Shown in pieces: positions 1 to 64,000 of a DNA stretch of 64,000 nt; position 1 is the stretch's first letter, and every line of letters starts with the position of its first letter. Made by a program: the position numbers and the translations under genes. The stretch spans positions 62,001 through 126,000 of the forward strand of contig CACECK010000004.1 in assembly GCA_902557965.1 (NCBI GenBank), given 5' to 3'. A model generated the notes under the pieces. That model ran no database searches and was not told the origin of the DNA. It saw only the letters and a list, made by a program, of their open reading frames with translations. The stretch is from an uncultured SAR86 cluster bacterium (lineage in GTDB: Bacteria; Pseudomonadota; Gammaproteobacteria; Magnimaribacterales; D2472).

Positions 1-506
1 CAACCTCTTCAACTACAAATGCTCTGGCTTTTGGAGATGCTCTTGCAATTGCTCTTTTAGAAGCTAAGGGTTTTTCTAAAAAAGATTTTGCTTATTCTCA
101 TCCTGCTGGAAAACTTGGTAAAAAACTCATTACTCAAGTTAAAGATCTTATGCATACTGGAAATTCAATTCCAAAAGTAAATCAAAAAACCATTCTTGAT
201 AAAGCATTGGTGGAAATGACAAAAAAAAGTCTTGGAATTACTCTTATTTTAAATAAAACAAAGGTCATTGGTATATTCACTGATGGAGACCTGCGAAGAT
301 GTATAAATAACAAAATAGATATCCATAAAACAAAAATATCCGAAGTCATGACAACAAAATTTAAGACAATAAGCTCTGAAGATTTAGCAGTTGATGCTGC
401 TGAGATAATGGAAAAAAATAAAATTTTTTCACTAATAGTTTATAAAAACAAAAAACTTGCAGGCGTTATTTCGATGCATGATCTAATTGAAGCAAGGATT
501 CTATAA
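1..506 (+). CDS. kdsD: D-arabinose-5-phosphate isomerase, C-terminal part
   Basis: The gene enters from the left edge; about 167 residues are visible of a family usually near 325. It interconverts ribulose-5-phosphate and arabinose-5-phosphate, the first step of KDO synthesis for LPS. The reading frame is open from base 3 and begins with the end of the SIS sugar-isomerase domain: STTNALAFGDALAIALLE followed by SHPAGKLGKKL, both typical of KdsD/KpsF. Two CBS domains follow (roughly the last 120 residues, ending VISMHDLIEARI). The next gene starts at the base after the stop, and lptA-lptB follow, so the LPS context agrees. The N-terminal half lies outside the window. Confidence 0.93.
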   Translation, partial: TSSTTNALAFGDALAIALLEAKGFSKKDFAYSHPAGKLGKKLITQVKDLMHTGNSIPKVNQKTILDKALVEMTKKSLGITLILNKTKVIGIFTDGDLRRCINNKIDIHKTKISEVMTTKFKTISSEDLAVDAAEIMEKNKIFSLIVYKNKKLAGVISMHDLIEARIL

Positions 507-917
507 TTGGACAAAATATTTTTATTTTTACTCTCTTTTTTAATAGCTACAGATATTAGCGCAGTTATAGATAAAAAAATAAATATTGAATCAGCTACTG
601 TTGAATATATTAGAGTTACAAATTCAATATCCTTTTTAAATAATGTAAAAATAACCTCAGATAAAATAAATGTGTTAGCAGAAGAAGCTGTCTATGATGG
701 TGAATCAGAAATGATTTCAGTTATTGGTTTTCCCTCACTAATTTCTTCAGGCAAAGAAGGTGTGCAGTTTAAAGGAAAAGCAGAAAAAATAATTATTTAT
801 TCTAATGAAAAAGTTCATCTAGTAGGAAATGCATCAATGAGTTATGAAAATATAAATATTACTTCTGACAAAATTGTTTTTAATCCTCAAACGGGAAACT
901 TAACTTCAGAAGAATAA
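507..917 (+). CDS. lptA: LPS transport periplasmic protein LptA
   Basis: LptA carries LPS across the periplasm between LptC and LptDE. The 136-residue product has a hydrophobic N-terminus (about residues 3-18) ending in an Ala-containing likely signal cleavage region. A repeating beta-strand pattern follows: IESATVEYIRVTNSISFLNNVKI, then a stretch around SDKINVLAEEAV, later HLVGNASMSYENINITSDKI. This is the OstA/LptA beta-jellyroll style. The start is TTG at 507, directly after the kdsD stop; no other in-frame start lies nearby upstream. Its stop overlaps the lptB ATG (TAATG), implying translational coupling. LptC shares the fold, but position before lptB and the two-repeat layout favour LptA. 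It is shorter than the E. coli protein (185 residues). Confidence 0.85.
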   Translation: MDKIFLFLLSFLIATDISAVIDKKINIESATVEYIRVTNSISFLNNVKITSDKINVLAEEAVYDGESEMISVIGFPSLISSGKEGVQFKGKAEKIIIYSNEKVHLVGNASMSYENINITSDKIVFNPQTGNLTSEE

Positions 918-1630
918 TGTTAAGTGTTAATAAAATATCGAAAAATATTAAGGATAAAAAGATCCTTGATAATGTTTCATTTAATGTTGAGTTTGGCAGC
1001 ATATATGGCTTACTTGGTCCTAATGGCGCAGGTAAAACGTCATCATTTTATATAATTGCTGGCTTGACTACTTCTGATGAAGGTCTAATCCAATTAGCAG
1101 GAGAAGATATAACAAACATGCCAATGCACATAAGATCAAAGTTAGGCATTAAGTATTTACCTCAAGAACCATCCATATTTCAAAATTTAACAGTATATGA
1201 AAACCTTCTTGGTCTTGCCGAACTAACATTTAGCTCTAAAGATAAAATAAAAAATTTTATTGATGAATCTATAGAAGAATTTAGTCTAGAAAATATCTGC
1301 AATCTTAAAGGAAGGCAATTATCTGGAGGACAGAGAAGAAAGGTTGAAATTGCAAGAACTCTTGTATCTGATCCAAAGATGATTCTCCTTGATGAACCAT
1401 TTGCTGGAATAGATCCTATTGCAATTGAAGATATAAAAAGTGTTCTAAGAAAGTTAAAATCTAAAAATATTGGTATGTTGATAACAGATCATAACGTTCA
1501 TGAGACACTTGAATTGTGTGATAAAGCTGCAATTATAAATTCTGGTGAAATCATTGCTCGTGGTACAAAAGAGGAATTGATAGCCAATAAAAAAGTTCGT
1601 GAGGTCTATCTTGGAAATATGTATAAATAA
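917..1630 (+). CDS. lptB: LPS export ABC transporter ATP-binding protein LptB
   Basis: LptB is the cytoplasmic ATPase of the LptB2FGC complex that extracts LPS from the inner membrane. The 237-residue protein has Walker A GPNGAGKTSS near residue 34, the Q-loop region YLPQEPSIFQNLTV, the ABC signature LSGGQRRKVEIAR near residue 134, Walker B ILLDEPFAGIDP and the switch histidine in ITDHNVHETL. The linear order and the QEPSIFQ stretch are typical of LptB. It overlaps lptA by one base and rpoN starts one base after its stop, so the genes form one transcription unit. Its membrane partners LptF and LptG are encoded elsewhere in this window (50533-52670). Confidence 0.97.
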   Translation: MLSVNKISKNIKDKKILDNVSFNVEFGSIYGLLGPNGAGKTSSFYIIAGLTTSDEGLIQLAGEDITNMPMHIRSKLGIKYLPQEPSIFQNLTVYENLLGLAELTFSSKDKIKNFIDESIEEFSLENICNLKGRQLSGGQRRKVEIARTLVSDPKMILLDEPFAGIDPIAIEDIKSVLRKLKSKNIGMLITDHNVHETLELCDKAAIINSGEIIARGTKEELIANKKVREVYLGNMYK

Positions 1631-2896
1631 ATGGCAATAGTTCTTTCACAAAAATTTAAGCAGAAACAGAAACTTGCCCTTACACCTTCTTTAAAAAAAT
1701 CAATTGATTTACTTCAACTTTCAAGATTTGAACTGATAAATAAAATCCAACAAGAAATTGAAGATAATCCTTTTTTAGAAAAAATAGAAGACTTTGAAAA
1801 CAGTTCACTACTAGATAAAGATTTCTCTTTTGAAATAGAATCCAAGGTTGATTTGAAAGGTAGTCTTCTAAACCAAATAAATGATCTTAATTTAGATAAG
1901 AAATCATTTCAAATATCGCAGCTTATAATTGAAAACATTGATGAAGCTGGAAAATTGATTGAGCAATTGGAAGATTTGGAGGAGTTGTCTAGATTTAAAT
2001 ATAGCATAAAAGAAATAGAAACTGTGTTAGAAGAGGTGATACATAAGCTTCATCCTCTAGGTATTGGTCATAGAGATCACAAAGAATGTATAAGGATACA
2101 AATTGAATGTGGGAAACTAAAACATGAATTAAAAGAAATATGTTTGAGCATCATTCTTAATGATTCCTTGGATGATTTAATCAAAATTAAAGATAGTTTT
2201 ATTAACAAAGGAGGAAAAGAGTTGTCTTTTGAAAATGCTTTAAATGAAATTAAGAAATGTGATCTAAGTCCTGGCTTAAACTTTCAAGAATCGCAATATG
2301 TATATCCTGATCTAAGAATTACTAAAAAAAATAACCAAACAAAGCTGAAATTTATAGAAAAAGATTTTCCAAAAATAAAGATTGATGAGACTCTTGCTGA
2401 AAATGTTAAAAAAAATTTAAAGATTAAAAAAAATAATGAGCTTTCTGAAAAAATATCTGAAGCGAGATGGCTTTTGTCGTCAATAAATAAAAGAAACGAT
2501 ACTGTCTTGAAAGTTGGTGAGCTAATTTTTTCAAAACAAATTAATTTCTTTGAAAACAATCCATTAAAGATTGCTACCTTATCTAATAAAGAAATCTCAG
2601 AAAAACTAAATATACATCAATCAACAGTATCCAGAATCTTGAGGAATAAATATATAGAGACTCCAATGGGAATAATTCCATTAAAATCTTTAATGGTTTC
2701 TTCTGTTTCAAAATCTAGAAATGTTACATCAATTCAGCTTATGAAGTTAATCGAAGATATAACTAAAAAAGAAAAAAAACCAAAAAGTGATAAGCAAATA
2801 GCTATTGAGTTAAATAAAAGAGGTTTTAATCTAGCTCGAAGGACAATAACTAAATATAGAAAAATGAATAATATTCCATCGTCACGAGATAGGTAA
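1631..2896 (+). CDS. rpoN: RNA polymerase sigma-54 factor RpoN
   Basis: Sigma-54 directs RNA polymerase to -24/-12 promoters that need an AAA+ activator, classically for nitrogen control. The 421-residue protein has the glutamine/leucine-rich activator-responsive region I (residues about 8-50, QKLALTPSLKKSIDLLQLS). A core-binding domain follows, then a helix-turn-helix near residues 315-350 (KEISEKLNIHQSTVSRILRN) and the RpoN box ARRTITKYR at residues 402-410. It is shorter than the E. coli protein (477), mainly because the acidic linker after region I is short. The ATG follows the lptB stop directly. The lptB-rpoN neighbourhood is conserved in gammaproteobacteria. No clear activator is encoded in this window. 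Confidence 0.97.
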   Translation: MAIVLSQKFKQKQKLALTPSLKKSIDLLQLSRFELINKIQQEIEDNPFLEKIEDFENSSLLDKDFSFEIESKVDLKGSLLNQINDLNLDKKSFQISQLIIENIDEAGKLIEQLEDLEELSRFKYSIKEIETVLEEVIHKLHPLGIGHRDHKECIRIQIECGKLKHELKEICLSIILNDSLDDLIKIKDSFINKGGKELSFENALNEIKKCDLSPGLNFQESQYVYPDLRITKKNNQTKLKFIEKDFPKIKIDETLAENVKKNLKIKKNNELSEKISEARWLLSSINKRNDTVLKVGELIFSKQINFFENNPLKIATLSNKEISEKLNIHQSTVSRILRNKYIETPMGIIPLKSLMVSSVSKSRNVTSIQLMKLIEDITKKEKKPKSDKQIAIELNKRGFNLARRTITKYRKMNNIPSSRDR

Positions 2897-2917
2897 TAAT
2901 TAAATAAGGATTATTGA

Positions 2918-4258
2918 ATGGATGGTTTTGATAAAAAAAATAATTTAGAGGCTATATTAGATGATTCCTCAAATTTATCTCTTAATCAAATAAGAACACT
3001 CTTAAACAAAATGTCTCCGTCTGAAATTGCCCATGCTCTTGAGTCCTCTCCTCCAAAACAAAGAAATCTTCTCTTTTCTCTTCTTAAAACTGAGGAGGAA
3101 GGTGACGTTTTGTTTGAAGTTGGAGAAGAGATTCAACAAGATTTAATTTCTAGCATTTCTAATGAAGAATTGACTGAAGCTGTTAAAGAGTTAGAACTTG
3201 ATGAGATAGTTGATATTTTACAAAATCTACCTGAAGAAAGAATGAAAAAAATTCTTTCGCAAATGTCAGAAGTTGATAGAAAAAGAATTGAGATGGGACT
3301 CAACTATGCTGATAACACTGCCGGAGGTTTGTTAAATACAGATGTCATTAGTGTAAGACCAAATAACTCAATTGAAGTTGTTATAAGCTATTTAAGAGGT
3401 CAAAAAAAACTTCCTGAAAATACGGATAAAATATTTGTTGTTAATAATGATAATGAATATTTAGGTGAGCTTCCTATAAGTGAAATCATAACCTCTGATC
3501 CCTCTATGATTGTAAGAGCGGTAATGCATACTGAATTAGCTGCTTTAAATGTAGGTATGGATGACAAAGATGTTGCCACTATCTTTGAAAGGAACGATTT
3601 AGTGTCATGTGCAGTTATAGATGATGCTAATAAATTAATTGGAAGAATAACCATTGATGATGTTGTTGATGTAATCAGAGAAGATGCTGACCAAAATCTT
3701 CTGGGAATGACTGGCGTTGCAGAGGATACATTTGCACCTCCGGGCAGGGCTGCTAAATCTAGAGTATTTTGGTTAAGCATGAACTTGATTACAGCTTTTA
3801 TTGCAGCAAGTGCAATAAACTTATTTCAAGATGCGCTTGATAAAGTTGTATACCTGGCAGTATTAATGCCAATTGTAGCTAGTATGGGTGGTGTGGCTGC
3901 AACACAAACACTCACCATTGTTTTGAGGGGGCTTACTTTGGAACAAATAAACACATCTAATATTAAATGGTTATTTAAACGTGAATTAGCTGTATCGATT
4001 ATAAATGGAATAGTCTTGTCATTTCTTGTTGGTATTTCTACATTTATATGGTTTCAAGATAAAACATTGGCAATATTAATTTCTTGTGCATTGGTAATAA
4101 ACCTTATAAGTTCTGTGATTGCAGGAATACTTGTGCCTCTAGCATTAAGAAGATTTAATCAAGATCCAGCTATAGGTGGAAGTGTCGTAGTAACGACAGT
4201 TACCGATGTTATTGGTTTTATCTCATTTTTGGGACTCGCAACACTATATTTAATTTAA
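2918..4258 (+). CDS. mgtE: Magnesium transporter MgtE
   Basis: MgtE is an inner-membrane Mg2+ channel gated by cytoplasmic magnesium. The 446-residue product shows the full family layout. An N-terminal helical superhelix domain spans about 20-135 (MSPSEIAHALESSPPKQR), a CBS pair about 140-265 (NTAGGLLNTDVISVRPN, then FERNDLVSCAVID) and about five membrane helices from residue 280. The segment PIVASMGGVAATQTLTIVLRG corresponds to the conserved glycine-rich pore helix. A ribosome binding site AAGGA lies nine bases before the ATG. The 3' end overlaps the convergent yhdP-like gene by nine bases. Confidence 0.95.
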   Translation: MDGFDKKNNLEAILDDSSNLSLNQIRTLLNKMSPSEIAHALESSPPKQRNLLFSLLKTEEEGDVLFEVGEEIQQDLISSISNEELTEAVKELELDEIVDILQNLPEERMKKILSQMSEVDRKRIEMGLNYADNTAGGLLNTDVISVRPNNSIEVVISYLRGQKKLPENTDKIFVVNNDNEYLGELPISEIITSDPSMIVRAVMHTELAALNVGMDDKDVATIFERNDLVSCAVIDDANKLIGRITIDDVVDVIREDADQNLLGMTGVAEDTFAPPGRAAKSRVFWLSMNLITAFIAASAINLFQDALDKVVYLAVLMPIVASMGGVAATQTLTIVLRGLTLEQINTSNIKWLFKRELAVSIINGIVLSFLVGISTFIWFQDKTLAILISCALVINLISSVIAGILVPLALRRFNQDPAIGGSVVVTTVTDVIGFISFLGLATLYLI

Positions 4259-6604
4259 TCTGGTAATCTTGGGATCTTTAATATCGCCGCTTACCTTAAA
4301 TTTAAATGTAGAAACATCATCTAAACTATCATCAATTATATTTTCAAATATAAATCCTCCGGCTAAAGCAGGCACGCCACCAAATATTGCAGCATACCAA
4401 GGAATATTTTCAGAAACTTTAAGTCTCATATTTAAGTCAAGATTGAGCTTATTGAGAATTCCATCAGGGTCTTTAATAACCTCTCCTATCCATTCCATTT
4501 TTGCTTCATTTGTTTCAAATTTAATTGGCTTATTTATGTATGCTCTCTTTTTACTAATGTAAAAATCACCCTGAGCCCTTTTTATTACTAAGCTTGAAGC
4601 CCTTAATGATTCATTTCCAAGACCTTCGATAATTGCATTAAGATTAAAGATTTTTAACGTTCTTAAAAAAGCAGAATCTGGCATTACAGATTTTGATTCT
4701 AAATTTTTTATTAAGAAAACCACATCTCCTTCGAGATTTCTTAAATCATTTAAGCTATTCCATTGAATATTTAAATCAGTAGATAAAAAATCAAATTTAT
4801 AATTTAGTTTATTTTTAAATGGGAAATCTTTAGTATTTATTGAATATGAGCCCCTTACTTTATATAAATCATTTTTATTGTTATAGCTTATATAAGCTTT
4901 ACTATTTTTATTAAATGGGCCTATATTAAAATTTTGGCTTTTGATTCTTATATTATCAATCGTTGTAATATTTTTATTTCTTAAAAAGTAAAAATCTACA
5001 TCTTGGAAAGTATCTTCATAAGTCTGGATATTCTTACCAACAAATCTCACATTAATATTATCATTATTAAGTGATTGGCTTGAGCCTGCTAAACTAACGC
5101 CATCAAATTCAAACTTAGTATCAAATACATCAATCCTAGTGAAGCCAGTAGCGTCTATTCTTATTTTTCCATTAAGATTTTTGCTGGAAAAATTGGCTAT
5201 TGTTTCTTTTTCATTAAGCTTAATTTTTAGAGTTTGATTACTATAAGTATTATTGAATATGTGAAATTTCTTTGTTTTTATGTCGATTAATTTTAAATTT
5301 GAAGAATTATTTTGGCTTGAATCAATAAGAAAATCTTCAATATCAACACTTTCTAAATTTAAATATATATAAAAACCATTTTTCTTTGATTTTTTGTATC
5401 CAGCATTTTCATCTGGCAGTGAGCCATATGCAAAAAATCCATTACTATCTTGATCAAAATAAATTTCAAAGAGCTTATTTGATATCGAGTAAGTTGGATT
5501 GGATAAATCTATTATTTTTACAAAGGTTTGAAGTGATTCAGAATAGTTCTTTGATAGTTCATCTATGACTGAAATAAATTTTGTATTTTTTAGATTGCTC
5601 TCTAAATATAAATCTGATTTATTATTTTTAATTAGTAATGAAGCATCGAAGTACTCATCTCCCTCTATAGCTAAGTATCTTTGATCAGCTAGGATTGTAT
5701 CAAGATTAATTTTTAATTTAGTTTTTATTAAAACACCATCAGTTATATCTATTGAGCCAGAAATTTTTTGGTCTGGTATATTTGCCCTAAATAAGCCAAT
5801 CAAGATTTTATCAATGTTTTCGTAGAGCAAAATATTTGCTGAATCAATCTTATATTCTGATTGTGTTTTAATCATAGAATCTTTAAATTCATATTTATTA
5901 AGGTTGTTAACAATTTGCTTATTTACTTCAAGGTAACCTTTGCTCCAAACCTTTAAATTAATCGAAGATTCTAAAAAACTATCAAGATTAATTAATCCCT
6001 GATCAATTATTTCCTTTTCGTTAAAAGAGAATAGTCCAGCATAAAATATTTTTTTTGAAGATAAGGGCAAAAAGAAATTTATTTCTTCAAAAAACATGCC
6101 ATTGAGTTTGCCCTCCTCACCATACACAGAGGTGCTACCATTTTTGTAAATTAAATGGGTGTTTGAACCGTGAAAAGTAAAATCTAAATTTTCAATTTTA
6201 AGATTGTTTGCTTTTAACTTTATAAAACTAAAATCTCTTTCTTGATACTCTCCACTTCCCTCAATAGAAATATTTTTTATCTCTAAAACATTGAAACTAA
6301 AGAAATCTTTTTTTAAAGTTTCAATTATATTTATGCCAATCTTAAAATTAGATATTTTTATTATTTGATTAGTTTTATCATTTTTGATCTCTACATTATT
6401 AAAGTCATATTCAGGAGAAAAAAATTTATTACTTGATTCCAGAGATTCGAAGTAAATACTATGATCAACTGCTCCGGATAAATTAGAGATTTTTATAAAT
6501 AGCTGCGGTTTCAAAATAAAAACAGAATAAGTCGCTACAAATAAAATAATAAACAATAAAATTAAGTATAAAAAAAATTTATAAATTCTTTTTAGAGATT
6601 CCAT
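4250..6604 (-). CDS. yhdP: YhdP/AsmA-like large envelope protein
   Basis: YhdP belongs to the AsmA-like family of long beta-groove proteins thought to move phospholipid between the membranes. The 784-residue product has one N-terminal membrane helix (about residues 8-32), a long periplasmic portion rich in Asn, Lys and beta-strand repeats, and a hydrophobic segment near the C-terminus (WYAAIFGGVPALAGGFIFE). The tail VSGDIKDPKITRLN resembles the closing strand of YhdP/TamB-type proteins. Identification rests on this architecture and on its place next to mreDCB, as in E. coli. It is much shorter than E. coli YhdP (about 1266 residues). The maf and rng genes that usually separate the two are absent here. 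Confidence 0.7.
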   Translation of the reverse strand: MESLKRIYKFFLYLILLFIILFVATYSVFILKPQLFIKISNLSGAVDHSIYFESLESSNKFFSPEYDFNNVEIKNDKTNQIIKISNFKIGINIIETLKKDFFSFNVLEIKNISIEGSGEYQERDFSFIKLKANNLKIENLDFTFHGSNTHLIYKNGSTSVYGEEGKLNGMFFEEINFFLPLSSKKIFYAGLFSFNEKEIIDQGLINLDSFLESSINLKVWSKGYLEVNKQIVNNLNKYEFKDSMIKTQSEYKIDSANILLYENIDKILIGLFRANIPDQKISGSIDITDGVLIKTKLKINLDTILADQRYLAIEGDEYFDASLLIKNNKSDLYLESNLKNTKFISVIDELSKNYSESLQTFVKIIDLSNPTYSISNKLFEIYFDQDSNGFFAYGSLPDENAGYKKSKKNGFYIYLNLESVDIEDFLIDSSQNNSSNLKLIDIKTKKFHIFNNTYSNQTLKIKLNEKETIANFSSKNLNGKIRIDATGFTRIDVFDTKFEFDGVSLAGSSQSLNNDNINVRFVGKNIQTYEDTFQDVDFYFLRNKNITTIDNIRIKSQNFNIGPFNKNSKAYISYNNKNDLYKVRGSYSINTKDFPFKNKLNYKFDFLSTDLNIQWNSLNDLRNLEGDVVFLIKNLESKSVMPDSAFLRTLKIFNLNAIIEGLGNESLRASSLVIKRAQGDFYISKKRAYINKPIKFETNEAKMEWIGEVIKDPDGILNKLNLDLNMRLKVSENIPWYAAIFGGVPALAGGFIFENIIDDSLDDVSTFKFKVSGDIKDPKITRLN

Positions 6605-6606
6605 AA

Positions 6607-7083
6607 TTATATTTTTCTACTTGAAATGCTAGGAAAATATACAGAAAGAAATGCAATAAAAATACAAAACATTATGTTGAAAATTGCACTTAAAAATAAA
6701 GTCATATAAGAAAAGTTATACAAGTTTAGAATTATTTGTGAAAAACCTACATATGCTGTTGCAGATGCACCAAAGAAAATACATATTTGAAGATATGAAA
6801 AAAGTTTAAATGTATTTGAGTAAGTATTAATTAAGTATGATGCAAAGCAAAAAAGAATAGCATTATGACCGAAATAACTATTGGTTATAAGATCTATAAA
6901 AAGGCCTGTTACAAAAGATTCTAGAGGCCCAATATTTTTATCTGATTTGTACAAAAAAAATGAATACGCTAAAAATGTTAATGGCAACATAACGTATATC
7001 TGTGATAACCCATTCGAGATTTTGTAATCTACGTAACTAACTAGAATAATTAGTGTAATTTTTTTTATGTAACTGATAATCAT
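6607..7083 (-). CDS. mreD: Rod shape-determining protein MreD
   Basis: MreD is the integral membrane subunit of the elongasome that controls rod shape. The 158-residue product is almost entirely hydrophobic with about five membrane segments, and carries the small conserved stretch FVTGLFIDLITNSYFGHNAI, like the MreD motif containing GLxxDxxxxxxxG. Sequence conservation in this family is poor, so the call leans on length (E. coli 162) and on position directly after mreC, whose stop it overlaps by four bases. It is the third gene of mreB-mreC-mreD-yhdP. Confidence 0.88.
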   Translation of the reverse strand: MIISYIKKITLIILVSYVDYKISNGLSQIYVMLPLTFLAYSFFLYKSDKNIGPLESFVTGLFIDLITNSYFGHNAILFCFASYLINTYSNTFKLFSYLQICIFFGASATAYVGFSQIILNLYNFSYMTLFLSAIFNIMFCIFIAFLSVYFPSISSRKI

Positions 7084-7916
7084 AGTTTAATAACTCCAAA
7101 AAAATCAGTATCAAGAGGACTAGCAATTAGTTTTATTTCAAGCTTAGTAAGTGAGCTATCTATAATTTCAATAGAAGTTAATTCTCCTACTTTGATATCT
7201 TTTGGATAAACTCCACCTAGTCCAGAAGAGTAAAAAGGATCGCCTATTTTATGCTCATCAATCCAAACTAAGTGACTATAGGTGCATGAGACTAGGCTTG
7301 CTTTTCCGCTACCCGAAGCATTACAAAAGAAATCTCCTTTAGAGCTTTTTAAAGGAATGGCGGATTTTATATCTGTTAGAAGAATTACCTCATTTTGAGA
7401 TCCATTTCCTATAACCTGTCCAATAATTCCGTTTAAATTAAAAACTGCAGCCTCTTTAAAACTTTCTTTATTTTTATCTAATATTTCAATATAAATTCTA
7501 TGCTTATCGCAACAGTTAAAAATATTTGGATCGATCTGACTAAGCTTTGCAAAATGGAATAATTCGATTGCTAAATCATCTTTCATTAATTTGATTATTT
7601 TAGTGTGATCTGTAAAAAAAGTATTTTCTTTTGAGATTAAAAAATTTCTTAGAAAAGTTTCATCTAATTTATCTCTAAGCATAGTATTTTCATCTATTAA
7701 TCTTTGTTTTGATTGAATTAGTTCAATAAATTCTTTAACAGGATTAACAGAAAAATTTTTGATAACAAAAGAGGATGAGATCTTTAAAGATTGAAAATTA
7801 TTTTTTAAGCCAGAAAATATCTTTGAGTTGATGTCGAGATAAAGAATTGAGATTCCAAGAGCTATAAAAATAAAATATGTTACTTTTTGACCAGGAGTAG
7901 GCGAAGACCTAGCCAT
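7080..7916 (-). CDS. mreC: Rod shape-determining protein MreC
   Basis: MreC is a bitopic inner-membrane protein whose periplasmic domain links MreB filaments to the peptidoglycan synthases. The 278-residue product has a membrane helix at about residues 12-32 and a coiled coil at about 60-90 (FIELIQSKQRLIDENTMLRDKL). A beta-barrel domain follows, containing GIIGQVIGNGSQNEVILLTD and the dipeptide-rich SGLGGVYPKDIKVGELTSI region typical of MreC. It is shorter than E. coli MreC (367), lacking the variable C-terminal tail. mreB ends five bases upstream of it and mreD overlaps its end. Confidence 0.93.
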   Translation of the reverse strand: MARSSPTPGQKVTYFIFIALGISILYLDINSKIFSGLKNNFQSLKISSSFVIKNFSVNPVKEFIELIQSKQRLIDENTMLRDKLDETFLRNFLISKENTFFTDHTKIIKLMKDDLAIELFHFAKLSQIDPNIFNCCDKHRIYIEILDKNKESFKEAAVFNLNGIIGQVIGNGSQNEVILLTDIKSAIPLKSSKGDFFCNASGSGKASLVSCTYSHLVWIDEHKIGDPFYSSGLGGVYPKDIKVGELTSIEIIDSSLTKLEIKLIASPLDTDFFGVIKL

Positions 7917-7921
7917 TGATA

Positions 7922-8971
7922 TTATTCAGATGACAATAAGTCTATATTGTATTTATCCATTATCTCTAGTGCTTGTCCTCCACCTCTTGCAACACAAGTA
8001 AGCGGGTCCTCAGCAACGATTACTGGAATGCCTGTTGAGCTCGAAATCAATTTGTCTAAATCTCTCATTAAAGCTCCCCCACCTGTAAGAACAATTCCTC
8101 TTTCGGCTATATCAGCAGCAAGTTCTGGAGGGGATAATTCTAGGGCATTTCTAATTGCTCTTACCATGCCATAAAGTGGATCTTTCATTGCTTCAAATAT
8201 CTGCTCACTATTAATTGCAAATGTTTCAGGTATCCCTTCTGCTAAGTTTCTGCCTGTAATAGACATTTCAAGCCTTTTTGATTCAGCAGTTGCACAACCA
8301 ATTGTATACTTTATTTTCTCAGCAGTAGATTCACCAATGACACAACCGTAATTTCTTCTTATCCATGATGTTATTGATTCATCCATCTTATCTCCGCCAA
8401 TTTTTACGGATTCAGAATAAACAACGCCATTAAGAGAAAGAATAGCAATTTCAGAAGTTCCACCACCAATATCTACCACCATGTTTCCACTTGCTTCTTC
8501 TACCGGTAATCCCGCTCCTATAGCTGCTGCCATTGGTTCTTCAATTAATTTAACATCCCTTGCTCCTGCTCCTAAAACTGACTCTCTGATAGCTCTTCTT
8601 TCTACTTGAGTAGATCTACAAGGAACACATACCAAAACTCTTGGGCTAGGTTTTATGAATAATTTTTCGTGTACCTTTGCTATAAAATGTTGAAGCATCT
8701 TCTCAGTTACTTGGAAATCTGCAATAACTCCTTCCGATAAAGGTCTGATTGCCTTGATATTTCCAGGTGTTCTTCCAAGCATTTTTTTTGCTTCAGTGCC
8801 AACTGCTACAACAGTTTTTTGTCCTCTAGATTCTCTAATTGCAACTACTGAAGGCTCATTAAGAACAATACCTACATCTTTTGTGTAAATTAATGTATTT
8901 GCAGTACCTAGATCGATAGAAAGATCGTTAGAAAAGTATCCTCCAACCATCTTAAATAAGTTAAATTTCAC
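7922..8971 (-). CDS. mreB: Rod shape-determining actin homologue MreB
   Basis: MreB forms ATP-dependent membrane-bound filaments that steer side-wall synthesis. The 349-residue protein has the actin-fold phosphate-1 motif [10 protein letters not shown] near residue 20, phosphate-2 [13 protein letters not shown] near 167 and the adenosine motif [12 protein letters not shown] near 295. Length matches E. coli (347). The start is GTG at 8971, supported by AGGA seven bases upstream and by the N-terminal amphipathic stretch [16 protein letters not shown], which aligns with known MreB starts. It is divergent from gatC across 82 bases, which probably hold both promoters. Confidence 0.98.
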
Positions 8972-9035
8972 TTGATTTCCTAAAATAAAATAATTTAATT
9001 AATTTTTTAGATAGGTTAATATCCCACCACTAATC

Positions 9036-9041
9036 TATAAT
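9036..9041 (+). promoter_or_regulatory. Putative -10 element for gatCAB
   Basis: A perfect TATAAT lies 12 bases before the gatC ATG in the mreB/gatC divergent gap. No good -35 hexamer is found 16-18 bases upstream. If it is used, the leader would be about five to six bases and gatC would be nearly leaderless; no clear Shine-Dalgarno sequence precedes the ATG. In such AT-rich DNA a chance match is possible. Confidence 0.4.
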
Positions 9042-9053
9042 AATATCCTATAT

Positions 9054-9335
9054 ATGGACAAGAAAACAGTAACAACTATATCTTACTTATCAAGACTCAA
9101 AATTGATGCTGAAAAAGAAGAAAAAATAACAAACGATTTAGAGAACATCATCGAATTTGTAGATAAATTGAATGATGTAGATACTTCAGACATAGAGCCT
9201 CTAACAAATCCTTTAGAAAAGACAGCAAAGACCAGAGATGATCAAGTTACAGCAAAGAATTTAAAGCAAGAGTTACTTGAAATTGCTCCCTCCACAAATG
9301 AAGATTATTTTTTAGTTCCAAGGGTTGTTGAGTGA
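9054..9335 (+). CDS. gatC: Asp-tRNA(Asn)/Glu-tRNA(Gln) amidotransferase subunit C
   Basis: GatC is the small linker subunit that wraps around GatA in the amidotransferase that converts misacylated Glu-tRNA(Gln) or Asp-tRNA(Asn). The 93-residue product fits the family (about 95). It has the conserved N-terminal helix (TTISYLSRLKIDAEKEEKI), the middle FVDKLNDVDTSDIEPLTNPL and the closing LEIAPSTNEDYFLVPRVVE, which matches the usual C-terminal VPRV motif. The stop overlaps the GTG start of gatA, giving tight coupling. It is the first gene of gatCAB. Confidence 0.96.
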   Translation: MDKKTVTTISYLSRLKIDAEKEEKITNDLENIIEFVDKLNDVDTSDIEPLTNPLEKTAKTRDDQVTAKNLKQELLEIAPSTNEDYFLVPRVVE

Positions 9336-10783
9336 CAATAAAATATAAAACAATCAAAGAAATAAAAAAAATGATATCTCAAAAAGAGATATCAAATAAA
9401 GAAATTGTGCAAGAAGTCTACAAACTGATAAATGAAAATTCACATTTAAATGCATTTGTAACTCTTAATGAAGAAAATTCTCTAAAACAAGCTGATGATT
9501 TAGACAATAATCCATCAGAAATGGCTTTGGCTGGAATCCCGATTGCTCAGAAAGATCTTTTTTGCACAAAAGGCCTAAGAACTACATGCGGATCTAAAAT
9601 TCTTGATAATTTTATTCCTCCATACTCAGCAACTGTTATTGAAAACTTAGAAAATGCAGGTTGCATATCTATTGGTAAAACAAATATGGATGAATTCGCA
9701 ATGGGTTCATCAAATGAGACAAGTTATTTTGGTAATGTTCATAATCCCTGGGGTGAAAAATTAGTGCCAGGAGGCAGTTCTGGAGGGTCTGCTTCTGCAG
9801 TTGCAGCAGGCATTGTGCCCGCAGCGTCTGGAACTGATACTGGTGGTTCTATAAGGCAGCCTGCTTCTTTATGTGGAATAACTGGGCTTAAACCAACCTA
9901 TGGGCGGGTATCAAGATGGGGAATGATAGCTTTTGCTTCAAGCCTAGACCAAGCCGGTCCTATGGCAAGAACGGTAGAAGATTGCGCATTGCTTCTAAAT
10001 GAGATGTGTTCTCATGACATAAAAGACACTACTTCTTTGGATGAAGATATACCTAATTTTGAAAATGATTTAAATCAATCGTTAAAAGGCAAGAAGATTG
10101 GGGTTGTAAAAGATCTTGATTTATCAAGCTTAGATAATGATGTCGTAAGTGTATATGAAGACTCTCTAAACGAATTCGTTTCTCTTGGAGCCGAATTGAA
10201 AGATATTTCTTTGCCTAACCTCGCCTTGTCTGTTCCAACTTATTATGTTGTTGCACCAGCAGAATGTTCCTCAAATTTATCTAGATTTGATGGAGTAAAA
10301 TTTGGAAGAAGATCAGAAAATCCAAAAGATCTAGAAGAGTTATATGTTCAGACAAGATCAGAAGGTTTTGGCGATGAAGTAAAAAGAAGAATCTTAATAG
10401 GATCTTATGTTCTTTCTGCAGGATATTACGATGCTTATTATAAAAAAGCTCAACAAGTAAGAAGGCTTATAAAAAAAGATTTTGATGAGGCATTTTTTAA
10501 TGTTGACGTAATTATGACGCCTACAACAAGAGGTCCTGCATTTGAAATGGGTTCAAAAGGAAGTGATCCAATTCAAATGTATCTTGAAGATTTATTTACT
10601 ATTTCTGCAAATCTTGCTGGATTGCCAGCAATGTCTCTTCCTAACGGAAACATTGATAAAAAGCCTATTGGTCTGCAAATAATTGGAAACTTTCTTGATG
10701 AAAGCACAATACTAAATTTTGGCCACATGTATCAAACCAAAACAAACTGGCACATGCTCACTCCTGATGGAGTAAAAGAATGA
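9332..10783 (+). CDS. gatA: Asp-tRNA(Asn)/Glu-tRNA(Gln) amidotransferase subunit A
   Basis: GatA is the amidase subunit that releases ammonia from glutamine or asparagine for tRNA-dependent amidation. The 483-residue protein carries the Ser-cisSer-Lys amidase signature: catalytic Lys in GIPIAQKDLF (about residue 75), Gly-Ser-rich GGSSGGSASAVAAG near 150 and TDTGGSIRQPAS near 172. The start is GTG at 9332 inside the gatC stop (GTGA). gatB begins inside its own stop region with a four-base overlap, so all three subunits are translationally coupled. Confidence 0.98.
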   Translation: MTIKYKTIKEIKKMISQKEISNKEIVQEVYKLINENSHLNAFVTLNEENSLKQADDLDNNPSEMALAGIPIAQKDLFCTKGLRTTCGSKILDNFIPPYSATVIENLENAGCISIGKTNMDEFAMGSSNETSYFGNVHNPWGEKLVPGGSSGGSASAVAAGIVPAASGTDTGGSIRQPASLCGITGLKPTYGRVSRWGMIAFASSLDQAGPMARTVEDCALLLNEMCSHDIKDTTSLDEDIPNFENDLNQSLKGKKIGVVKDLDLSSLDNDVVSVYEDSLNEFVSLGAELKDISLPNLALSVPTYYVVAPAECSSNLSRFDGVKFGRRSENPKDLEELYVQTRSEGFGDEVKRRILIGSYVLSAGYYDAYYKKAQQVRRLIKKDFDEAFFNVDVIMTPTTRGPAFEMGSKGSDPIQMYLEDLFTISANLAGLPAMSLPNGNIDKKPIGLQIIGNFLDESTILNFGHMYQTKTNWHMLTPDGVKE

Positions 10784-12213
10784 GCTGGGAAACAGTAATT
10801 GGTTTAGAGATACATGCTCAACTTTCGACTAAATCTAAGTTATTCTCAGGTGGCTCCACAGAATTTGGAGCTGAATCAAATACGCATGTTGATCTAATTG
10901 ATATGGGATTACCTGGAGTTCTTCCTGTTGCAAATAGGGAAGCATTTTACAAAGCTATAAGATTTGGTCTTGCTACTGGCGCAGAAATCAATCAAGTCTC
11001 TTCTTTCGATAGAAAAAACTACTTCTATCCCGATCTACCCAAGGGTTATCAAATTACTCAAATGACTAAACCTATAGTTGAAAAAGGGTTTATAAAGGTT
11101 GTAACGGATGAGGGTGAAAAAGAAATAAATATCACAAGAGCCCATCTTGAGGAGGATGCTGGTAAATCTATTCATGACCTTTTTGAAGGAGAAACAGGGG
11201 TTGATCTTAATAGAGCTGGGACCCCCCTTCTTGAAATAGTATCCGAGCCTGAAATTTCGAATGCAAAAGAGGCTGTTGCCTACTTTAAAGCTATAAGACA
11301 GCTGGTAACTTTTTTAGATATATGTGATGGTAATATGGCACAAGGATCTATGAGATGTGATGTAAATATTTCTGTTAAAAAAAGTGACGATAAAGAATTA
11401 GGGACTAGAGCTGAACTTAAAAATATCAATTCTTTTAAATTTATTGAAAAAGCTATTAATTATGAAATAGATCGTCAAGTTAGATTAATTGAAAGTGGTG
11501 GAACTGTTGTTCAAGAAACAAGACTATATGACAGTGACAAAAATGAAACAAGATCGATGAGATCTAAAGAAGAAGCTAATGATTACAGATATTTTCCCTG
11601 TCCAGATCTTTTACCGGTAGTAATTTCAGATAAGGAGTTGCAAAATATTAAAGACAATCTTCCTGAACTTCCAGAAGAAAAAGAAAATAGATATATCTCA
11701 GAAATTGGGCTGGAGGAATCAGAGGCAAAAATAATATCTTCTTCTAAAGCAATGGCTAACATGTTTGAAGAAGCTTCAAGTAAAACAGACGACCTAAAGC
11801 TTGTTGCTAAATGGCTAGTTGGTGATGTCAGTGCTTTATTAAATAAAGATAACATTGAAATTGATGAATCAAATCTGTCTCCAGAAAATTTTGGAAAATT
11901 AATTAAAAGAATCTCAGACAACACTATATCAGGGAAAATTGCTAAATCGGTACTTGAAGAAATTTGGGAAAGTGGTTCTGATGTTGATGAAATAATTGAA
12001 TCTAAGGGTCTTGTTCAAATTCAAGATGAATCATTACTCGAGGAAATAGCTAAAAAGGTTATTGATTCGAATCCAGGTCAGGTTGCTGCATACAAAGGTG
12101 GAAAAGATAAGTTATTTGGTTTCTTTGTAGGACAAGTAATGAAAGAGACTCAAGGTAAAGCCAATCCTAAGAGTGTTAACGAGATCCTTAAAAAAATTCT
12201 AACTAGACAATAA
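10780..12213 (+). CDS. gatB: Asp-tRNA(Asn)/Glu-tRNA(Gln) amidotransferase subunit B
   Basis: GatB binds the tRNA acceptor and performs the kinase and transamidation steps. The 477-residue product has the family opening WETVIGLEIHAQLSTKSKLFSG and the metal/kinase region around FDRKNYFYPDLPKGYQITQ. It also has MAQGSMRCDVNISV near residue 190 and the C-terminal YqeY-like tail domain (ESKGLVQIQDESLLEEIAKK through GQVMKETQGKANPKSVNEIL). It overlaps gatA by four bases and the convergent MaoC gene by 11 bases. With a tRNA-Gln at 20882 the system is consistent with indirect Gln-tRNA formation, but the presence of GlnRS elsewhere cannot be judged. Confidence 0.98.
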   Translation: MSWETVIGLEIHAQLSTKSKLFSGGSTEFGAESNTHVDLIDMGLPGVLPVANREAFYKAIRFGLATGAEINQVSSFDRKNYFYPDLPKGYQITQMTKPIVEKGFIKVVTDEGEKEINITRAHLEEDAGKSIHDLFEGETGVDLNRAGTPLLEIVSEPEISNAKEAVAYFKAIRQLVTFLDICDGNMAQGSMRCDVNISVKKSDDKELGTRAELKNINSFKFIEKAINYEIDRQVRLIESGGTVVQETRLYDSDKNETRSMRSKEEANDYRYFPCPDLLPVVISDKELQNIKDNLPELPEEKENRYISEIGLEESEAKIISSSKAMANMFEEASSKTDDLKLVAKWLVGDVSALLNKDNIEIDESNLSPENFGKLIKRISDNTISGKIAKSVLEEIWESGSDVDEIIESKGLVQIQDESLLEEIAKKVIDSNPGQVAAYKGGKDKLFGFFVGQVMKETQGKANPKSVNEILKKILTRQ

Positions 12214-12664
12214 ACATACTAAGAGTCTCAGCAACAAATGCTGGCTTCTCAACACCTTTTATTTCCATTGTTACCTCAGTCTTTGCAAGATATTGTCCAG
12301 GATTCTTTTCAGTTATATCAATACACTTCATATGAATCCTAACATCTGAATTAACTGGCACAGGACTTAGAAATCTTACTTTATCTAATCCATAATTTAG
12401 CCCCATTTTGGTTCCTTCTAAAACCATTCCTATTTCTTGTTCAAAAGGTATTCCAGCTACAAGAGATAGTGAAAGAAATCCATGTGCAATAGTAGACCCA
12501 AATACAGGAGTTGCTTGCTCAGGATCAACGTGAATGAATTGATGATCCATCGTTGCATCAGCAAACTTATCAATTCTTTCTTGATCAATGGTCACCCAGT
12601 CTGATACGCCTATTTCAGTTCCAAGCACTGAATCAATTTCTGATGGTTTAACAATCTTTAACAT
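12203..12664 (-). CDS. MaoC-like (R)-specific enoyl-CoA hydratase
   Basis: The 153-residue hot-dog-fold protein belongs to the MaoC family of hydratases that add water to 2-enoyl-CoA. The catalytic signature is visible: DQERIDKFADATMDHQFIHVDP at about residues 27-48 (the Asp/His pair in DHQFIHVDPE) followed by GSTIAHGFLSLSL. Length and motifs match NodN/MaoC-like single-domain hydratases. It starts one base after the acyl-CoA ligase stop and is probably co-transcribed with it, so the two may act in one fatty or carboxylic acid oxidation route. The exact substrate cannot be read from sequence. The 3' end overlaps gatB by 11 bases. Confidence 0.88.
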   Translation of the reverse strand: MLKIVKPSEIDSVLGTEIGVSDWVTIDQERIDKFADATMDHQFIHVDPEQATPVFGSTIAHGFLSLSLVAGIPFEQEIGMVLEGTKMGLNYGLDKVRFLSPVPVNSDVRIHMKCIDITEKNPGQYLAKTEVTMEIKGVEKPAFVAETLSMFIV

Positions 12665-12665
12665 A

Positions 12666-14282
12666 TTATTTCTCCATATAATGGTTACTGTATTCCTCTC
12701 TTAGTTCAAATTTTTGAAGTTTTCCTGTTGCTCCATGAGGTAATTCTTTTAAAAAAATAATTTCATCCGGTAGCCACCATTTAGCAACTTTATCGCTTAA
12801 AAATTCGATAATGCTATCCTTTTCAATGGGATCTCCAGAATTAGTTACTATAAAGAGCATTGGTCGTTCATCCCATTTGGGATGAGGTATGCCAACAACG
12901 CATGCTTCGGCGACTTCTGGATGTCCAAAAGCAGCATTTTCTAAATCAATTGAACTAATCCATTCTCCTCCCGATTTAATGACATCCTTTGCTCTATCCT
13001 TAATAGTCATATATCCATCTTGATCTAATACAGATATATCTCCAGTATCAAACCACCCTTCTGCATCAACAGCATCTTTATCAGCTTTAAAATATTTTTG
13101 TAGAATCCACGGACCTCTAACCATTAAATGACCTTGTGATTCTCCATCTTTGGGTAGTTCATTACCTGCATCATCTACAACTTTTAATTCAACGCCATAT
13201 ATAGGCCTTCCTTGTTTAAGTTGGATGGCATACTTTTCTTCTTTAGACATATTGTCCATTTCGGGTATTGGAATATTGGTAGTACCCAATGGACTCATTT
13301 CTGTCATTCCCCATGCATGAATTACATTAACATCATGAACTTCATCAAATTCTTGAAGTGTTGCAAGTGACAATGCCGAACCACCAATAATTGTGTTTTT
13401 TACAGATGAAAGAATTTTATTGTTTTCTCTACAATAAGCTAATAAACCCATCCATATTGTTGGAACACCAAATGCTAAAGAAACATCCTCTTTATCAATT
13501 AATTCATATAGTGGTTCTCCTTCCATCTGCATGCCAGGCATGATTAGTTTTAGTCCATTCATTGGGCCAAAATATGGAATACCCCAGGCAAGGACATGGA
13601 ATAAAGGAACTACCATTAGAATTGAATCATCTGGCTGAATGGTCATTGCTGTTAAAGCTGCCTGAGCATGAAGAACATTAGATTTATGGCTATATAAAAC
13701 TCCTTTAGGATTTCCTGTTGTTCCTGATGTATAGCATAGTGCACATGCTGCATCATCTGCCAATACTGGCCAATTATAATTTTCGTCACCATCTTTGATA
13801 TATTCCTCATAGGACATCGCATTCTTTAATGAGGTTTCTGGCATCTCTTTTTCTTCACATAAAACAATGTATTTTTCTACTGTTGTTAATTTATCTTTAA
13901 GTCCCTCCAATATAGGTACAAACGGAAGTTCGACAAAAATGATTTTATCTTCAGCATGATTGATAATATATACAGCTTGTTCAGGATGTAACCTAAAATT
14001 AAGTGTATGAGTTACCGCCCCCATTCCAGAAATACCATAGTACATTTCAAGATGCCTGAAAGTATTAAGAGCTAGTGTTGCAACTACATCTCCATGTTTT
14101 ACACCATCTTTTTCTAGAGCTGATGCTAGTTTTCGTGATCTTATACAAACTTCTTCGTAATTTGTTCTATGTACTTCTCCAGAAACTAGTCTGCTAATTA
14201 CTTCTGTCTTTGGATGAATTTCTTTTGCGTGTTCAATAATACCTGCTACATTAGGTGTCCACTTTTGCATATCTCCAATCAT
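12666..14282 (-). CDS. Acyl-CoA ligase (AMP-forming), AlkK/DmdB-like
   Basis: This 538-residue member of the adenylate-forming superfamily activates a carboxylic acid with ATP and CoA. Motifs present: [19 protein letters not shown] (P-loop), [33 protein letters not shown] and [13 protein letters not shown], with the closing lysine in [15 protein letters not shown]. The early block around [20 protein letters not shown] resembles the AlkK medium-chain ligases and the related methylmercaptopropionate ligase DmdB. Substrate remains open between these. A longer reading frame extends to 14399, but ATG 14282 has GGAG eight bases upstream, aligns with family starts and avoids overlap with the divergent nitroreductase. 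Confidence 0.88.
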
Positions 14283-14349
14283 TTGAATTGCTCCGTTATC
14301 TTGTTTGATATAAATTATATAAGAAGCAACATTATTTGATAACAAAATT

Positions 14350-15015
14350 ATGAATATAAAAGAAGGTATTGAGAAAAGATTTTCTGTAAGAGCATTCACA
14401 GATGAAGTTCCAAGTATGGAAATAATTATAGAAATTCTTAAAACTGCTAATTCTGCTCCATCAGGAGGTAATATTCAGCCATGGAAGGTTTATGTATTAA
14501 ATGAAAAATCTAAAAGTAAGTTAGCAGAAAAAACTCTTCATAACTTTGATACGGGTGTTCAAGAAGAAATTGAATATGATATTTATCCAAAACCTTTAGC
14601 AGATGAATATAAAAAAAGAAGGTATGAGTGCGGTGCAGATATGTACAATGCACTATCTATCGAAAAGGATGATCTTGATTCGAGGTTCAAGCAAATTAGA
14701 GAAAACTACAATTTTTTTGGAGCTCCATTGGGAATGATTATTACTATTGATAGATCATTTGGTAATAATGGTTGGGGGCATGTAGGAATGTTTTTAGAGA
14801 ATCTGTGGCTGAGTGCCATTCATCACGGTCTAGGATTATGTTTACAAGAATCCTGGTCCATCTATCCAAAAACTGTAAAAGAAGCAATAAAACATCCTGA
14901 TAATGAAATAGTTTGGTGTGGTGTTGCAATTGGTTATGAAGATAAAAATGATCCAATTAATAATTACAGAACAAAAAGGGAAGAAATCGATTCTTTTGTA
15001 AAATTTATTAAATAA
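14350..15015 (+). CDS. Nitroreductase family FMN oxidoreductase
   Basis: The 221-residue product is a flavin-dependent nitroreductase-fold enzyme. The N-terminal GIEKRFSVRAFTD with the arginine pair that binds FMN phosphate, the NSAPSGGNIQPWKVYVL loop and the C-terminal VWCGVAIGYEDKNDPINNYRTKRE are all family hallmarks. Length is typical (about 220). It is divergent from the acyl-CoA ligase across 67 bases and followed seven bases later by selO. Physiological substrate is unknown; members reduce nitroaromatics, quinones or enals. The ATG at 14350 has no strong ribosome binding site. Confidence 0.93.
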   Translation: MNIKEGIEKRFSVRAFTDEVPSMEIIIEILKTANSAPSGGNIQPWKVYVLNEKSKSKLAEKTLHNFDTGVQEEIEYDIYPKPLADEYKKRRYECGADMYNALSIEKDDLDSRFKQIRENYNFFGAPLGMIITIDRSFGNNGWGHVGMFLENLWLSAIHHGLGLCLQESWSIYPKTVKEAIKHPDNEIVWCGVAIGYEDKNDPINNYRTKREEIDSFVKFIK

Positions 15016-15022
15016 ATCCCAA

Positions 15023-16474
15023 GTGACAATATCTAATGCAATAAAATTTAAAAATTCTTATGCAAAAGAATTAAGTGAGATATGTGAAAGATGCACTCCT
15101 CATGGTTTTAACAAATCTGAAATAGTATTAAAAAACTTTATTCTTGCTAAAGAGCTTGGACTCAGTAAAAAATTTGTTGAGTCAAATGAATGTTTGGAAA
15201 TATTCTCAGGAGTATCGTTACCTGATAGTTCTCAACCAATAGCACAAGGTTATTGTGGGCATCAATTTGGACATTTTAATCCTCAATTAGGTGATGGAAG
15301 AGCAGTTCTTTTAGGTGAAATCAATAATAAGGATATTCAATTAAAAGGCATAGGACAAACTCCTTTTTCAAGAAGAGGAGATGGCAAATCTTCTCTAGGG
15401 CCTGTATTAAGGGAATATATTGTAAGTGAATTTATGCATTCTATAAAAATACCTACAACAAGAGCCCTTTTTGCTCTTAAAACCAACGAAACAGTTATGC
15501 GAGAAACTGAACAATTTGGTGGAGTTTTAACTAGAGTTGCTAAAAGTCATATAAGAATTGGAACATTTGAATATGCAAGAAGTAAAAGCAATAAAACTCT
15601 CAAATCATTAGCAGATTATTCTATAAATAGGCATTATCCAGAATTAAATCAAACAGATAACAAATATTTGAGTTTTTTTGCGGCTGTATGTGATAAGCAA
15701 GCTTTGTTAATTTCTAAATGGATGAGTGTAGGCTTTATTCATGGAGTCATGAATACAGACAATATGACGATTTCTGGTGAAACAATAGATTATGGTCCAT
15801 GCGCTTTCATGAATATCTACGATCCAAAAACTGTTTTTAGCTCTATTGATCATAATGGGAGATATTCATATAAAAACCAACCTGCGATTCTTGTATGGAA
15901 TCTTGCTAAATTTGCTGAAACTCTTATTCCTCTTGTTAATGAAGAATCAGAAAAATCTGTAAAGCAACTTAATGAAGTTTTACAATTAGTAATGCCTTCA
16001 TATGAAGAGTATTTTTATAAAGAATTCTTTAAAAAATTAGGATTAGAGGAAAAAAATAATAAAAATATTAGAATAGTAAAAGAGTATTTGGCAATATTAG
16101 AATCTAATTCGATAGACCTAACATCATCATTTAGAGACCTTTCAAAGATTCTTGTAAATGATAAAAAAATTAAAGAGTCAGTATTTTCAAATATACCTAA
16201 TTTTGTTGCATGGTATAGGTGTTGGGAGCAAGAATTAAATAAAAATCAAAACCTAATTACTGCAAAAAAAATGAATAATATCAATCCATGCTATATTCCT
16301 AGAAATCATATCGTCGAAGAAGTACTGATGTCTGCTATGAATAATGATTTATCAGAACTTAATAAGTTTATAAAGATTTTAGAAAATCCATTCAAGGAGA
16401 TCTCTGAATATGAAGAATATGCATCTCCACCACTAAATTCAGATAGTAATTATGTCACTTATTGTGGAACTTAA
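15023..16474 (+). CDS. selO: Protein adenylyltransferase SelO (YdiU family)
   Basis: SelO is a pseudokinase-fold enzyme that transfers AMP from ATP to protein hydroxyls, linked to redox stress. The 483-residue length fits E. coli YdiU (478). Typical motifs are visible: YCGHQFGHFNPQLGDGRAVLLGE near residues 75-95, GIGQTPFSRRGDGKSSLGPVLREYI near 113 and HGVMNTDNMTISGETIDYGP near 242. The last three residues are Cys-Gly-Thr, so a cysteine sits third from the C-terminus, where animal SelO carries selenocysteine. The start is GTG at 15023; no in-frame ATG lies just downstream. Its TAA stop interlocks with the stop of convergent prmC. Confidence 0.95.
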   Translation: MTISNAIKFKNSYAKELSEICERCTPHGFNKSEIVLKNFILAKELGLSKKFVESNECLEIFSGVSLPDSSQPIAQGYCGHQFGHFNPQLGDGRAVLLGEINNKDIQLKGIGQTPFSRRGDGKSSLGPVLREYIVSEFMHSIKIPTTRALFALKTNETVMRETEQFGGVLTRVAKSHIRIGTFEYARSKSNKTLKSLADYSINRHYPELNQTDNKYLSFFAAVCDKQALLISKWMSVGFIHGVMNTDNMTISGETIDYGPCAFMNIYDPKTVFSSIDHNGRYSYKNQPAILVWNLAKFAETLIPLVNEESEKSVKQLNEVLQLVMPSYEEYFYKEFFKKLGLEEKNNKNIRIVKEYLAILESNSIDLTSSFRDLSKILVNDKKIKESVFSNIPNFVAWYRCWEQELNKNQNLITAKKMNNINPCYIPRNHIVEEVLMSAMNNDLSELNKFIKILENPFKEISEYEEYASPPLNSDSNYVTYCGT

Positions 16475-17298
16475 ATCATTCCCAATGTTGCCCTTGGATG
16501 ATTTTGAAAATCTTTTATTAGCTTAATATTTGTAAAGCCATTTTCTTCAAAAATATTTTTAACATCATTTGATTGATTAAATCCATGTTCAAAAATAATC
16601 ATCCCTTCCCTTTTTAAAATCTTCGTTGATTGTTGAGTAATCTTTTGAATGTCGCCTAGTCCATGATTAGATGCAACCAATGCTTGATATGGCTCATGTT
16701 TCAAATCATTTAGATGAGGGTCTTCTTCTGCAATATAGGGTGGATTGCTTATGATTACATCAAAAGATTTTTCATCAAAACAACATAGCCAGTCAGCTTG
16801 TATTAGATGAAAATTGGCTACATCAAGATTTTTCTTATTAATTTTTGCAACGTTTAAAGAATCAATGGCGTAATCAGATCCATAAACTTGAAATTTTGGA
16901 TTCTTTATGGCAATTGAAATGCCTATACAGCCAGAACCTGTTCCAGCATCTAAAATTTTTATTTTTCTTGGAAAATCATAATTATTTATATAATCAACCA
17001 ATAATTCCGTTTCTGGTCTTGGTATAAGCACTCTTTCATCAACATAGAATTCTTCCTCATAAAATTTAGTTGAATTAAGAATATAATCTAATGGAATACC
17101 CTCTTGTTTCTTTTTTATAAAATTTTCAATCAAAATATCTTCACTATCTGTAAAGATTTTTTCCTTATTAAGATATATATCTTTATGTTTAAGGAGTAAC
17201 TTTTCTTTAAGATAAAAAACAAGCTCTTTCTTGACACCTGAACCAGCTTCAAAAGAATTATCGATTATATTATTGTAATGAGTTAAATTTTTAGACAA
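16471..17298 (-). CDS. prmC: Release factor glutamine methyltransferase PrmC
   Basis: PrmC methylates the glutamine of the GGQ motif in release factors, improving peptide release. The 275-residue product has an N-terminal helical domain that recognises the release factor, then a class I methyltransferase domain with LDAGTGSGCIGISIA (SAM loop, about residue 115) and the catalytic NPPY in DVIISNPPYIAEEDPHL near 185. The length matches E. coli (277). It starts directly after the stop of prfA, which encodes its substrate, as in many gammaproteobacteria. Confidence 0.97.
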   Translation of the reverse strand: MSKNLTHYNNIIDNSFEAGSGVKKELVFYLKEKLLLKHKDIYLNKEKIFTDSEDILIENFIKKKQEGIPLDYILNSTKFYEEEFYVDERVLIPRPETELLVDYINNYDFPRKIKILDAGTGSGCIGISIAIKNPKFQVYGSDYAIDSLNVAKINKKNLDVANFHLIQADWLCCFDEKSFDVIISNPPYIAEEDPHLNDLKHEPYQALVASNHGLGDIQKITQQSTKILKREGMIIFEHGFNQSNDVKNIFEENGFTNIKLIKDFQNHPRATLGMI

Positions 17299-18384
17299 TT
17301 ATTCTGATTCAAGTTGTGAGAGCATAGCCAACTGATTTTCAGCTAATAATGCATCGCAAATAGTTTTAATATCGCCATCCATGATTTGGTCTAAGTTATG
17401 TTGAGTTAGCTTAATTCTGTGATCAGTCATTCTGCCTTGTGGAAAATTATATGTTCGTATTTTTTCACTTCTATCTCCAGTACCAACTAAAATTTTTCTC
17501 TCGCTCGCAATGCTCTCTTGTTGGCTATCGATCTCTTGCTGTTTTAATTTTGCAGCGAGTAATGATAAGGCCTTCTCTTTGTTTTTATGTTGGGACCTCC
17601 CATCTTGGCATTCAACCACTATGCCAGTCGGTATATGGGTTAGTCTGACTGCAGAATCTGTCTTATTAACATGCTGTCCTCCAGCCCCAGAAGCTCTAAA
17701 AGTATCCACTCTTAAATCATTTTTATCAATATTGATATCTTGGACCTCTTCTACCTCGGGTAAAATCGCTACTGTACATGTTGAGGTATGGATTCTACCT
17801 TGCGACTCTGTCTCAGGAACTCTTTGAACTCTGTGAACTCCTGATTCAAATTTAAGTACTTTGAAAACGGCTTTACCGTTAAGCTTTGCAACAACTTCTT
17901 TTAAACCACCTTGTTCTGAAGGCTTAATATCAATTACTTCAAGGCTCCAGCCCTCCCTTTCTGATAAGCGCGTGTACATTCTAAATAAATCACCAGCAAA
18001 AATACTTGCCTCATCACCTCCAGCGCCAGCTCTTATCTCAAGAAAAGCAGAGCCATCATCTGCAGAGTCTTTAGGAAGAAGCATAAGTTTTAACTCTTGC
18101 TCTAAAATTTCTGGTTTATTAATAAAATTTTTTAGATCATCTTCAGCCAATGATTTTAAATCTTCATCTCCAGAATTTAGTATCTCGTTTGCGTCGTTGA
18201 TACTCTTGATAGTCAGATTATATTCATCAAATTTTTCAACTATAGGTTTTAATTCTGAAAATTCTTTATTTAGTTGAGTGTATTTTTCGATATCTTTAAC
18301 TGTTTCAGGATCTACCAAGAGGGCCTCTATTTCATTTACTCTATTTTGAAGCTGATTAAGCTTTTTAAGCATTGAATCATGCAT
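17299..18384 (-). CDS. prfA: Peptide chain release factor 1
   Basis: RF1 ends translation at UAA and UAG. The 361-residue protein has the acidic N-terminal coiled-coil domain, the block GAGGDEASIFAGDLFRMY, the anticodon-recognition PET motif in HRVQRVPETESQGRIHTS and the catalytic GGQ in RASGAGGQHVNKTDSAV. It ends with the domain containing GDRSEKIRTYNFPQGRMTDHR. The start is placed at ATG 18384 because MHDSMLKKL aligns with the E. coli start MKPSIVAKL; a TTG at 18390 and an ATG at 18372 are alternatives. It overlaps the 3' end of hemA by eight bases and is followed immediately by prmC. Confidence 0.97.
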   Translation of the reverse strand: MHDSMLKKLNQLQNRVNEIEALLVDPETVKDIEKYTQLNKEFSELKPIVEKFDEYNLTIKSINDANEILNSGDEDLKSLAEDDLKNFINKPEILEQELKLMLLPKDSADDGSAFLEIRAGAGGDEASIFAGDLFRMYTRLSEREGWSLEVIDIKPSEQGGLKEVVAKLNGKAVFKVLKFESGVHRVQRVPETESQGRIHTSTCTVAILPEVEEVQDINIDKNDLRVDTFRASGAGGQHVNKTDSAVRLTHIPTGIVVECQDGRSQHKNKEKALSLLAAKLKQQEIDSQQESIASERKILVGTGDRSEKIRTYNFPQGRMTDHRIKLTQHNLDQIMDGDIKTICDALLAENQLAMLSQLESE

Positions 18385-19609
18385 TATCAAAAAATCTCTT
18401 TATCATTGATGTAATAACATGATCTTCTATATTCTTAATATCTTGAAAATTATTTAAGGCTGAATCTTCTACAGTCATTGTTTTTATTGCTTTTACAAGC
18501 TCAGAGAAATCTTTTGATACTTTAAATTGATCTAATTCTTGATCTGATAGCGCCGATAAGAAGGTCTCAAGCTGAGTGTTTATATCGTCTTTAGATGATT
18601 TTTTAGAATATGAATCTAGAGCTTCTTGAGCTTCTAATGCAATTATATTCATAGCTTTTTCAGCTTCAATTGTTCTTTGGCCGAAATTTTCTTGAGTTAT
18701 TTTTTCTATATCATCTATTGAGAAAAGATATGCTTGTTCAATATTTCTAATCTCTTCTTCTATATTTCTAGGAACTCCAAGATCGATAAGAAGCATGGGT
18801 TTATTTCTTCTAATTTGGAGGGCATTTTCTATTGCACCCTTCCCAATCAAAGGAAGCTCAGTTGATGATGATGCTATAACAATATCAGCATTCTCAAGCT
18901 GACCATACAAGGCATCTAAAGACGCAGACACTATTTCATAAGAATTATGTAATTTTATTTTTCGAATTGTTCTGTTAACAGATTTAATTTTGTTAATACC
19001 CTTTTTGTATAGATTTTCAATAACATTCTGGGCTAATGATCCAGCTCCAACTACTAACACATTCTGTTCGTGAGGATTTTCAAAAATATTTCTTACAAGC
19101 TTAAGTGCTAAACCGCTTACAGATAATGAATTAAGCCCGATGTTTGTTTCCGATCTTGCTTTTTTTGATATTTGAATAGCCTTTTCAGAAAAATAAGAAA
19201 GATTTTTTCCCACAATATTGATTTCTTTTGCTTTTTTATAAGCTATTTTAAATTGGCCAAATATTTCCTGCTCCCCAAGTACTTGAGAATCGATTCCTGA
19301 TGAGACCTTACACATATGAACCAAAGCATCATGGCCAGACAAAAAGTAGAAACTTTCATTGGAAATATCTTTTATATTTAATGCATTTAAAACTTCTGGC
19401 AAAATCTCTTTGCTAATATTCTTTGCACCAAACAAGTAAAGTTCAGTCCTGTTGCAAGTAGAAATACCATAAAAAGATTCAATGCTATCTTTAAAGACCT
19501 CTTTTAAATGAATATCTAATAAAATCTGATTAGACTCATTTATAATAAACTTTTCTCTTTCTGAAACGTTTGAGGTTTTGTGATTTATGCCAAAAAGTTG
19601 TAATTCCAT
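18377..19609 (-). CDS. hemA: Glutamyl-tRNA reductase
   Basis: HemA reduces Glu-tRNA(Glu) to glutamate-1-semialdehyde, the first committed step of C5 haem synthesis. The 410-residue product has the catalytic cysteine in YGISTCNRTELYLF (about residue 50), SSGIDSQVLGEQEIFGQFK near 100, the NADPH-binding VLVVGAGSLAQNVIE near 178 and a C-terminal dimerisation helix region. The start ATG (complement of 19607-19609) shares the palindrome CATG with the lolB ATG on the other strand, so no intergenic DNA separates the divergent genes. hemA-prfA-prmC order is the common gammaproteobacterial arrangement. Confidence 0.97.
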   Translation of the reverse strand: MELQLFGINHKTSNVSEREKFIINESNQILLDIHLKEVFKDSIESFYGISTCNRTELYLFGAKNISKEILPEVLNALNIKDISNESFYFLSGHDALVHMCKVSSGIDSQVLGEQEIFGQFKIAYKKAKEINIVGKNLSYFSEKAIQISKKARSETNIGLNSLSVSGLALKLVRNIFENPHEQNVLVVGAGSLAQNVIENLYKKGINKIKSVNRTIRKIKLHNSYEIVSASLDALYGQLENADIVIASSSTELPLIGKGAIENALQIRRNKPMLLIDLGVPRNIEEEIRNIEQAYLFSIDDIEKITQENFGQRTIEAEKAMNIIALEAQEALDSYSKKSSKDDINTQLETFLSALSDQELDQFKVSKDFSELVKAIKTMTVEDSALNNFQDIKNIEDHVITSMIKRFFDNA

Positions 19610-20066
19610 GTTAGATAAATTTTATTGCGTCTTTGTTATTGTTTTTCTTTATTCATGTGCGAGCGTAAATGATATTAATACAACACAATTTAGTGGTAAA
19701 TTTATGATAAGCCAAAACAATCATGAGCCTTCAACTTTTAATATTAATGTAAATATCTCTAAAAATGCTTCTATTATACAGATTAAGAAGCCATTTTATG
19801 GAAATGTCTTAAAAATTGAAATGAATGCAGGAAAAAAAACAATTTTTCTTCCATCTGAATATGTTGAGCCTTTTTATGTGCCAGATGATATAGATAGGAA
19901 CTTTAGGTACTGGTTGAGACAATGTATTTTTCAAAAAAAATTATATATACATGAACCAACAGATGAATTTGATTTTAAATTTAAATGTGACAAAAGTAAA
20001 AATAGAACTAATATTAGTATTGAATATAACGAATTTAATATTGAGGGATTTCTTTCATTGTCATGA
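19608..20066 (+). CDS. lolB: Outer membrane lipoprotein LolB-like
   Basis: LolB receives lipoproteins from LolA and inserts them into the outer membrane. The 152-residue product starts with a hydrophobic signal and a lipobox ending LYSC, so the mature N-terminus would be a lipidated cysteine. The rest is beta-rich, with FSGKFMISQNN and IKKPFYGNVLKIEMN resembling the LolA/LolB half-barrel. Sequence similarity is weak and the protein is short (E. coli 207), so the call rests on lipobox plus position between divergent hemA and ispE. An ATG at 19587 would lengthen the protein by seven residues, but it sits inside hemA; 19608 gives a better signal peptide. Confidence 0.75.
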   Translation: MLDKFYCVFVIVFLYSCASVNDINTTQFSGKFMISQNNHEPSTFNINVNISKNASIIQIKKPFYGNVLKIEMNAGKKTIFLPSEYVEPFYVPDDIDRNFRYWLRQCIFQKKLYIHEPTDEFDFKFKCDKSKNRTNISIEYNEFNIEGFLSLS

Positions 20067-20875
20067 AAAAAATTAAAACCCTATGTCCAGCAAAAATTAA
20101 TCTCTATCTAAAAGTTTTGGATAAAAGAAAGGACGGTTATCATAATATTGATACATCTTTTCAATTAATCGATCTAGCTGACGAAATGTCATTTGAAATT
20201 TGTGAAAAAGATATCTTTATAGATTCAAATCAAGATTTCTTATGCGGTAAGAGTAATACAATTTATCAATCTGCGAAGAAAATTAAGCAAATATTTGGCA
20301 TCAAAAATGGTATAAAGATAAATATTAAAAAGAAAATTCCAATCGGAGCAGGTCTTGGTGGTGGAAGTTCAAATGCAGCTTCGACAATAGTTGCGCTAAA
20401 AAGTCTTTGGGGTATAAATGCGGATACTTCAGACTTGATTGATATTGCTAAAAGCATTGGTGCTGATGTACCTTTCTTTATTTATGGAAAAAACTCATCT
20501 GGACTAGGAATAGGTGAAAAACTAAAATTTGCTGATTCAATTAAAGAAAATTTATTTCTTATTAAACCAGATGTTCATAATTCTACAAAAGATATGTTTA
20601 ACGAACTTGATATGTATAGAGAAAACAATAATTTTATTGCTTATTCAAAGCAGAATGACTTTTGGGATATATTTATTAAAAGAGATTCAACAATAAGAGA
20701 TTTTTACGAACAAAATTCTTTAGAATACGATTTAAATCTTTCTGGGACTGGGTCTTGTATTTATATTAGATATGATAAGAAAGAGGAATTAAATAAAATT
20801 TTAAAAAAAATACCAAGTAATTGGAGATTCTTTTTCTGTAAACCATTACAATATTCGCCGATATGTTATATCTAA
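20063..20875 (+). CDS. ispE: 4-diphosphocytidyl-2-C-methyl-D-erythritol kinase
   Basis: IspE phosphorylates CDP-methylerythritol in the MEP isoprenoid pathway. It is a GHMP-kinase-fold protein of 270 residues with the substrate motif CPAKINLYLKVLDKRKDGYHNI at the N-terminus and the ATP-binding glycine loop PIGAGLGGGSSNAASTI near residue 93. A C-terminal LSGTGSCIYIRYD motif completes it. Length fits the family (about 280). It overlaps lolB by four bases, and tRNA-Gln begins six bases after its stop, so the tRNA is probably cut from the same transcript. Confidence 0.96.
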   Translation: MKKIKTLCPAKINLYLKVLDKRKDGYHNIDTSFQLIDLADEMSFEICEKDIFIDSNQDFLCGKSNTIYQSAKKIKQIFGIKNGIKINIKKKIPIGAGLGGGSSNAASTIVALKSLWGINADTSDLIDIAKSIGADVPFFIYGKNSSGLGIGEKLKFADSIKENLFLIKPDVHNSTKDMFNELDMYRENNNFIAYSKQNDFWDIFIKRDSTIRDFYEQNSLEYDLNLSGTGSCIYIRYDKKEELNKILKKIPSNWRFFFCKPLQYSPICYI

Positions 20876-20881
20876 AACCTA

Positions 20882-20956
20882 TGGGGTGTAGCCAAGCGGT
20901 AAGGCAACGGGTTTTGATCCCGTCATGCGTAGGTTCGAATCCTACCACCCCAGCCA
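20882..20956 (+). tRNA. tRNA-Gln (anticodon TTG)
   Basis: A 75-base cloverleaf. The acceptor stem is TGGGGTG paired with CACCCCA and the anticodon stem ACGGG/CCCGT encloses the loop TTTTGAT, giving anticodon TTG. The T arm contains GGTTCGAATCC and the CCA end is encoded. It lies between ispE and prs, a position also seen in Pseudomonas. Confidence 0.97.
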
Positions 20957-20983
20957 TGTTGTATGATACATATAGGGAAGGTT

Positions 20984-21937
20984 ATGAAAAATAATAGCTT
21001 TGATATATTTACTGGCACAGCTAATCCTAATCTAGCTGAAGAGGTATGTGAAAAACTTGGTATAAATATTGCACCAGCTGATGTTGGATATTTTTCTGAT
21101 GGTGAATTAAAGGTAGAAATACAGGGTAACGTAAGAGGACATGACACCTTTATAATTCAATCTACCTGCTCTCCAACAAATAAAAACGTTATGGAAATTA
21201 TGCTCATTGCTGATGCTTTAAAGAGATCGTCTGCATCAAAAATTACTGCTGTTGTTCCGTATTATGGCTATGCAAGACAAGATAGGAGAGTAAGGTCTGC
21301 CAGGGTTCCAATAAGTGCAAAAGTTGTTGCAGATATGTTTGCATCTGTAGGTGTTGATAGAGTTCTTACAATTGATCTTCATTCTGAAACTATTCAAGGT
21401 TTCTTCGATATGCCAGCTGATAATGTATACGCAACAAAATTTATGGTTGATGACATAAAGGATAATAACAATAGGGATGAGGTTGTTGTTGTTTCTCCTG
21501 ATGTTGGTGGTGTTGTTAGGGCAAGAGCTTTAGCCAAATTGCTTGATGATACTGATTTGGCAATTATTGATAAACGTAGAGCTGCTGCTAATCAGTCTGA
21601 GGTAATGAATATAATTGGTGATATCAAAGGAAAAGTTTGTATAGTTCCTGATGATATAATTGATACAGCAGGAACTCTTTGCAATGCAGCAAATGCTTTA
21701 AAAGAAAATGGAGCTAAAGCTGTTAAAGCTTACATTACCCACCCTGTATTATCAGGACCTGCAATTGAAAGACTAGAAAAATCCTCAATTGATGAATTAG
21801 TAGTAACAAATTCAATACCTTTGTCCCAAGATGCCGAAAAATGCAGTAAAATACGCGTCATTTCATTAGCAAACATAATTGCTGAGTGCATTACAAGACT
21901 GAGCAATGAAGAATCATTGAGTGAATTGTTTAAATAG
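20984..21937 (+). CDS. prs: Ribose-phosphate pyrophosphokinase
   Basis: Prs makes PRPP from ribose-5-phosphate and ATP for nucleotide, histidine and tryptophan synthesis. The 317-residue protein contains [20 protein letters not shown] at the N-terminus, the flexible-loop region [19 protein letters not shown] and the metal/ATP region [14 protein letters not shown]. The PRPP-binding loop is [13 protein letters not shown]. An upstream in-frame ATG at 20963 exists, but AGGG six bases before ATG 20984 and the usual length (about 315) favour 20984. It follows tRNA-Gln by 27 bases and precedes rplY by eight. Confidence 0.97.
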
Positions 21938-21945
21938 AGATAATT

Positions 21946-22659
21946 ATGACAGATCAAATAATTTTAAATGCAGACCCAAGAGAAAGAACAGGGTCTAACA
22001 AAGCAAGAGTAATCAGAAAGGTTGATGGCATGGTTCCAGCTATCGTGTATGGAGATGAAAAAGAAACCATTAATCTAAAGCTCAAATTGAATGAACTAAC
22101 GAAGGCTGCTGAAAATGAACTTTTTTATACCCAAGTTCTTTTAATCAAAACTGGAGATGAAGAAGAGAAAGTTGTTTTAAAGGAATTGCAAAAAGATCCT
22201 GCAAAAGGAAAATTTCTTCATGCTGATTTTCAAAGAGTTTCAAGAAAAACAAAATTAAAAGTCGTAATTCCTGTTAACTTTATTAATGAAGATGAGTGCA
22301 TAGGAGTTAGAGAAGATGGTGGTGTTGTAGCAAAGGCTATTAGAGAAATTGAAATTATGTGTTTAGCCGGTAACATACCTGAATCAATAGATGTAGATAT
22401 TGAGAATTTAAATCTTGGTGAATCTATAAGGCTCACTGAAATATCATTACCTGAGGGTTCAGAAATACCAGGTCTCACAGAAGAGACGGATCAAATGGTT
22501 GTTTCTGTTAATGCGCCTAAGGCTGTTGAAGAAGATCCTATTGAAGAAGAATTGGAAGATGGCGAGACATCTGAAGGCGAAGATTCTTCTGAAGGGTCTA
22601 GTGAAGAGGAATCTGCAACTGACGAATCTACTGAAGAAGATAGCGCCGAAGAGAGCTAA
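21946..22659 (+). CDS. rplY: 50S ribosomal protein L25 (long CTC form)
   Basis: L25 binds 5S rRNA. The 237-residue product is the two-domain CTC/TL5 type. The N-terminal rRNA-binding beta-barrel covers about residues 1-92 (DPRERTGSNKARVIRKVDGMVPAIVYG, then HADFQRV) and the C-terminal TL5 beta domain about 95-190. After that the last 43 residues form an acidic low-complexity tail dominated by Glu, Ser and Asp. The tail is longer than usual. The rplY-pth-ychF order is conserved. The next gene, pth, starts five bases after the stop. Confidence 0.95.
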   Translation: MTDQIILNADPRERTGSNKARVIRKVDGMVPAIVYGDEKETINLKLKLNELTKAAENELFYTQVLLIKTGDEEEKVVLKELQKDPAKGKFLHADFQRVSRKTKLKVVIPVNFINEDECIGVREDGGVVAKAIREIEIMCLAGNIPESIDVDIENLNLGESIRLTEISLPEGSEIPGLTEETDQMVVSVNAPKAVEEDPIEEELEDGETSEGEDSSEGSSEEESATDESTEEDSAEES

Positions 22660-22663
22660 TTCT

Positions 22664-23230
22664 ATGTACAAGCTATGTATTGTTGGACTGGGCAATCCAG
22701 ATCAAAAATACAACTATACGAGACATAATATAGGTAAAGATTGGCTTAAAGATATTTCAATAATCTATGATGTTGATTTTTCAACAAAATCAAAATTTGA
22801 AGCGAAGATAGGCGAGTCACATTCAAGCTCTATTTTATGGGTAATACCTTCTAATTATGTAAATAATTCAGGAAATACTATTTCTAAAATTATTAAATCA
22901 ACAAATCTAAAAGCTAGCAATTTTTTAATCTTACATGATGATTTGGATCTTAAAATTGGGGATGTCAGGCTGAAGGAGTCAGGTGGTCATGGAGGACATA
23001 ATGGGCTCAGAGATATCATAGAAAAAATAGGTTCTGATGAATTTAATAGATTAAGAATTGGTATTGGGCATCCAGGGTCTAAGTATGAAGTAACTAACTG
23101 GGTATTAAATAAATTTACTCCAGAAGAAAAAAAACAATTAAAAATCTCTTATTCACAATTTTGTAATGTTTTTGATCAAATCGCTTTATTGGAAATAAAT
23201 GAAGTCCAGAAAATACTTCATACAGACTAA
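22664..23230 (+). CDS. pth: Peptidyl-tRNA hydrolase
   Basis: Pth recycles peptidyl-tRNAs that drop off the ribosome. The 188-residue protein shows IVGLGNPDQKYNYTRHNIGKDWL with catalytic His near residue 20 and Asn near 10. It also has VNNSGNTISKI near 65, LHDDLDLKIGDVRLKESGGHGGHNGLRDI near 90-118 and FNRLRIGIGHPG. The frame is open upstream to 22499, overlapping rplY, but Met 22664 fits the family start and length (E. coli 194). Confidence 0.97.
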   Translation: MYKLCIVGLGNPDQKYNYTRHNIGKDWLKDISIIYDVDFSTKSKFEAKIGESHSSSILWVIPSNYVNNSGNTISKIIKSTNLKASNFLILHDDLDLKIGDVRLKESGGHGGHNGLRDIIEKIGSDEFNRLRIGIGHPGSKYEVTNWVLNKFTPEEKKQLKISYSQFCNVFDQIALLEINEVQKILHTD

Positions 23231-23232
23231 TA

Positions 23233-24321
23233 ATGGGATTTAAATGTGGAATAATTGGTCTTCCAAATGTAGGTAAATCTACATTATTTAATGCATTAAC
23301 TAAATCTGAGATACCGGCTGAGAATTTTCCTTTTTGCACTATCGATCCAAATATTGGTAAAGTGCCCCTTCCAGATAGAAGGCTTTTAGAATTAAATAAT
23401 ATTGTTAATTCTAATAAAATTATTCCAGCAGCTTTAGATCTAGTTGATATTGCAGGATTAGTTAAAGGTGCTTCAGATGGTGAAGGTCTTGGAAATTCTT
23501 TTTTATCAAATATCAGAGAAATGACTGCTCTTGCACATGTTGTAAGATGTTTTGAGGATGAGAATATTACTCATGTTGATGGCTCAGTTAACCCTCGCAG
23601 AGATGTTGAAGTAATTAATTTAGAATTAATCCTTGCTGACCTGGAAACAGTAAGTACAAGAATTACGAAGTGCGAAAAACTTCTCAAAACTAATGACAAA
23701 GAAAATAACTTGCAATTAGAAATTCTATTGCGTCTTAAAAATGATTTAGAAAGTGGGCATTTAATAAATCTAAAAACTTTTAATGAGGATGAACGAAAAA
23801 TAATAAAAAGCTTTCAATTACTTTCATCAAAACCTACTTTTTTCATTGGCAACATAAATGATAGTGAGGCTTCTAAAAATAATATTCAAGAGTTAAATAA
23901 AATGGCCTCAGAATTAAATACTTTTGTAATTCCAGCATCAGTAAAAATGGAGCATGAAATTTCCATGTTAGATGAGGCTGAAAAGAAAGAATATCTTGAA
24001 TTAATGGAGATGAATGAGCCTGTGCTTAATAAGATTATTTTTGAAGGCTACAAGCTTCTTGGTCTTAAAACATTTTTTACAGCTGGTCCAGCTGAAATAA
24101 GAGCATGGACTATTAAAAATGGCTTTACTGCTCCAAATGCAGCTGGTGTAATTCATACAGATTTCGAAAGAGGTTTTATCAAGGCAGAAGTAATAGATTT
24201 TGATGACTATATTAATAATAAAGGTGAGTTAGGCGCAAAAGAAAATGGTAAATTGCGTTTGGAAGGAAAAGATTATCTAGTTAAAGATGGAGATATTATT
24301 CATTTTAAGTTTAATGTGTAG
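23233..24321 (+). CDS. ychF: Ribosome-associated GTPase/ATPase YchF
   Basis: YchF is an Obg-family P-loop protein that binds ribosomes and hydrolyses ATP, with a role in stress and translation. The 362-residue protein has G1 GLPNVGKSTLFN, switch region PAENFPFCTIDPN, G3 DIAGLVKGASDGEGLGN and the C-terminal TGS domain with TFFTAGPAEIRAWTI and AAGVIHTDFERGFIKAEV. Length equals E. coli (363). It ends two bases after pth in the same operon, and tRNA-Met follows 50 bases later with its own promoter-like sequences. Confidence 0.98.
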   Translation: MGFKCGIIGLPNVGKSTLFNALTKSEIPAENFPFCTIDPNIGKVPLPDRRLLELNNIVNSNKIIPAALDLVDIAGLVKGASDGEGLGNSFLSNIREMTALAHVVRCFEDENITHVDGSVNPRRDVEVINLELILADLETVSTRITKCEKLLKTNDKENNLQLEILLRLKNDLESGHLINLKTFNEDERKIIKSFQLLSSKPTFFIGNINDSEASKNNIQELNKMASELNTFVIPASVKMEHEISMLDEAEKKEYLELMEMNEPVLNKIIFEGYKLLGLKTFFTAGPAEIRAWTIKNGFTAPNAAGVIHTDFERGFIKAEVIDFDDYINNKGELGAKENGKLRLEGKDYLVKDGDIIHFKFNV

Positions 24322-24334
24322 GTCATAAAAAATA

Positions 24335-24362
24335 TTGACTCTTAGATTTTTAAGATTATCAT
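24335..24362 (+). promoter_or_regulatory. Probable promoter of tRNA-Met
   Basis: A -35 TTGACT (24335-24340) and a -10 TATCAT (24357-24362) each match the sigma-70 consensus at five of six positions, with a 16-base spacer. The -10 ends nine bases before the mature tRNA 5' end, which suits a stable RNA promoter. It lets tRNA-Met be made independently of the ychF operon. Confidence 0.62.
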
Positions 24363-24371
24363 TCAACGATT

Positions 24372-24448
24372 GGCTATGTAGCTCAGATGGTTAGAGCACA
24401 GCACTCATAACGCTGGGGTCGGTGGTTCAATTCCACCCATAGCCACCA
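24372..24448 (+). tRNA. tRNA-Met, elongator (anticodon CAT)
   Basis: A 77-base cloverleaf. The acceptor stem is GGCTATG/CATAGCC with discriminator A and encoded CCA, the D arm GCTCAGATGGTTAGAGC, the anticodon loop CTCATAA and the T arm GGTGG-TTCAATT-CCACC. The perfect 1-72 pair and lack of three GC pairs in the anticodon stem mark it as the elongator form. The innermost anticodon-stem pair is A-C (CAGCA against CGCTG). Its place after ychF is seen in Pseudomonas too. Confidence 0.96.
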
Positions 24449-24455
24449 GTTAAAT

Positions 24456-24474
24456 AAAGAATTATTCTTTTTTT
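24456..24474 (+). terminator. Possible weak terminator after tRNA-Met
   Basis: AAAGAA (24456-24461) and TTCTTT (24465-24470) form a six-pair, mostly AT hairpin with a three-base loop followed by further T residues. The stem is weak, and it overlaps the stop codon of the convergent small gene. It might slow polymerase on either strand, but evidence is thin. Confidence 0.3.
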
Positions 24475-24695
24475 AGATAAGCTAGAATTATTATCAACGA
24501 GACTAAAACCAACAAGCCATCTTCACCTAACATTGCTACTATTGAAGAAACATTTTTATAAACATCTCCAACAAATGGGGTATCGGTTCCCATTAAGATT
24601 CCTAGCAATAAAGAAACCACAACAAGTGGTATAAGTATTTTAGTTAATTTGTTTAATAAGGCTGTTATGCCTGCAAATGTAAATTTAAAGTTCAT
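24462..24695 (-). CDS. Two-helix microprotein, paralogue B (unknown function)
   Basis: The 77-residue product is not recognised. It has two strongly hydrophobic segments, at about residues 18-36 (ILIPLVVVSLLLGILMG) and about 58-73 (DGLLVLVSLIIILAYL), joined by a short polar loop FVGDVYKNVSSIVAMLGE. The C-terminus is KKE. It aligns along most of its length with the neighbouring 71-residue protein: both have L-T-K/E followed by I/V-L-I, a G-x-L-x-x-G turn, a loop with a V/I-x-N-V/I-S/T core and ML before helix 2. The start lies 11 bases after a terminator hairpin, with no Shine-Dalgarno in between, so expression may depend on read-through. A two-spanning inner-membrane topology is inferred. Confidence 0.72.
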   Translation of the reverse strand: MNFKFTFAGITALLNKLTKILIPLVVVSLLLGILMGTDTPFVGDVYKNVSSIVAMLGEDGLLVLVSLIIILAYLKKE

Positions 24696-24701
24696 ATTTT
24701 T

Positions 24702-24734
24702 AAAAACTTAGGAAGGGTTTTATCCCTTCCTAAG
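24702..24734 (-). terminator. Strong intrinsic terminator between microprotein genes
   Basis: On the minus strand CTTAGGAAGGG and CCCTTCCTAAG pair perfectly (11 pairs, 12 with one flanking A-T) around a six-base loop ATAAAA and are followed by five T residues. It lies 17 bases after the stop of the 71-residue gene and ends just before the ATG of the 77-residue gene. It is the strongest terminator seen in the window. Confidence 0.88.
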
Positions 24735-24751
24735 TAGATTATTAAGTTATG

Positions 24752-24967
24752 CTACTTAACAAGACTCATTAAGACTGCTAAGACAAGAAGTCCTACAACA
24801 CCATTAGAAGTAAGCATTTCAACTAATCCTGTTATATTACCAATCACGTCAAGTCCAAGAACATCACCGAACACTAAAGCTCCAACGATACCTAGACCTA
24901 GCACTCCTATTAGCACCTCAGTCAAATTTTTGACGATGCCGTTTATCATCTTCCATGCATTATCCAT
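24752..24967 (-). CDS. Two-helix microprotein, paralogue A (unknown function)
   Basis: The 71-residue product is not recognised. An amphipathic N-terminus (WKMINGIVKNLTE) is followed by helix 1 at about residues 18-34 (VLIGVLGLGIVGALVFG, glycine-rich), a loop with DVLGLDVIGNITGLVEMLT and helix 2 at about 53-69 (NGVVGLLVLAVLMSLV), ending in Lys. It is a paralogue of the 77-residue protein downstream. The ATG is preceded at seven bases by AGGGGGG, the strongest ribosome binding site noticed in this window. A terminator follows the stop. Together these suggest a short, highly translated mRNA for a small membrane protein. Pilin-like, holin-like or oligomer-forming roles are possible; none is supported directly. 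Confidence 0.8.
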   Translation of the reverse strand: MDNAWKMINGIVKNLTEVLIGVLGLGIVGALVFGDVLGLDVIGNITGLVEMLTSNGVVGLLVLAVLMSLVK

Positions 24968-25024
24968 AATATTTCCCCCCTATTAGGTTTTTTTATGTTT
25001 TGCAGGATTAATGAGAACACAAAT

Positions 25025-25038
25025 TATGATCTGAATCA
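25025..25038 (-). promoter_or_regulatory. FNR/CRP-type palindrome upstream of microprotein A
   Basis: Within the 153-base gap between pnp and the 71-residue gene, the minus strand reads TTGAT-TCAG-ATCAT. This matches nine of ten defined positions of the FNR-family box TTGATNNNNATCAA. It is centred about 64 bases before the ATG. A TTGTCA (-35-like) with TCTAGT 16 bases on lies farther upstream. No convincing -10 sits at the ideal distance from the palindrome, so the site is tentative. The rest of the gap shows no gene. Confidence 0.3.
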
Positions 25039-25120
25039 AATCGTGTTACTAGAAATAAGACACAATATTTGACAACAACAAAATTATCTAATATTAGGAG
25101 GAAATTAAGTTTTTATGAAC

Positions 25121-27217
25121 TTATTCAGTGTTTTCTATAAGGGCTTTCATTGATAGTTTCATTTTTCCCCTATCAAATCCTATTAGTTTTACCTCTAATT
25201 CTTGGCCTTCTTCAAGAACATCATTTACATTTTCAGTTCTTTCATTGGATATTTCTGAAATATGTAATAACCCATCTTTGCCCGGTAAAATATTTACAAA
25301 AGCACCAAACTCAACAATTTTTACAACAGTTCCTTTATATAATTTATTTAGTTCAGGTTCTTCTAAGATTCCTTCAATTATAGCTAGGCACTCTTGCATT
25401 GAGGATTGGTTCTGCCCGAAAACTGAAACCATTCCGTCATCATTAATATCAACAGTTGCTCCTGTTTGTTCTTGCATTGATTTTATTACAGCTCCGCCTT
25501 TGCCTATAATTTCTTTAATCTTATCTTTATCAACCATAAATGACTTCATCGCAGGCGCATTTTCAGACAACTCTTTAGGTTTCGATATGGTCTCATTCAT
25601 AATACCGAGTATGTGATCCCTTGCCGCTTTTGCTTTCACTAATGCAGTTTCCATAATTGATTCGTTTATGCCTGAAATTTTAATATCCATTTGCAGTGCA
25701 GTAATCCCAGTTTCAGTTCCAGCAACTTTAAAATCCATATCTCCAAGATGGTCTTCATCGCCAAGAATATCAGTTAAAACAGCAAAATCTTCTCCATCTT
25801 TAATAAGGCCCATTGCAATTCCAGCAACTGGACTTGAAAGTGGTACGCCTGCATCCATTAACGATAAAGAAGTTCCACAAACTGATGCCATTGAGCTTGA
25901 GCCATTCGATTCTGTAATTTCAGAAACAACTCTCATCGTGTACCCAAATTCCTCAACATCAGGCAAGACAGCTTTGATTGCCCTTTTTGCTAAATTTCCG
26001 TGGCCAATTTCTCTTCTTTTTGGACCCATTGGCATTCCAATTTCTCCAACACTATAGGCAGGAAAGTTATAATGCAGCATAAAATTGTCACTACCTTCTC
26101 CCTCAATAGATTCAATTCTTTGTGCATCTCTTGAAGATCCAAGAGTTGCAGCCACAATAGCTTGAGTTTCACCTCTCGTAAAAAGTGCTGACCCATGTGC
26201 ACCAGGCAATACGTTTGTTTCAACAAATATTGGTCTAACTGTATCTAGATCTCTTCCATCAATTCTTGGTTGGTTATTTAAAATATTTCCTCTAACAATA
26301 TCTTTTTCAAGCTTTTTGAAGTCTTCCAATAATTTACCCATTTCCATTTCATCAAGATCGTCGTGCTTTTCTTTAATATCATCTCTGATAATTTTAAGAG
26401 CTTCATTTCTCTCTGCTTTATTTGAGACCTTAAAAGCGTCTGTAATTGGTTCTTTAAAATTAGATTCAAGTTCCTCATAGTAGCTATCTGAATTATCTAT
26501 AGTTTGGATATCCCACATCTCGTTACCAGCTTTTTCTTTTAATTCATTACATGCATTGATAACTGCTTTCATTTCTTGATGTCCAAATAATACTGCTCCT
26601 AGCATTAAATCCTCATTTAGCTCTTTAGCTTCAGATTCAACCATTAAAACGGCTTCATCTGTTCCAGCAACAACCATGTCTAAGAATGATTCTTCTAATT
26701 CTTCAAATGACGGATTTAGAACATATTCACCATCAATGAATCCTACTCGCGCTGCTCCCATGGGACCGTCAAATGGTGTTCCAGAAATTGTTAGTGCTGC
26801 TGAAGCGCCAATCATTGCAGCAATATCTGGATTCTGTTTCTTATCAGAAGACATAACTGTACAAAAAACTTGTACTTCATTTTTAAAGTGATCAGGGAAC
26901 ATTGGCCTTATTGGTCTATCAATAAGTCTTGATGTAAGTGTTTCTCTTTCTGTTGGTCTAGCCTCTCGCTTAAAAAATCCTCCTGGAATTCTTCCAGTTG
27001 CGTAAAACTTTTCTTGGTAAAAGACAGCTAATGGGAAAAAGCTCTTATTTGGATCAGCTTCTTTCTTGGCTACTACAGTCGTAAGTACAACTAAATCTCC
27101 TATGGTTACTACAACCGCTGCTGTCGCCTGTCTTGCAATCTTATTTGTTTCTAATTTTACTGTTTGTTTTCCGTACTGAAATTCTACACATGTAGATTCT
27201 AATTTATTATTTTCCAC
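25121..27217 (-). CDS. pnp: Polyribonucleotide nucleotidyltransferase (PNPase)
   Basis: PNPase degrades RNA 3' to 5' by phosphorolysis as part of the degradosome. The 698-residue protein contains two RNase PH domains: the first at about 1-220 with [20 protein letters not shown], and the second at about 310-550 with [33 protein letters not shown] and [22 protein letters not shown] domain ([20 protein letters not shown]) and an S1 domain ([26 protein letters not shown]) follow. Length is close to E. coli (711). It is the last gene of the nusA-infB-rpsO chain, 26 bases after rpsO. Confidence 0.98.
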
Positions 27218-27243
27218 GATTTTCCTTAATGTTATTTATGATA

Positions 27244-27513
27244 CTAACCTCTTAGATTGAGCTTTTTGACTAACTCTGAGTAACTATCAGCATCTTTTCT
27301 TTTTAGGTAAGCTAATAATTTTCTTCTAAGGTTTACCATCCTTATTAAACCAGCTCTGGAGTGATGGTCTTTGTTATGATTCTTAAAATGACTTTGCAGT
27401 TTATTTATATTTTCTGTTAAAAGTGCAATTTGCACTTCTGGCGATCCAGTATCACCCTCATTTCTTTTAAATTTATCAACTATACTAGCTTTTTCTTTAG
27501 TTAATAGTGCCAT
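27244..27513 (-). CDS. rpsO: 30S ribosomal protein S15
   Basis: S15 is a primary 16S rRNA binding protein. The 89-residue product has the family length and motifs: [39 protein letters not shown] and [16 protein letters not shown]. The ribosome binding site GAGGAA lies seven bases before the ATG. A separate promoter is likely in the 86-base gap after truB, as in E. coli where rpsO and pnp have internal promoters. In E. coli S15 represses its own mRNA through a leader pseudoknot; whether that exists here was not established. Confidence 0.98.
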
Positions 27514-27580
27514 ATTATTTTTCCTCGTAATGTTAAAATGAATTATGCAAACCTCACATTACTAAAGTAAGCGTGCGAAT

Positions 27581-27586
27581 ATTATA
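27581..27586 (-). promoter_or_regulatory. Putative -10 element for rpsO-pnp
   Basis: The truB-rpsO gap holds a perfect TATAAT on the minus strand, 67 bases before the rpsO ATG. A weak -35 (TTGTTT) lies 15 bases upstream inside the truB 3' end. The resulting leader of about 60 bases would be long enough for regulation. A second, weaker CATAAT lies closer to the gene. Confidence 0.42.
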
Positions 27587-27599
27587 ACTTATTACCCTA

Positions 27600-28439
27600 T
27601 TAAACAAGTTGTTTGTGTTTGAGGTGGTTATCTAAAATACTTCCAATCCCTACAAAATCATTCGATTGATCATAAATTCTTAGTATATCGATAGGTTTTG
27701 AATTTATATTGACTCTTCTACCATTCTTAAAAATTTTTAAATCTTCTTTATTAAGTGTAATTTTTTTATATTCTTTAAAAGCATCATCGATTTTGATAAG
27801 GTGGCTTGTAGAAATTTTTTTTATAGTTAAGGCGTTTTCAACATCAAAACTATGTTGAGTGAGTCTTATTAAGGATTTCATATGTGCTCCACAACCCAGA
27901 TTTTCTCCTAAGTCTCTTGCCAATGATCTTATATAGGTTCCCTTAGTGCATGTTAGTTGAAATGAACATATTGAATCTCTATAGGTAATGTTCTTAATTT
28001 GTTTTATTTCAATTTTTCTTGGCTCTTTATCAATAAACTGTCCATTTCTTGCATATTTGTAAAGCGGCTTACCTTTATGCTTCAAAGCTGAAAAAAAAGG
28101 TGGTTTTTGAAAGGATTCGCCTAAGAAACTTTTAATCTCCTTTTTTACATTTTCCTTTGAGCAACTAACTTCACACTTTTTAATGATTTTACCTGTTCCA
28201 TCATCAGTGTCGGTTACAATTCCAAGCCTAATTTCAACAAAATAAGATTTATCAGAATTCAAGAAATAATTTGAAAATTTTGTTGCTCTATTTATTGCAA
28301 GTATTAACAAGCCTTCTGCTTCAGGATCTAAAGTGCCTAAATGACCTACTTTTTTTAATAAAAAATTTTTTTTTATATTTTGAACAATCTCGTTAGATGA
28401 AAATCCTTTCTCTTTATATATGAGTAAAAAGCCATTCAT
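27600..28439 (-). CDS. truB: tRNA pseudouridine(55) synthase TruB
   Basis: TruB converts U55 of the tRNA T loop to pseudouridine. The 279-residue product has the opening MNGFLLIYKEKGFSSNEIV, the catalytic aspartate in KVGHLGTLDPEAEGLLIL (about residue 38), the FFSALKHKGKPLYKYAR block and CTKGTYIRSLARDLGENLGC. The C-terminal PUA-like end is shorter than in E. coli (314). One base separates it from rbfA in the same operon. Confidence 0.97.
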   Translation of the reverse strand: MNGFLLIYKEKGFSSNEIVQNIKKNFLLKKVGHLGTLDPEAEGLLILAINRATKFSNYFLNSDKSYFVEIRLGIVTDTDDGTGKIIKKCEVSCSKENVKKEIKSFLGESFQKPPFFSALKHKGKPLYKYARNGQFIDKEPRKIEIKQIKNITYRDSICSFQLTCTKGTYIRSLARDLGENLGCGAHMKSLIRLTQHSFDVENALTIKKISTSHLIKIDDAFKEYKKITLNKEDLKIFKNGRRVNINSKPIDILRIYDQSNDFVGIGSILDNHLKHKQLV

Positions 28440-28440
28440 T

Positions 28441-28788
28441 TTATTTAAGATTTTTTAAAAGTTCCTCAATATTTTCACTATATTCAATGCTTTCATCAAA
28501 CTTAAATATAATCTTTGGGACTCTGCGAATCTCTATAATTTTTGATAGTTTAGATCTAATCATCCCAGAGAGCTTTGAGAGTATATTGTTTTCTATCTTG
28601 CTGTCACTCTTTTTAATGGATTTGCCAATTATGGTGTAGTAAATATAAGCGATGCCAATATCGTCAGTAACTTTTACAGCAGTAATATTGATATTTTGTA
28701 GTCGAGGATCCTTTACCTCTTGATTCAGAATTAGTGAAACTTCCCTTTTAAGTAAATCCGCAATTTTCTCAGGCCTATTAGAAGACAT
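28441..28788 (-). CDS. rbfA: Ribosome-binding factor A
   Basis: RbfA is a KH-fold protein needed for 30S maturation. The 115-residue product has the N-terminal RPEKIADLLKREVSLILNQEVKDPRL and the closing RRVPKIIFKFDESIEYSENIEELL, both typical, and lacks only a short C-terminal extension relative to E. coli (133). It lies between infB (five bases) and truB (one base), the standard order. Confidence 0.96.
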   Translation of the reverse strand: MSSNRPEKIADLLKREVSLILNQEVKDPRLQNINITAVKVTDDIGIAYIYYTIIGKSIKKSDSKIENNILSKLSGMIRSKLSKIIEIRRVPKIIFKFDESIEYSENIEELLKNLK

Positions 28789-28793
28789 ATAGT

Positions 28794-31055
28794 TTATATT
28801 ACCTGAGCTTCTTCCTTTCTATCAAAGACTTCTATTTTATCACCAGGCTTAATATCTTTATAATTTTTAATACCCATTCCACATTCATTTCCATTCTTTA
28901 CCTCATTAACATCCTCTTTAAACCTTCTTAATGAGTTAAGCTCGCCTTCAAAAATTACTACATCATCTCTTAAAACTCTTACTGGTTTATTTCTTAGAAC
29001 ATTTCCTTCTATAACATTACATCCTGCAACCTGTCCAAATTTTGGAGAATTAAATACTTCTAGAACCTCAGCCGTTCCAACAATTATTTCTTTTACTATA
29101 GGGTCAAGCAATCCACTCATTCTTGCTTTAACATCATCCAAAAGCTCATAAATAATACTATGGTAACTAAGAGGTATCGATTCAGCTTCAATAATCTTTT
29201 TAGCAGTATTATCTGCTCTCACATTAAAACCAATTATTATTGAATCAACAGCAACGGCAAGATTTGCGTCAGATTCACTAATGCCACCAACACCACTCGT
29301 GACTATCTTTACCTTTGCTTTTTCAGTGCCTAATTCATTCAATGCTGCAAGAATTGCTTCACATGTTCCACCAACATCTGTCTTAATAATCACATTTAAA
29401 ACTTTCTTTGCTTCTTGTCCTAAAGTCTCAAATAGATCTCCTGCAGATTCATCTTTTTGTTTGAGTAATTTCTTTTCTTTCTCTTTAGTTACTCTGTATT
29501 GTGCTATTTCTCTTGCTTGTTTCTCATTTTTTACAACTTGGAACTGATCTCCTGCATTTGGAACAGAATTTAGACCTAAAACTTCTACCGCTGCTGATGG
29601 TCCTGCTGTCTTAATTTTTTGCCCATCACTATTTAAAATACTTTTTATTTTTCCCATGGCATTTCCAGAAACCACTAAGTCTCCAGTTTTAAGAGTTCCA
29701 TCCTGAATTAAAAATGTTGCTACTGATCCTCTAAATTTATCTAACTCTGATTCAATTACAGTACCTTGTGCTGCTCCATCGTGGTGAGCTTTTAATTCTA
29801 ATATCTCAGCTTCTAATGCAATTCTTTCTAGAAGGTCATCAACACCATCACCTTTGAGAGCTGAAACAGGAACCATTTGAATATTTCCACCCCAATCTTC
29901 AGGAGTTAAATCTTTTGCAGCTAAATCACCCTTAACTTTATCTATATCAGCACCATCAATATCAATTTTATTGATTGCAACTACTATCGATACGCCAGCT
30001 GCTTTTGCGTGATTGATAGCTTCTTCAGTCTGAGGTTTAATACCATCATTTGCAGCAACAACCAGGACAACTATATCAGTTGTATTTGCACCTCTTGCCC
30101 TCATAGACGAAAATGCAGCATGTCCCGGGGTGTCTATAAATGTTAAATTACCTTTGGGTGTTTCAACTTGGTATGCACCAATATGTTGAGTAATGCCACC
30201 AGCCTCTCCATCAACAACTTTCGTTTTTCTAATAAAATCTAATAATGTTGTTTTACCATGATCAACATGACCCATTACAGTTATGACAGGTGGTCTTGAG
30301 GTGGCTTCATCATTGTAAGTTATTAAGTTTGCAATATCTTCTTCTAGATTCTCCTTTTTTAAAGGAATTCCATTATGCCCGAGCTCCTCTACTACTAAAA
30401 TTGCTGTTTCCTGATCAATAAAATCATTAATTGTTGCCACAACTCCTAAACTCATCAAGTTTTTTACAACCTCTCCACCTTTAACAGCCATTAATTTTGC
30501 TAATTCACCTACCTGTAGCGTTTCTGGAACTTCTACATCTTTTTTTATAAATTCCTTGGGAGCTTCAAACTGATGTTGAGATTCTTCAAAAATTACCTCT
30601 TTCTTTTTGTAAGCATTGACTGCACTGGATAATTGATCTTTAACATTTACTGGCTTGTCTGGGGCTCTTTGAGAATTTTTTAATTGAGCTTTTTTAAGTT
30701 CTTGCTTTTGCTTAACTGCCGCTTTTAATTGCTCCTCTCTTTTGGTTTGTTGCTCTTTTAGTTGTTCAGATGCTGCTGCTCTTTTTGCTTCAATATTATC
30801 CGAATAACTTTTACTTGCAGTTGAAGTTGAGGATGATTTGCCCTTAGAAGTAACTTTAACACCAGATTCAGATGTGACAGATTTTGAAGAAGTAACCTTG
30901 GAACCTTTTAAGAACTTTAATAAAGCTTGTTTATCTGCTGGAGTAATTTCATCAGATGATTTTGAGTGGCTAAGCCCAGCTTTTTGCATTCGCTCAATTA
31001 GAGCTTTATCAGGAATCTTTAGAGTTTTTGCAAAATCTTTAACAGTAATAGCCAA
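28794..31055 (-). CDS. infB: Translation initiation factor IF-2
   Basis: IF2 is the GTPase that brings initiator tRNA to the ribosome. The 753-residue protein has the N-terminal IF2_N domain (residues 1-50, VKDFAKTLKIPDKALIERM), a charged Lys/Glu/Ser linker to about 170, a second IF2_N segment and the G domain near 260: GHVDHGKTTLLDFI, DTPGHAAFSSMRARGA and NKIDI. C-terminal beta-barrel domains II-IV follow. It is shorter than E. coli IF2-alpha (890) because the linker is reduced. It follows nusA by eight bases. Confidence 0.98.
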   Translation of the reverse strand: MAITVKDFAKTLKIPDKALIERMQKAGLSHSKSSDEITPADKQALLKFLKGSKVTSSKSVTSESGVKVTSKGKSSSTSTASKSYSDNIEAKRAAASEQLKEQQTKREEQLKAAVKQKQELKKAQLKNSQRAPDKPVNVKDQLSSAVNAYKKKEVIFEESQHQFEAPKEFIKKDVEVPETLQVGELAKLMAVKGGEVVKNLMSLGVVATINDFIDQETAILVVEELGHNGIPLKKENLEEDIANLITYNDEATSRPPVITVMGHVDHGKTTLLDFIRKTKVVDGEAGGITQHIGAYQVETPKGNLTFIDTPGHAAFSSMRARGANTTDIVVLVVAANDGIKPQTEEAINHAKAAGVSIVVAINKIDIDGADIDKVKGDLAAKDLTPEDWGGNIQMVPVSALKGDGVDDLLERIALEAEILELKAHHDGAAQGTVIESELDKFRGSVATFLIQDGTLKTGDLVVSGNAMGKIKSILNSDGQKIKTAGPSAAVEVLGLNSVPNAGDQFQVVKNEKQAREIAQYRVTKEKEKKLLKQKDESAGDLFETLGQEAKKVLNVIIKTDVGGTCEAILAALNELGTEKAKVKIVTSGVGGISESDANLAVAVDSIIIGFNVRADNTAKKIIEAESIPLSYHSIIYELLDDVKARMSGLLDPIVKEIIVGTAEVLEVFNSPKFGQVAGCNVIEGNVLRNKPVRVLRDDVVIFEGELNSLRRFKEDVNEVKNGNECGMGIKNYKDIKPGDKIEVFDRKEEAQVI

Positions 31056-31063
31056 TTTATCTC

Positions 31064-32524
31064 CTAATTAAACCAATGTTCTCTTGCTTTCATTATCATA
31101 GCAGAGGCGTCATCTTCCGAAATTTCTATAATATCTTGAAGTTCATCCATAGAGAGCTCTGCAAGATCATCTTTATTTTTAATACCTTTGTTTGATAGTT
31201 TCTGAATATTTTCATCATCAAGATTAAGATCTGATAAGGATTCAATATTATCTTCTTCTTCTGTTACAGCTCCCATTGCTTCTAACAGAGCTGCATCTTC
31301 TGCAGCAGACTTAATTCTTATTATTTCCTCTTCATTGTCAATAAAGTCCTTAAAGATAATATCATCCGCATAAGCTATATCATCAAAAGAAGTCATGCCT
31401 AATGCTGAAATTTTTTCTGCAATATCGTCAGAAACTTGAAGACTGTCTAATATTTTTGCAAGAAACTCTGTTTCATCAACTTTAACTTTTGCTTCAGCTT
31501 CTTCGTTTGAAATTATATTTAAATCCCAACCAACTAGTTTTGAAGCAAGCCTAATATTCTGTCCTCGAGATCCAATTGCAAGTGCTAAGTTATCTTCGTT
31601 TACAGCAATGTCCATTGATCTAGAGCTTTCATCCATCACAATAGATTCAACTTTTGCAGGGGATAAAGCATTAATGACAAGTTGTGCAGGGTTATCATCA
31701 TAAATAATAATATCAATTCTCTCGTTTCCTAATTCAGAAGAAACAGCTTGTACTCTTGAACCTCTCATACCAACACAGGCGCCAACTGGATCAATTCTTC
31801 CATCATTTGTCTTGACAGCTATTTTTGATCTTGAACCAGCATCTCTTGCTACGCCTCTAATTTCTATAACATCTTCATTAATTTCTGGGACTTCGATATT
31901 AAATAACTCTGTTACCATTTCAGGACATGATCTGTTGAGCATCAACTGCGGGCCTCTTCCCTCAATTTCAACAATTTGCAGAATTGCTCTAATTCTATCG
32001 TTAATCTTATAAATCTCACCAGGCATCAATTTATCTCTAGGTAGAAGTGCCTCAGCTTCATAAGTAATATCTACAATAATATTATCCCTTGTTACTCTTT
32101 TAACGGATCCAGAAACAAGTTTATTATTCTGTGATCTAAACTGTTCGACAATTTTCTCTCTTTCGGCTTCACGAACTTTTTGAAGCATGACTTGTCTAGC
32201 TGCTTGAGTCTCTATTCTTCCAAAAGCTATGTTATCTTGTTGAACACTATGAACATCATTAATTTCTAAACCAGACTCATCTTTAGTTACGTGAGTTTCG
32301 GGATGAAATTCCTCATCATTTTCATCAAATACTATCCAGTTTCTATGTGTTGAATAATCACCTGTACCTCTATCAATTTTAACAAATAAGTCTGCGTCTT
32401 CGTGGAAATGCCGTTGAGAGGCTGAAGCAATAGCCACTTCAATAGCACTAAAGATAACATCTTTTTCTATACCCTTCTCTGTTGAGACAGAATCTACAAC
32501 TGCTAATATTTCATTACTTTGCAT
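31064..32524 (-). CDS. nusA: Transcription termination/antitermination protein NusA
   Basis: NusA binds RNA polymerase and modulates pausing, termination and antitermination. The 486-residue product contains the N-terminal polymerase-binding domain, an S1 domain (VSGSVKRVTRDNIIVDITYEAEALLPRD), and two KH domains with KIAVKTNDGRIDPVGACVGMRG and NLALAIGSRGQNIRLASKLVGW. Two C-terminal acidic repeats of about 60 residues follow. Length matches E. coli (495). It overlaps rimP by 11 bases. Confidence 0.98.
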   Translation of the reverse strand: MQSNEILAVVDSVSTEKGIEKDVIFSAIEVAIASASQRHFHEDADLFVKIDRGTGDYSTHRNWIVFDENDEEFHPETHVTKDESGLEINDVHSVQQDNIAFGRIETQAARQVMLQKVREAEREKIVEQFRSQNNKLVSGSVKRVTRDNIIVDITYEAEALLPRDKLMPGEIYKINDRIRAILQIVEIEGRGPQLMLNRSCPEMVTELFNIEVPEINEDVIEIRGVARDAGSRSKIAVKTNDGRIDPVGACVGMRGSRVQAVSSELGNERIDIIIYDDNPAQLVINALSPAKVESIVMDESSRSMDIAVNEDNLALAIGSRGQNIRLASKLVGWDLNIISNEEAEAKVKVDETEFLAKILDSLQVSDDIAEKISALGMTSFDDIAYADDIIFKDFIDNEEEIIRIKSAAEDAALLEAMGAVTEEEDNIESLSDLNLDDENIQKLSNKGIKNKDDLAELSMDELQDIIEISEDDASAMIMKAREHWFN

Positions 32525-32996
32525 AATTTTTTTCCTTCATTAATTCATTAAAATTTGGTTTTAATTTACAAAAATCTATGTCATCAAAATTAAACTCTAT
32601 AATTTTATCTTTCGTTCTTAGGCTAAATGTATTCAAGCCACATTCTAATAAAGTGCCAGTAAAATTTCTTTTCCCTTCTAGAATTTTCTTAGATTTTAAA
32701 GATAAATCTTCGCCAATATAGTCTTTTAATTGCTCAATATCAAAAAATTTTCTATCTATTCCTGGTGTAGAAACTTCAAGAACATAATCATCACCAAAAT
32801 TAAGATCTAAAGATGGTTCATAATTAAGATCTTTTGAAATATTTTCACAATCGTTTATATCAACACCACCATCAGAATCAATAAATATTCTGAAGGTAGT
32901 AATTTTTTTACCCCTCAAAATTTCAGTACCCCATAAAAAACAGTTATTTCTGCTAATTACTGGAATAATTATTTTTTCAATTTCTTCCTTATACAT
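32514..32996 (-). CDS. rimP: Ribosome maturation factor RimP
   Basis: RimP is required for 30S subunit maturation. The 160-residue product has an N-terminal alpha/beta domain with FRIFIDSDGGVDINDCENISKDL, followed by DDYVLEVSTPGIDRKFFDIEQLKDYIG and an Sm-like C-terminal domain. The reading frame continues to 33029, but ATG 32996 matches the family start (MYKEEIEKII). No Shine-Dalgarno is visible; the start lies 11 bases after the T-run of a terminator-like hairpin that follows tRNA-fMet. Order tRNA-fMet-rimP-nusA-infB equals E. coli metY-rimP-nusA-infB. Confidence 0.95.
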   Translation of the reverse strand: MYKEEIEKIIIPVISRNNCFLWGTEILRGKKITTFRIFIDSDGGVDINDCENISKDLNYEPSLDLNFGDDYVLEVSTPGIDRKFFDIEQLKDYIGEDLSLKSKKILEGKRNFTGTLLECGLNTFSLRTKDKIIEFNFDDIDFCKLKPNFNELMKEKNYAK

Positions 32997-33007
32997 AATT
33001 TTTATAC

Positions 33008-33026
33008 AAAAAAAGGGCAACAGCCC
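33008..33026 (-). terminator. Intrinsic terminator/attenuator after initiator tRNA
   Basis: On the minus strand GGGC-TGTT-GCCC forms a four-pair all-GC hairpin followed by seven T residues. It lies between tRNA-fMet and rimP. The stem is short, so partial read-through into the rimP-nusA operon is likely, as at E. coli metY where a terminator separates the tRNA from rimP. Confidence 0.6.
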
Positions 33027-33045
33027 CACAAAAAATATTTAACTG

Positions 33046-33122
<77 letters not shown>

Positions 33123-33137
33123 ACGCAGCGAACATGA

Positions 33138-33166
33138 AGTTTATGAAAGTAACTCAATTAGGTCAA
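33138..33166 (-). promoter_or_regulatory. Probable promoter of tRNA-fMet and rimP-nusA operon
   Basis: On the minus strand TTGACC (33166-33161) and TAAACT (33143-33138) are separated by 17 bases; matches are five and four of six. The -10 ends 15 bases before the mature tRNA. It lies in the 94-base gap between divergent tRNA genes and is the only good promoter seen for the long rimP-to-pnp chain. Confidence 0.6.
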
Positions 33167-33196
33167 GTTTATTTTGCAGTAGATCAATTATATTCT

Positions 33197-33205
33197 TGTT
33201 ATAAT
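33197..33205 (+). promoter_or_regulatory. Extended -10 promoter of tRNA-Leu
   Basis: TGTTATAAT is a perfect extended -10 (TGn plus TATAAT), ending 11 bases before the tRNA-Leu 5' end. A TTGCAG 20 bases upstream is too far to be a normal -35; the TG extension could compensate. Confidence 0.6.
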
Positions 33206-33216
33206 TCAATACTTTT

Positions 33217-33303
33217 GCCGAAGTGGTGGAATTGGTAGACACGCTAGCTTGAGGGGTTAGTGAGCGAAAGCTCGTGCGGGTTCAAGTCCCGCTTTCGGCA
33301 CCA
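33217..33303 (+). tRNA. leuU: tRNA-Leu (anticodon GAG)
   Basis: An 87-base class II tRNA. The acceptor stem is GCCGAAG/CTTTCGGC-type with encoded CCA, the D arm contains GGAATTGGTAGACACGC, the anticodon stem CTAGC/GTTAG holds loop TTGAGGG (anticodon GAG), and a long variable arm TGAGCGAAAGCTCG is present. The T arm contains GGTTCAAGTCC. The same tRNA species flanks secG in E. coli (leuU), but here it is on the opposite strand to secG, only eight bases from the secG stop. Confidence 0.96.
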
Positions 33304-33311
33304 AGCTTTAC

Positions 33312-33623
33312 TTAATCGATGGGTATTTCTTCTGAAAGCCCTTCTTCTATAGCTTCTTCAATAAGAGGTTCATCAAAAATAACTGCTGAATTTTCAGTTT
33401 TATATAAATACGCTAACAATAAAGATAATATTAACCAAATTGCAACGATTGAATATGTTAACTTTCCAAGAAAATCTGACGGGCCTAAAGCTCCAAACAT
33501 TGAATTAGATGAACCACCACCAAAAGCAGATCCTAGATCTGATCCTTTGCCTTGTTGAAGTAAAACCAATGCAATAATAACTACTGCAAGAATGATACAT
33601 AAAACTTTAATAAAAATTATCAT
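33312..33623 (-). CDS. secG: Preprotein translocase subunit SecG
   Basis: SecG is the small membrane subunit of SecYEG. The 103-residue product has two membrane helices (about 3-22 and 55-72) around the conserved Gly/Ser-rich cytoplasmic loop LQQGKGSDLGSAFGGGSSNSMFG. The C-terminal tail is acidic. It overlaps tpiA by four bases, the usual gammaproteobacterial pairing, and its 3' end is convergent with tRNA-Leu. Confidence 0.96.
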   Translation of the reverse strand: MIIFIKVLCIILAVVIIALVLLQQGKGSDLGSAFGGGSSNSMFGALGPSDFLGKLTYSIVAIWLILSLLLAYLYKTENSAVIFDEPLIEEAIEEGLSEEIPID

Positions 33624-34360
33624 ATGGCCTTACCATTAAAAATATTAACAATATTTGCAAAGCTTTTACCTTGTAAGGAAGCACCTCCAATTAATGCTCC
33701 ATTCACATTATCTTGTTTAAAAAAACTTTCAGCATTTGCATCATTTACACTGCCTCCGTATAAAACATTTGGGACAATACTGTTTTCAGATGAGGATTGT
33801 ACAACATCTTTGATAAATTTATGAATATCATTTATTTCTTCTGGAGTTGGAGTGTTGCCAGTTCCAATTGCCCAGACAGGCTCATAAGCCACAGAAAAGC
33901 TTGAAGGTAAAACCTTTCCTTCAATTACAGACAATTGGTCTTCTAAAATATTCCTTGTTTCTTTATCATTATTTTCTTTAGCAGATTCACCAACACACAA
34001 AATAGTTTCAACCTTATTTCCAACTGAATCTATTTTTGCTGATACACTCTCATTAGATTCATCAAAAATAGTTCTCCTCTCAGAGTGACCAACAATAGTA
34101 AATTGACATTCTATATCTTGAATCATATCAACTGATATTGCACCTGTTCTTGCACCAGAAGAAATATCAATATCTTGAACTCCAATTTCAATATCTAAAT
34201 CATATGCATTTATTAAATTTATAAGTTGTTCAACATATATATAAGGAGGAGCAATTCCAACGAATGTATTTTTGAATGGTATATATGTATCTTTATAATG
34301 TTTTGACCAGTCTTGAATCATCTTTTTTGATCCATTGCATTTCCAATTAGCTATTATCAT
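33620..34360 (-). CDS. tpiA: Triose-phosphate isomerase
   Basis: TpiA interconverts dihydroxyacetone phosphate and glyceraldehyde-3-phosphate. The 246-residue TIM barrel shows IIANWKCNGSKKM (Asn/Lys at the active site), the electrophile histidine in FTIVGHSERRTIF (about residue 93), the catalytic glutamate in VAYEPVWAIGTGNTPTPEEI (about 162) and LYGGSVNDANA near the C-terminus. Length is normal. It starts four bases after the glmM stop. Confidence 0.98.
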   Translation of the reverse strand: MIIANWKCNGSKKMIQDWSKHYKDTYIPFKNTFVGIAPPYIYVEQLINLINAYDLDIEIGVQDIDISSGARTGAISVDMIQDIECQFTIVGHSERRTIFDESNESVSAKIDSVGNKVETILCVGESAKENNDKETRNILEDQLSVIEGKVLPSSFSVAYEPVWAIGTGNTPTPEEINDIHKFIKDVVQSSSENSIVPNVLYGGSVNDANAESFFKQDNVNGALIGGASLQGKSFANIVNIFNGKAI

Positions 34361-34364
34361 GGTC

Positions 34365-35687
34365 TTATGACTTGTTAATAATTAAATCTTTGATATCTTT
34401 CGTATATTTTTCTGCAACTTTTTTTTCAGGTGCCTCTATCATGATTCTTATCTTTGGTTCAGTTCCTGAAGGTCTTACAAGAACTCGCCCGACAGTTATA
34501 TCAGATTCAATTTCTTTAATTAAAGATTGTAAGTCAGTATCATTAATAATATCTTTATTTTTAACATTAACTGCTTCGTTAACTTGTGGTATTTTTGTAT
34601 AGTTAGCTAAGATTTCACTTGGTTTCTTTTCTAAAATCAATAATGATGAGATCACCTTAAGTGCAGCTATTGTCCCATCTCCAGTACTAACCAAGTCTTT
34701 ACAAATTATATGACCTGAAGTCTCTCCACCTAACATCCAGCCTTTCTTTGTAAGCATATCACTAACATATTTATCTCCTACATCAGCTCTTATAAATTTA
34801 TATCCAAGCTTTGTTATAGCATCTTCTAATCCAAGATTAGTCATCTTTGTTCCTACAACACCAGACCACGCTCCAGTCCTATTAGGGTTTGCAAAAGCTA
34901 GGATATACAGAAGATCATCACCATCAAGTATATTTCCCTTTTCATCAACAATAATAACGCGATCTCCATCTCCATCAAGTGAAACGCCAAAATCTGCTCT
35001 ATGATCTACTACTGCTTTTTTAATGACTTCTGGGTGGGTTGAGCCACAATCTTGATTAATGTTATACCCATCCGGCTCTGCTCCTATAGAAATTACTTCT
35101 GCTCCTAGTTCTTCAAATACTTCAGGGCTAACTTTATAACATGCTCCATTCGCACAATCTAATACTATTCTCAAAGATGAAAAGTTTACCTCTGGTGGAA
35201 CTGTTGATTTACAGAATTCAATATATCTTGGGCCAGATTCATCAAATCTGTAGGCTTTGCCTATTGATGAAGTCTCAACCAGTGTCATTTTTTTTGATAA
35301 ATGTCTTTCAATTCTTTTTTCTATGTCACGTGAAATCTTTTCACCGTCTTCATTAAATATCTTTATACCATTATCTAAAAAATCATTATGCGAGGCACTG
35401 ATCACCAAACCAAATTTGTTTCTTAATGTTTTAGTTAAGTAGGCTACGCCTGGGGTTGGTATAGGACCTAATAGTCTTACATTAACACCAGCAGCAATAA
35501 AGCCTGCTTGAAGAGCGGCCTCTAACATATAACCTGAGATACGAGTGTCTTTGCCAATCACAACAGTGTTCCAACCAAGCTCTTTCATAACCAAGCCAGT
35601 TGCGTGTCCAATTTTTAGGCAAGCTTCGGGTGTTATAACGGTCTCGACGGGTCCCCTTATACCATCGGTACCAAATTTTAAACTCAT
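34365..35687 (-). CDS. glmM: Phosphoglucosamine mutase
   Basis: GlmM converts glucosamine-6-phosphate to glucosamine-1-phosphate for peptidoglycan and LPS. The 440-residue protein has FGTDGIRGPVETVITPE at the N-terminus, the phosphoserine loop GLVISASHNDFLDNGIKIF near residue 98, metal-binding SLDGDGDRVIIVDEKG near 238 and the C-terminal VRPSGTEPKIRIMIEA phosphate site. It sits nine bases after ftsH. The folP gene often found between ftsH and glmM is absent. Confidence 0.98.
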   Translation of the reverse strand: MSLKFGTDGIRGPVETVITPEACLKIGHATGLVMKELGWNTVVIGKDTRISGYMLEAALQAGFIAAGVNVRLLGPIPTPGVAYLTKTLRNKFGLVISASHNDFLDNGIKIFNEDGEKISRDIEKRIERHLSKKMTLVETSSIGKAYRFDESGPRYIEFCKSTVPPEVNFSSLRIVLDCANGACYKVSPEVFEELGAEVISIGAEPDGYNINQDCGSTHPEVIKKAVVDHRADFGVSLDGDGDRVIIVDEKGNILDGDDLLYILAFANPNRTGAWSGVVGTKMTNLGLEDAITKLGYKFIRADVGDKYVSDMLTKKGWMLGGETSGHIICKDLVSTGDGTIAALKVISSLLILEKKPSEILANYTKIPQVNEAVNVKNKDIINDTDLQSLIKEIESDITVGRVLVRPSGTEPKIRIMIEAPEKKVAEKYTKDIKDLIINKS

Positions 35688-35696
35688 AAAGAAGGA

Positions 35697-37604
35697 TTAT
35701 AACTCTTCTGCAGCACCTTTTATTGATGTTTTTTTAGTAGATTTTCCTTGAGGTGAATCATCTGACCAACCTTTAGGTTCTCTTGGAGTAGCTCCAGCCA
35801 TAATGTCATCAATTTGAGGGGCATCGATTGTTTCGTATTTAAGAAGTGCATCAGCCATAACATTAAGCTTATCTAAATTTTCTTTTAGCAGCTTTTCAGC
35901 CCTTTTGTAAGAAGAGTCAATGATAGCTTTAACTTCTGAATCAATTAACTTAGAAGTTTGGTCACTTCTTATTTGAGCTGGATTTGAAGCTGTCCTTCCT
36001 AGGAATGGACTACCTTCATCCTCTCCGTATTTAATTGTTCCCAACGCATCAGAAAAGCCCCATTTTGTTACCATGTTTGTTGCAATACCAGTAGCAACTT
36101 CAATGTCATTGGATGCACCAGTTGTAATGCCCTCATGTCCGTTAATAATGCTCTCAGCAATCCTTCCTCCGAACAATGTAGCTATTCTTCCTAAAAGATA
36201 CTCTTTACTTTGCATATAAGTATCTTCTTCTGGTAAAAACATAGTTACTCCTAAAGCTCTTCCTCTTGGAATAATTGTTACTTTATAGACAGGATCATGA
36301 GTCGGACACAATCTTCCAACTATCGCATGACCTGCTTCGTGATAGGCAGTAATTCTTTTTTGCTCTTCACTTAATATCATTGATTTTCTTTCAGCGCCCA
36401 TCATTATTTTGTCTTTAGCTAAGTCCAGGTGTGATTGATCAATTTTTTTATCAGAGTATCTCGCGGCGAAAAGTGCAGCCTCATTTATTAGGTTTGCTAA
36501 ATCAGCACCAGAAAATCCTGGTGTCCCTCTTGCTATAACAAGAGGATCAACATCAGCTGCCAAAGGAACTTTTCTCATATGTACTTTTAGTATGGCTTCT
36601 CTGCCTCTAATATCTGGTAAATCTACAACAACCTGTCTATCAAATCTCCCAGGTCTTAGTAATGCTGGATCAAGAACATCTGGCCTATTTGTAGCCGCTA
36701 TAACAATAACGCCGTCATTTCCTTCAAATCCATCCATTTCTACTAATAATTGATTTAATGTTTGCTCTCTTTCATCATGACCGCCGCCAAGACCAGTTCC
36801 TCTATGTCTTCCAACAGCATCGATTTCATCGATAAATACAATACATGGTGATTGTTTTTTAGCTTGATCAAACATATCTCTAACTCTTGAAGCACCAACA
36901 CCAACAAACATTTCTACAAAGTCAGAACCAGATATTGTAAAAAATGGGACTTTGGCTTCGCCAGCTACAGCTCTGGCTATGAGAGTTTTACCTGTTCCAG
37001 GAGGCCCTACCATTAAAACACCTCTTGGTATTTTGCCGCCAAGTTTTTGGAATTTTGTTGGATCTTTCAAGAAATCTACTAATTCTTGAACATCTTGTTT
37101 AGCCTCTTCACATCCAGCAACATCTTTGAAAGTAGTTTTAACTTTTCCACCTTCCATTAGCTTAGCTTTACTTCTGCCAAATGACATTGGGCCACCTTTA
37201 CCAGACATACCGCCTTGCATCTGCCTCATGAAAAAGAAAAATATAGCTAACAAAAGTATAATTGGGAAAGCGCCAACTAATAGTTGAGAAAAAAGAGATG
37301 GTTGCTCAACTTTTTCGTATACTGCTATGACACCATTTTCTTCGATGGCATTATCAACAGCCTCATCTTTTTTAAATATAGGGTGTGTTGTCTCAAATTT
37401 TGAACCGTCCAAACGATCACCAATAATAGTCATTTGATCGCCTTTATATACCACTTTGGCAACTCTGTCTGATAGAAGTTCCTGTTTAAATTGGCTATAA
37501 CTGATTTGTTCTCTAGCTGTAGAATTTTCAATGTTATTGAAAACGTAAACCATAAGAGACCCCAAAACTACCCAAACAATTAAATTTCTCATAAAACTAT
37601 TCAT
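35697..37604 (-). CDS. ftsH: ATP-dependent zinc metalloprotease FtsH
   Basis: FtsH is a hexameric inner-membrane AAA+ protease for membrane and regulatory proteins. The 635-residue protein has two membrane helices (about 5-23 and 105-125), Walker [14 protein letters not shown] near residue 200, Walker [16 protein letters not shown], the SRH region [20 protein letters not shown] and the zinc motif [12 protein letters not shown] near 420. Length is typical (E. coli 644). It follows rlmE by three bases, the standard pairing. Confidence 0.98.
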
Positions 37605-37607
37605 ATA

Positions 37608-38174
37608 TTATCTTGCTCCGTATAGGTATATTTCAGCTGATTTATTTTTTGATGCAGCAGGTTTATAAGTTTGGACTATCTTAAAAAGTAATTCCATATG
37701 TTTTCTTAAACTTTTTAAATTATTATTTTGAAAAGTTTTTATTATCATTGCTGCATTAGTATCTTTTGAATATTTATTAGCTATGTTTATAGACATTAAA
37801 TTAAGCTCAAAGATATTTTCATCATCAACTGACTTTATACCAGATAAGTTTGGGGCTATATCTGAAATTACAAGGTCAAACTTACCTTTATAAGGATTTA
37901 TTATATTTATGTCATCAATATTTCCTATATCATCTTTTATGAAAGTTACTCCAGTTATAGGATCCATATCTAGCAAATCAATCGCAAATATTTTTGTTTT
38001 GTGGTGCATTAGAGAAATATATTGTGACCAACCACCAGGAGCAGATCCTAAGTCTAAAACATTTTTATAGGTTTTATCACTGTGAAGTTTATCTAAAATT
38101 TCCTCTAATTTAAATACAGCTCTAGAGCGATAACCCATTCGTTTGGCTTTGATAGCCCAGTTGTCTGCATGCAT
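37608..38174 (-). CDS. rlmE: 23S rRNA 2'-O-methyltransferase RlmE (FtsJ)
   Basis: RlmE methylates U2552 of 23S rRNA in late 50S assembly. The 188-residue product has RSRAVFKLEEI (catalytic Lys), the SAM motif VLDLGSAPGGWSQYIS near residue 42, the catalytic Asp in DLVISDIAPNLSG, and Lys in MIIKTFQ. The N-terminus is slightly shortened (E. coli 209). It lies one base after greA and three before ftsH. Confidence 0.97.
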   Translation of the reverse strand: MHADNWAIKAKRMGYRSRAVFKLEEILDKLHSDKTYKNVLDLGSAPGGWSQYISLMHHKTKIFAIDLLDMDPITGVTFIKDDIGNIDDINIINPYKGKFDLVISDIAPNLSGIKSVDDENIFELNLMSINIANKYSKDTNAAMIIKTFQNNNLKSLRKHMELLFKIVQTYKPAASKNKSAEIYLYGAR

Positions 38175-38175
38175 T

Positions 38176-38652
38176 TTATAAATGTTTTACTTCAAGGATT
38201 TCATAACTCAAATTTCCCGCAGGTGTTTGAATAATAATTTCATCATCAACAAACTTACCAACCATGCCTCTTGCGATTGGTGTGTCGATAGAGATTTCTC
38301 CTTTATCTGGATCAGATTCGAGATTACCAACAATTTTATAAGTAACATTTTTATCGTTATCAATATCATAGACGGTTACTGTTGAACCAAAAACTACTCT
38401 TCCTGTTTCAGGAATCTCAGTAACATCAATAACTTGTGCATTTACGAGTGCGCTTTCAATTTCATTTATTTTAGCTTCAACTAGGCCTTGCAATTCTTTA
38501 GCAGCATGATATTCAGCATTTTCTTTAAGGTCTCCATGTGCTCTGGCTTCAGCTATAGCTTGTGATATTTGAGGTCTTTCTACAAATTTTAGATTAGAAA
38601 GTTTTTCTTTTAATGAAATCTCACCTTTTTTTGTTAATGGTACTCGGCTCAT
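38176..38652 (-). CDS. greA: Transcript cleavage factor GreA
   Basis: GreA enters the secondary channel of RNA polymerase and triggers cleavage of backtracked RNA. The 158-residue protein (family standard) has the N-terminal coiled coil tipped by acidic residues, including the stretch AEARAHGDLKENAEYHAAKE with the Asp/Glu pair, and a C-terminal FKBP-like domain with PIARGMVGKFVDDEIIIQTP. It is 24 bases after carB, and an extended -10 lies just before its ATG. Confidence 0.97.
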   Translation of the reverse strand: MSRVPLTKKGEISLKEKLSNLKFVERPQISQAIAEARAHGDLKENAEYHAAKELQGLVEAKINEIESALVNAQVIDVTEIPETGRVVFGSTVTVYDIDNDKNVTYKIVGNLESDPDKGEISIDTPIARGMVGKFVDDEIIIQTPAGNLSYEILEVKHL

Positions 38653-38658
38653 TTAAGA

Positions 38659-38667
38659 ATTATAACA
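38659..38667 (-). promoter_or_regulatory. Extended -10 promoter of greA, possibly leaderless
   Basis: The minus strand reads TGTTATAAT, a perfect extended -10. Only six bases separate it from the greA ATG at 38652, so transcription would begin at or within a base of the start codon. No Shine-Dalgarno is present. The element overlaps an AT-rich inverted repeat (AAGAATT/AATTCTT). Confidence 0.45.
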
Positions 38668-38676
38668 ATTCTTTAA

Positions 38677-41600
38677 TTATTTATTTAATTCTTGAAGAGT
38701 GGCATATGTCCAGTTTTCTTCATAACCTTTCAAGGCATCAATAATAGCAAAAGCTCCAAACATTGTAGTTGTGCAAAAAATTTTGTTTCTAAGTGCACTC
38801 TGTCTAATTGATGCAGAATCTCGAATAGACTGAGATCCTTCAGTGGTATTAATTACAAGATCGATTTCATTATTTAATAAACTATCGACAATATGAGGCC
38901 TCCCTTCCATGACCTTATTAATTTTAGTGACTTCGTAACCTAAATCTTCAATATATTTTGCTGTTCCTGATGTAGCAACAATTTTTAATCCTGCTTCAAT
39001 AATTGCAGGAGCAAATTTATCTAGATATTTTTTATCAGATTTTTTTACGCTTATAAAAACTTTGCCTGATTTTCTTAATGTTTTGTTTGCTCCTTTTTGA
39101 GCTTTTGCATAGGCTTCTCCAAAATTAGGTCCTATTCCCATTACCTCACCTGTTGATTTCATTTCTGGTCCAAGAATTGGATCAACATGAGGAAATTTAT
39201 CAAAAGGCATTACTGCTTCTTTGACGAAGAATAATCCATCTGGAAGTTTTGGAGAAAAATTTTGATCAGTTAAGCTCTTTCCAATCATTGCCTTTGAAGC
39301 AACTTTTGCCAAAGAGTTACCAATTGCTTTAGAAATAAAGGGCACAGTTCTTGATGCTCTTGGATTAACCTCGATAATGAATACTTCATTATTTTTTACT
39401 GCAAATTGAATATTCATTAATCCAATAATATTAAGCTCACTTGCTATATCTAAAGCTTGCTTAGTCATGATTGATTGAATTTCTTCTGAGAGACTATATG
39501 GTGGCAGTGAACAAGCAGAATCACCAGAGTGGATTCCAGCCTGCTCTATGTGCTGAAGTATCCCTCCTATTTGAATTTCATTGCCGTCAGAAACAACATC
39601 AACATCTACCTCAACTGCATCTGTTAAATAACTATCTAATAATATAGGTTTACTATTAGAGACTTCTACAGCTTCATTTAAATATTTTTCTAATTCATTT
39701 AAGTTATTAACTAATTGCATAGCTCTTCCACCAAGAACATATGATGGTCTCACAACAATTGGGAAACCTATTTCTTCACCTTTTTTCATGGCTTCATCTA
39801 CATTTTTTGCAGTTGAGTTTGAAGGTTGCTTTAGATTTAGCTTATTTACTAACTCTTGAAACCTTTCTCTATCTTCTGATCTATCAATTGCATCAACATC
39901 TGTTCCTAATATATTTACGCCCTTTTCAGATAAAATATCAGCAAGCTTCAGGGGTGTTTGTCCTCCAAATTGAATTACGACACCATCTGGTTTTTCTATA
40001 TCAATAATATCAAGAATTTTTTCAGAGGTTATAGGCTCAAAGTAAAGCCTATTAGAAACATCATAATCAGTAGAAACAGTTTCTGGATTACAATTAACCA
40101 TGATTGATTCATAACCCTCCTCCTGAACAGCCAAAGAGGCATGAACACAGCAATAATCAAACTCAATACCTTGCCCAATTCTATTAGGGCCACTTCCTAG
40201 GACTAAGATTTTCTTTTTAGTTGAAGGGTTGCTTTCACAGTGATCGTCATAGGTTGAGTACATGTAACATGTAGATGTAGCAAATTCTGCAGCACATGTA
40301 TCTACTCTTCTAAAAACTGGCTTAATGTTATTAGATACTCTTAAGGTTCTAATACTATCTTCAGAACTATTAGAGAGATATCCAATCCTGCTATCTGAAA
40401 AGCCTTTTTTCTTCAATTTTTTTAAATATTCTATATCTGTATCGTTGATATCTGTTTCAGCAAGTTCTTTCTCTAATTTAAGCAATTCATCAATTTGATC
40501 AAGGAACCAATAATCAATCTTTGTTAGAGAATATATTTTTTCAAGGCTCCATCCTTGCCTAATAGCGTCTGCAACATAAAACAGTCTTTTTGGACCTGGA
40601 ATTGTTAATTCATTAATGAGTGTCTCCTCTGCAATATTAGAGCCATCATTACTAACTGAATTTAGTCCGTTTAGACCCTCTTCCATACTGCAAAGTGCTT
40701 TTTGAAGTGATTCTTGAAAATTAGATCCAATTGACATAACCTCACCCACTGACTTCATCTGAGTTGTGAGTTTTGGACTTGCTTGAGGAAATTTTTCAAA
40801 TGCAAATTTAGGAATTTTAGTAACTATATAGTCAATACTGGGTTCAAAAGATGCTGGAGTGAGTCCGCCAGTAATATCATTTTTAAGTTCATCAAGTGTG
40901 AAACCAACTGATAAAAGAGCTGCTACTTTTGCAATTGGAAAACCCGTAGCTTTTGAGGCTAATGCTGATGATCTGCTCACACGAGGATTCATCTCAATAA
41001 CAACCATTTTTCCATTTTCTGGATTAACAGCAAACTGGACATTTGATCCTCCAGTATCAACTCCAATTTCTCTTAAGATCTTAAAAGAGGCATCTCTCAT
41101 TATCTGAAATTCTTTATCTGTTAGAGTTTGAGCAGGAGCGATTGTAATCGAATCACCAGTATGTATACCCATCGGATCAAGATTTTCAATCGAACAAATA
41201 ATTATGCAATTGTCTTCACAATCTCTAACAACTTCCATTTCATATTCTTTCCAACCTATCAGAGATTCATCAATTAACAGTTCATTAGTAGGAGATAGTT
41301 CGAGACCCTTTTCACAAATATTTTTAAATTCAGAAATATTATATGCAATACCTCCTCCGGTTCCTCCCATAGTAAAAGATGGTCTTATGATACAGGGAAA
41401 GCCTATTTCTTTTTGAGCCGTTAAAGCATCTTCCATGCTGTGAGCTATTCCAGATGCTGGAGTTTCAAGTTTAATTTTTTGCATTGTCTCATCAAAAAGC
41501 TGGCGATCCTCTGCCTTATCTATAGCTTCTCTATTTGCGCCTATTAATACAACATTATGTTTTTTAAGGATTCCTTTTTTATCTAATGTTAATGCTGTAT

Positions 41601-41889
41601 TGAGGGCGGTTTGACCACCCATGGTTGGTAAGATTGCATTGGGTTTTTCTTTTTCAATTATTTTTTCAACAGATTCCCAGTGAATTGGTTCTATGTAAGT
41701 AGCATCTGCTAACAGAGGATCGGTCATAATTGTTGCTGGATTGGAATTTACCAAAATAACTCGAAAACCCTCTTCCTTAAGAGCTTTACATGCCTGAGCA
41801 CCCGAATAATCAAACTCACATGCCTGCCCAATAATTATTGGGCCAGCGCCAATAATCAAGATTGAAGATATGTCTTTACGTCTTGGCAT
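38677..41889 (-). CDS. carB: Carbamoyl-phosphate synthase large subunit
   Basis: CarB makes carbamoyl phosphate from bicarbonate, ATP and ammonia supplied by CarA, feeding pyrimidines and arginine. The 1070-residue protein matches E. coli (1073). It has two homologous ATP-grasp halves: the first opens [22 protein letters not shown] and the second repeats [20 protein letters not shown] near residue 555. A C-terminal allosteric MGS-like domain ends it. The reading frame extends to 42156 but overlaps carA; ATG 41889 (MPRRKDISS) matches the family start. The overlap with carA is then 14 bases. Confidence 0.98.
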
Positions 41890-42997
41890 ATTCCTCCACC
41901 ATTTTTCTAAATTTATTAAATAAAATCTGTATTTCTTTAGGACCCGGGCTTGCTTCAGGATGACCCTGGAAGCTAAATGCAGGTTTATCTGTAAATTCAA
42001 TGCCTTGAAGAGAGCCATCAAAAAGAGATTTGTGAGTAATCTCAACATTTTTTGGAAGCGTATCTGCATCAACTGCAAATCCATGATTTTGGCTTGTAAT
42101 AAAAACTTCTTTTGAATGAGAATCCTGAACAGGATGATTTGCACCATGATGTCCAAACTTCATTTTGTATGTTCTAGCTCCTGCTGCAAGTGCAAGCAAT
42201 TGATGCCCTAGACATATACCAAAAATAGGAATCTTCTGATCCAGAAATTTTCTTATGTTCTTAATTGCATAATCACATGGCTCAGGATCTCCAGGTCCAT
42301 TTGAAAGAAATAATCCTTTTGGTGAGAGTTTTACAATCTCTTCAAATGGTGTTTTTGCATTTACTACATGAACTTTTCCAACATTTTCTGATAGCAATCT
42401 GAGGATATTTTTTTTAATTCCATAATCATATGCAACAATTGGATAATCTTTTTTTGTGTTTTGGTATTCAGGCCAAGTTCCTTCCTGCCACTCGAAATCA
42501 GATTCTGTTGAAACACTTTCTGCTAAGTCTAAACCTTTGAGCCCTGTAAATTCTTTTGCCTTTTTAATTGCTTCTTTTTCATTAATTTTAGATAACGCTC
42601 CAATGCAACAATTTTGAGCGCCTTTTTCTCTAAGAATGCTAGTAATCTGTCTTGTATCAACATCGGAAATTGCCATAACTTCATTTTTAAGCAAAAAATC
42701 AGCTAAATTTTCACTTGATCTCCAGTTGCTAGGTTTTTCACAAAAGTTTTTCACGACTAAACCTGACGCATGAATAAGATCTGATTCATTGTCTTCAGGA
42801 TTTGTACCAGTATTGCCAATATGAGGATGCGTAAAGGTAATGATTTGTTTTTTATATGATGGGTCCGTTATTATTTCTTGATAACCAGTCATCGAAGTAT
42901 TAAAGACTAGTTCCCCAACATCATACTTTTCTTTGCCATAACCTATGCCATGCAATACACTACCGTCCTCAAATGCCAAAATTGCTGGAAAAGACAC
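41876..42997 (-). CDS. carA: Carbamoyl-phosphate synthase small subunit
   Basis: CarA is the glutaminase subunit of carbamoyl-phosphate synthase. The 373-residue product has the N-terminal domain with [15 protein letters not shown] and [18 protein letters not shown]. The class I glutamine amidotransferase domain follows with catalytic Cys in [16 protein letters not shown] (about residue 265) and the His/Glu pair in [13 protein letters not shown]. The start is GTG at 42997, supported by GGGAG seven bases upstream. It overlaps carB by 14 bases. No dapB or dnaKJ lies upstream, unlike E. coli. Confidence 0.98.
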
Positions 42998-43088
42998 TAA
43001 TCTTCTCCCATAGTTAAGATTATTTTAGAGAAATTTTTAGGTAAACTATTTAAAGAATTTGAGGTATTTAATGAGCTAAAATAATAGG

Positions 43089-43116
43089 CTGACATTAAAA
43101 TTGTACTTTATAGATT
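43089..43116 (+). promoter_or_regulatory. Possible promoter of map in the carA-map gap
   Basis: The 154-base divergent gap between carA and map holds CTGACA (43089-43094) and TAGATT (43111-43116) with a 16-base spacer; matches are five and four of six. The leader would be about 30 bases. No gene, riboswitch or strong hairpin was seen in the gap, and no PyrR- or ArgR-like box could be named for carA. Confidence 0.3.
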
Positions 43117-43151
43117 AAGTTCTTATATGTCTAGATGTAAATTGAAAAAAA

Positions 43152-43919
43152 ATGAAAATATCGATAAAAAATAGTAAAGAAATTGAAAAAATGCGAGTTG
43201 CTGGAAAGCTTGCTGCCGAAGTTTTAGAAATGATAACTCCATATGTGACTCCAGGCATATCGACTGGAGAACTTGATAAAGTTTGTTTTAACCATATCGT
43301 TAATACTCAAAATGCAATCCCTGCTAATGTTGGTTATAGAGGGTATGAAAAAACAATATGTTCAAGCATCAATCAAGTTATATGTCATGGTATTCCTGAT
43401 GATAATAGAATTCTCAAAGAAGGTGATATTTTAAATATTGATGTAACAGTAATTAAAGATGGTTGGCATGGTGATACATCAAAAATGTTTTTAGTAGGAA
43501 AGTGTGCGCCTCATAATGAAAGACTTGTGAAAATTACTCAAGAGTGTCTTTACAAGGGAATTGAGGTTGTTAAACCTGGTGCCTATCTTGGTGATATTGG
43601 TTATGCAATTCAACAACATGCTGAAAAAAATTACTATAGTGTTGTTGAAGAATATTGTGGACATGGAATTGGTAATGTATACCATGAGGAGCCACAGATA
43701 CTTCATTACGGCAAAGAAGGTAAAGGGATTAAAATTGAGGAAGGTATGTGTTTCACAATTGAACCAATGATCAATCAAGGAGCAAAATACTGTAAAACTC
43801 TTAAAGATGGTTGGACAGTAGAAACAAGAGATGGAAGAAATTCAGCACAGTGGGAACACACTATAGCTGTGCAAAAAAATGGTGCTGAAATACTTACAAA
43901 AAGAAGTGAAGAGATTTAA
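43152..43919 (+). CDS. map: Methionine aminopeptidase
   Basis: Map removes the N-terminal methionine of new proteins. The 255-residue type I enzyme has the metal ligands in DILNIDVTVIKDGWHGDTSKMF (two Asp), EYCGHGIGNVYHEEPQ (His), the MCFTIEPMINQG Glu and the final Glu in QWEHTIAVQKNG. Length equals the family (E. coli 264). Its stop overlaps the glnD ATG (TAATG). Map-glnD-dapD order is also seen in E. coli. Confidence 0.97.
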   Translation: MKISIKNSKEIEKMRVAGKLAAEVLEMITPYVTPGISTGELDKVCFNHIVNTQNAIPANVGYRGYEKTICSSINQVICHGIPDDNRILKEGDILNIDVTVIKDGWHGDTSKMFLVGKCAPHNERLVKITQECLYKGIEVVKPGAYLGDIGYAIQQHAEKNYYSVVEEYCGHGIGNVYHEEPQILHYGKEGKGIKIEEGMCFTIEPMINQGAKYCKTLKDGWTVETRDGRNSAQWEHTIAVQKNGAEILTKRSEEI

Positions 43920-46420
43920 TGCTTGAAAGGATTGATAATTCATACCAACATTTCATAGAAAATTTTCAAAATATTTATCAGAATCCAGAAAAGATAAATA
44001 ATTTTTTAAATGAAAATTCTAACAATATAGAAAAAAAAATTGAAAATTTGTTTTTAAGATTAGATCTTGATAAAAATTTCTGCATATATGCCAATGGTGG
44101 GTTTGGCAGAAAGGAGATGTTTCCTACCTCAGACATAGATATTTCCATAATAGAGATGTCAAAACCCAAAAGTTATGAAAACTTAGAAAAATTTGTTAGC
44201 AGTCTTTGGGATGAAGGTTATCAGATTGGACATTCAGTGAGATCAATTCAAGATATTAAAAAAATTTCAAAGCAAGATGTAAAAGAGTTTACTTCATATC
44301 TAACCAGAAGACCGATTATTACAGTTGACGAAGTAGATTCTAAAATTACAAAGGTTCTCTTAAGGCTTTGGTCAAGAGATAAGTTTTTTAATGCAAAAAA
44401 TGATGAGCAAATAGTTCGCCATAAAGACTATCATTCTACTTCATACAATTTAGAACCAGATCTTAAAGAATCTCCTGGTACATTAAGAGATTTTCAAACA
44501 GCATTATGGATACTTCAACATTGCTTTGGCTTAAATGATCTAAAATCTATTGAATATTCAGATAATTTTAAAAATGACATAAGCAGTGCTATTGAAGCAT
44601 ACAACTTTATTAAAACTCTTAGATTTGCTGCAAATATTTTTACAAAAAAAAATAGACTCAACTTTGAAGCGCAATTAGATATATCAAAAATAGCAAAATT
44701 AAAAACTAAAAATACAAATAGATCTGTTGAAATAATGATGAAGAAATTTTATGAAATGGCTTCAATATTAACTCACTTTAATGAGCTAGTTTTTGAAACT
44801 TACAAGGAAAAAGATCTAAAGATCAAGAAGTACACTAATGATACGTACAAATTAAATAACAAAATAGGTATCTTCGCAAAAGAATTTTTTGATGATTCAA
44901 TGATTTTTCAAATATTCATAGAAATTGGAAGAAACAAATCAATAATCAGCATCGATACAAAAACTATGGATCTTCTCAAAAAAAATCTTAAGTTGATTGA
45001 TCAAAGATTCAGAAAAAATAATGACAGAGCAAAACAGTTTTTAGAGATTTTAAAATCTAAATATAATCTTTCATCGATTCTAAATTCTATGAAAAAACTA
45101 GGAATTCTTCAAAAATATATTCCAGAATTCGGGGATGTTGTTGGCCAAATGCAATTTGATTTATTTCATGTTTATACTGTCGACGAGCACACTTTTAAGG
45201 TCGTGAGAAGTATGCGTCAAATGAAAATTTTTGAGGATAAGGATTTTCAATTAGAAAATGAGTTAATAAATAAACTTCCAAAAATAGAGATATTGTACAT
45301 TGCTGGTCTTTTTCATGATCTTGGCAAAGGTCAAAACGGTGATCATTCAAAAATAGGAGCTAAAACAAGTTATAAATTTGCAAAAAGGTTAGGTATGTCT
45401 GACACGGATGCATATCTAATATCATGGCTTGTAGAAAAGCATTTAACTATGTCTTCTATATCGCAAAAGAAAGATATTTCTGATAAAAAAACTGTTGAGG
45501 ATTTTGCTTCTGAAATCAAAGTGGTTGAAAGGCTTGATTATTTATATCTTTTAACCATAAATGATATTAAATCAACAAATCCAAAACTTTGGAACGGATG
45601 GAAACATCAATTGTTAAGAGATCTCTATATTTCAACAAGGTCTAAGCTGAATAAAGAACCTGAAAAAGCTTTCTCTGAGATTGCAAAAGAAAGAAAAAGC
45701 AATGTTTTAGATAAATTAAATACGAAAAATGAGAAAAATAATCTTATCAATCATATGAACTCATATAACGATGATTACTTTAATAAAAATACTACAAATA
45801 TGCTTTTATGGCAGTCAGAATTGTTGTCAAAAGCTATTGATCAAGATTTCATTATTGGTTGCAGAGAAAAGTTTGAGAACCTAATTGAAATCTTTATAAA
45901 AGTTAAAAATTCTGATGGACTTTTTTATAAACTTGCAAAAGTTTTAGAACATTCTGGTTTGGAAGTAATAGATGCAAGTATTTTTACTTCTAACAATAAC
46001 AATATTGCCGCAAATACTTTTATTACCAAATATATTCATCACGATAGATCCCTAACAAAAAATGAGTTAGTTGAGTTATCTGAAAGAATTAATAAAAATT
46101 TCATGAATTATGAAAGAATTAGCAATCTACCTGAAAAGAAACAAAAAAAACAAAATTTTGCAAAAATGATTCAGATTTCTCACTCCATTAATGAAGTCCA
46201 AAATAGAAACATGATAACTATCAAAACAGCTAATAGCATTGGTCTTTTGGCGAAAATTGCAAAAGTTTTTTATGCAAATAAAATATCAATATTTTGTGCA
46301 AGGATTAATACTCTTGGAGAAAGGGTTGAAGATACTTTTGAAATTACTAATGAAGATAATACAATTATTTCTGAAATAAAAATAAAGAAAATAATTAAGT
46401 CACTTGAAATGGTCGTGTGA
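43919..46420 (+). CDS. glnD: Bifunctional PII uridylyltransferase/uridylyl-removing enzyme
   Basis: GlnD senses glutamine and sets the uridylylation state of PII proteins, controlling glutamine synthetase and nitrogen transcription. The 833-residue protein has the nucleotidyltransferase motif GGFGRKEMFPTSDIDISI (about residue 60), a helical linker, an HD hydrolase domain with IAGLFHDLGKGQNGDHS near 465 and two C-terminal ACT domains (around 660 and 760, the second opening ITIKTANSIGLLAKIA). It is slightly shorter than E. coli (890). With rpoN in the same window it implies an intact nitrogen control circuit. Confidence 0.96.
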   Translation: MLERIDNSYQHFIENFQNIYQNPEKINNFLNENSNNIEKKIENLFLRLDLDKNFCIYANGGFGRKEMFPTSDIDISIIEMSKPKSYENLEKFVSSLWDEGYQIGHSVRSIQDIKKISKQDVKEFTSYLTRRPIITVDEVDSKITKVLLRLWSRDKFFNAKNDEQIVRHKDYHSTSYNLEPDLKESPGTLRDFQTALWILQHCFGLNDLKSIEYSDNFKNDISSAIEAYNFIKTLRFAANIFTKKNRLNFEAQLDISKIAKLKTKNTNRSVEIMMKKFYEMASILTHFNELVFETYKEKDLKIKKYTNDTYKLNNKIGIFAKEFFDDSMIFQIFIEIGRNKSIISIDTKTMDLLKKNLKLIDQRFRKNNDRAKQFLEILKSKYNLSSILNSMKKLGILQKYIPEFGDVVGQMQFDLFHVYTVDEHTFKVVRSMRQMKIFEDKDFQLENELINKLPKIEILYIAGLFHDLGKGQNGDHSKIGAKTSYKFAKRLGMSDTDAYLISWLVEKHLTMSSISQKKDISDKKTVEDFASEIKVVERLDYLYLLTINDIKSTNPKLWNGWKHQLLRDLYISTRSKLNKEPEKAFSEIAKERKSNVLDKLNTKNEKNNLINHMNSYNDDYFNKNTTNMLLWQSELLSKAIDQDFIIGCREKFENLIEIFIKVKNSDGLFYKLAKVLEHSGLEVIDASIFTSNNNNIAANTFITKYIHHDRSLTKNELVELSERINKNFMNYERISNLPEKKQKKQNFAKMIQISHSINEVQNRNMITIKTANSIGLLAKIAKVFYANKISIFCARINTLGERVEDTFEITNEDNTIISEIKIKKIIKSLEMVV

Positions 46421-46437
46421 ATAAAGCGTTTTAATTC

Positions 46438-46443
46438 TATAAT
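46438..46443 (+). promoter_or_regulatory. -10-like element directly before dapD
   Basis: TATAAT ends three bases before the first dapD ATG (46447) and six before the second (46450). If active, transcription would begin at the second ATG and the mRNA would have no leader. No -35 match is present, so this may be chance. Confidence 0.3.
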
Positions 46444-46446
46444 TAA

Positions 46447-47364
46447 ATGATGAAAGTTAAGGCAATAGGAATAGCAAATAAAACATCTACTGGAAAGTTT
46501 TTAGATGTATATTTTCCAAATATAGAGTCTAATAATTTCGCTATTAGTTCTCAGATGCCAGAAATTACAAACCATCTCCAAGAAATTGTTGAGGTAGATT
46601 GGTGTGAATCAGAACTGCAAGAGGATGTGTCTAGCCCAATAGATGCATACTTAAAGCTACACCTATTATCAAATAGATTTGTGTTACCAAATACAATAAA
46701 CCTTAATGGTTTATTTGGTGTTCTTCCCAATATTGCTTGGACAAATAAGGGTCCGATTGATATAGGTGAAATAAATGAAAGCCTTCATAAAGCCAAAGTA
46801 AATAAGAATGACCTGTATATAAAATCAGTGGATAAGTTTCCATGCATGACAGATTATGTGGTTCCAAAAAATGTTCGCATAGCTGATGCAAGTAGAGTTC
46901 GATTAGGAGCTTACTTAAGTGAAGGTACTACTGTGATGCATGAAGGTTTTGTAAATTTTAATGCTGGTACACTTGGGAAAGCCATGATTGAAGGTAGGAT
47001 TTCTGCTGGTGTTGTTGTTGGAAATAATTCAGATCTTGGAGGTGGTTCAAGCACAATGGGAACACTTTCGGGTGGCAATGAAGTCAAGATATCTATTGGC
47101 GAAAATTGTCTTTTAGGTGCAAATGCTGGTATTGGTATATCTTTAGGTAATAATTGCATTGTTGAAGCTGGCTTATATGTTACCTCTGGTACAAAAGTTC
47201 ATATAATGGATGCTCAAAATAAAGCTTCTAAAGTTGTAAAAGCAAAGGATATTTCAGGCGAATCAAATCTGTTGTTTATGCGAGATTCTGTTTCGGGGAA
47301 AGTTATAGCTAAAGAAAACCAAAGAAAGTCTTCACTTAACAAAGAATTACATAAAAATGATTGA
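46447..47364 (+). CDS. dapD: Tetrahydrodipicolinate N-succinyltransferase, long (Pseudomonas/actinobacterial) type
   Basis: DapD succinylates tetrahydrodipicolinate in lysine and diaminopimelate synthesis. The 305-residue product has a unique N-terminal domain and a C-terminal left-handed beta-helix with hexapeptide repeats. Key parts are GAYLSEGTTVMHEGFVNFNAGT, GGGSSTMGTLSGGNEVKISIG and CLLGANAGIGISLGNNCIVEAGLYV. This resembles the longer DapD of Pseudomonas and Mycobacterium rather than the 274-residue E. coli enzyme. The two adjacent ATG codons (46447 and 46450) are both possible starts. It overlaps dapE by eight bases. Confidence 0.93.
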   Translation: MMKVKAIGIANKTSTGKFLDVYFPNIESNNFAISSQMPEITNHLQEIVEVDWCESELQEDVSSPIDAYLKLHLLSNRFVLPNTINLNGLFGVLPNIAWTNKGPIDIGEINESLHKAKVNKNDLYIKSVDKFPCMTDYVVPKNVRIADASRVRLGAYLSEGTTVMHEGFVNFNAGTLGKAMIEGRISAGVVVGNNSDLGGGSSTMGTLSGGNEVKISIGENCLLGANAGIGISLGNNCIVEAGLYVTSGTKVHIMDAQNKASKVVKAKDISGESNLLFMRDSVSGKVIAKENQRKSSLNKELHKND

Positions 47365-48484
47365 ATTTCTGCAAGATTTATTAAAAATAAGGTCTATATC
47401 GCCAAAAGATATGGGTTGTTTTGATTTAATTGAAGAAGAGTTGGTCAAACATGATTTCAATTGCGAAAGAATTAACTATCTCAATGTTGAAAACCTATAC
47501 GCTACCTATGGTAATAGCGGCAAGCTATTTTGTTTTCTTGGTCATACTGACGTAGTTCCAAGCGGTCCAGAAGATAAATGGAAGTACCCTCCTTTTTCAG
47601 CAACAATTGAAAACGATATCTTGTATGGAAGAGGAGTTGCCGATATGAAAGCTTCGGTTGTAGCTTTTATGGAAGCTGCAAAAGAATTTATTACGTCATC
47701 TGAGGACTTAAACTTCAGATTAGCAATACTTCTCACATCTAATGAAGAAGGAACTTCAAAAGATGGTTTTATAGATAAGATCATAGAGCAAATGATGAAA
47801 GAAAATGAAATGATAGATTTCTGTCTTGTCGGTGAACCAACATCAACCAAAAAAGTTGCTGATTGCGCAAGAATTGGAAGAAGAGGTTCACTTGGTGGGC
47901 ATCTCAAAATTTTAGGTAAACAAGGGCATATTGCATATCCTGAAAAGGTTATAAATCCAATACTTCAATCTGGTGATTTAATTTCGAAATTAAATAAGAA
48001 AATTTGGGACAGCGGGAATGATGCATTTGATCCCACAAGTTTCCAAATTTCAAATATTAATGCTGGTACCGGAGCTCATAATGTAGTTCCTGGTGAGCTT
48101 GAGCTAACATTTAATTTTAGATTTTCGACTGAATCCACTGAAGAAAGTTTAAAGTCTCAGTTCAATTCAATACTTGAGGAGCTTAAGCTTAAATATGAAT
48201 TAAATTGGGATTTAAACGGGACTCCGTACTATACAGAAGTAAGTTTTTTTAAAGATGTAGTTTGTAATTCAGCAAAAGAAGTTACTGGATATATCCCTGA
48301 ATTAAATGCAAAAGGCGGTACTTCTGATGGTCGTTTTGTTGCAAAAATGGAAACTGAAATAGTTGAATTAGGTCCGGTTAATAGTTCAATTCATCAAATA
48401 GATGAACATGTAAAAATTAGTGAGCTTTGGACCCTAAAGGATATATACAAAAAAATTCTTATTAATCTGAATCAAGCCCTTTAG
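47357..48484 (+). CDS. dapE: Succinyl-diaminopimelate desuccinylase
   Basis: DapE removes succinate from N-succinyl-L,L-diaminopimelate, two steps after DapD. The 375-residue M20 metallohydrolase has FLGHTDVVPSGPEDKWKYPPF (first zinc ligand), GRGVADMKASVVAF (bridging Asp), LLTSNEEGTSKDG (catalytic Glu pair), FCLVGEPTSTKKV and the dimerisation domain with GKQGHIAYPEK. Length matches E. coli. Its eight-base overlap with dapD suggests coupling. The 3' end overlaps a small convergent gene by 23 bases. Confidence 0.97.
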   Translation: MIEFLQDLLKIRSISPKDMGCFDLIEEELVKHDFNCERINYLNVENLYATYGNSGKLFCFLGHTDVVPSGPEDKWKYPPFSATIENDILYGRGVADMKASVVAFMEAAKEFITSSEDLNFRLAILLTSNEEGTSKDGFIDKIIEQMMKENEMIDFCLVGEPTSTKKVADCARIGRRGSLGGHLKILGKQGHIAYPEKVINPILQSGDLISKLNKKIWDSGNDAFDPTSFQISNINAGTGAHNVVPGELELTFNFRFSTESTEESLKSQFNSILEELKLKYELNWDLNGTPYYTEVSFFKDVVCNSAKEVTGYIPELNAKGGTSDGRFVAKMETEIVELGPVNSSIHQIDEHVKISELWTLKDIYKKILINLNQAL

Positions 48485-48587
48485 ATTTTACCTTTCTATC
48501 ATATTTGGTTTTATCTTTATGAGTTTTTGGCTTATGGAATTTATCCATATTTTTTTTTACAGGATTCTTTTTACCTTTTTTTCTCAA
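48462..48587 (-). CDS. 41-residue basic microprotein (DUF7230-like)
   Basis: A short minus-strand frame after the peptide transporter encodes 41 residues rich in Lys, with the block KKNPVKKNMDKFHKPKTHKD followed by KTKYDRKVKSKG. From memory this resembles the small uncharacterised gammaproteobacterial family DUF7230, whose members carry KNPVAK, then KFNK, then T-H-R-D-R and a final KHKG. The start is uncertain: TTG at 48587 is taken (14 bases after the transporter stop); ATT at 48596 is another possibility and no clear ribosome binding site is seen. The frame overlaps the dapE end by 23 bases. A nucleic-acid-binding role is plausible from charge only. Confidence 0.6.
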   Translation of the reverse strand: MRKKGKKNPVKKNMDKFHKPKTHKDKTKYDRKVKSKGLDSD

Positions 48588-48601
48588 CTTCGAAATCTAC
48601 T

Positions 48602-50086
48602 TTATCTAGATATGGCCTCTGTTTCTTTTTTACTTTTAAATAAGAATGAAAGGCCAACCAAAATAATTCCTATAACTAGATAGTATTGAATCATAAAAGT
48701 GAATATTGGTTCAACTGAGTCCAAGCCATCAGCAGTTGCATCGCCTCCAAGCAATCCAGCTAAAACTCCACCTATTGCAGAAGCTAAAAACCATAATCCA
48801 AACATCTGGCCCATATATCTTTTTGGAGAATATTTTGAAAATGCTGAAAGTCCAATTGGTGACAACGCAAGCTCACCCCAGGTTTGGAGTAAATATGTGA
48901 TTAAAAGCCATTGCATACCTACGGGGGCAGATTCCATAGCCAGTCCAACTGCAAAGACCATAACCATAAAACTAATAGCCATAAAAAATAAACCTATTGC
49001 AAACTTTATTGGCAAAGATGGATCCATATTTCTTCTTGCTAAATTAGCCCATATGCCTGCAAAAATTGGTGCAAAAGTTACAACAAATATGGGATTTGCA
49101 AACTGCAACCATCCAATTGGTATGATGTAACCTGCAACAGACAAATCAGTAAAATCTCTTGCAAAAATACTTAATGAACTTGCTGACTGATCAAAACCAG
49201 ACCAAAAAGCAGCAGCTCCTACAAATAGAACAAATAATAATAATAGGTTGCGTTTTTCATTAGAATCCAATCCTGCAAAAAAATATAAATATAAAAAGTA
49301 TATGCCTGCCACTATTGTTAAAAAGTATGCAAAATTTTCAGCAAAAGTTCTTGGATCGATAGAAATGATACCAACTAATCCTAATGCAATAACTATGAAC
49401 ATTAACGCTAGACTATTTTTTGTCCATTTGATTAGCTTATTTCTTTTTACATCCTCCATATCATTAGGCTTTTCACCTGCATCGCCTAACAAATGCTTGA
49501 ACTTTACATATTGATATACTCCAAATACCATTCCGACCCCTGCAGCACCAAACCCATAATGCCAACCTATTTTTTCACCCAACCAGGCACAAATTAAGAA
49601 TCCAAGAGTTGATCCAATATTTATGGACATATAAAAAATTGTGTAACCAGAATCTCTTCTTGTATCATCATCAGAATACAGCTTCCCAACAATTGTTGAT
49701 ATATTTCCTTTGAGCAATCCAGTACCTAAAACTACTAAAATTAAACCAAGAAAAAAAGTTTGTTCAAGAGGTATAGCAAGCGTGAAGTGACCTAACGCAA
49801 TAATAATCGCTCCAATTAATACTGCTTTTTGATGTCCTAGAATATTATCAGCAATCCAGCCACCAGGAACAACCATAAAATAAACAAAACCAACATAAAT
49901 ACCATATATTGCATTTGCATCTATTGCTGACATTCCCATTCCAGGATTAAATCCAGTGATAGAGCCTGTCATATATAAAACCAGTAAGGCTCTCATGCCA
50001 TAGTAAGACATCCTCTCCCACATCTCTGTTAAGAACAATGTTCTGAGACCAATAGGATGCCCAAAGAAACTTTTATCTGTATTCAT
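48602..50086 (-). CDS. Proton-dependent oligopeptide transporter (POT/PTR family)
   Basis: The 494-residue protein is a major-facilitator peptide transporter using proton symport. The N-terminal signature FLTEMWERMSYYGMRALLVLYMTG contains the ExxER-like motif and the substrate-binding region of the PTR2 family. About 12-14 membrane segments follow, including GLLKGNISTIVGKLY, the DSGYTIFYMSINIGSTLG signature and PIGLSAFSKYSPKRYMG near residue 410. Length agrees with DtpA-type transporters. Di- and tripeptide uptake fits a peptide-using heterotroph. It is divergent from the RDD gene across 39 bases. Confidence 0.93.
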   Translation of the reverse strand: MNTDKSFFGHPIGLRTLFLTEMWERMSYYGMRALLVLYMTGSITGFNPGMGMSAIDANAIYGIYVGFVYFMVVPGGWIADNILGHQKAVLIGAIIIALGHFTLAIPLEQTFFLGLILVVLGTGLLKGNISTIVGKLYSDDDTRRDSGYTIFYMSINIGSTLGFLICAWLGEKIGWHYGFGAAGVGMVFGVYQYVKFKHLLGDAGEKPNDMEDVKRNKLIKWTKNSLALMFIVIALGLVGIISIDPRTFAENFAYFLTIVAGIYFLYLYFFAGLDSNEKRNLLLLFVLFVGAAAFWSGFDQSASSLSIFARDFTDLSVAGYIIPIGWLQFANPIFVVTFAPIFAGIWANLARRNMDPSLPIKFAIGLFFMAISFMVMVFAVGLAMESAPVGMQWLLITYLLQTWGELALSPIGLSAFSKYSPKRYMGQMFGLWFLASAIGGVLAGLLGGDATADGLDSVEPIFTFMIQYYLVIGIILVGLSFLFKSKKETEAISR

Positions 50087-50125
50087 AGTAATTTATTTTT
50101 TTTAATAATCTTGTACTATACCAAA

Positions 50126-50536
50126 ATGATTGATAAATCACATATCGTTTTTCCGCTTAAAAGGATCGCTGCATCGGTATATGACCTTTTTTTACTTCTA
50201 GGAGTTTGGTTTGCAGTTGGCTCTATAGCAGTATGGATAAATGGTGGGATAATTGAAATTAGGTGGGTTGGTCCAATTATTGTTTTTTTAAGTACCTGGG
50301 TATTCTATGGATACTTTTGGCTAAACGGAGGGAAAACATTAGGCATGGCGGTATGGAACTTTGAAATATACAGTCTTGATAAAAATAAAATTACAATTTC
50401 TAAAATTTCAATAAGATATTTTATTAATGTTCTAACTTTTTTTCTTTTAGGAATTCCTTTGATTTATATGTATTTTTCAAAAAAAAATCTTTCTATAAGC
50501 GACCTTTTATCAAGAACAAGCTATAAAAAGATCTAA
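50126..50536 (+). CDS. RDD family membrane protein
   Basis: The 136-residue product has the RDD-domain opening RIAASVYDLFLLLGVWFAVG, with Arg and Asp in helix 1, and three to four membrane helices with the middle FYGYFWLNGGKTLGMAVWNFEI typical of the family. Function is generally unknown; some members act in ion or solute transport. An earlier ATG at 50057 lies in the transporter gene on the other strand, and Met 50126 starts right before the domain. A TACTAT lies six bases before this ATG. Its stop interlocks with the lptG stop in CTAA. Confidence 0.9.
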   Translation: MIDKSHIVFPLKRIAASVYDLFLLLGVWFAVGSIAVWINGGIIEIRWVGPIIVFLSTWVFYGYFWLNGGKTLGMAVWNFEIYSLDKNKITISKISIRYFINVLTFFLLGIPLIYMYFSKKNLSISDLLSRTSYKKI

Positions 50537-51540
50537 ATTTTCTTATACGCTTTAATGCTAAGCATAATAACTAAGAATGAGGGAATAATAACTCCAATTA
50601 TTACTGGCAAGTTATAAGAAATAAAGATGCCTATCGAAAGATCCTGAACTAACCTATATATAAAAGCCCCAAAAACAGCAACCGTTATTCTGATTCCAAG
50701 ATTAGAATCTCTAAGGGAGGTAAAAATAAGTGATCCAAAAAAGGTTATAAGTATAAAAATTGAAGCAGGTAAAAAAATGGTTTTAAAATAAACCTTATCT
50801 AGGTGTGATTTAAAAAGAAGATCTTCTGTAACAGTGCTATTTATGAATAATTTTCTGTATGAAGATATTTTTGCTATGCCTAGATGATTGATGTTTGCAT
50901 AAGCAATACTTGAGCGAATAGGAAGATCAAAATATTCTGATTTGATATCATCAAAAATTAATTGATTCTCATTAAATTCGGCAATTTTTGAAACAAAGAC
51001 TTCGACCTGATTTTTCTGATTAATTTTTATAAGTTTAGGATTAAAAATTTTATTATCAATTATAGTTTCATAACTTAAAAATAAATTTTCAGATTTAACC
51101 CAATTTATATCTTTTTTATCTGTTTCTTTTTCTAAAAGAATATTTTTGTTTATTTGAGCGTCTAGATAAGTTTTTCTTAATGCTAAATCATCTAAAACTA
51201 ATAAGGGTACAACTAAAAGAAGTGCTCCTAATGAGCTAATGGAAATAATTTTAAATGGAGAAAAGCCAGCTGATCTTAATACATTTAGATTTCCTTCCTG
51301 GTGAGAGATCCCAAGTGAAATCATTACGCCCAACAAACATGCACCCTCAACAAAATCTAACAATCTGTGCGGCATTGATGAAAAAACATAACTTAAAATC
51401 TTAACAAAGTTATATTTCTCAGAAACATTCTCTAATTCTGAGATCAAAGTGAAGGTTGAATCAAGTAGCCCAAAAACTGTGAGTATAAATAATGAATATA
51501 GGAAAGACTTTTTTATTAAGTAAATATTAAAAATTTTCAT
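50533..51540 (-). CDS. lptG: LPS export permease LptG
   Basis: LptG is one of the two membrane subunits of the LptB2FG extractor. The 335-residue product has membrane helices at about 10-30, 60-80, 98-118 and three near the C-terminus, with a periplasmic beta-jellyroll domain in the middle (about 130-250). MPHRLLDFVEGACLLGVMISLG carries the cytoplasmic coupling helix seen in the YjgP/YjgQ family. Its ATG shares one base with the lptF stop (TAATG). Length is near E. coli LptG (360). Confidence 0.94.
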   Translation of the reverse strand: MKIFNIYLIKKSFLYSLFILTVFGLLDSTFTLISELENVSEKYNFVKILSYVFSSMPHRLLDFVEGACLLGVMISLGISHQEGNLNVLRSAGFSPFKIISISSLGALLLVVPLLVLDDLALRKTYLDAQINKNILLEKETDKKDINWVKSENLFLSYETIIDNKIFNPKLIKINQKNQVEVFVSKIAEFNENQLIFDDIKSEYFDLPIRSSIAYANINHLGIAKISSYRKLFINSTVTEDLLFKSHLDKVYFKTIFLPASIFILITFFGSLIFTSLRDSNLGIRITVAVFGAFIYRLVQDLSIGIFISYNLPVIIGVIIPSFLVIMLSIKAYKKI

Positions 51541-52670
51541 TAATTAATCATCCATAAGAAAACAATAATGCTGAATGTTATAAAAATTATTTTTAAGAAG
51601 CGTTTGAAGTTATTTAGATAATTTATCCTTGTATAGCTAAATTTAACAAGTCCTAAAAGTCCAACAAAAAGAAAAAGTATATGAACAAGAAAAAAATAAT
51701 ATTGAGAATCTATAAAGTTATCCTTACCAAAGTCTCTACCTAAAATTAGTAAACTTAAATAAAGGATATAAATTGCGATTGCTGGCAACATTACAGATAG
51801 CCTACCCTGTCTTGGTTCAACTTTAGACATAGTTACACCAAGTATTAATAGAACAAAAATTGTTATTGGAATTGATATATTCCATAAAATTTCAGAATTT
51901 GATGAGTTAGATGAATAATCGAATAATTTGGATAATGATAAACCCTTGATTTTAGTTATTTCTTTATCTAGTGGTAATTTCAACTCCCCAAAGCTTGAAA
52001 TAATTTTAACTTCATCTTCTAAAATTCCTTGGTGAAGGCTGCCATTCTTAAATTTAAGATCGAGACTGGAGCCTAAATCATTGAATGACATCTCATTGGC
52101 TATAACAAGAGATGACGTGCCTTCATTAGAAATAACTGTGGTTACTTTTCTAAAGGTTTTGTCATTTTTTTCTTCAACATATATAAATCCATTTTTATCT
52201 ACAAACTTAATTACTTTCTTTGGTTCAATTGATTGAAATTGTTCTTCAAAAGTATCTATTGAAATTAGCTCACTTGAAAGCTCTTTAGTATATGGAGCAA
52301 TATATAAACTCAATACTAGAGTTATGAGAAAGAATATAATTGATTGAGGTATTAAGAACTTTATTAAACTAATTTTAGAAAGTCCTGCAGAGAAATAACC
52401 ATAAATCTCACTTTCAGCATAAAGTCTACTAATTGTTAGAGTAATTCCTATAAAAAAAGATAAAGGCATAAGCAATGTTATAAAGTCTGGAAATCTTAGA
52501 AAGACCACTTTAAAAATTATATTTGGGTCAATTAATCCTTCAGATGCCTGCTCAAAATAGCCAACAAATCTTGAGCCTACAACCAAAAAAAAGAAAATTA
52601 ACAATATTGCACATGTTGATTTCAAAACTTCAATATTCAAGCTTTTTGAAAGAATATTTTTTTTATACAT
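51540..52670 (-). CDS. lptF: LPS export permease LptF
   Basis: LptF pairs with LptG. The 376-residue product has three N-terminal membrane helices, a periplasmic domain (about 130-260) and three C-terminal helices. The block VVFLRFPDFITLLMPLSFFIGITLTISRLYAESE matches the family coupling helix and LSRLYxDSE-type motif. The frame extends to 52721, but ATG 52670 (MYKKNILSKSLNIE) aligns with E. coli MIIIRYLVRETL and leaves room for the divergent pepA promoter. LptC is not encoded next to either Lpt locus. Confidence 0.93.
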   Translation of the reverse strand: MYKKNILSKSLNIEVLKSTCAILLIFFFLVVGSRFVGYFEQASEGLIDPNIIFKVVFLRFPDFITLLMPLSFFIGITLTISRLYAESEIYGYFSAGLSKISLIKFLIPQSIIFFLITLVLSLYIAPYTKELSSELISIDTFEEQFQSIEPKKVIKFVDKNGFIYVEEKNDKTFRKVTTVISNEGTSSLVIANEMSFNDLGSSLDLKFKNGSLHQGILEDEVKIISSFGELKLPLDKEITKIKGLSLSKLFDYSSNSSNSEILWNISIPITIFVLLILGVTMSKVEPRQGRLSVMLPAIAIYILYLSLLILGRDFGKDNFIDSQYYFFLVHILFLFVGLLGLVKFSYTRINYLNNFKRFLKIIFITFSIIVFLWMIN

Positions 52671-52736
52671 GCCTTGTGAACTATGATGCATTACAATAAT
52701 TATCTTATCAGTAAATACCATTACAGGAGAACTTAA

Positions 52737-54254
52737 ATGGCGTATAAAGTTTTAAATAATATTTTAGTTAAAGATGCTGCATCTAATAGTCTTGCCTCAT
52801 TAAAAACAGATTTGTTAGTACTTGTTATTAACAAAAATACAAAAAGTGATTCATCTTTTAAAGAGTTAAATAAAATCTCAAAAAACTATTTTTCTAAAAC
52901 AATATCTTCACATCTAAAAGATGCAGGTAGCAATGTTCTTCTACCAAAAATTGATGGTATTGCAGCAGCAAATGTATTGCTTGTTAATGGGCTGGATGCA
53001 TCTGCTCCAACTCACAAATGGTTAAGTATGTATCAATTGATTGCACAAAAAGGTAATAGCCTTAAATGTAAAGACATTTCAGTCATGCCAGGTAATGCAT
53101 GTCCGACTAAAAAGGATGAGTTCTGGTTAATTGAAATGGTTGCAAAAACAATAGAATCAAATGTGTATATTTTTTCTGAAACAAAAAATAAAACTGCTTC
53201 TAAGCCAACGGTAAAAAAACTAACCATACTAACGTCTGGTCTTACACCGTCAGCACTTACAAAAGCAAAACAAGCTGCCAAAACTGGATATGCTATTGGT
53301 GAAGGTGTGAACACAGCTAAATATCTTGGTGATCTTCCTGCAAACCATTGCACTCCAAAAATAATAGAGAAAAAAGTCAAAGCTATGACAAAAGATTTTC
53401 CAAAATTAAAAATTAAAACATTTAATGAGCAACAAATGCAAAAGATGGGCATGGGATCATTCCTAAGCGTATCTAGAGGCAGCGAAGAGCCAGCAAGAAT
53501 GATGGTCATTGAATACAAAGGCGGTAAAGCTAGTGAAAAACCAATTGCGCTAGTTGGTAAAGGCGTTACTTTCGATACTGGGGGAGTTTCAATAAAGCCA
53601 AGTCCTGCTATGGATGAAATGAAGTGGGATATGTGCGGTGCTGCAACTGTATTTGGAGTTATGTCTACCCTAGCAAGATTAAATGCAGATATTAACGTGG
53701 TTGGTGTTATGGGTTGTGCTGAAAACATGTGCTCATCTACAGCCACAAAGCCTGGCGATGTTGTAACATCGATGTCAGGTCAGACCATAGAAATTCTAAA
53801 TACTGATGCTGAGGGTAGATTAATTCTTGCTGATTGTCTTACCTTTGTTGGAAAATACAAACCATCTTATGTAATTGATATGGCTACACTTACAGGAGCT
53901 GTTGTAATTGCCTTAGGAAGACATGCTAGTGGTGTGATGACTAATGATCAGCATCTAGCAGATAAAATTATAGAAGCTGGTGAAGAGTCTGGTGACAGAG
54001 CATGGCAGCTTCCATTATGGGATGAGCATCAATCTTGTACAAAAACCAAATATGCTGATTTAGCCAATATTGGCGGAGGCAGAGAAGCAGGCACTATTCA
54101 TGCCGCTGCTTTCTTATCAAAGTTTACAAATGATTATAAATGGGCCCATATCGATATTGCTGCTACAGCTTCATATAGTTCGCCTGTTAAAGCAGGAACA
54201 GGAAGACCTGTACCATTAATTAGTGAGTTGCTTTTAAGTAAGAAATTAAAATAA
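52737..54254 (+). CDS. pepA: Cytosol (leucyl) aminopeptidase PepA
   Basis: PepA is a hexameric M17 zinc/manganese aminopeptidase; in E. coli it also binds DNA at carAB and cer. The 505-residue product has ALVGKGVTFDTGGVSIKPSPAMDEMKWDMCGAATV with metal ligands (Lys and Asp), and the signature NTDAEGRLILADCLTF near residue 355. ADLANIGGGREAGTIHAAAFLSKF closes the domain. Ribosome binding site AGGAG lies nearby upstream. It is divergent from lptF, as in E. coli. The holC gene usually between pepA and valS is missing. Confidence 0.96.
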   Translation: MAYKVLNNILVKDAASNSLASLKTDLLVLVINKNTKSDSSFKELNKISKNYFSKTISSHLKDAGSNVLLPKIDGIAAANVLLVNGLDASAPTHKWLSMYQLIAQKGNSLKCKDISVMPGNACPTKKDEFWLIEMVAKTIESNVYIFSETKNKTASKPTVKKLTILTSGLTPSALTKAKQAAKTGYAIGEGVNTAKYLGDLPANHCTPKIIEKKVKAMTKDFPKLKIKTFNEQQMQKMGMGSFLSVSRGSEEPARMMVIEYKGGKASEKPIALVGKGVTFDTGGVSIKPSPAMDEMKWDMCGAATVFGVMSTLARLNADINVVGVMGCAENMCSSTATKPGDVVTSMSGQTIEILNTDAEGRLILADCLTFVGKYKPSYVIDMATLTGAVVIALGRHASGVMTNDQHLADKIIEAGEESGDRAWQLPLWDEHQSCTKTKYADLANIGGGREAGTIHAAAFLSKFTNDYKWAHIDIAATASYSSPVKAGTGRPVPLISELLLSKKLK

Positions 54255-54275
54255 TTTTCAATTCCAAGTATCATT

Positions 54276-56495
54276 ATGGATAAGCAATATTACCCAGTTG
54301 AAATTGAAGAAAAGTGGGTAAAAATTTGGTCAGAGAGAAAAGTTTCTAATAAAGAATCAAATGAATCATTTTCTCAAGTAATACCTCCTCCAAATGTTAC
54401 TGGAACTCTGCATATGGGGCATAGCTTTCAATATGCGATTATGGATTTTTATACTAGATACCATCATATGTCTGGTAAAGATTCTTATTGGCAAGTTGGA
54501 AGTGATCATGCTGGCATTGCAACGCAAATGGTTGTTGAAAATAACTTAGCAAAAAAAGATATAAGTAGACATGATCTAGGAAGAGAAAAATTTCTTAAAG
54601 AAGTTTGGTCATGGAAAGAATTTTCTGAAGAAAAAATAACTTCACAAATTAAAAGACTTGGAAACACTGTTGACTGGGATAAGTACAGATTTACACTTGA
54701 TGATGGTTGTAATGAGGCAGTCATTAAGGCCTTTGTGGAATTACATCGAAAAAATAAAATATATCGAGGATATAGATTAGTCAATTGGGATCCATCGCTT
54801 AAGACTGCTGTCTCAGATCTTGAGGTAGTAAGACAAGAAAAAGATGGTCTGCTTTGGCACATTAAATATCCAATTGAAGATTCTGAAGACTTTGTAATAG
54901 TAGCAACAACAAGACCTGAAACTATGTTTGGAGACATGGCAGTTGCTGTTAATCCAAATGATGATAGATATAAAAATCTTATTGGTAAGTTCATTGTTCT
55001 GCCCTTTGTTGGAAGAAAAATACCTGTTTTGGCTGATGAATATGTTGATATGGAATTTGGAACTGGTTGTTTAAAAATTACTCCAGGTCATGACTTTAAC
55101 GACTATGAAATAGGTAAAAAATATTCACTTCATGAAGTGGGTGGAGAAGTAAAAACTTCAGATACAGCAAGTGACTTTGAGCCTATAAATATATTTAACG
55201 AAGATGCATGGTCAAATGATAATGTACCTGAACCATTTTCAAATCTGGATCGTTTTAAAGTTAGAAAGCTTGTACTAGAGAAACTTAAGGAACTCAATCT
55301 TTTAGAAAAAGAAGAAAAATATCATATAAGTGTTCCAAGAGGTGAAAGATCAAATATCGTTATCGAACCAAGACTAAGCTATCAATGGTATGTAAAAACA
55401 AAAGATATGGCAGCTCGAGCAAATGATGCTGTTAACAATGGGGAGATAAAATTCCATCCTGAAAACTGGGTCAAGACATATTTTAATTGGATGAATAATA
55501 TCGAAGACTGGTGTATCAGTAGGCAAATATGGTGGGGTCACAGAATACCTGCTTGGTACGATAAAGATAGTAATGTGTATGTTGGTTACAGCGAAGAAGA
55601 AGTGAGACAACATTATAAACTAGATGATAAAGCATTAACTCAAGACGAAGATGTCTTGGATACTTGGTTTTCCTCAAGTTTATGGCCTTTTGCTTCCTTG
55701 GGCTGGCCTAGTAAAACAGAGGATTATAAAAAACACTTTCCAACTTCATTGTTAGTAACTGGTTTTGACATCATATTCTTTTGGGTTGCAAGAATGATGA
55801 TGATGAGTCTTGAGTTTACAGACCAGATTCCATTCAAAGATGTTTATGTTACTGGTTTAATTAGAGATGAAAATGGTCAGAAAATGTCAAAATCTAAAGG
55901 CAATGTAATAGACCCTTTAGATTTAATTTATGGCATTTCACAAGACGATTTAGTTGAAAAAAGGACAGCTAATCTTATGCAAGAAGGCATAGCCCAAAAA
56001 ATAGAAAAAAAAACAAGAAATCAATTCCCTAAAGGTATTGAATCCTATGGAACTGATGCTTTAAGAATGACATTTTACTCATTAGCAACTCATACTAAAG
56101 ATATTAGTTTTGAGATGGGTAGACTTAAAGGCTACAGAAATTTCTGTACCAAAATATGGAATGCAGCTAGATTTATAAATGGATACCCAATTGGTAATGA
56201 TGACTTCAAACCTTCCAATGAAAAAGATAAATGGATTTATGAGGAATTTGAAAAATCAAGAAAAAAAATTGAAAGAAATATAAATGACTACAGATTAGAT
56301 TATGCCATCAATGAAGTTTATGATTTTTTCTGGAGTAAGTTTTGTGATGTCTATATTGAAGAATGTAAACTAAGTGGAGAGACTAACAACCTGAAACCGC
56401 TTTTAAAAGAAATACTTCTAATGATGCACCCTTTTGCACCATTTATTACTGAAGAGATACATAGTTTATTATTTGATAGTTCTATTATTAACTAA
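54276..56495 (+). CDS. valS: Valyl-tRNA synthetase, C-terminally short
   Basis: ValRS charges tRNA-Val and edits Thr. The 739-residue protein has the catalytic HMGH motif in PPPNVTGTLHMGHSFQYA (about residue 45), the editing domain with VATTRPETMFGDMAVAVNP and WYVKTKDMA, and KMSKSKGNVIDPLDLIYG near 540. The helical anticodon-binding domain begins near residue 620 and the protein stops just after HPFAPFITEEIHSLLFD. E. coli ValRS has 951 residues, so the end of that domain and the coiled-coil arm are missing. No remnant is found downstream, where elaA lies on the other strand with interlocked stops, so it is a deletion rather than a frameshift. Confidence 0.93.
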   Translation: MDKQYYPVEIEEKWVKIWSERKVSNKESNESFSQVIPPPNVTGTLHMGHSFQYAIMDFYTRYHHMSGKDSYWQVGSDHAGIATQMVVENNLAKKDISRHDLGREKFLKEVWSWKEFSEEKITSQIKRLGNTVDWDKYRFTLDDGCNEAVIKAFVELHRKNKIYRGYRLVNWDPSLKTAVSDLEVVRQEKDGLLWHIKYPIEDSEDFVIVATTRPETMFGDMAVAVNPNDDRYKNLIGKFIVLPFVGRKIPVLADEYVDMEFGTGCLKITPGHDFNDYEIGKKYSLHEVGGEVKTSDTASDFEPINIFNEDAWSNDNVPEPFSNLDRFKVRKLVLEKLKELNLLEKEEKYHISVPRGERSNIVIEPRLSYQWYVKTKDMAARANDAVNNGEIKFHPENWVKTYFNWMNNIEDWCISRQIWWGHRIPAWYDKDSNVYVGYSEEEVRQHYKLDDKALTQDEDVLDTWFSSSLWPFASLGWPSKTEDYKKHFPTSLLVTGFDIIFFWVARMMMMSLEFTDQIPFKDVYVTGLIRDENGQKMSKSKGNVIDPLDLIYGISQDDLVEKRTANLMQEGIAQKIEKKTRNQFPKGIESYGTDALRMTFYSLATHTKDISFEMGRLKGYRNFCTKIWNAARFINGYPIGNDDFKPSNEKDKWIYEEFEKSRKKIERNINDYRLDYAINEVYDFFWSKFCDVYIEECKLSGETNNLKPLLKEILLMMHPFAPFITEEIHSLLFDSSIIN

Positions 56496-56941
56496 ATATA
56501 CATCTGTATGTGATCTATATCATCCTCTAGATATACTTCACCTCTAGAAGTAAATCCTAGATCAATATAAAAATCCTCTAATCGATGTTGTGCTGAAATG
56601 ATAATTTCATTATCTGGATACTCTTTTTTTAAAAACTTTACTCCCTCTTTGATAATCTTTTTACCAACACCTAAACCTCTAGAATTTATTTCTGTGACTA
56701 TTCTTCCCAGTGAAGAGCCTTCATACTTTATTCCAGGCTTAAAAGCTCTAAGGTACGCAATCAAGTCATTGTCTTTATATCCTAAAAGGTGGGATGCATC
56801 TTGATCAGAATAATCAGCGTCAATGTATGGACAATCTTGTTCTAAAACAAAAACCTTTTGTCTTAGATTTAGTATTGCATACAAATCATCTAACGATAAT
56901 TCATTAAACTCTTTCCAAAAACATGTAACTTCTAAATGCAT
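56492..56941 (-). CDS. elaA: GNAT acetyltransferase, ElaA family
   Basis: The 149-residue product matches ElaA-type GCN5-related acetyltransferases: WKEFNELSLDDLYAILNLRQKVFVLEQDCPY at the N-terminus, DLIAYLRAFKPG, the acetyl-CoA loop LGRIVTEINSRGLGVGKKI and QHRLEDFYIDLGFTSRGEVYLEDDIDHIQM at the end. Length equals E. coli (153). Substrate unknown. Its stop shares the tetranucleotide CTAA with valS, and it is divergent from the peroxidase across 80 AT-rich bases. Confidence 0.93.
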   Translation of the reverse strand: MHLEVTCFWKEFNELSLDDLYAILNLRQKVFVLEQDCPYIDADYSDQDASHLLGYKDNDLIAYLRAFKPGIKYEGSSLGRIVTEINSRGLGVGKKIIKEGVKFLKKEYPDNEIIISAQHRLEDFYIDLGFTSRGEVYLEDDIDHIQMYI

Positions 56942-57021
56942 TTTTTATCAATTTTTTATATATGGTTATTCTTGATATACATATATAATATTTGACATTT
57001 TCGCACACATAATAAAAATTT

Positions 57022-57501
57022 ATGAAAACAATTTACGATTTTTCAGTTAAAGATGCTGATTTAAAAGATGTTTCACTAGAAAACTATAAAGAAAAAATAT
57101 TATTGATTGTTAATGTAGCTAGTTATTGCGGCCTAACATATCAGTATGAAGGCATAGAAAGTCTATACAAAAAATATAAAGATAAGGGCTTTGAAGTTTT
57201 AGCCTTTCCATGTAATCAGTTTGCATTTCAAGAGCCAGGAACAAATGAAGAAATTAAAGAATTCTGTGACATTAAATATGGAGTTACTTTTAAAATTTTT
57301 AATAAAATAAATGTTAATGGTTCAAAATCACATCCTGTTTACCAATATCTAAAAGATCAGTCACCTGGAGTTGCTGGTACAACTCAAATTAAATGGAACT
57401 TTACAAAGTTTCTTATTAATAAAAATGGTGAGGTGATTGAGCGATTTAGTCCTCAAGCTGAGGCAGATGAAATTGAAGCTGGTATAAAAAAATTACTGTA
57501 A
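57022..57501 (+). CDS. Glutathione peroxidase-like thiol peroxidase
   Basis: The 159-residue thioredoxin-fold protein reduces hydroperoxides with glutathione or thioredoxin (BtuE/Gpx family). The catalytic cysteine is in NVASYCGLTYQYEGIESLYK near residue 37; Gln in LAFPCNQFAFQEPGTNEEI and Trp-Asn in IKWNFTKFLINKNG complete the tetrad. Cys replaces selenocysteine as usual in bacteria. No Shine-Dalgarno is obvious; a CATAAT lies eight bases before the ATG. rimI converges one base after its stop. Confidence 0.95.
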   Translation: MKTIYDFSVKDADLKDVSLENYKEKILLIVNVASYCGLTYQYEGIESLYKKYKDKGFEVLAFPCNQFAFQEPGTNEEIKEFCDIKYGVTFKIFNKINVNGSKSHPVYQYLKDQSPGVAGTTQIKWNFTKFLINKNGEVIERFSPQAEADEIEAGIKKLL

Positions 57502-57502
57502 A

Positions 57503-57940
57503 CTAAATATCTAAACTCATTAAAAGAGCATCATCAGGATCGCTCCCAGTGTAATAACCTACTCGAACCGCATCTTCAACAAATTTAAAATTATTATAAA
57601 AAGCTATGGCGCTTTTATTCTTCATTCTAACTTCTAATAAAATTTTCTTTGCTCCAAGAGCCTTTGACTGACTTATCATTGATTTTAAAAGCAAGCTGCC
57701 AGCACCTTTTCTCTGAAGGTCTTTATCAACAGCAATGCTAAGAAGATGACTTTCTTTTTTAAAATTTGAATAGATAACAAAGCCCACAATTCTTTTTTTT
57801 AATTTACAAACTAATGACTTATGCCCTACTTCAAAAGATGAAAAAAAGTTTTCTTTAGACCAAGGTGAGGGATTGGTTCTTTTTTCTATATCATAAGAAG
57901 CTTCTAAATCAGATGGATCCATTAATGAAATTTTATACAT
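57503..57940 (-). CDS. rimI: Ribosomal protein S18 alanine N-acetyltransferase RimI
   Basis: RimI acetylates the N-terminus of ribosomal protein S18. The 145-residue GNAT protein shows YDIEKRTNPSPWSKENFFSSF, the acetyl-CoA loop SIAVDKDLQRKGAGSLLLKSM near residue 70, and LLEVRMKNKSAIAFYNNFKFVEDAVRVGYY near 100, all typical for RimI. It lies four bases after the holD-like gene, the same pairing as holD-rimI in E. coli. Confidence 0.93.
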   Translation of the reverse strand: MYKISLMDPSDLEASYDIEKRTNPSPWSKENFFSSFEVGHKSLVCKLKKRIVGFVIYSNFKKESHLLSIAVDKDLQRKGAGSLLLKSMISQSKALGAKKILLEVRMKNKSAIAFYNNFKFVEDAVRVGYYTGSDPDDALLMSLDI

Positions 57941-57944
57941 TGAC

Positions 57945-58385
57945 TTATATATTTAGCTTATTTTTAATTGTTTCCCAGAGCTCTTTCTTGAGACTTTGTT
58001 TATGCATAAGCTGATTAATTGAAGGAGAAATAATACTCTCACAATTAAAAGCTAAATTACATGAAACTCCCCCGAATAAAATTACAAACTTCAGGTCTTC
58101 AGTATTTATTAATATTTCATCTAATTCTTTTTGTGAGTGGAATGTTGACTTATCAAAAAATTCCTCTCCGTCATCAAATCTTGTTGAGGACAAAATTGCT
58201 TTTATAAGATCTTGTTGCTCTTTAACAAAATTCACGAAAGGTTTATCAATTATTGCAAGAACATTGCCCTTTTGATAGAAATTATAGTTTTTTTCTGAAA
58301 AATCTGTTCTCTTGGGCCTTAATGAATATCTTTTAATTCCAATCTCTTTTAATATAAGGTTTGTTTTTATTTCAGGAGTAAGCAT
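57945..58385 (-). CDS. holD: DNA polymerase III psi subunit HolD-like
   Basis: HolD (psi) links the clamp loader to chi and SSB. The 146-residue product is weakly conserved. The N-terminal LKEIGIKRYSLRPKRTD resembles the E. coli stretch LQQLGITQWSLRRPGAL, and the C-terminal SINQLMHKQSLKKELWETI resembles LTDLRANPTARAALWQQI. Length (E. coli 137) and position directly upstream of rimI agree. The middle is divergent. The chi gene holC is absent from its usual place between pepA and valS. Without the synteny this would be a hypothetical protein. Confidence 0.72.
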   Translation of the reverse strand: MLTPEIKTNLILKEIGIKRYSLRPKRTDFSEKNYNFYQKGNVLAIIDKPFVNFVKEQQDLIKAILSSTRFDDGEEFFDKSTFHSQKELDEILINTEDLKFVILFGGVSCNLAFNCESIISPSINQLMHKQSLKKELWETIKNKLNI

Positions 58386-58416
58386 AAATTACATAATAAC
58401 ATTTACTTATTAAACA

Positions 58417-60075
58417 ATGGACAACCCTATAGATAAATATGCTGCATTTAAACCTATCGATTTAAAAAATCGTAAATGGCCAAATGTGCAAATTCAAGAA
58501 GCCCCGGTATGGTGTTCTGTGGATTTAAGAGATGGTAATCAAGCCTTGATCGAGCCTATGGGCTCTGAGAGAAAAAATAGGATGTTTAGTCTGTTATGTA
58601 ATTTAGGATTTAAAGAAATTGAGGTTGGATTTCCTTCGGCATCACAAACTGATTATGATTTTGTTAGAGATTTAATAGAAAATAAAAAAATTCCAAGTGA
58701 TGTAAGTATTCAAGTTTTAACTCAAGCAAGAGAAGAATTAATTATTAAAACTTTTGAATCATTAAAAGGTATCTCAAAAGCAATAGTCCATTTTTACAAT
58801 TCAACTTCAACACTGCAAAGAAAAGTAGTTTTTAAGCAAGACAAAGAAGGTATAAAAAAAATAGCTACTGATGGGGCAAGTTTAATCAAATCCTTAGCTG
58901 AAAAAAATTCTGATACAGAATGGACGTTTGAATACTCTCCTGAAAGTTTCACAGGTACTGAACTTAAATATGCAAGAGAAGTTTGTGATGAAGTTGTTGA
59001 AATATTAAAACCTGTATCTAAAAATAAAATTATTATAAATCTTCCAGCGACTGTCGAGATGTCAACACCAAATATTTATGGAGATCAAATTGAATGGATG
59101 AATGAAAATCTTATAAATAGAGATGATATATGCATAAGTCTTCATCCTCACAACGACAGAGGAACTGCAGTAGCAGCTTCAGAATTTGGTCTAATGGCTG
59201 GAGCTGATAGAGTTGAAGGTACATTATTTGGAAATGGTGAAAGAACTGGAAATGTTGACATTGTTACAATCGCATTAAATATGTTGACACAGGGGATTGA
59301 TCCAAAACTTGATTTTTCCAATATTAACTCTGTAATGAGAGAAGTAGAATATTGTAACCAATTGCCAGTCCATCCCAGACATCCTTATGCTGGAGATCTG
59401 GTATTCACAGCTTTCTCAGGCTCTCATCAGGATGCAATTAAAAAAGGTTTTAATGCTATTAAAAACTCTAACGATCCTAAGTGGGAAGTTCCGTATTTAC
59501 CAATTGATCCTGCAGATTTGGGAAGGAATTATGAGGCGGTGGTTAGAATTAATTCACAATCAGGTAAAGGTGGCGTAGCTTTTCTGTTAGAAAAAGATCA
59601 TGGCGTATCATTGCCTAGAAGATTGCAAATAAATTTAAGTCAAAAAATTCAAAAACTTGCTGATAAGAGTGGTAAAGAGATATCTAGTACTCAAATTTGG
59701 GATATTTTTGAAGAGAACTACTTAAAACCAAAAAATAATTTTTCATATATTGAACATGAATCTTCATCCAAAGAAGATATACATTCATTATCATTAATAA
59801 TGAATATGCGTGATTCAATTAAAACTATTAGTGGAACAGGTAATGGTCCAATTGATTCATTTATAAATGGTTTGTCATCTGATATTGGAATGCCAATAAA
59901 AGTTGCAGACTATCATCAAACTGCAATTTCATCTGGTTCTGATGCAAAAGCAGCTGCTTATATTGAACTTGAAAAAGATGGTGAAACCTTTTGGGGAGTT
60001 GGAATACATCCAAACACAACTAGAGCTTCATTTGATGCAATAATTGTTGGACTAAGCAAAATGCTTAAAAATTAA
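58417..60075 (+). CDS. leuA: 2-isopropylmalate synthase (long type 2)
   Basis: LeuA condenses acetyl-CoA with 2-oxoisovalerate, the first leucine-specific step. The 552-residue protein has the N-terminal extension of the type 2 enzymes, the catalytic DLRDGNQALIEPM near residue 42 and the metal-binding ISLHPHNDRGTAVAASEFGLMAG near 245. A C-terminal leucine-binding regulatory domain (about 430-552) includes GPIDSFINGLSSDIGM. This form is typical of actinobacteria, fungi and some proteobacteria. It is divergent from holD by 31 bases, and its stop interlocks with the next gene in TTAA. Confidence 0.95.
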   Translation: MDNPIDKYAAFKPIDLKNRKWPNVQIQEAPVWCSVDLRDGNQALIEPMGSERKNRMFSLLCNLGFKEIEVGFPSASQTDYDFVRDLIENKKIPSDVSIQVLTQAREELIIKTFESLKGISKAIVHFYNSTSTLQRKVVFKQDKEGIKKIATDGASLIKSLAEKNSDTEWTFEYSPESFTGTELKYAREVCDEVVEILKPVSKNKIIINLPATVEMSTPNIYGDQIEWMNENLINRDDICISLHPHNDRGTAVAASEFGLMAGADRVEGTLFGNGERTGNVDIVTIALNMLTQGIDPKLDFSNINSVMREVEYCNQLPVHPRHPYAGDLVFTAFSGSHQDAIKKGFNAIKNSNDPKWEVPYLPIDPADLGRNYEAVVRINSQSGKGGVAFLLEKDHGVSLPRRLQINLSQKIQKLADKSGKEISSTQIWDIFEENYLKPKNNFSYIEHESSSKEDIHSLSLIMNMRDSIKTISGTGNGPIDSFINGLSSDIGMPIKVADYHQTAISSGSDAKAAAYIELEKDGETFWGVGIHPNTTRASFDAIIVGLSKMLKN

Positions 60076-60845
60076 TCAAAATTTGGCTCTCTTTTTTCTA
60101 AAAATGCCTTCACAGCCTCTCGGTTCTGTTCGCTAACGGTGAGTTCATTCTGTATTTCTGCTTCATTTTTAAAGGTATCCCAATAACTAACTGACAGTGA
60201 TTCTCTCATCAAACGCTTTGTATGATTTAGAGATTGAGAAGATCTTTTTGCTAATGTAGTTGCCCAATCCATTGACGTTTTTTCAAGATCATCTGCAGGA
60301 ACTACCTTATTAGCGATTCCATATTTCAAACAATCGCTTGCTGAAATTTTTTTTGCTTCGATTGCATGTTCGTATGCTTTGGCATAACCCATAAATTTTG
60401 GTAAGAACCAAGAAAGACCACCGTCTGGAACTAAAGCTATGTTGCTAAAAACAGATAAAAGATATGCATTCTCCGACATAACTCTTAAATCACACGACAT
60501 AGCAAAAGCAGCTCCTACACCCGCAGCAGGACCTGGAATTGATGCAATTACAGGCTTAGGCATATTAATTATATTTTCAAATGATGGTCTATAACCCCTC
60601 ATCAATGCATCTTTTGAACCTGACCAACTAGCTTTTCTTTCACTTAAATCAGCTCCAGCTGAAAAACCTCTTCCAGCCCCAGTTAAGATAACAACCTTGG
60701 TGTCTTTATCATTCATAACTTCTTGAGTTGCTTCTTGTAGATCCCAAACAAGTTGTTCATTTACTGCATTTAAAAGATCTGGACGATTTAACCTAATTGT
60801 TGAAACCTTCTTATTCTTTAATATTTCAATTGTCTCTAGCTCCAT
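60072..60845 (-). CDS. Enoyl-CoA hydratase/isomerase
   Basis: The 257-residue crotonase-fold protein hydrates or isomerises enoyl-CoA thioesters. Visible parts are STIRLNRPDLLNAVNEQLVWDL, the oxyanion-hole region GAGRGFSAGADLSERK near residue 60 and IASIPGPAAGVGAAFAMSCDLRVM near 105, with VPDGGLSWFLPKFMGYAKAYE near 140. The catalytic glutamate normally at the second conserved position appears replaced in part of the loop (Asp in PDGG), which may indicate an isomerase-like or PaaG-type activity. It stands alone between leuA and tilS, so the pathway is unclear. Confidence 0.9.
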   Translation of the reverse strand: MELETIEILKNKKVSTIRLNRPDLLNAVNEQLVWDLQEATQEVMNDKDTKVVILTGAGRGFSAGADLSERKASWSGSKDALMRGYRPSFENIINMPKPVIASIPGPAAGVGAAFAMSCDLRVMSENAYLLSVFSNIALVPDGGLSWFLPKFMGYAKAYEHAIEAKKISASDCLKYGIANKVVPADDLEKTSMDWATTLAKRSSQSLNHTKRLMRESLSVSYWDTFKNEAEIQNELTVSEQNREAVKAFLEKREPNFD

Positions 60846-60855
60846 ATGCTTTTCC

Positions 60856-61830
60856 TTATTCGTGAGTTGATATAATAATATTACCTTCTTTGTATGTTAT
60901 TTTACCTGCCTGCTGATCTTTGTCAGCTCTTGACCATGAAACTATAGATTTACTAGAAGGATTTGAAAATATAAATGTTTTAATAATTTCATTTAACACT
61001 TTTGAATTTGGTATAGAAATATTTTCGTTTCTTATAGAGGCTCTAATAATTTCTTTTGTGATATTAGTATTAAGATTTTCCAAGTCTTTTATTTTAATGA
61101 CATTATTAATCAGATCTCCATAGTTATAATTTAACAATTCTACAAAATTATTATTCCTGTCATTTGTAATCTTTGACATCTTAAATACTCTAGATGAGAA
61201 ATCATTCCATCTTTCATCGAGCTGAGGAAATATTTCATTTCTTAAAAAGTTTCTGTCATGCTCGTTATCTTTATTTGTTTCATCAAAAATATAATTAACA
61301 TGATTCTTTTTAGCATAGTCTTCTATTTCTTTTTTTGATACCTCTAAAAAAGGTCTTATTAGCCTGCCTTTCCCTAATACTCTAGATTGTTTTAAACCTG
61401 ATAAGCCATCTATGCCTGTACCTCGTAATAATCTTAAAAAGATTGTTTCAGTAACATCATTCATATGATGAGCGGTTAAAACTTGTTCATTATTTTTAAG
61501 ATACTTACTAAAGATCTTATATCTTGCTTTTCTTGCTGCCGACTCTATTCCGCCGCCTGACGAAATTATGTTTACTTCCTCGTTAATAAAGTTCAAATCT
61601 AATTTGCAGCAAAAGTCTTTGCAATGCTTCATCCAAATTGCACTATTTGGTGAAATATTATGATTTATATGTATTACAGTGATGTCGAGATTATATTTTG
61701 ATACATTTTTTCCTAAAATATCTACCAATACCGATGAATCAATTCCACCACTAAACGCAATATAAATTTTCTTTTTAAAATCTATCGATTGCTCGAGATA
61801 ATCAATACTAAGCAACTTATGCGCCAACAC
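60856..61830 (-). CDS. tilS: tRNA(Ile)-lysidine synthetase
   Basis: TilS converts C34 of tRNA-Ile(CAU) to lysidine so it reads AUA. The 324-residue product has the PP-loop IAFSGGIDSSVLVDIL near residue 25, TAHHMNDVTETIFLRLLRGTGIDGLSG near 120 and IRPFLEVSKKEIEDYA. It is short relative to E. coli (432) because the C-terminal tRNA-binding domains are reduced. It overlaps the accA 3' end by 14 bases; accA-tilS adjacency is common in gammaproteobacteria. Confidence 0.95.
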   Translation of the reverse strand: MLAHKLLSIDYLEQSIDFKKKIYIAFSGGIDSSVLVDILGKNVSKYNLDITVIHINHNISPNSAIWMKHCKDFCCKLDLNFINEEVNIISSGGGIESAARKARYKIFSKYLKNNEQVLTAHHMNDVTETIFLRLLRGTGIDGLSGLKQSRVLGKGRLIRPFLEVSKKEIEDYAKKNHVNYIFDETNKDNEHDRNFLRNEIFPQLDERWNDFSSRVFKMSKITNDRNNNFVELLNYNYGDLINNVIKIKDLENLNTNITKEIIRASIRNENISIPNSKVLNEIIKTFIFSNPSSKSIVSWSRADKDQQAGKITYKEGNIIISTHE

Positions 61831-62764
61831 TTAAGATTCTTTCGTATCTTCTTTCAAGCAAATCGTTAATAGGCATTTTATTTAAGATAGATAAATTTCT
61901 TATCAACGAGCCCTTAATGTTTTGAGCAATTAGATCATAGTCTCTATGTGCGCCACCAAGGGGCTCCTGAATTATTTCATCTACAATTTTTATCTTTTTT
62001 AGCTCGGAGGATGATACTTTCATTGCTTCGGCAGCATCAGGAGCTTTCTCAGAAGATCTCCAAATAATTGAAGCACAAGCTTCAGGTGATGCAACTGAAT
62101 AAATTGCATACTCAAGCATAGACAAATGATCTCCAACACTTATTGCAAGAGCACCACCAGAACCACCCTCTCCTGTTACAACTACAATTATTGGTGTCTT
62201 TAATTCAGACATGGTTGCAAGATTTCTTGCAATTGCTTCACTCTGACATCTTTCCTCTCCCTCAATACCTGGGAAAGCTCCAGCAGTATCTACAAAAGTT
62301 ATTACAGGCAATCCAAATTGTTCTGCTAACAACATCAACCTTTTAGCTTTTCTGTAGCCTTCTGGATTAGTCATACCAAAATTTCTTTTGACTTTCTCAT
62401 CAGTATCTCGACCTTTTTCATGCCCAATTGCCATTACAGGGATACTTTCTAACATGCCAATTCCACCAATTATAGATGCATCATCTCCAAATTGACGATC
62501 TCCATGCAATTCATCAAAATCATCAAAAATTCTATCGATAAAGTCGGAAGTATGAGGTCTGTTCGGATGTCTTGCTACTTGAACAATCTGCCAAGTATCT
62601 AATTTTGAGTATATTTTTTTTGTTAAGGATTTATTTTCTTTTTCAAGATTCAAAATTTCTTCATTTAAAGCTGGAGAATCAACAGCAGCTGTTCTAAGAG
62701 CACTCAATTTTTGAGCAAGCTCTTTAATAGGTTCCTCGAATGTAAGAAATTTTTCATCATTCAT
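61817..62764 (-). CDS. accA: Acetyl-CoA carboxylase carboxyltransferase subunit alpha
   Basis: AccA with AccD transfers CO2 from biotin to acetyl-CoA, the first step of fatty acid synthesis. The 315-residue product has FLTFEEPIKELAQKLSALR at the N-terminus, VARHPNRPHTSDFIDRIFDDFDELHGDR, GHEKGRDTDEKVKRNFGMTNPEGYRKA and the oxyanion region VTGEGGSGGALAISVGD. The start is placed at ATG 62764 because MNDEKFLTFEEPI aligns with E. coli MSLNFLDFEQPI; a GTG at 62773 is an alternative. It follows dnaE, the conserved dnaE-accA-tilS order. Confidence 0.97.
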   Translation of the reverse strand: MNDEKFLTFEEPIKELAQKLSALRTAAVDSPALNEEILNLEKENKSLTKKIYSKLDTWQIVQVARHPNRPHTSDFIDRIFDDFDELHGDRQFGDDASIIGGIGMLESIPVMAIGHEKGRDTDEKVKRNFGMTNPEGYRKAKRLMLLAEQFGLPVITFVDTAGAFPGIEGEERCQSEAIARNLATMSELKTPIIVVVTGEGGSGGALAISVGDHLSMLEYAIYSVASPEACASIIWRSSEKAPDAAEAMKVSSSELKKIKIVDEIIQEPLGGAHRDYDLIAQNIKGSLIRNLSILNKMPINDLLERRYERILSVGA

Positions 62765-62771
62765 ATTTTTC

Positions 62772-62780
62772 ACTATACCA
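62772..62780 (-). promoter_or_regulatory. Extended -10-like element directly before accA
   Basis: The minus strand reads TGGTATAGT: TGn plus TATAGT (five of six). Seven bases separate it from ATG 62764, so transcription would begin at the start codon. There is no Shine-Dalgarno before that ATG. It lies in the 33-base gap after dnaE. Confidence 0.38.
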
Positions 62781-62797
62781 ATAGTTTTTAATAAAAA

Positions 62798-64000
62798 TTA
62801 AATTTGAATAACATTTTTTCCAAAAATATCTTCTAAATAAAAAAGATTTTCAAGAGTAGGAATAAAACTATACTCTTTACCAAGCTGTATTATAGCTTCA
62901 GATTCTTTTGTTTGAACTTTCAAATTAATATTGCATTCACCATCACTCCAAAACTCATCATCAATAAGCTCTAATTTTTCTGCCATTTCATCTAGTGACA
63001 AAAGATCTGATTTTTCCACATCCAACAGGATCTCATTTATTTTTTTTATTAATTCATTATTGATACTTTCGACTTCTTTAACTCTCATGCGAAACATTAA
63101 TGCTCCTATATCATTTGTTTTATAGTCATCTACTTCTATGATTCCTTTTAATGACAAAATACTTCCCTCTTTAAGGAGATTATGGCAATTTTCAAGAACT
63201 TCACTTGAAACAATTCCATCCATAATCCCAGTCCCATCGTCAAAGTTAATAAATGTTAGCGGTTTACCTTTTCTATCTTTTATTTGCCTAACATTATTAA
63301 TAAGGCAGATTAACGAAGACTTCTTAACATCAGCTGTCAAACCAGAAATAGTATTTGACCTTATTTTGTTTACTTTATTTTCAATAGCCGCCACTGGATG
63401 GCCAGAAAGATAATATCCAAGAGATTTTTTTTCGAATTCAAGCTTTTCACTTAACTTAAGATCTTGTATGTTTTTATATTTATCATATGGATCAAAATTT
63501 TCATCAAAGTCAGCAAATAAATCTCCGCTTTTTAGATTTGAGTTACCATTTCTATGTGAACCATCTTTAAGCATATCTTGAACACATGCGATGGCAATAC
63601 TTCGTGATGGACTCAAACTATCAAAAGCACCTGATTGAGATAGCGCTTCTAAAGACTTCTTACCCCCAAGCTTGATATCAATTTTCTTAGAAAATTCCCA
63701 AAGATCTTTAAATTTTATATTTTGTCTGTTTTCACAGACATGTTTAATAAATGAATCGGCAACACCTTTGATTGCTCCAAGGCCATATTCGATCTCATTA
63801 TCCTTATTAACAACAAACCTTTTATTACTTGAGAGAATATTTGGTTTACAAACTCTTATATTCATTCTTTTACACTCTTGAGTTAATGCATAAATTTTGT
63901 CAGTATTTCCAAGTTCAGAAGATAACACTGAGGCCATAAAATGTTCTGGATAATATGTTTTTAAGAATGCAGTTTGATATGAGATGAGCGCATATGCAGC
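62798..64000 (-). CDS. dnaE: DNA polymerase III alpha subunit, C-terminal part
   Basis: DnaE is the replicative polymerase. The last 400 residues are visible; the gene runs off the right edge and stays open to base 64000 (the edge encodes AAYALISYQTAFLKTYYPEHF, a conserved alpha-subunit stretch). The visible part includes the fingers/helix-hairpin region with YGLGAIKGVADSFI and SLEALSQSGAFDSL, then the OB-fold domain (around LICLINNVRQIKDRKG and FINFDDGTGIMDG), and a C-terminal tau-binding region. N-terminal PHP and catalytic aspartate motifs lie outside the window. Confidence 0.96.
   Translation of the reverse strand, partial: AAYALISYQTAFLKTYYPEHFMASVLSSELGNTDKIYALTQECKRMNIRVCKPNILSSNKRFVVNKDNEIEYGLGAIKGVADSFIKHVCENRQNIKFKDLWEFSKKIDIKLGGKKSLEALSQSGAFDSLSPSRSIAIACVQDMLKDGSHRNGNSNLKSGDLFADFDENFDPYDKYKNIQDLKLSEKLEFEKKSLGYYLSGHPVAAIENKVNKIRSNTISGLTADVKKSSLICLINNVRQIKDRKGKPLTFINFDDGTGIMDGIVSSEVLENCHNLLKEGSILSLKGIIEVDDYKTNDIGALMFRMRVKEVESINNELIKKINEILLDVEKSDLLSLDEMAEKLELIDDEFWSDGECNINLKVQTKESEAIIQLGKEYSFIPTLENLFYLEDIFGKNVIQI

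Follow-up and report, generated by a model that had tools for sequence, protein, structure and literature searches.

The locus examined here raises the question of what two short neighbouring genes of a SAR86 bacterium, A and B, encode and what the pair does for the cell. They lie within a 64-kb stretch of DNA that was analysed at its full length (the window), flanked by pnp and tRNA-Met/ychF. Two adjacent minus-strand ORFs of 71 and 77 aa had been proposed at this place, and both were confirmed there (Table 1). With median dN/dS values of 0.15 for A and 0.10 for B, both are real, selected genes under purifying selection. Matches to Rfam in the region, the tRNA excepted, were attributed to chance. 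A possible third copy in the same genome, located beside the tat genes (L002), was a weak match and was also treated as chance.

Table 1. Features of the A/B locus (positions within the window)
Feature	Position	Strand	Description
Gene A	24752..24967	minus	ORF; 71-aa two-helix membrane microprotein, upstream paralogue
Gene B	24462..24695	minus	ORF; 77-aa two-helix membrane microprotein, downstream paralogue
Hairpin between A and B	24706..24735	minus	perfect 12-bp stem, 6-nt loop, short T-tract
RBS of A	24975..24981	minus	AGGGGGG; ends 7 bases before the ATG
Probable promoter of A	25011..25039	minus	TTGATT - 17 nt - TCTCAT with TG extension; conserved columns in the SAR86 upstream alignment
Near-inverted repeat upstream of A	25035..25073	minus	GTCAAAT ... 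ATTTGAT; conserved in the SAR86 upstream alignment

The two proteins had been suspected of being products of an old duplication. Direct comparison of this single pair by BLASTP gave a non-significant match (28%, E=0.94). The homology was settled by related sequences and profiles, which were decisive where the single pair was not. Comparison of the A profile with the B profile by hhalign gave 99.3% with E=4e-20, and B used as the query matched the A copies of relatives with E-values down to about 1e-8. Separate A and B clades were recovered in 65 of 65 non-redundant pairs, and the IQ-TREE phylogeny united the B sequences of SAR86 and SAR92 in one clade with a support of 99.8/100. On sequence grounds, A and B are ancient tandem paralogues, as suspected.

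Homologues beyond this genome were found in SAR86, in other Gammaproteobacteria and in viruses. Among 100 related genomes, A was matched in 89 and B in 90 (E<=1); most matches were strong, and a few were weak chance matches, such that the true share is about 85−90%. The tandem pair was present in roughly the same proportion (85−90%) of the 100 sampled SAR86 genomes, across four families. No convincing copy of A or of B was found in G061, a SAR86 genome in one contig with 97% completeness. Since some SAR86 genomes such as this one do without the pair, it can be lost and is not essential everywhere. Conservation of the pair beside pnp and ychF in relatives, raised as a check in the original prediction, was observed: both genes were present at 59 of the 119 fetched loci tested. 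The remaining loci had one of the two or neither, reflecting rearrangement, short contigs or other lineages.

Outside SAR86, homologues were found in SAR92/Porticoccaceae, in Woeseia-like genomes, in Thioglobaceae (SUP05) and in a few other Gammaproteobacteria; lineage names not given in the record titles were assigned from gene order and relatedness. Pairs occurred in SAR92/Porticoccaceae, in a lineage where they adjoin zapA/ygfA, and in one further genome (G437), and the Woeseia-like genomes carried singletons. In Thioglobaceae the copy sits between ubiA and dapD, and in one genus of this family two or three tandem copies occupy that position (L336:3241-4294, L337:3371-4021), each followed by a terminator-like hairpin. 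These tandem copies arose separately from the SAR86 pair. No constant neighbour gene pointing to a pathway was found outside SAR86. In a sample taken across the phylum, no match from beyond the Gammaproteobacteria was convincing; one match from outside the class (G639) was a partial frame overlapping other genes and was taken as chance.

Some further features were seen at individual loci. One family member was fused to a long lysine/threonine-repeat tail, giving a protein of 183 aa (L127:1150-1701). A conserved, membrane-like ORF of 105 aa with no clear family directly followed the SAR92-type pair at three loci (L202:8821-9138, L209:1056-1373, L210:8768-9085); homology to A or B was not supported for it (hhalign 3%). 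One Porticoccaceae pair lay just after crtY-, blh- and idi-like genes of retinal synthesis, which were named by eye (L194:2885-6538).

The gap between A and B contains a hairpin that had been called the best terminator in the window. This description was upheld for the stem, which forms the strongest perfect hairpin within the 64 kb. As a terminator it fared less well, the T-tract being short and the hairpin not listed by the terminator scan of the window. Of 68 SAR86 pairs, nearly all had the hairpin, in 57 distinct sequences; in one weak case (L021), the start codon had been called too far upstream and the gap was partly taken as gene. All four Watson-Crick pair types were observed at most stem positions, indicating that it is the base pairing that is conserved. 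In many of these hairpins the T-tract was weak, as would fit a leaky terminator or a structure that stabilises the mRNA. A hairpin was likewise present between the copies of SAR92 pairs, and terminator-like hairpins were seen 3' of the singleton genes of Thioglobaceae, of Woeseia-like genomes and of several viral copies.

The RBS proposed for A, AGGGGGG seven bases ahead of the ATG, was found, and its G-run was conserved among relatives. Further upstream, the SAR86 relatives had in common GTCAAAT, ATTTGAT and a TG-T-TCTCAT-like box in addition to the G-run. The box belongs to a probable promoter, which is absent from the program's list of consensus promoters, and the repeat may be the site of a regulator. 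High expression of the pair had also been proposed. The codon usage of A was unlike that of ribosomal genes and gave no sign of high expression, and what speaks for the proposal is confined to the conserved RBS, hairpin and upstream region. Because A has upstream signals of its own and the conserved hairpin behind it, it would probably be made in excess of B.

The original prediction recognised no family for either protein, and the searches agreed. Neither Pfam nor NCBIfam gave a match above the curated cut-off, the PHROGs profiles (holins included) gave none, and PDB gave no useful match by sequence or by fold (Foldseek). Weak and inconsistent matches to CbiM (0.006), PRD1_DD (0.01) and DUF4006 (0.004) were treated as chance. 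A clear match to a holin or an ATP synthase-like subunit was looked for and not found, and a literature search returned no paper on this gene family. The proposed two-helix membrane plan was supported by the models. The AF2 model of A has helices at residues 2−37, 41−53 and 57−70 (pLDDT 83) and that of B at residues 7−35 and 42−76 (pLDDT 86), in agreement with hydropathy and charges, which suit a hairpin whose basic termini lie on the inner side and whose acidic turn lies on the outer side. A and B belong to an undescribed family of proteins of about 70 residues in marine Gammaproteobacteria, predicted to be two-helix proteins of the inner membrane.

Such a plan is shared by more than one kind of membrane protein. 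A proteolipid like ATP synthase subunit c would also be a two-helix hairpin of similar length; however, the alignments lack a conserved acidic residue in helix 2 and no family match was obtained, and this explanation is disfavoured as very improbable. Alternatively, the hairpins might be a miniature counterpart of mechanosensitive channels, oligomerising so that the glycine-rich first helix forms the pore of a small ion or osmotic-release channel. The amphipathic N-terminus, the glycine-containing first helix, the presence of two helices and the cytoplasmic termini predicted by charge are compatible with this, and MscL has a comparable plan. Set against them, MscL and other channel families gave no match and Foldseek against PDB returned nothing, and a channel function is considered unlikely.

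The most telling feature of the family, and one that is new here, is its presence in viruses; the earlier sequence-only reading could not reveal the viral homologues, the wider family and the tandem copies of Thioglobaceae. In IMG/VR, homologues of a first clade were found on 193 contigs of T4-like marine viruses, of which the best 80 were retained, and those of a second clade on about 10 T4-like contigs (L312-L321). Exactly one family ORF was present at 95 of the 96 viral loci examined, and never two. The copies are surrounded by virus hallmark genes, including clamp loader, PhoH, DNA ligase and exonuclease by PHROGs, with nrd and tail tube and sheath genes close by; they are on true virus genomes. 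No viral homologues of B-type, SAR92-type or Woeseia-type were found. A tblastn search of phage and plasmid collections gave no match, although the low-complexity filter of BLAST may mask proteins as hydrophobic as these.

In the tree, the first viral clade grouped with Thioglobaceae hosts (support 91.3/98). The second was separate (support 98.5/100) and fell, with weak support, among SAR86-type A genes. Based on these different placements, the family was probably recruited by viruses twice. The contigs of the second clade carry several tRNAs, one of which, a tRNA-Leu, matched SAR86 at 91%, tied with one other genus; their ferredoxin-NADP reductase was uninformative on the host. They are possible SAR86 viruses. 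Genes resembling those for ferredoxin-NADP reductase, IscU, peroxiredoxin, MetK and porin, named by eye, are also present on these contigs (e.g. L320:10001-10222).

First-clade copies were found between nrdA and nrdB at 12 loci, between nrdB and glutaredoxin at 7, between clamp loader and Hsp20 at 12, and at other sites. The nrdA/nrdB/glutaredoxin or clamp-loader/Hsp20 setting of many viral copies is typical of auxiliary genes. At about 20 loci, the nearest marker was the tail-tube gene, on the opposite strand, and the location is consequently not always auxiliary-like. These positions bear on a holin-like role, in which a class II-like permeabiliser would time viral lysis and the cellular copies would act as a regulated leak, A and B being effector and inhibitor. 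Two helices, a length of 70−80 residues, predicted cytoplasmic termini and carriage by lytic-type viruses are all in keeping with such a protein. Against it, PHROGs gave no holin or other profile match, the viral copies often lie among genes of replication and nucleotide metabolism, with no lysis cassette recognised around them, and the chromosomal pair is strongly conserved in SAR86. The recurrent nearest markers of the viral copies are nrdA, nrdB, glutaredoxin, clamp loader, Hsp20 or tail tube. The viral location and the missing holin profile make a lysis role less likely, and it is regarded as distinctly doubtful.

Carriage of relatives of one of the two proteins by two separate groups of marine viruses suggests an importance of the protein in infection. 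The tentatively favoured explanation, held at somewhat less than even confidence, is that A and B are oligomerising two-helix hairpins of the inner membrane that protect or support the energised membrane, and of which viruses carry a spare copy. Each protein is predicted to be a helical hairpin whose two ends lie in the cytoplasm and whose short acidic turn is periplasmic. The hairpins probably assemble through glycine-rich helix faces as homo- or hetero-oligomers and would then serve the energised cytoplasmic membrane as a small accessory, structural or protective in kind. By keeping their own copy, T4-like viruses could sustain this activity while host gene expression is shut down, by analogy with the use that cyanophages make of high-light-inducible proteins.

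The proteins might instead belong to a large membrane complex (a respiratory enzyme, a transporter or a secretion system, for example) as an accessory subunit or assembly factor, the viral copies then maintaining the complex. Small hydrophobic hairpins often fill such roles, and recruitment by viruses agrees with support of the host's energy metabolism; however, no constant gene partner was found across lineages and known small subunits show no similarity to A/B. This is possible, if rather unlikely, and together with the channel it stands close behind the membrane-protective oligomer. The family may represent a new type of viral auxiliary gene: T4-like viruses would have acquired a conserved membrane-hairpin microprotein of marine bacteria on at least two occasions, and would use it to keep the host membrane working during infection. 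L312-L321 would then be candidate SAR86 viruses. This is a serious proposal that nevertheless falls a little short of probable.

Few bacteria of the ocean are as abundant as SAR86 and SUP05. The microprotein has been kept despite genome streamlining, tandem-duplicated more than once and placed on lytic-type viruses of apparently two lineages. Its retention, repeated duplication and viral carriage point to a membrane function important for virus production. The family could serve as a marker for SAR86 and SUP05 viruses, and is a small, testable target.

Four known systems invite comparison. MscL and other small channels resemble A/B in the amphipathic start, the glycine-containing first helix and the hairpin plan, but A/B has no sequence or fold match to them. 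The light-harvesting pufBA genes encode small membrane proteins and have an intercistronic hairpin. Like A/B, they are an operon-like pair with a hairpin at the cistron boundary; in A/B, by contrast, the hairpin separates two paralogues, and no pigment-binding residues are known. Class II holins share the two helices, similar length and predicted cytoplasmic termini, and differ in that A/B is a conserved chromosomal pair without a holin profile, and in that no lysis cassette was recognised around the viral copy. The hli genes of cyanophages differ in that no sequence similarity to A/B was detected, the hosts of A/B are not phototrophic cyanobacteria and A/B has two predicted membrane helices. 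The likeness is in their biology: nrd and hli genes have been counted together as phage auxiliary genes, and hli, like A/B, is a small host membrane protein with several host copies, which T4-like marine viruses carry alongside nrd and further auxiliary genes (PMC5082946).
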